DNA of 18,795 nucleotides. It comes from Deltaproteobacteria bacterium (lineage in GTDB: Bacteria > Bdellovibrionota_B > Oligoflexia > Oligoflexales > Bog-1112). Of the stretch, positions 1-18,795 are shown piece after piece. A program made the position numbers and the translations under genes. How positions within the stretch are numbered: the first letter of the stretch is position 1; every line of letters starts with the position of its first letter. Below the pieces are notes generated by a model. It had not been told where the DNA came from. It did not search any database and saw only the letters and a list, made by a program, of their open reading frames with translations. The stretch covers positions 1-18,795 of the forward strand of contig JACPKR010000065.1 in assembly GCA_016186945.1 (NCBI GenBank), given 5' to 3'.

Positions 1-37
1 ACGTTGACAGTTTTTCCTTGATAAGAGACTCTCATAC

Positions 38-76
38 AAACTCCTATGATGTGTTGATCTAGGAGTTTCCTTTTTT
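38..76 (+). terminator. Intrinsic terminator of a gene left of the window
   Basis: A perfect 9-bp inverted repeat (AAACTCCTA at 38-46, TAGGAGTTT at 60-68) with a 13-nt loop is followed by CC and a run of six T at 71-76. The T run is on the + strand only, so it would stop transcription coming from a + strand gene outside the window, convergent with ctaB. The stem is AU-rich, so strength is uncertain. Confidence 0.6.
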
Positions 77-111
77 GTGGGCCAGGTCGCTACTACTATT
101 CAACATAGTAA

Positions 112-140
112 CTCGCCCCTCCAAACCTCCCTCTCCCTAA
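112..140. repeat. Degenerate copy of C-rich interspersed repeat
   Basis: The stretch CTCGCCCCTCCAAACC continuing to CTCTCCCTAA matches, with a few C/T changes, the C-rich cores at 4391-4420 (inside the lytic transglycosylase gene) and 11124-11153 (inside the glycosyltransferase gene). All three share the pattern CTCGCCCC-CC-AA-CCCC-CTCTCCCT in the same orientation. This copy lies between genes, just past the end of ctaB. The rest of 1-166 holds no recognisable gene. Confidence 0.55.
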
Positions 141-166
141 TCAGGCCCATCACGATGTCTCGCCCC

Positions 167-1072
167 TCAATTAAAGATCAAGCTATCAAGGGCAAGGGCA
201 CCGAAAATAGCAAAGGTGTAGGCACAAGAAAAATGGAAAAAAGGCATGACCTGGTCATTAGTGCGGGAGCGGAAAATTCGAATAGAATCCCAGGCAAATT
301 TGATTGCGAACGTAGAGCCGACCAGAGCATAAAGCAGCCCCGCCTTCCCAAAAGCGTATAAACTTAGGACAAACGGGATAAGTGCAAGTGAGTAAAGCAT
401 CATCGCTCTTCTGGTCTTATGGTCACCATGAACGACAGGGTACATGGGAATGCCTGCCTTTTTGTAATCTTCTTTATATTTGAGAGCCAGTGCCCAGAAG
501 TGGGGAGGTGTCCAAAGTGTTATGATGAAAAAAAGAACCCAGGCAGGCCACGCAAGATCACCCGATACCGCAGCCCAACCTATCAGTGGACCGACCGCCC
601 CAGCCATCCCGCCAATGACAATATTTTGAGGGGTACGCTTCTTTAGCCAGAGTGTGTAAATGAATATGTAGAAAAGATGGCCACAGAGAGCGATAGCCGC
701 TGCTAGTGGGGTGGTGGCAAAATAAAGAGTGCCTAGCCCCAAGCCTCCCAGAATGAGTCCAAACCAAAAAGCTTCCTTCGCGGTTAATCTTCCTGAAGGT
801 AGGGATCGGGACTGAGTCCGGAGCATATTAAGGTCGAGGTCTTCCTCAAAAACCTGGTTGAAGACAGCGGCGGATGATGAAACCAAGGCTGTGCCAAGAA
901 AGGTCGCTAAAAGTATAAACCCGTCCGGGAAGCCTCCCGAACCAATCACGATGCTGGGAAAACTGGTAATTACAACTAGAAGTGTAATGGTTGGTTTCGT
1001 CAGGTAAAGGAAGTCATTGAACTTCTTAACGTCCGTTAGTCCCAACTTTTTCACGAGTGTCTGACTGGTCAT
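167..1072 (-). CDS. ctaB: Protoheme IX farnesyltransferase (heme O synthase) CtaB
   Basis: Predicted inner-membrane prenyltransferase of 301 residues that adds a farnesyl group to heme B to give heme O, the precursor of heme A for aa3-type oxidases. The UbiA-family signature is clear: N72..E76-E-D78-L-D80 followed by LNMLRTQSRSLPSGR, and the second loop ALKYKEDYKKAGIPMYPVV near residues 196-214. Several hydrophobic segments follow, as expected of a protein with 7-9 membrane helices. The first Asp of the usual NxxxDxDxD motif is Glu here, a conservative change. The start is the ATG at 1072, which overlaps the ctaA stop as ATGA; the open frame continues to 1504, but that part lies inside ctaA and is not family sequence. 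It is translationally coupled to ctaA, which uses its product. Confidence 0.95.
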   Translation of the reverse strand: MTSQTLVKKLGLTDVKKFNDFLYLTKPTITLLVVITSFPSIVIGSGGFPDGFILLATFLGTALVSSSAAVFNQVFEEDLDLNMLRTQSRSLPSGRLTAKEAFWFGLILGGLGLGTLYFATTPLAAAIALCGHLFYIFIYTLWLKKRTPQNIVIGGMAGAVGPLIGWAAVSGDLAWPAWVLFFIITLWTPPHFWALALKYKEDYKKAGIPMYPVVHGDHKTRRAMMLYSLALIPFVLSLYAFGKAGLLYALVGSTFAIKFAWDSIRIFRSRTNDQVMPFFHFSCAYTFAIFGALALDSLIFN

Positions 1073-2067
1073 GGAGCGCCTTTCCAAGGGCCACTCGCCA
1101 GATGTTCGCGACCGAGCGATCCTTCGGCTACGCTCCGGGCAGACTTCCTCGTCTTCCCAAAGCTCCCTCCTCTCTTTAATTGAGGGGTAAGGTAGAGTTC
1201 CATGGTTCCCACGATCAGCAAACTGAAAATCAAGACTGCGTTCGCGTGGTGCCCAGCAACCGCCCAGAGAGGAAGGGCGTAATAGATCGACGCCACGCCT
1301 ATAACGATTTGCACAGCCATGAGGGGGGCGAAAAATCTGATCGCTAATCCTGTCAAAAGCGGAAGACCGCTCTTCCGTCGTAAAGCAAGAAACAGGGCAA
1401 AAACGAATAAAGAAACGCCTACAAACCTGTGAATCATCTGCACCCATAAGTGGAAAGAGGCGGGAGGAATCCACTGTCCGAAGCAAGTTGGGAAGTCGGG
1501 GCACACCAGACTGGCATGATTACTGGAGACCATGCCGCCAATGCCGAGCTGGAGGTAAAGCAATAGCGTAGCAATGGTCAAGAGCAAGCGGGTCGTTATC
1601 AAAGTTCTGGGGGCATAATGTTTGCCAGTATCGAGTTGATAATATGTAGAACGTCTCCACATCCAGAGTAAGGTGCTCAGAAAAATAAGAGCGGTTAATA
1701 AATGAGAAGAAACAACAGATGGATCCAAAAGTCTCAATACAGTTAGCCCCCCCAACACACACTGGAACAGAAATAAAGCCAGGGCAAATGCGATTTCCTT
1801 GCTGTAAACGACTCGTAGGATAGGGGAACGGATCACTTTCACCGACATCCAAAACAGCAGAATACCGAGGCAGAGGGCAACGAGTCTGTGGAACCACTCG
1901 AGGAAAACCTGGATGTCCATTGACGGAACCAGGGCACCAAAACACATGGGCCAGTCGGGACAGGAAAGCCCAGAATCAGTCGTTCTGACAATTGAGCCAA
2001 GAACCATCAAGGCAAAGCAAAGTGAGGCTAGCCCTAAGGCTTGGGTGCCGAATTTGCGGACTTCCAT
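1069..2067 (-). CDS. ctaA: Heme A synthase CtaA
   Basis: Predicted membrane enzyme of 332 residues that oxidises the C8 methyl of heme O to the formyl group of heme A. It shows the two-fold repeat of the COX15/CtaA family. Half 1 has SGLSCPDWPMCFG (C36, C42), the EWFHR motif (E57, H60) and H122. Half 2 has a matching CPDFPTCFG (C189, C195), MIHRFVG (H213) and AGHHAN (H273/H274). Cysteine pairs occur in both halves. The hydrophilic tail from about residue 299 looks foreign: it is encoded by 1072-1170, which contains a short interspersed repeat (1118-1142), so the ancestral protein probably ended near residue 298. The start is the ATG at 2067, which begins right before a hydrophobic segment; no strong ribosome site is seen. 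A palindromic element sits 24 bp upstream. It overlaps ctaB by 4 nt (ATGA). Confidence 0.95.
   Translation of the reverse strand: MEVRKFGTQALGLASLCFALMVLGSIVRTTDSGLSCPDWPMCFGALVPSMDIQVFLEWFHRLVALCLGILLFWMSVKVIRSPILRVVYSKEIAFALALFLFQCVLGGLTVLRLLDPSVVSSHLLTALIFLSTLLWMWRRSTYYQLDTGKHYAPRTLITTRLLLTIATLLLYLQLGIGGMVSSNHASLVCPDFPTCFGQWIPPASFHLWVQMIHRFVGVSLFVFALFLALRRKSGLPLLTGLAIRFFAPLMAVQIVIGVASIYYALPLWAVAGHHANAVLIFSLLIVGTMELYLTPQLKRGGSFGKTRKSARSVAEGSLGREHLASGPWKGAP
1118..1142. repeat. Short imperfect palindromic repeat inside the ctaA 3' end
   Basis: A 25-nt sequence GATCCTTCGGCTACGCTC followed by CGGGCAG matches the sequence at 4361-4384 (GACCCTTCGCTTTGCTCA followed by GGGCAG) at most positions, in the same orientation. 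This CCTTCG...GCTC.GGGCAG type is a short interspersed repeat I have seen in many unrelated bacteria; in one frame it encodes CPERSRR- or CPEQSEG-like peptides. Here it contributes to the C-terminal tail of CtaA. Confidence 0.6.
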
Positions 2068-2091
2068 GTGATCAGCTTTCTCTATTCAGAA

Positions 2092-2165
2092 GCAAGGAGG
2101 TGGTGTCCCTCAGGGGAACTCTTGGAGGAACCAGCTGCGCAGTTTCCTCCAAACCACCTCCTTGC
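2092..2165. repeat. Palindromic element upstream of ctaA (copy 1)
   Basis: Outer arms GCAAGGAGGTGGT (2092-2104) and ACCACCTCCTTGC (2153-2165) are a perfect 13-bp inverted repeat. Inner arms TTGGAGGAA (2122-2130) and TTCCTCCAA (2144-2152) pair perfectly around CCAGCTGCGCAGT. A 17-nt extra segment, itself holding CCCTCAGGGG, bulges on the left side. A second copy, in opposite orientation and without the bulge, lies at 17739-17794. The rest of the 2068-2313 gap is A-rich on the + strand and shows no gene or clear promoter. Confidence 0.85.
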
Positions 2166-2313
2166 ATTATCAAGGTTTAGGGAAAACGAGGTGTCCAACC
2201 CATCCATATGGGAAAGAAGACACAGAAAAAAAATAAAGCGGGAAAAGTAAGAATCAATAAAGCTAACTGTAGCCAACCAAGGTTTTCCTTCCACGGGTCT
2301 CTTTTTGGTTTGC

Positions 2314-4440
2314 TCATTGCTTCGCTCCTTCGGGAAGATCTGACGGCAGATTTTTTATATAATCGACGCTTCTTTTTATCACAACTTTTTCATTAACGGC
2401 ATTGAGGAATTTGTAGACATACATGTTTCGCCATGCCGCAGAAACGTAATGGCGCGTTTCTTCAAACGGAATCAACTCCACCCAAAGTAGAGTGTCCTCA
2501 TGCTGGCGTTGTGTCAACCATCTGTCAACCGCAAATTCTCCTGCATTATAGGCAGCGATCACAGCCGGTGGGTTGTTTGAAAAATTTGCAGCAAGTTTTT
2601 TCAAGTAACGAGAGCCGAGCTTCAAATTGACGTCTGGTTCAAAAAGACGCTCGACAAGACGGGAGTCCAAGCCTGTTTCTTTTGCGACATCGCGAGCCGT
2701 GGTGGGAATAAGTTGCATGAGGCCCAGCGCCCCTGCATAGCTTGCAGCGTCTTTCTCGAAGAGGCTTTCCTGACGCGCGATCGCGTACAAGAGGTCGACA
2801 TCGACAGAACTCTCCTTGGCGCTCTCAACAAAAACGTCTGTGTAAGATGAGGGGAAGTAAATGTAAAGTTGCTCAGGTGAGGTGCGCCAGAAAGCACTCT
2901 GGACTTCGTTCAGCATTTCCGACACATGAATGGCGTTGCGGTAACGTCCTGCCGCATACAGGAGGCGGGAGAGGTAGAGAAAGGCATCTTTATGCCTGGC
3001 AACGGGGAACTTGCGTGTCATGAGGGAGTAAAGCTTTTCAGCTGCCACTTCTGCCCAGTCAAACATTTCTGCCGCGACGAAGATTTCCGCCCGGAGTAGA
3101 GCCATGCTAATTTCTGGGTTGCTGCGCATGATTGCGAGGTCATAGTCGTGGCTGGCATTCAAACGCATCGCAAGCACTTTGGGGTCTCCGTAGGCTTTCT
3201 GCCAAAGCTCCTGACTACGGATCCCTGCAAGTTCCGGCGCAACGATTGAGTAAAAGTCGAGGGGGAATTTTTCTTCAAGATTTGTCAGAAGCGTTTCCTT
3301 TTCCCTAAGGTCTCCGCGTTCTGCGGCTATGCGCGCAAGCCAGAAATAGAGTTTAGGCAGAAGGTTTGGCGAATTTGTTTTTGCCAGCAGGGCAGTCCAT
3401 TTTTTTTCTGCCAGACTCAGGTTCTTGTCCATGTAATGGTATAGCCCTTGAAACCACAGAAAGCGTTCTTCCCATTCCTGGGGAAGTTTGGCGATGGCAA
3501 GGCCACGCTCGGCAAATGCTACTGCTTTCTTATACTGCTTTTTTTCCACCGCGATACGGTGGGCCAAAATGTGCAGGGCTTCTGCTTCAAATGCGATGAG
3601 TGCCTCTCGATCTTTTGCTGTCTTTGTAAGAGAGCTACGGGAGGCGTCCACGATCGTCAGCGCTTTTTCCGTAAGGTTTCTCGCTTTGCGGTAGTCACCG
3701 ACAAGGGTGCGGTACCGAGCAGCGAATAGATAGTCGTCGATTTTTCTGAACATAAACTCGGGCAAGGTTAGACCCATGTCTTGAGGTCGAGGGGAATCAC
3801 GCTCCCACTGGTTAATGAGGTCTAAGTATGTTGCTGCGGCCTCTTTCCTCATAGCATTTCGACGCTGCATAGAGACGAGCAATTGATGGCCGACAAGGGA
3901 GTAGGCATGGAGGGATTTGCTTTCCATCAGTGGCCCGAGCGCTGTTTGGAAAAGGGAGATGGCCTGTTTTTCACTCTGAGAACAGCGGGTCACAAGCGCT
4001 CGCCAGTAAAGTTCAAGAGGACCTTTTAGGGTGGCTACCCACGCTTGCCACTGATCGCGATTGGATGTTTCGCAGTACTGCTGCGAAGTTTTGACGAGCA
4101 TGAGGTCGGAGGGAGGGGGACCTTTTTGTTTAGGAGGAGGGATCACTTTTGCTGCTTTGCTTTTCTCTTTTTCTCGAAGGGGAGGGGGAGGGATGGTGTT
4201 GTGGGTTTCCCAATAATCGACGATGTCTTGGATGGCTTTTTTTTGGAGAGGGTCGTCGGCTATTATTGTTTTCAGACGTTGCCATTCGGAGGGAGGCTTT
4301 GCTTTAAGTCCGGTGCAAACAAGCAAGCTAAGCAGCATCACTGCCCATCTTGGGGGAGGCGACCCTTCGCTTTGCTCAGGGCAGGCTTTTCCCTCGCCCC
4401 CCCAACCCCCTCTCTCCCTGGGCTTGTCCCTGGCTTTCAT
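2314..4440 (-). CDS. Slt-type soluble lytic murein transglycosylase
   Basis: Predicted exported enzyme of 708 residues that cleaves the MurNAc-GlcNAc bond of peptidoglycan to a 1,6-anhydro product. The C-terminal SLT/lysozyme-like domain (about 540-680) has the catalytic Glu in IARQESLF (E558), then GALGLMQLIP (571-579) and AAYNAG (629-634). Residues 130-520 are helix-rich and superhelical or TPR-like, as in Slt70. A proline-rich linker lies at 84-110. The hydrophobic signal segment RWAVMLLSLLVCTGLKA is at 31-47. The first 30 residues are encoded by two interspersed repeats (4361-4384 and 4391-4420), so the true start may be the internal ATG at 4338 (M35). The ATG at 4440 is given because it overlaps the upstream stop as ATGA. 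The first residues are arginine-rich, an odd but usable n-region. Likely periplasmic; I assign the family and not a specific paralogue. Confidence 0.9.
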   Translation of the reverse strand: MKARDKPRERGGWGGEGKACPEQSEGSPPPRWAVMLLSLLVCTGLKAKPPSEWQRLKTIIADDPLQKKAIQDIVDYWETHNTIPPPPLREKEKSKAAKVIPPPKQKGPPPSDLMLVKTSQQYCETSNRDQWQAWVATLKGPLELYWRALVTRCSQSEKQAISLFQTALGPLMESKSLHAYSLVGHQLLVSMQRRNAMRKEAAATYLDLINQWERDSPRPQDMGLTLPEFMFRKIDDYLFAARYRTLVGDYRKARNLTEKALTIVDASRSSLTKTAKDREALIAFEAEALHILAHRIAVEKKQYKKAVAFAERGLAIAKLPQEWEERFLWFQGLYHYMDKNLSLAEKKWTALLAKTNSPNLLPKLYFWLARIAAERGDLREKETLLTNLEEKFPLDFYSIVAPELAGIRSQELWQKAYGDPKVLAMRLNASHDYDLAIMRSNPEISMALLRAEIFVAAEMFDWAEVAAEKLYSLMTRKFPVARHKDAFLYLSRLLYAAGRYRNAIHVSEMLNEVQSAFWRTSPEQLYIYFPSSYTDVFVESAKESSVDVDLLYAIARQESLFEKDAASYAGALGLMQLIPTTARDVAKETGLDSRLVERLFEPDVNLKLGSRYLKKLAANFSNNPPAVIAAYNAGEFAVDRWLTQRQHEDTLLWVELIPFEETRHYVSAAWRNMYVYKFLNAVNEKVVIKRSVDYIKNLPSDLPEGAKQ
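4361..4384. repeat. Short imperfect palindromic repeat in the transglycosylase 5' end
   Basis: GACCCTTCGCTTTGCTCA followed by GGGCAG is the sister copy of 1118-1142. On the coding strand it gives the peptide CPEQSEG. It is an imperfect palindrome (CCCT..GC....GC..AGGG) and lies 6 nt from a second, C-rich repeat. Confidence 0.6.
4391..4420. repeat. C-rich interspersed repeat in the transglycosylase 5' end
   Basis: CCCTCGCCCCCCCAACCC continuing to CTCTCTCCCTG matches the cores at 112-140 and 11124-11153 in the same orientation. On the coding strand it gives the peptide RERGGWGGEGK, close to RERGVWGGEG in the glycosyltransferase. It separates the annotated start codon from the signal peptide. 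Confidence 0.65.
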
Positions 4441-5444
4441 GAAGGCCTCCCCGAGGAAAGTTGGAAGGCTCGGGGGTTCCCTCCCAGGATCAGGACCAGG
4501 AACGATCCGCGAATGGCCATGCGTGAAGCTTGGGAGACAGGGAGATCCAGGCTGTAGTGAACTGAGTTCTGCGTGCCTGGGACAAGGAGTTCCAGCAGTC
4601 CGTCGTGGAAGAGAAACGTGTGGGCTTCTGGCTCAAAGCTGGCGAGGGCTATCTGTCTTTTTCCTTCGACGGGGACGGTTTGAAGGAGTTTTCCTTCTGC
4701 AGAAATACGTAGAATGGCATTGGGGGTGAGTGCGTAAAGTTCGTCATTAAAAACCTGGGTGTGGAGGATCGGGTCTTGGAGATTGGCCACTAGTTTCATC
4801 TTTCCGTTGTAGGGAAAGCGGAATAAAGCGGTCTTTTGCACGAACCACAGGGTCTGATGCTGAGGCATATATTGGTAGAGCGTCGCTGCGTGGGGGCTGA
4901 AACTATGGGAGTGAATTTTGACAAGATTCTTGTTCCCTTCACCGATCACGTAAATACCATCTGTTCTCATCCAGAAGGTTTGGGAGCCGTAGCTCACGAT
5001 TCCCATTGAGCTGCCCTTTGTTTTATCAGGGAGGGGGAAACTGAGAACTTTAAGAGGGTCGGGAGTAATGGAAAATAAATTGATGTCATCGCTAACGACT
5101 ACGGAGTCCGAGATGTGAAGGTGTTTGAGTGGTCGGGAGGTGGGGAGTTTGATTTGTTTGACACGTTTGGAAACGAGATTCCAATGCCAAAGAGACTCTT
5201 GTCCCAGGATCCAGAGCTGAGATCTTTCTGTTATGCCAATGTCCCTTGCGGGCATATCTCGATGCATCTCAGTATATTGAATGGCGGAGAGAGGGATTTC
5301 CCGTGCCGTGAGAAGTTCTGGTTTCGCATGAGAAGGCGTTACTGCACAAAGGAAGCTGGCTAGGACAAAGCCATAAGAATAGGGGAAATAGCAAGTGACG
5401 GGGAGACACGCGAAGATTTTAGGATGACATCTGCTTTTTGGCAT
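4437..5444 (-). CDS. Secreted protein of unknown function, propeller-like repeats
   Basis: I do not recognise this 335-residue protein. The N-terminus looks like a Sec signal: a basic stretch, then a hydrophobic segment near 20-36 ending TPSHA-KPE, so cleavage is likely after A40. The mature part has recurring beta-type segments about 40 residues apart (SQLWILGQESLWHWNL, QTFWMRTDGIYVIGEG, TLWFVQKTALFRFPYNG, ELYALTPNAILRISAEG, TFLFHDGLLELL), which suggests a small beta-propeller; this is inference from pattern only. The start ATG at 5444 overlaps the end of holA by 85 bp, and no later start would keep the signal peptide. Its stop overlaps the transglycosylase start as ATGA, so the two exported proteins are probably made together and may act together in the periplasm. 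Confidence 0.7.
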   Translation of the reverse strand: MPKSRCHPKIFACLPVTCYFPYSYGFVLASFLCAVTPSHAKPELLTAREIPLSAIQYTEMHRDMPARDIGITERSQLWILGQESLWHWNLVSKRVKQIKLPTSRPLKHLHISDSVVVSDDINLFSITPDPLKVLSFPLPDKTKGSSMGIVSYGSQTFWMRTDGIYVIGEGNKNLVKIHSHSFSPHAATLYQYMPQHQTLWFVQKTALFRFPYNGKMKLVANLQDPILHTQVFNDELYALTPNAILRISAEGKLLQTVPVEGKRQIALASFEPEAHTFLFHDGLLELLVPGTQNSVHYSLDLPVSQASRMAIRGSFLVLILGGNPRAFQLSSGRPS

Positions 5445-6322
5445 TCGCTCAAAGCCTTAATCAGTTTGCTTTTGCTCGTTTCTTTTACATAACGATTATA
5501 ACCTTTCGTCAGGCTATACGGTAATTTTGCTGTTTGCGGTTTCAGTGCGTTCCTTAGGTGCCAGACCAGGATACCAACGATAGCGAGGGGGCTTTCTCCT
5601 TGTTCCAGAAGGTGGTCGAGGAAGACCTGGGCGGTGGAAATTTGATGATTGAGAAGGAGCGAACTGAGTTTGAACGCCTCGGCTTGCGATACGGTGGACA
5701 TGACGGGACGCAATTGATCGATTGTGATTGTTTCCTGCTGATGGAAGATAAGGGCGAGTCGGTCGATTTCATTTTCCAGAAAGTAGATATCCTCTCCAGC
5801 CACTTTGAGAAGAAGGTTAAGAGCGTGAGGTTCGAGCTTAATTTGGCGTTTTTTAGCAAGTTGTGTAGCCATAGTGGGCAGATCGTTGGCAAACGGGTTT
5901 TGGCACAGAATTTCCGTGGCACCTAGTCGCTTCATCTCTTTAGCGAGGCTTGTTGAAATTTTGTTGGTTTCCAGAGTCAGGAGGACGATGTTTTGTTTTT
6001 GGGACGTGACTTGGGCCAACCATTTTGCGTATTCACTTTGCTTCTTTACCCGCTTGATGATGTGCAGGGTGGCGTTTTCGAATAGGCTTTTTTGCTCCCA
6101 GATCTCCAGCAGTTTTTCCTTGGGAAATTCCTCTCCTTCCCATTGGGTGGGCGGAGAGCTGTCAATTGTTTTCCAGACGGTTCGTATGGCGCTCAGTGCT
6201 TTGTGGATGAAATATTCGCAGGGACCCCAGGCGACTAGAAAGGAGGCTTCTCGTTTCCGTATGGGTTCGAGGGCGCCTTGCAGGCCTTCCATAAACGTCA
6301 GGTAGGGGGATTTGCGTGCCAT
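5360..6322 (-). CDS. holA: DNA polymerase III subunit delta
   Basis: Predicted 320-residue clamp-loader subunit that opens the beta sliding clamp. Family features are the overall length; the N-terminal SFLVAWGPCEYFIHKAL, in the place of the usual nucleotide-fold start that lacks a working P-loop; the VLLTLETNKISTSLAKEMKRLG stretch; the middle helical part LNLLLKVAGEDIYFLENEIDRLALI; and the C-terminal collar region with VGILVWHLRNALK. This pattern fits HolA, although the N-terminus is divergent. It starts with ATG 3 nt after the ppx stop, so it is co-transcribed with the polyphosphate genes, and its last 85 bp overlap the next gene. Alternatives such as delta-prime are unlikely because the zinc module and P-loop are absent. 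Confidence 0.85.
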   Translation of the reverse strand: MARKSPYLTFMEGLQGALEPIRKREASFLVAWGPCEYFIHKALSAIRTVWKTIDSSPPTQWEGEEFPKEKLLEIWEQKSLFENATLHIIKRVKKQSEYAKWLAQVTSQKQNIVLLTLETNKISTSLAKEMKRLGATEILCQNPFANDLPTMATQLAKKRQIKLEPHALNLLLKVAGEDIYFLENEIDRLALIFHQQETITIDQLRPVMSTVSQAEAFKLSSLLLNHQISTAQVFLDHLLEQGESPLAIVGILVWHLRNALKPQTAKLPYSLTKGYNRYVKETSKSKLIKALSECQKADVILKSSRVSPSLAISPILMALS

Positions 6323-6325
6323 AGT

Positions 6326-7918
6326 TTAGGTTTCAAATTCGAGGTTAATTTTTTTCCCCAGAATTTCTTCCAACCAAGTTTTTTCCTGTGTCATTTTTGT
6401 AATTTCTATCTCTGGTGTCGAGTGGGAGGGAAAGAAAAACTGAATGGTTATGGACCTGCCCCGCACGAGTACAACGGCGTCCTTATTGAAGCCGTGACGT
6501 GTGCGGTATGCTGCACAGGCGATTCTCAGGATACTAGCCAGGAAGTTGACTGTGTCAAGTTCGCGTTCGTTGAGGTCTTGGCACTCGGCGCTGCGGGGGG
6601 ATGCTTGGCCTTTTCGTTGGTAGCGGGCGACCAGGGCAATGAGCAGCCGTTCTTTCTGCGAGAAGCCCATCAGTTGGCTATTGGCAATCAGGTAAGTGGA
6701 GTGGTGGTGGTAGCGGGGGAAGCTTATAAATTTTCCGCACTCGTGAAGCCAAGCGGCTGCCCTCAAGATTTCGCGATTAGGGAGGAGGACGTTTTCCGGA
6801 TCTTCCTTTTCTGGATGAAAGGGGGCGATAGCATCGAAGATTTGGAGGGCAAGGTGGAGCACTCGCTTTGCTTGCGGCGTGTCGACTGAGAACCGTTCCC
6901 CCAATTTCAGGATGCTCGTCCAACGAATGTCTTTTACCGGAACACGGGAGGCATGTGGCTTGAGTCGTGTCAGGGTATCGAGGAGGAGACCTTCCCGCAG
7001 ACCGAAAGAGGAGACGGTCCATTCTTTGATCCTTAAAAGCTGGGTAAGGCGGGTGAAAATCGCTGATCCGGCAAGGATGATTTCCGAGCGGTTTTTGTCG
7101 AGCTTCAATTTTTTCTGAATCTGGGGCGGATTACGCAGGTCTTGTATAAGTTTGTTAATACTGTAGACATCGTTTGCTTTGAGTTTGTAACCGTGGGGGT
7201 CGTTCAGTTCTTCCCCTTTGAAAATAAGTGAGTGGATAGCGGCCAATGCTTTTGCTGCACCTGAGCAGCAGATTGCTTGTTCAAATTTCAGTTTCTCAAG
7301 TTCTTTTTTGATCGGGCCCATGTTGAGGGTGATTCTGTTTTCGAGGTCGGTGATATCTTTTTTCCTGATGATTTGTTTCCCGTCGAAGAAAGCTTGGGAA
7401 AGCATAACGGCGCCGAGCTGGATGGACGTTACGTAGCTAAGTTTTGATTTCTGGCAGACCGCGACTTCAGTCGACCCCCCTCCTATGTCCACGCCCAGAA
7501 AGGTCTCGTTTTCGAGAGACAGGCCGAACTGTATGCCAAGTATAGCGAGGCGAGCTTCTTCCAGTCCGTCAATGGGGGAGACGCGCAGGTGAGTTTCCTT
7601 GTAGATGGTGTCGAAAATTTCCTCATGATTTTCTACTGACCTGATGGCGTAGGTGCATGCCGTACGGAAGATGGGTTTATAGCCTATAGCAATTTCCCGC
7701 ATGTGGCGGAGGGCCTCGACTGTGACGGCGATGCCTTCCTTGCTCAGGATTTTTTTGTGTGGGTCTATATAGGCGCCGAGTTTGATGACTGTCTTGTGGG
7801 TGTCGAGGATTTTGATGTGTCCGTGAGAATCAACGTCGGCGATAACCAGGTGGGCAGAGTTGGTCCCGATATCAATAGCCGCGATCGTGATATGATCCGA
7901 GCTTTGTTTGTTTGCCAT
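6326..7918 (-). CDS. ppx: Ppx/GppA family exopolyphosphatase with C-terminal HD-like domain
   Basis: Predicted 530-residue phosphatase that removes terminal phosphates from polyphosphate, or hydrolyses pppGpp; sequence does not separate these two roles. The ASKHA-fold nucleotide and phosphate sites are clear: IAAIDIGTNSAHLVIA (D16, N20), the catalytic region DGLEEARLAILG (E120/E121), GVDIGGGSTEVAV (143-155) and SSFGLREGLLLD (303-314). The C-terminal part (about 335-510) is an HD-like domain with WLHECGKF (H392) and the histidine-rich YHHHSTYLI, as in E. coli Ppx and GppA. The start ATG lies 3 nt after the ppk stop, with AGGA inside the end of ppk as ribosome site. Adjacency to ppk favours the exopolyphosphatase role. 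Confidence 0.92.
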   Translation of the reverse strand: MANKQSSDHITIAAIDIGTNSAHLVIADVDSHGHIKILDTHKTVIKLGAYIDPHKKILSKEGIAVTVEALRHMREIAIGYKPIFRTACTYAIRSVENHEEIFDTIYKETHLRVSPIDGLEEARLAILGIQFGLSLENETFLGVDIGGGSTEVAVCQKSKLSYVTSIQLGAVMLSQAFFDGKQIIRKKDITDLENRITLNMGPIKKELEKLKFEQAICCSGAAKALAAIHSLIFKGEELNDPHGYKLKANDVYSINKLIQDLRNPPQIQKKLKLDKNRSEIILAGSAIFTRLTQLLRIKEWTVSSFGLREGLLLDTLTRLKPHASRVPVKDIRWTSILKLGERFSVDTPQAKRVLHLALQIFDAIAPFHPEKEDPENVLLPNREILRAAAWLHECGKFISFPRYHHHSTYLIANSQLMGFSQKERLLIALVARYQRKGQASPRSAECQDLNERELDTVNFLASILRIACAAYRTRHGFNKDAVVLVRGRSITIQFFFPSHSTPEIEITKMTQEKTWLEEILGKKINLEFET

Positions 7919-7921
7919 GGG

Positions 7922-10156
7922 TCATCCTGATGAGGGGCTCCCTTTTTTCTTGAGAGCGATGCGTTTGGCGATGGGCCGCATGCCCTTCTTTTTCAGGAGA
8001 TCATAGCGGATTGCTTTTTCGTAGGGAATGGATTTTATGCCTTCCTCGCGAGCGAGTGCGATGAAAGTGGTCTGGGAACGGATCCGCTTCGCATCTTTGG
8101 GGGGACTTGTAAGCACGTAGGTACCGTCACTTTTCAGAACCCTCGATTTGACGTTATCTTTCCAGGAAGTCTCGAAAATTTCCTCAATCAGACGTTTCTT
8201 AACATCTTCGTCCCTTATGGGGTATATAATCTCCACGCGACGGTCGAGATTACGCGGCATCCAGTCTGCGCTACCAAGAAAAACCCTCGTTTCATCCTCG
8301 CTTCGGAAAATGTAAATGCGGCTGTGTTCCAAAAAACGGTCGACAATAGAGATCACTTGAATATTTTCGCTTATACCCTTGACACCCGGTCGCAGGCAGC
8401 ACACCCCACGCACGATCAAGCGTATGACAGTCCCAGCCTGGGAAGCAGCGTAAAGTAAGTGGATGATCGGTTCATCGACCAATCCGTTGACTTTGACAGA
8501 GATGGAAGTCTTCTTCCCATTCTTTTGTTTTTCGATAATTGTCTTCAATTCCTTTACAAAGGATTCTCGCAAATTAATTGGCGCCACATACAACTGGTCG
8601 AATTGGGGAAGAGTCTCCTTCTGTGTGTCAGGAATGGCGTCGCTTAGGACATTAAATCCGGTCAGTAAATTGAAGAGGGAAGAAACGTCCTTCGCGATTT
8701 CCTCCCAGACTGTAAACAGTCCAATGTCGCTGTAAAGCTTGGCTGTCTGGGAGTTATAATTCCCTGAGGATAAATGGACATAGCGGACGATATTGTCGCC
8801 TTCCTTTCTAACGACCAGGCAAGCTTTGCTATGTGTTTTCAACCGCACAAAGCCGTAGACGACGTTGACGCCTGCACTTTCCAAGCGCTGTGACCAGAGG
8901 ATGTTGCTTTTTTCGTTAAACCTTGCTTTCAACTCGACGATGGCGGTCACCTGCTTACCGTTTTTACTCGCTTTGATAAGGGAGTCTATGACTGGCGAAT
9001 CGTCGGAACATCTGTAGAGAGTTTGCTTGATCGCAAGCACCTGTGGATCGTTCGCAGCCATGTTGATAAATTCGGCAACAACATAAAAGCTTTCGTACGG
9101 ATGGTGAACGAGAAGGTCCTTCTCCTTGATGATCGAGAAGATATTGCGTGTATCTGACGCTGCCCAAGCAGGAATACGCGGGTTAAAAGCAGCGTCCTTC
9201 AAATGATCCAGCGGAAGGCTGTAAAGCTCCTGCAGGCCGGAAATAAAGAGAGGAGAGGAAACGCTGTAAACGTCTTCATTTCTAATATTGAGAAGCTTGA
9301 CCAGTTTGTTGATGACTTCCTTCGACAACTCACCACACACTTCGAGGCGCACAACTTCTTGCAGTTCTCGGTTCTGCATCTCGTTCTGTAGCGACTCCAG
9401 AAGGTCGACAACCTTGTTCTCCAAAAGCGTATAGTCAAGGTTCCTTGTGACGCGAATGGGGGTGCATTTCGTGATCTTCAGGCCGAGGAACAGTTGGTTC
9501 ATGTGGGTCTGCACCAAATCTTCCAGGAGAAGAAAATTAAACTCGCCCTCTATCTCCGTCTCTAACGGAATCAGTCGAGAGATGATGGAGGGAATCTCCA
9601 CAAAACCGATAAGGGATTCCATGGCCCCCATGAATTCAATCAGCAGGTATTCCGACAGATTGTTGAGAAACGGAGCCGGATGGGATGAGTCAACCGCCAG
9701 TGGCGTCAATATAGGGTAGATACGCTCTAAAAAAATGTGGTGCATCGTCTTTTTTTGTTTCGGAGACAAGCTTGAAAAGGGGACGAGGTTGACCCTCTCC
9801 TTTTTGATCTTAGGCAGGAATTCGTTGTGAAAGCACTCGTACTGAATTTTCATGAACGCGCTTGCCCGGCTCCTGACCTTTTCCAAAGCCAAGGCGATAG
9901 GCATTTGATCGGGAGACTCACAGATGCCGAAGCCTTCCTTCTGCATCTTCTTTAACCCCGCGACACGCACCATGAAAAACTCGTCAAGCAGGGTTGTGAA
10001 GATGTTGAGAAACTTCAACTTATCAAGAAGAGGGGTGTCCGGCAGTGTTGCTTCCTCCAGAACACGGCCACAATACTCAAGCTGGCTCAACTCCCGATTG
10101 AAGAACATTCCGGGCTCGTATGTCGGGATATTTTCTATGAGATCCTTCGGGTTCAC
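7922..10156 (-). CDS. ppk: Polyphosphate kinase 1
   Basis: Predicted 744-residue kinase that reversibly polymerises the gamma phosphate of ATP into polyphosphate. The N domain starts with FFNRELSQLEYCGRVLEEA and LLDEFFMVRVAGLKK. The catalytic part shows RLKTHSKACLVVR with the autophosphorylated His (H442), RYVHLSSGNYNSQTAKLYSDIGLFT (458-482), and the second conserved His in FLEHSRIYIF (H611) before FLGSADWMPRNLDRRVE (626-642). The C-terminus is lysine-rich. Start choice: the frame stays open up to 10357, but that part is inside the glycosyltransferase gene and not PPK-like. The GTG at 10156, 13 nt after the upstream stop, fits best; the ATG at 10108 just before FFNREL is the alternative. It is followed 3 nt later by ppx. 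Confidence 0.95.
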   Translation of the reverse strand: MNPKDLIENIPTYEPGMFFNRELSQLEYCGRVLEEATLPDTPLLDKLKFLNIFTTLLDEFFMVRVAGLKKMQKEGFGICESPDQMPIALALEKVRSRASAFMKIQYECFHNEFLPKIKKERVNLVPFSSLSPKQKKTMHHIFLERIYPILTPLAVDSSHPAPFLNNLSEYLLIEFMGAMESLIGFVEIPSIISRLIPLETEIEGEFNFLLLEDLVQTHMNQLFLGLKITKCTPIRVTRNLDYTLLENKVVDLLESLQNEMQNRELQEVVRLEVCGELSKEVINKLVKLLNIRNEDVYSVSSPLFISGLQELYSLPLDHLKDAAFNPRIPAWAASDTRNIFSIIKEKDLLVHHPYESFYVVAEFINMAANDPQVLAIKQTLYRCSDDSPVIDSLIKASKNGKQVTAIVELKARFNEKSNILWSQRLESAGVNVVYGFVRLKTHSKACLVVRKEGDNIVRYVHLSSGNYNSQTAKLYSDIGLFTVWEEIAKDVSSLFNLLTGFNVLSDAIPDTQKETLPQFDQLYVAPINLRESFVKELKTIIEKQKNGKKTSISVKVNGLVDEPIIHLLYAASQAGTVIRLIVRGVCCLRPGVKGISENIQVISIVDRFLEHSRIYIFRSEDETRVFLGSADWMPRNLDRRVEIIYPIRDEDVKKRLIEEIFETSWKDNVKSRVLKSDGTYVLTSPPKDAKRIRSQTTFIALAREEGIKSIPYEKAIRYDLLKKKGMRPIAKRIALKKKGSPSSG

Positions 10157-10169
10157 TATAACTAGACTA

Positions 10170-11375
10170 TCATTCTTGGCATTGGGAATAGAGGGCAAGG
10201 ACGTCCTTGCAGACCGACACGATATCGAATTTTTCAATTTTTTCAAGTGCGTTGACGCAAAATGCTCGGGCAAGCTTCCTATTTTCGATAATCTGGCAGC
10301 AGTAGGCAGCAAATTCATCGACTTCCTTGGGAGAAGCCAGAAAGCCTGTGCGTCCATGTTCGACGAGGTCTCCGACCCCGCCCGAGTGTGACGCTACGAC
10401 GGGAGTTTGGGCAGCAAATGCCTCCATAATCACGTTCCCTAAAGCTTCATCGACCGCGGTACTGACGAGAAGGTCAGCTAATTGAATGAGCGCAGAAGCA
10501 TGAGGGGTAAATCCGCTGAGTCTGCAAACTTTGCCTAGCCCCCGCTCGGAAACCATACGCTCGAGCGTGCCCCGCAGCGGACCTTCTCCCACAAGGAGGA
10601 AGTGGAGAGGGCGCTTTTCGTTTTGTCCCGAAACGAGAAGTTTCTGAACTATCTCCAGAAAGAAGTCGGGACGTTTCTGCCGCGTAAGAGCGCCGACGCT
10701 GATTACCAGAAACGCGTCCTCAGGGATGCCGAATGACTGTCGTAGATGCGCAGGCGGAGGAGCAGAGGACTCGTGATGTAAATCAATGCCGCTTGGGATC
10801 AAGGTGAGTTTGTCGGGCGATTTAATAAAGCTTCGCATACTTTCCATCACGGCGTGGGAAATACAGATGTGCTTTCTGATCGCAGGATGGCTGAATTTTA
10901 TGTGCGAAAACCAGCCGGGTTTTTTTATCATCCGGCAGGTGTTTATTATGGGGGTTTTTTTCTTTCCAGACATCGACATCGACATCGCCAGAAGTGCAAA
11001 GGTCAGTGCTTTGCTATCGTGTGTGTGGATGAGGTCAAAACCTTTTTTTTGTCCTGCGGTCGACGCGTCGATAGGTGGGAGATCATTCGAATGTCCAGGC
11101 TCATCACCTGGGGGAGCGACGGTTCCCTCGCCCCCCCAAACCCCCCTCTCCCTAGTGGCCCTCTCCCTAATGGCCCTCTCCCTAGGGAGGAGGAGGGGGT
11201 GTGCGAACTCGACAGTTTCCCAGGCCTCGTTCTTTGAACGTTCTGCCAGCGCTGATCCTTTCAGGCAAAAGAGGGTTTGTGTCAGCCCCCATTTGTGGAG
11301 GTTTTGAAGAAGGTACAGAACTTGTTTTTCCCCACCCCCCCAATTTTTCTGTGTCGAAATGTGTGCGACCCTCAT
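10170..11375 (-). CDS. GT4-family glycosyltransferase with in-frame repeat insertion
   Basis: Predicted 401-residue sugar transferase of the GT-B fold. The N-terminus has AHISTQKNWGGGEKQVLYLLQNL, and FDLIHTHDSKAL (113-124) is typical of the acceptor domain. The donor domain has LVISVGALTRQKRPD (223-237), HFLLVGEGPLRGTLE (258-272) and the retaining-GT motif DEALGNVIMEAFAAQTPVVASHSGG (309-333). Residues about 63-100 are low-complexity (RERAI, RERAT, RERGV, then GGEG) and come from a C-rich repeat at 11124-11188. They sit between two family blocks and are probably a tolerated surface loop. A hexamer GACATC repeated three times (10969-10986) encodes MSMSMS. It overlaps the deacetylase stop as ATGA. 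Acting with the deacetylase on a cell-surface glycan is an inference from the neighbourhood. Confidence 0.88.
   Translation of the reverse strand: MRVAHISTQKNWGGGEKQVLYLLQNLHKWGLTQTLFCLKGSALAERSKNEAWETVEFAHPLLLPRERAIRERATRERGVWGGEGTVAPPGDEPGHSNDLPPIDASTAGQKKGFDLIHTHDSKALTFALLAMSMSMSGKKKTPIINTCRMIKKPGWFSHIKFSHPAIRKHICISHAVMESMRSFIKSPDKLTLIPSGIDLHHESSAPPPAHLRQSFGIPEDAFLVISVGALTRQKRPDFFLEIVQKLLVSGQNEKRPLHFLLVGEGPLRGTLERMVSERGLGKVCRLSGFTPHASALIQLADLLVSTAVDEALGNVIMEAFAAQTPVVASHSGGVGDLVEHGRTGFLASPKEVDEFAAYCCQIIENRKLARAFCVNALEKIEKFDIVSVCKDVLALYSQCQE
10969..10986. repeat. In-frame hexamer microsatellite
   Basis: GACATC is repeated three times without change inside the glycosyltransferase gene, coding Met-Ser three times. 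Copy-number change would keep the frame. Confidence 0.7.
11124..11188. repeat. C-rich interspersed repeat with three 15-bp subrepeats
   Basis: The core at 11124-11153 matches 4391-4420 and 112-140. It then runs into three 15-bp units beginning CCCTCTCCCTA (11144-11158, 11159-11173, 11174-11188). Since 15 is a multiple of three, the units encode a five-residue period (RERxx) in the glycosyltransferase and keep the reading frame. Confidence 0.75.
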
Positions 11376-12103
11376 GCGTGTGCCTCTCGATGTTTGTCTT
11401 CGTATCCCGTGAGAAGCTTCGCAAGGAACAGGGGTGGGGTCACCCGTCGGGTAACATGCACGCGGGGGAGAGTGTGAAGGTCATCCCCTACTTTTGCCCG
11501 CAAACGTTGCGTGGTCACTGCGGTGGAATACCCAGCGTCTCTGACTAATCGTATCGTTTCGGCGTCAAATTCTCCGTAAGGGTAGCAGAAATCGGAGATA
11601 GGGCATTGGAAGCTAGTTTCAAGGAAAGCTTTGGACTCCTCGATTTCCCGCGCGGCAAGGGTAGGCTCAATCCTGCACAGGTGGGCGTGTGAGTGGGTGT
11701 GGGAGCCGATGGACATACCGGCATCTAGCCAGCTTCGGACCTGGGGGGTACTCATGAGGGGGCTTTCCTGGACGTCTTGTCCCACGGCCCAAAGGTTGCT
11801 CCTACCGAGAAGTCCCGAGACGAGGTAGCAGCTGGCCGTAAAACCGAATTTCTGCAAAACCGGCAGCGCTTCCGTGTAATTGTCCAGATAGCCATCGTCA
11901 AAACTTATGCCGACAACTTTTCCTTCCTTTTCTCCGCGCAGATAGGGCACGAGGTCATGGATAGCCAAACCTTTGTAACCGAGAAGGGACAGGAGTCTCA
12001 TCTGCCAGGCGAAAGAATGAGGGTGTACATAGAGAGACGACAACCTTTTAGAACGCGGAGCGGGGGCAATATTGTGGTACATGAGGATGGGGATTTTTTT
12101 CAT
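11372..12103 (-). CDS. Polysaccharide deacetylase (NodB homology domain)
   Basis: Predicted 243-residue metal-dependent carbohydrate esterase (CE4) that removes acetyl groups from an N-acetylated glycan. Motif 1 is GISFDDGY (D69, D70), motif 2 is GSHTHSHAHL with the metal-binding H135 and H139, and motif 3 is DFCYPYGEFD. The opening IPILMYHNIAP is typical of the PgaB/IcaB-like and xylanase/chitin deacetylase subgroups. No signal peptide is visible, so it may act in the cytoplasm or at the inner face of the membrane. It begins in the ATGA overlap with ribF and ends in the ATGA overlap with the glycosyltransferase, so the three are translationally coupled. The substrate cannot be read from the sequence. 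Confidence 0.9.
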   Translation of the reverse strand: MKKIPILMYHNIAPAPRSKRLSSLYVHPHSFAWQMRLLSLLGYKGLAIHDLVPYLRGEKEGKVVGISFDDGYLDNYTEALPVLQKFGFTASCYLVSGLLGRSNLWAVGQDVQESPLMSTPQVRSWLDAGMSIGSHTHSHAHLCRIEPTLAAREIEESKAFLETSFQCPISDFCYPYGEFDAETIRLVRDAGYSTAVTTQRLRAKVGDDLHTLPRVHVTRRVTPPLFLAKLLTGYEDKHREAHA

Positions 12104-13077
12104 AGAAGCTTTTTTGCTTGCGCCACGTCTCTAGCGATTTGCATTTTGAGTTCGTCGGGTCCTGAGAAGGCGACATTGTCGCGGAGCCTGTGCTTTAAAT
12201 AATAGCATGCTTTCAAGTTGTAAAACGTTTGTTCAGGGGAATACCTTTGGAGGAGGTGGGCTTCAACTCGTATGTCGGCTTCTTTTTTCTGAAATGTAGG
12301 GCGATGCCCAATGCTAAAAACGGCGGGAAAAAGGCTGTCTTTGCCTGACATGAAAAGGGGAAAGGCGGGGGCCTTCGACATGTTTTCCAACCAGACATAA
12401 CCGCAATAAACCCCTTCCTTGGGGACCAGTTGGTCTATTGAACTTAGGTTGGCAGTGGGGAACTGGAGCGTCCGGCCCATCTTATCACCGTGAGTGATGG
12501 TCCCGGCTATGAAATAAGTATGGCCTAGCATTTGCGCAGCCGTTTCTACATCGCCTGTACTAAGAAGCAATTCTCGTATGCGCGTGCTGCTGATCGGCTG
12601 ATCCTGAAACAGGACGGGCGGAACAATGTTGACGATCAAGCCGTCCGCTTCACCCTGTTTGCTCAACCACCGCACGTTTCCGAGGCGGTGAAAACCGAAA
12701 TAGAAATTCTCTCCCACGGTGATTGCTTTTGCCCGCAAGGTGTCGCGAAGGAACTTGGCGTAGAAATCTTCATGACTCGTGTGAAAAAGCTCATCGTTGA
12801 ACCTTAGCACGAAAGGATGGGTGATCCCGAGTTCGAGGAACGCTCTCATCTTCTGCTCGGTCGTGAGCAGATCCACAGTGGAGGGCGACGGACGAAAGTA
12901 CTCCTGTGGATGAGGATCGAAAGTCAGAGAGACGCTGGGAACACCGAGCGTTTTCCCAAGGCGACCAGTTATCTCGATAAGCTCGCGATGGCCAAGGTGG
13001 CAACCATCGAAATTACCTATCGTGATGACACAGCTGTCGAAGTCTATCTGGTTCTGGAAAAATGAAAACCTAGTCAA
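12100..13077 (-). CDS. ribF: Bifunctional riboflavin kinase / FMN adenylyltransferase
   Basis: Predicted 325-residue enzyme that phosphorylates riboflavin to FMN and adenylates FMN to FAD. The N-terminal nucleotidyltransferase domain has VITIGNFDGCHLGHRELI (17-34), LTFDPHPQEYF (51-61) and ISSTRIRELLLS (162-173). The C-terminal kinase domain has HGDKMGRTLQFPTANL (196-211), GVYCGYV, SIGHRPTF (255-262) and the likely catalytic Glu in VEAHLL (E272). The usual G before FPTAN is Q here. There is no ATG in a suitable place: the start appears to be TTG at 13077, with a weak GGTG upstream. Only 14 bp further up begins a large repeat element, so the leader or promoter of this operon must run through it or start in it. 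No FMN riboswitch is seen. Confidence 0.92.
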   Translation of the reverse strand: MTRFSFFQNQIDFDSCVITIGNFDGCHLGHRELIEITGRLGKTLGVPSVSLTFDPHPQEYFRPSPSTVDLLTTEQKMRAFLELGITHPFVLRFNDELFHTSHEDFYAKFLRDTLRAKAITVGENFYFGFHRLGNVRWLSKQGEADGLIVNIVPPVLFQDQPISSTRIRELLLSTGDVETAAQMLGHTYFIAGTITHGDKMGRTLQFPTANLSSIDQLVPKEGVYCGYVWLENMSKAPAFPLFMSGKDSLFPAVFSIGHRPTFQKKEADIRVEAHLLQRYSPEQTFYNLKACYYLKHRLRDNVAFSGPDELKMQIARDVAQAKKLL

Positions 13078-13091
13078 TGTGCACCGATTTA

Positions 13092-13330
13092 TATAGTGTT
13101 CAAGATAATCAATTTGGGGAAAAACTTTTACGAGTCTGTCATCCCGCTTTTACGAGTCTGTCATCCCGCTTTTACGAGTCTGTCATCCCGCTTTTACGAG
13201 TCTGTCATCCCGCTTTTACGAGTCTGTCATCCCGCTTTTACGAGTCTGTCATCCCGCGGCCTGACCGCGGGATCCAACTTGTTCGAGGAAGGCTGCCCCT
13301 TTGGATCCCGCGGTCAAGCCGCGGGATGAC
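13092..13330 (+). repeat. Composite repeat: leader, six 22-bp tandem units, paired palindromes (copy 1)
   Basis: Three parts in order. (1) A 33-bp leader, TATAGTGTTCAAGATAATCA to AAAAA (13092-13124). (2) Six identical 22-bp units, each starting CTTTTACGAG and ending TGTCATCCCG (13125-13256), head to tail with no spacer. (3) A 30-bp inverted repeat (13248-13277 and 13301-13330, one mismatch, 23-nt loop). Each arm of part 3 is itself a palindrome: ATCCCGCGG, a 5-nt loop, CCGCGGGAT (13251-13273 and 13305-13327). It fills almost all of the gap between the ribF start (13077) and the next gene's stop (13359); nothing else is seen in that gap. The leader and array recur at 18640-18795. Confidence 0.95.
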
Positions 13331-13358
13331 AGTGCAAAAAAGGTCCTCTCCACAAATT

Positions 13359-13913
13359 CTATTTCGCGAAGATTATAGAATTTAAAAAATAATTCAAAGC
13401 CTGCCTAGTGTAGTTGCGAATCCCACCACTCTGAAATGCAGCTCTTGTTCGACTTTCCGCATTTTGAATGACAGGGCGCCACTCCTCTTTTAGACGTGGG
13501 TCTTGGAATTTTCCATAAATTTTTTCCAATCTTGCCTGGTCGGGCAGAAACTCTATTCCGGATTGTACAAGAGAGCCTGGATTTTTTTGCAAGTTTTGCA
13601 TGGCCGTAGTAAAGGCTATCTCAAAGATGTCTTCTTTAGCGCATGTCTGCGTATTTCTTGCAGCGTGGGCAATGATGTAACCAAGGGGTTCGGTGGGTTG
13701 GCTAACGTATTGTTCCCACATCTCCCATGGGTCACTAGCGGCGCGTCTGGCATGACCGAGGATTGTGGCATAAGCAACAACGGTGGCAATCTTGCGATTG
13801 TTTTCATTGACTCGGCTGTGAAACTCATCCGCGGCGAGCGCATTTTTACAAAGACCGGAGATACAAAAAAGGATTAAAAGGCAACAAAGAGCGGGGCGAG
13901 GGAACTGAGGCAT
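13359..13913 (-). CDS. Small secreted protein of unknown function
   Basis: I do not recognise this 184-residue protein. It begins with a clear Sec signal, MPQFPRPALCCLLILFCISG and then LCKNALA, with likely cleavage before ADEFHS. The mature part is helical-looking and mixed in charge, with no obvious catalytic motif and one cysteine (NTQTCAKED). The ATG at 13913 is chosen because AGGA stands 7 nt upstream and it puts the signal peptide at the very start; the frame stays open to an ATG at 13952, which would add 13 residues. It is divergent from aroE, with about 65 bp between the starts, and its stop lies 28 bp before the paired palindromes, which could serve as its transcript end. Confidence 0.7.
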   Translation of the reverse strand: MPQFPRPALCCLLILFCISGLCKNALAADEFHSRVNENNRKIATVVAYATILGHARRAASDPWEMWEQYVSQPTEPLGYIIAHAARNTQTCAKEDIFEIAFTTAMQNLQKNPGSLVQSGIEFLPDQARLEKIYGKFQDPRLKEEWRPVIQNAESRTRAAFQSGGIRNYTRQALNYFLNSIIFAK

Positions 13914-13977
13914 AAGCAAGTCCTGTCGCAAATGTTTAACCATCTGAAACAATTAGCATTTTGTACGTGTGAGGGCA

Positions 13978-14760
13978 ATGAAATCTATTCCCCCCCTTAA
14001 ACTTGGTCTCGTGGGAAGACGCATCAGCCACTCCCGTTCGAGAGAACTCCATCAAGAACTTTTGGCGCAGCGGGGCCTGGTGGGGACTTATGAAGTTTTT
14101 GATATCGAGGCGGACGAAATGCCGACAGTCCTGGCAAGGTGCTGGGAAGACGGCTACGTCGGACTTAATGTCACAACTCCGTACAAGCAAGTGGTGGCAA
14201 ATTCGGTAGGAGCAGAAGAACCTGTCAATACGCTCTGGCGTGGGGCTGATTTTTGGCAAGGCGTTTCTACAGACGGCGTAGGTTTCGTGCGGGGCTTAGC
14301 GAGGATAAGCTCGCTGCCCCCTACCTTTTGGCGGACGGTTATCATTCTGGGTGCAGGCGGAGTGCTTCCTTCCCTGCTGGGGTGTTTCGAGGAGGGTCAA
14401 TCCGTGCAGATCCTGCGCAGAAGCGCGCGCAATGACGAGACGTTACGGAAGGTCTGTCCGAAGGCGCACATGGCTGATTTGAATCTGGAGAACTTCAAGA
14501 AATGTCTGATGAAGGATCCTGCTTCCCTCGTCATTCAGGCGAGCAGTGCGCCCCTGCATGGGGACGAGATGATGTATCTTACGCCTGCTCTTGAAATAGG
14601 GGCCGCATGCCTCATCGATCTTGTGTACGGTAGACCCTCCCAACTTTACAGCAGGGCGAGGGAACTTGGCATCCTGTGCCAGGACGGTTCGGCTATGCTG
14701 GAAGAGCAGGCGAAAGAATCGCAAAGGCTGTGGTTCGATGGAGCCGGTGAGCGGAATTGA
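13978..14760 (+). CDS. aroE: Shikimate 5-dehydrogenase
   Basis: Predicted 260-residue NADPH-dependent enzyme that reduces 3-dehydroshikimate to shikimate. The substrate-binding part has GRRISHSRSRELHQE, equivalent to GxPIxHSxSPxxHN, and GLNVTTPYK with the catalytic Lys (K70). The conserved Asp is in STDGVGF (D99). The Rossmann motif is VIILGAGG (121-128), and the C-terminal signature is DLVYGR...DGSAMLEEQAKES. The protein is divergent (R in place of P in two motifs, S in place of N in NTDG), but the catalytic pair is kept. ATG 13978 is preceded closely by GAGGG; GTG 13969 is an alternative. The last seven codons and the stop lie inside the antisense of a tRNA gene. It is free-standing, not fused to a dehydroquinase. 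Confidence 0.88.
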   Translation: MKSIPPLKLGLVGRRISHSRSRELHQELLAQRGLVGTYEVFDIEADEMPTVLARCWEDGYVGLNVTTPYKQVVANSVGAEEPVNTLWRGADFWQGVSTDGVGFVRGLARISSLPPTFWRTVIILGAGGVLPSLLGCFEEGQSVQILRRSARNDETLRKVCPKAHMADLNLENFKKCLMKDPASLVIQASSAPLHGDEMMYLTPALEIGAACLIDLVYGRPSQLYSRARELGILCQDGSAMLEEQAKESQRLWFDGAGERN

Positions 14761-14814
14761 ACCGCTGACCTACGCTTTACGAAAGCGTCGCTCTACCGAC
14801 TGAGCTACACCGGC
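14739..14814 (-). tRNA. tRNA-Thr (anticodon CGU)
   Basis: On the minus strand a full cloverleaf folds. The acceptor stem is GCCGGTG with CACCGGC, the D arm is GCTC-AGTCGGTA-GAGC, and the anticodon stem is ACGCT/AGCGT with loop TTCGTAA. The anticodon is therefore CGT, reading ACG (Thr). The variable loop is AGGTC, and the T arm is AGCGG-TTCAATT-CCGCT. The discriminator is T, followed by an encoded CCA (14739-14741). The 3' half overlaps the end of aroE on the other strand by 22 bp, and the 5' end is 19 bp from the queG-rluA start codon, so its promoter must lie within that gene's beginning. TGTAAT about 12 nt upstream could be a -10 box, but no good -35 is seen. Confidence 0.96.
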
Positions 14815-14833
14815 TTTCAGCGAAGATTACAAC

Positions 14834-16729
14834 ATGATCGGACGTGAAGACATTCGAATTTTATTGGAGAGTGAGGGGCTTTCTTTGCTGGGGGTCGTCC
14901 GCCTGGCGAGTGAACCCCGCTTTGTTTTTTTTGAAAAGTGGCTTGCCGAGAAAAAGCACGGGGAGATGGCCTATCTGGAAGCTTATAAGGAACAACGACG
15001 ACATCCTCAGAATCTTCTACCTGGAGCTAACACAGCGATCATATTCGGCCTTCCTTACTATCTGGGAGACACGCTGCGAAGTCCGGGTGGGCCCCGGATC
15101 GCCCAATATGCAAGGTTGCGGGATTATCATAAAGTTATGCGAAAAAAAGGCGAGTCCGTCCTCCGCGCTTTCGATGGGGCTTCCTCGGGAAAGGTTTTTG
15201 TCGACACGGCCCCTTTGTTGGAGAAAGCTCTCGCTGCCAGAAGCGCCGAGGGCTTCATAGGCCGCAACACCCTTTTCATCCATCCGAAGAAGGGAAGTTA
15301 TTTCCTCCTTGGTGAGATTTTCCTGACAGCGGAGTTAGAACCTGACAATGTGGCAGACATCGACCCGCTGAGACGTTCGCCAGAAGGTGGTTGTGGGTCG
15401 TGTCGGCGGTGTGAAGTGCATTGCCCGACAGGTGCTCTCTCCGATTACAGCCTGGACGCGACCAAGTGCCTTGCCTATTACACGATTGAACACCGGGGGC
15501 CTATTCCTGGCGAGTATAAGAAGCATCTCGGCAAATATGTATTTGGATGTGACATCTGCCAGCTTGTTTGTCCGTATAATCGGCACTTGGAAATTCAAAA
15601 ACACGAGTTGCGCTTCCCGGAAACACCCCCTCTTTCCGAAATGGCGACGATGAGTCAGGAGTATTATGAAAAGACATTTGGCGGCACACCGATGACCCGG
15701 GCAAAACGAGCAGGGCTTCAGCGCAATGCTCAGATCGCCCTGTCTGTTGAGGCGAAACGAATAGAACTTCCGCCTACCCCCGGTGGACCGGCAAATTACC
15801 GCAGCTTGGGGAAGCCGATCACTCAAGCTGATGTCGGCTTGCGGATCGACGTCTACCTTGCTCGGGACTTTCTCTTTCATTCGCGCAGCGCATGGCAGTC
15901 GTTGCTACGGGAAAAAAAAGTCCATGTAGGGGAGCGCTCCGTTAAATCTTCCTATTTACTCCGAGGGAATGACGAAGTGTCGTATTTCTGCCCGCAGGTT
16001 CAAGAGCCTGCGGTCAATAAGGACCTTCGGGTTTTGTGGGAAAAAGACGGGATAATAGCGGTGCTCAAACCGTCCAACCTTCCCATGCACGAGGGAGGAG
16101 CCTACCGCTTGAATACATTCTGTCAGGTTCTTAAAGACACGGTCGGGCCGGAATGGGCACCAACACACCGTCTGGACCGGGAAACCAGTGGGCTTGTGTT
16201 GTGTGCAGACACCCAAGCACTTCGCAACGAACTGTCAGAATCCTTTCGACAGCGGACCATGGAGAAAATGTACTACGCGATCGCGTGCGGCCTCCCTGAG
16301 CGTGAAGTCTTTGAAGTTGACCAGCCCCTGGGTGAAACGAAAAGGACAAGTTTTAGACTCAAGCACTGGGTGATTCCCGACGGCGCACCTGCTCAAACTT
16401 TGTTTCGGGTCAAGGAACGTTCAGGGAAATTCACGCTTCTCGAAGTCTTCCCCAAAACAGGACGGACACACCAGATCAGGGTGCATGCGTCCTGGTCGGG
16501 TTTACCGCTGGTCGGTGACAAAAAGTATTACCCCGACGAGTCCATTTATCTTGAATATCTCGATCATGGCTTCACAGACAGAGTGAAGGGTGCATGCATC
16601 GCAGATAGACTGTGCCTGCACGCGGCGTCAGTGCGCTTCATTCATCCACTCGATGGAAAAAGTTACGAAGTAAGTACGGAAGTGCCTGCTGATATGAAAA
16701 AAATCTGGGATCAATGTCAAAGCCAGTGA
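14834..16729 (+). CDS. Fusion: epoxyqueuosine reductase (QueG) plus RluA-family pseudouridine synthase
   Basis: One 631-residue frame carries two RNA-modifying enzymes. Residues 1-305 are QueG, which reduces epoxyqueuosine to queuosine at tRNA position 34 using cobalamin and two [4Fe-4S] clusters. The catalytic Asp is in VDTAPLLEKALA (D124); the ferredoxin motif is CGSCRRCEVHCP (C187, C190, C193, C197), with C212 and GCDICQLVCP (C239, C242, C246). The QueG part stops at RNAQIALS, where HEAT-like repeats usually begin. After a short linker come an S4-type RNA-binding domain (about 330-385) and an RluA catalytic domain (about 398-625) with HRLDRETSGL (D448), RTMEKMYYAI and KTGRTHQIRVH. The RluA target (rRNA or tRNA) is not readable. 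No frame disturbance is seen at the join. The 3' end overlaps the convergent lipase gene by 92 bp. Confidence 0.93.
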   Translation: MIGREDIRILLESEGLSLLGVVRLASEPRFVFFEKWLAEKKHGEMAYLEAYKEQRRHPQNLLPGANTAIIFGLPYYLGDTLRSPGGPRIAQYARLRDYHKVMRKKGESVLRAFDGASSGKVFVDTAPLLEKALAARSAEGFIGRNTLFIHPKKGSYFLLGEIFLTAELEPDNVADIDPLRRSPEGGCGSCRRCEVHCPTGALSDYSLDATKCLAYYTIEHRGPIPGEYKKHLGKYVFGCDICQLVCPYNRHLEIQKHELRFPETPPLSEMATMSQEYYEKTFGGTPMTRAKRAGLQRNAQIALSVEAKRIELPPTPGGPANYRSLGKPITQADVGLRIDVYLARDFLFHSRSAWQSLLREKKVHVGERSVKSSYLLRGNDEVSYFCPQVQEPAVNKDLRVLWEKDGIIAVLKPSNLPMHEGGAYRLNTFCQVLKDTVGPEWAPTHRLDRETSGLVLCADTQALRNELSESFRQRTMEKMYYAIACGLPEREVFEVDQPLGETKRTSFRLKHWVIPDGAPAQTLFRVKERSGKFTLLEVFPKTGRTHQIRVHASWSGLPLVGDKKYYPDESIYLEYLDHGFTDRVKGACIADRLCLHAASVRFIHPLDGKSYEVSTEVPADMKKIWDQCQSQ

Positions 16730-17720
16730 CTTCCTCATCGCCTATGACTTTCTCATCCTCGAAAGGCCATGACCAGATCACGTTGTAGAGCGGGTAATGG
16801 GCTAGCCCCGCGCGTTCGAAGACAGCCTGCCTGTAAAGTGCCATAGAGTGGGCCTTGGGGAAATTCACGTGCGAGGCTCCATAACTAGGGAGAATGACTT
16901 TGCTCCCCACGTAGCTTCGTTTTCCGTATTGTTCCTCTCTGTCCGGCAAGCCCCCCTCCTCCCACGAAAGTCTTGTTCCCACAAAGTCTGCAACGAAACT
17001 CGGTGCCAAGTCGGTTTCCCGAATATAGGCGACCGCATATTCCATCCCCTCCACAGCCCACCCGGCAAAGTCTTCATAACCTACGTAGGGCGATCCAAAG
17101 GAGACAAGGCGCACAGGGTTTGCAATATCAGGGTGGTGCGAAAGATAGGCAGCGGCAATAGTGGCGAGAGACCCCCCCAGACTATGCCCCGTGACAAGGA
17201 TAGGCCCGGTGATGCCCGTATCGTCGATGATTTCCAATAGTTCCTGCTCCAGCTCTCCGACGAGACTTTCGAAAAGGTTGACGTAACCCGCGTGGAGTTT
17301 TCCTCCAAATCCTACGGAACGTAACGATTCGCTCCCCGTAATGCCAGCGTTGAAGTTGTTGACGTTCTCCATAAACTCTTTAGTCCCGCGGAAGGCAACG
17401 ATAATGGAGTTTTGCTTTTTATTGAAAGTGATGATGCCGTTAGGGTGGTGCTTTTTTACCCGTCCTCTCAGCCAGCGACTGGTCCCACTCGTTCCCCAAA
17501 GGATGCGCGGTTTGGAGTAACCCTCGTAGATACCGGTGGGTACGGGCGGGTGAATTTCCTTCAACAGCAGGGTGCGGTGGCTGACCTCTTGGGAGAAGTC
17601 CGGCTCATGCCCATCCATCACCTGCTCGCAGGCGTGAAAGACAAGGACCGACCAATTTGTGGCGGTGATATCGGCAAACGCCAGTGTCGGGAATAATAAA
17701 GATAAGAGCATTCGTTTCAT
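16638..17720 (-). CDS. Secreted class 3 lipase
   Basis: Predicted 360-residue alpha/beta-hydrolase that cleaves acylglycerol or phospholipid esters. The signal peptide is MKRMLLSLLFPTLAFA, with cleavage before D17. The lipase 3 fold is seen from IIVAFRGTKE (106-115, oxyanion strand) through VTGHSLGGSLA (nucleophile S180) and VSFGSPYVGYEDFA to ETDLAP (likely Asp D237) and a His in KAHSMALY (H291, or H284 in ASHVNF). Start ATG 17720 is chosen because it opens the signal peptide. The frame stays open to 17819, but that extension is encoded by a palindromic repeat and a G tract. The start is preceded by eleven G and TT, so the G run must act as ribosome site. It is divergent from the next secreted-protein gene. 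Whether it acts on own or host lipids is unknown. Confidence 0.88.
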   Translation of the reverse strand: MKRMLLSLLFPTLAFADITATNWSVLVFHACEQVMDGHEPDFSQEVSHRTLLLKEIHPPVPTGIYEGYSKPRILWGTSGTSRWLRGRVKKHHPNGIITFNKKQNSIIVAFRGTKEFMENVNNFNAGITGSESLRSVGFGGKLHAGYVNLFESLVGELEQELLEIIDDTGITGPILVTGHSLGGSLATIAAAYLSHHPDIANPVRLVSFGSPYVGYEDFAGWAVEGMEYAVAYIRETDLAPSFVADFVGTRLSWEEGGLPDREEQYGKRSYVGSKVILPSYGASHVNFPKAHSMALYRQAVFERAGLAHYPLYNVIWSWPFEDEKVIGDEEVTGFDIDPRFFSYQQALPYLLRNFFHRVDE

Positions 17721-17722
17721 AA

Positions 17723-17733
17723 CCCCCCCCCCC
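17723..17733 (-). promoter_or_regulatory. Eleven-G tract directly before the lipase start codon
   Basis: On the coding strand a run of 11 G is followed by TT and the ATG at 17720. It occupies the ribosome-site position and is the longest homopolymer I noticed in the window. Runs of this length slip during replication, so copy-number change could alter translation or promoter spacing. Function is inferred. Confidence 0.5.
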
Positions 17734-17738
17734 TTAAA

Positions 17739-17794
17739 GCAAGGAGGTGGTTTGGAGGAAACTGCGCAGCTGGTTCCTCCAATGACTTCCTTGC
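17739..17794. repeat. Palindromic element upstream of the lipase (copy 2)
   Basis: Outer arm GCAAGGAGGTGGT (17739-17751), inner arms TTGGAGGAA (17752-17760) and TTCCTCCAA (17774-17782), outer right arm TGACTTCCTTGC (17783-17794, with mismatches). About 44 nt from the inner arm to the outer arm equal, in reverse orientation, 2122-2165 next to ctaA. It lies 18 bp upstream of the lipase start. Confidence 0.85.
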
Positions 17795-17890
17795 AAGATG
17801 CGGTGTAGGCATCGGTCAACCGATCCTATTACTTAGGGAATTCTCTTAGTTAATCTTAATTATCAATGACTTATATATGAACATCAACGT

Positions 17891-17896
17891 AGGAGG
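17891..17896 (+). promoter_or_regulatory. Strong ribosome-binding site
   Basis: AGGAGG, 5 nt before the ATG at 17902, fixes the start of the secreted protein. The region just upstream (about 17830-17885) is AT-rich, with TTATATAT near 17872, and is the likely promoter zone; no clean -35/-10 pair could be chosen. Confidence 0.8.
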
Positions 17897-17901
17897 GTTT
17901 T

Positions 17902-18624
17902 ATGAAAATGAAAATCTTAGCAGCATTAAGTATCTTTGCGCTCTCATCATCTTTGTTTGCCGACAACTGGGTCGTTGCAGAAGCCATCTTAAAAAAGCAC
18001 CGGCTCGATCCTTATATGACCTCGCAGTTTGCTCAGGAGCATCCTGGCATCATTCCCGTCACCCGTTGCGCCTTGACAAGTGCGTACGGGGGCCTTCAGT
18101 CCCCAGATGGCCGTTTTATCTACAGCGATGCCGACAGAGAACAGAAAGTCGTGATACTCTGCTATGCCAAAAAAAGCAGGGTGGGAGTTCTTATTCCCGC
18201 TAATGCTGTAAGAGACAGAGCCGTTGGGCTTGCGTTGGCCGCATTTACGGATGAGAACGTGCCCAAGCTTTCTGGATTGGATAGGGTCCGGGTGAATCAA
18301 ATCTTTGGCACGTACAAAGGTATCCAAGGTGGTATTGGGTTTCTCGCTAACGCGGGGGGTTCTGCTCTTTTCAAAGATGGGATCGTCATGACAATCACAG
18401 AAAGCCCCATAGCTGTCTTTTCCCTCAACGTGAGTTACAGAAAAATCAAAGTCGAGCCTAGACAGGCTCCTCTGGAGGCCGAGTGGTATTCAAATCCTTG
18501 GTCCTTGCACTATCAAAACGAAGCGAAGGCCAGTGTCGACTGGGCACTTTACAACAGCTTTCAGTTTGTTCAGGACGATGACAAAGTGGCTGCAAAGACC
18601 AGGACTTTGGCTTCGCAAAAGTAA
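17902..18624 (+). CDS. Secreted protein of unknown function
   Basis: I do not recognise this 240-residue protein. A typical Sec signal, MKMKILAALSIFALSSSLFA, is followed by DNWVV, so cleavage after A20 is likely. The mature part looks like a mixed alpha/beta periplasmic or secreted protein. It has two cysteines (VTRCALTS and VILCYAK) that could form a disulfide, a glycine-rich middle (GTYKGIQGGIGFLANAGGSA) and a charged C-terminus ending TRTLASQK. A second ATG two codons in (MKMK) is possible, but the AGGAGG spacing supports 17902. The signal peptide resembles that of the neighbouring divergent lipase (LAFAD, SLFAD), which only says both are exported. The stop is 15 bp before the second composite repeat. 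Confidence 0.75.
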   Translation: MKMKILAALSIFALSSSLFADNWVVAEAILKKHRLDPYMTSQFAQEHPGIIPVTRCALTSAYGGLQSPDGRFIYSDADREQKVVILCYAKKSRVGVLIPANAVRDRAVGLALAAFTDENVPKLSGLDRVRVNQIFGTYKGIQGGIGFLANAGGSALFKDGIVMTITESPIAVFSLNVSYRKIKVEPRQAPLEAEWYSNPWSLHYQNEAKASVDWALYNSFQFVQDDDKVAAKTRTLASQK

Positions 18625-18639
18625 GAAGTCTTCAGTCTC

Positions 18640-18795
18640 TATAGTGTTCAAGATAATCAATTTGGGGACAAACTTTTACGAGTCTGTCATCCCGCTTTTA
18701 CGAGTCTGTCATCCCGCTTTTACGAGTCTGTCATCCCGCTTTTACGAGTCTGTCATCCCGCTTTTACGAGTCTGTCATCCCGCTTTTACGAGTCT
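18640..18795 (+). repeat. Composite repeat: leader and 22-bp tandem units (copy 2, cut by window end)
   Basis: The 33-bp leader (18640-18672) equals 13092-13124 except for one A-to-C change. It is followed by five complete 22-bp units (18673-18782) identical to those of copy 1, and 13 nt of a sixth. Orientation is the same as copy 1. Whether the paired palindromes follow cannot be seen. Confidence 0.95.

What the first reader, a model, noticed from the sequence alone, without database searches (positions are those of the whole stretch)
14834..16729. QueG and an RluA-type pseudouridine synthase in one polypeptide
The frame keeps all the key residues I can identify for both enzymes: QueG D124 and the cluster cysteines, RluA D448. 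The S4/RluA module begins exactly where QueG proteins normally carry C-terminal HEAT-like repeats that help hold tRNA. This suggests the S4 domain took over RNA binding, or that two modifications are made on one tRNA. I do not know this architecture from described QueG proteins.
Basis: partly seen in the sequence, partly recalled or inferred. Interest (0 to 1): 0.65.

Follow-up and report, generated by a model that had tools for sequence, protein, structure and literature searches.

The report
QueG–RluA fused RNA-modifying enzyme
In one uncultured Oligoflexales bacterium, two neighbouring genes for RNA-modifying enzymes (one finishing queuosine in tRNA, one making pseudouridine) have merged into a single gene; in its nearest relative the same two genes still overlap by eight bases, so this looks like a recent, probably opportunistic fusion and not a new system.

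Summary
Window 14834-16729 (+) is one 631-codon frame: a QueG core (residues 1-305) with all catalytic residues, a short linker, then a complete S4+RluA pseudouridine synthase (322-631). I found no other such fusion: none in the 57 other phylum genomes held, none in 180 plasmid records with QueG or RluA matches, none among 25 genome loci with QueG relatives. In the same-genus genome, queG and rluA sit at the same locus (ribF, aroE, queG, rluA) as separate genes overlapping by 8 nt. The fusion equals a net 118-nt loss across that overlap. It cost QueG one ~40-residue HEAT-like repeat, which Bacteroidota QueGs also lack. The RluA module belongs to a class-wide subfamily outside E. coli RluA, RluC, RluD and TruC. 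Members of that subfamily are fused to biotin ligase-CoaX (Bdellovibrionales) or CoaX alone, partners without a known RNA role. I favour a lineage-specific fusion of neighbouring genes, both activities probably retained, with no demonstrated functional coupling. 'S4 took over tRNA binding' and 'two modifications on one tRNA' remain untested. The fusion rests on one draft assembly; reads were not available.

The parts
14834..15748 (+). QueG (epoxyqueuosine reductase) module, residues 1-305, keeping HEAT repeat 1 but lacking the ~40-residue second repeat of its relatives
   Evidence: TIGR00276 236 bits over 14-310; DYH 97-99, D124 and eight cluster cysteines; tail comparison
15749..15796 (+). 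Linker, residues 306-321 (EAKRIELPPTPGGPAN), at the site of the net 118-nt loss relative to G001
   Evidence: junction translation, comparison with G001
15797..16729 (+). S4 plus RluA-type pseudouridine synthase module, residues 322-631, catalytic D448 in HRLDRETSG; no ATG of its own near its start, only TTG codons at 15806 and 15839
   Evidence: PF01479, PF00849, TIGR00005; tree; internal starts
14739..14814 (-). tRNA-Thr(CGT) between aroE and queG, 19 nt from the fusion's start codon
   Evidence: closely similar tRNA sequence, interrupted by an NN assembly join, at the same place in G001
13969..14760 (+). aroE, syntenic upstream neighbour
   Evidence: synteny by tblastn
12100..13077 (-). ribF, syntenic divergent neighbour
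   Evidence: synteny by tblastn

Best explanation
The gene encodes a two-enzyme polypeptide made by fusion of neighbouring genes. The ancestral locus had divergent ribF, then aroE, queG and rluA. In the genus, queG and rluA overlapped by 8 nt (ATGTATGA). In this lineage a net loss of 118 nt removed QueG's terminal HEAT-like repeat, the queG stop codon and the rluA start codon, and brought both into one frame with a short linker. Shown: the frame, the intact catalytic residues, the split state in the closest relative, the synteny, and a queuosine pathway context (tgt and queA in the genome). Inferred: the N-terminal half reduces epoxyqueuosine-34 to queuosine on tRNA, and the C-terminal half isomerises uridine in a still unknown RNA, each acting on its own. 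The fusion most likely fixes a 1:1 ratio and co-translation and does not create a new activity.
For: Single intact frame. Both domain families hit. Same-genus G001 has overlapping separate genes in different frames at the same locus; junction distance 193 nt there against 75 nt here. ribF-aroE-queG-[opposite gene]-rluA in G013 and G020, ribF-aroE-rluA in G007, ribF-aroE-queG in G002, G016, G038. tRNA-queG spacing is also shorter here than in G001 (19 vs about 215 nt), which fits local compaction. The fusion's RluA half is not on a long branch (0.30). tgt and queA are present, and this is the only QueG match in the genome. The RluA subfamily is fused to unrelated partners in sister lineages.
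Against: One assembled genome only; no reads, no second strain. No expression, activity or substrate data. The linker has no counterpart in G001, so the history may be a deletion plus small insertion rather than one deletion. The AlphaFold model is too poor (mean pLDDT 53.9; RluA half mostly under 50) to say anything about packing of the halves.
Confidence: 0.72

Rival explanations
1. The S4/RluA module took over the tRNA-holding role of QueG's lost HEAT-like repeats, so the fusion works as one tRNA-binding machine.
For: The junction lies directly after HEAT repeat 1 and the second repeat is gone. S. thermophilus QueG has three HEAT repeats at residues 258-372 (PMC4646009).
Against: Bacteroidota QueGs of about 308-316 aa end at the same point with nothing attached, so the later repeats are dispensable in many lineages. 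In S. thermophilus the concave face of the repeats packs on the ferredoxin domain, as described in PMC4646009. The same RluA subfamily stands alone in most relatives.
Confidence: 0.1
2. The fusion makes two modifications on the same tRNA, queuosine-34 and a pseudouridine in the same anticodon arm.
For: E. coli RluA itself modifies tRNA position 32 (annotation), so the family can act on anticodon loops. Both genes are linked in two families of the order.
Against: The module lies outside the clade of the E. coli enzymes and scores far below all equivalog cutoffs, so nothing ties it to tRNA position 32. Its other fusion partners are biotin ligase and pantothenate kinase. Locus neighbours ribF and aroE are unrelated to tRNA.
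Confidence: 0.1
3. Assembly or consensus artefact: the two genes are separate in the real genome.
For: Single draft assembly; identical 22-nt tandem arrays lie at 13125-13257 and at the contig end, so the contig has assembly-prone repeats.
Against: The difference from G001 is a net 118 nt, not a one-base slip; no N at the junction; codon composition is continuous; gene order agrees with G001; the repeats lie about 1.6-2 kb or more away from the ends of the fusion gene and not in it.
Confidence: 0.08

Closest known systems
QueG, epoxyqueuosine reductase (TIGR00276; structures 5d6s, 5d08)
   Same: Full catalytic core, DYH motif, catalytic Asp, double 4Fe-4S cysteines
   Different: Lacks the repeats after HEAT 1 and carries an RluA-type enzyme at its C-terminus
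RluA-family pseudouridine synthases with S4 domain (RluD, RluC; TIGR00005)
   Same: S4 plus PseudoU_synth_2, HRLD motif with catalytic Asp, GRTHQIRVH motif
   Different: A separate subfamily of this bacterial class, not RluD (which this genome has at C52); here fused to QueG
BirA-CoaX-RluA and CoaX-RluA proteins of relatives in the same class (found here)
   Same: Same RluA subfamily at the C-terminus, joined to an unrelated metabolic enzyme
   Different: N-terminal partner is biotin ligase/type III pantothenate kinase instead of QueG

Membership tests
QueG (TIGR00276) | Whole-protein score above the equivalog cutoff | tested here: met
   236.4 bits against 200
QueG (TIGR00276) | DYH motif, catalytic Asp, cysteines for two 4Fe-4S clusters | tested here: met
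   D97 Y98 H99, D124, C187/190/193/197/212/239/242/246; reference motif in PMC4646009
QueG (TIGR00276) | C-terminal HEAT-like repeats beyond the first | tested here: not met
   Match ends at model position 309 of 337; order relatives keep 33-57 residues more. Not obligatory for the family: Bacteroidota QueGs also lack them
QueG (TIGR00276) | Reduction of epoxyqueuosine in tRNA | not testable with these tools
   Only context: tgt and queA present in the genome
RluA family pseudouridine synthase (TIGR00005 / PF00849) | Domain score above cutoff | tested here: inconclusive
   PF00849 95 bits over cutoff 26.8; TIGR00005 186-189 bits, just under 192.7, while the orthologue in G002 scores 214.7
RluA family pseudouridine synthase (TIGR00005 / PF00849) | Catalytic Asp in HRLD motif | tested here: met
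   D448 in HRLDRETSG
RluD / RluC / TruC / RluA of E. coli (equivalogs) | Equivalog score or membership of the clade | tested here: not met
   121, 121, 85, 73 bits against cutoffs 351, 378, 328, 286; separate clade with support 100/99

The most novel reading that the evidence does not exclude
A bifunctional tRNA-maturation enzyme that installs queuosine-34 and a pseudouridine on the same GUN-anticodon tRNAs, with the S4/RluA half delivering the tRNA to a QueG core that has lost its terminal repeats.
Probability: 0.1. Interest if true: 0.6.

Novelty: new variant of a known kind. Interest (0 to 1): 0.36.

Why it matters
It is a domain architecture I could not find elsewhere, caught close to its origin: the same locus is still split, with an 8-nt gene overlap, in the nearest relative. 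It gives a small test case for whether fusing RNA-modifying enzymes couples their work or is a by-product of gene order. The wider result is that an uncharacterised class-wide RluA subfamily has been fused more than once to unrelated enzymes; its RNA target is unknown.

Tried and rejected
Frameshift joining of two genes: rejected, the frame is single and the other frames are closed. Fusion common in relatives: rejected for the 58 phylum genomes held. RluA half as the genome's RluD: rejected, RluD is at C52. Wider phyla by the genome search: not possible, centres must be genome handles. RluA relatives in viral contigs: none. AlphaFold of the full chain with a nearly QueG-only alignment: poor model, not used. 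Literature: no open-access paper found describing a QueG-RluA fusion or a CoaX-RluA fusion; a systematic survey of metabolic gene fusions (PMC4921024) does not mention either in its main text.

Full report
What is there. The frame 14834-16729 on the + strand is a single uninterrupted ORF of 631 codons. Residues 14-310 match the QueG equivalog above its cutoff, and 335-625 match the RluA subfamily just below its cutoff, with separate Pfam hits to QueG_DUF1730, Fer4_16, S4 and PseudoU_synth_2. The best solved relatives are the two QueG structures (5d6s, 5d08) and E. coli RluC and RluD. D124, D448 and the eight cysteines of the QueG half are in place. D97-Y98-H99 is the DYH active-site motif described for S. 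thermophilus QueG in PMC4646009. The other two frames have stops throughout the junction, and third-position GC is similar in both halves.

Is it an artefact? The genome is a 2.66-Mb, 76-contig assembly, 91% complete. A named relative at the locus is an Oligoflexales metagenome genome (L032), whose QueG is identical to that of the same-family genome G006. The single same-genus genome held, G001, has queG (350 aa) and the rluA-like gene in two different frames that overlap by 8 nt, ATGTATGA. From the conserved RNALIA codons to the conserved YRxLG codons the distance is 193 nt in G001 and 75 nt in the window, a net loss of 118 nt. That is not the mark of a one-base error. No reads were available, so an assembly error cannot be fully excluded.

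Locus history. tblastn of the window's proteins finds ribF divergent from aroE, followed by queG, in G002, G016, G038 and G001. rluA follows queG directly in G001, and after an opposite-strand reading frame in G013 and G020 of another family. In G007 the order is ribF, aroE, rluA, with queG gone from the locus. The rluA tree pairs the window with G001 (98/93) inside a group with the rest of the family and G013/G020 (99/97); the queG tree groups the window with G001 and G013/G020 with moderate support. The fusion is therefore the last step of an older neighbourhood. Spacing from the tRNA-Thr gene to queG has also shrunk, from about 215 nt in G001 to 19 nt here, and the aroE frame runs into the antisense tRNA (14739-14760), which fits local compaction by deletion.

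How far it spreads. None of the other 57 genomes of the phylum gave a full-length match. None of 180 plasmid records with a QueG or RluA match covered 80% of the query, and none of the 25 loci has an ORF that matches both halves. Literature searches found no description. Most phyla could not be sampled, so rarity outside this phylum is only weakly tested.

What was lost. S. thermophilus QueG has three HEAT repeats at residues 258-372, the first of which contributes residues to the active site (PMC4646009). The fusion keeps the first and loses the rest. Order relatives keep only 33-57 residues after the conserved RNALIA helix, about one repeat, and most of the Bacteroidota QueGs end at about 308-316 residues with nothing after it. 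So the loss is mild, and the claim that S4 stepped in for tRNA binding is not needed to explain a working QueG.

What the RluA half is. In a tree with E. coli RluA, RluC, RluD and TruC it falls into a clade of its own (support 100/99) that spans Oligoflexales and Bdellovibrionales-side relatives; the genome's other RluA-family gene groups with E. coli RluD. In family f12 this subfamily is the C-terminal third of proteins of about 1000 residues that begin with biotin ligase and type III pantothenate kinase domains, and G055 has a 601-residue CoaX-RluA protein. The subfamily thus tolerates N-terminal fusion to partners with no known RNA role. This weakens the inference from fusion to shared substrate.

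Mechanism. Most likely the two halves act independently: QueG reduces epoxyqueuosine-34 on GUN tRNAs (the genome has tgt and queA), and RluA makes pseudouridine in an RNA not yet known. The RluA half has no ATG of its own, only two TTG codons without a clear ribosome site, so it is presumably made as part of the fusion. Function of both halves is inferred from conserved residues and ordinary divergence, not measured.

Verdict.

Noticed in passing
L060:841-3840, L073:1172-4267, L102:212-3580, L062:1315-3120: RluA orthologues of the fused module are the C-terminal part of BirA-CoaX-RluA proteins (about 1000-1120 aa) in family f12 genomes and of a CoaX-RluA protein (601 aa) in G055; no paper found describing this. 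Domains confirmed by Pfam for L060, L073 and L062 only.
   Followed up: partly
window 13125-13257 and 18673-18795: Identical tandem arrays of a 22-nt unit (CTTTTACGAGTCTGTCATCCCG), 6 and 5.6 perfect copies, the second running off the window end; found nowhere else in the genome. The first is followed by a 32-nt inverted repeat at 13246-13332.
   Followed up: partly
window 2122-2169 and 17735-17782: 48-nt near-perfect inverted repeat pair 15.6 kb apart.
   Followed up: no
window 108-138, 4389-4419, 11123-11153: Three copies of a C-rich 31-nt repeat; two lie inside ORFs as apparent in-frame inserts (start of the lytic transglycosylase-like ORF and inside a glycosyltransferase-like ORF), reminiscent of repeat elements inserted in coding regions.
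   Followed up: no
window 14739-14760: The 3' end of the aroE frame overlaps the antisense tRNA-Thr(CGT) gene by about 22 nt.
   Followed up: no
G000:C12:67938-68555, G001:C116:2370-2984, G005:C50:2308-2922: These genomes have short, high-scoring CoaX genes (about 206-225 bits, frames 264-307 aa), while most other order members have CoaX in frames of about 475-615 aa at roughly 60-120 bits, suggesting gene replacement. The partner in the long frames was not checked.
   Followed up: no
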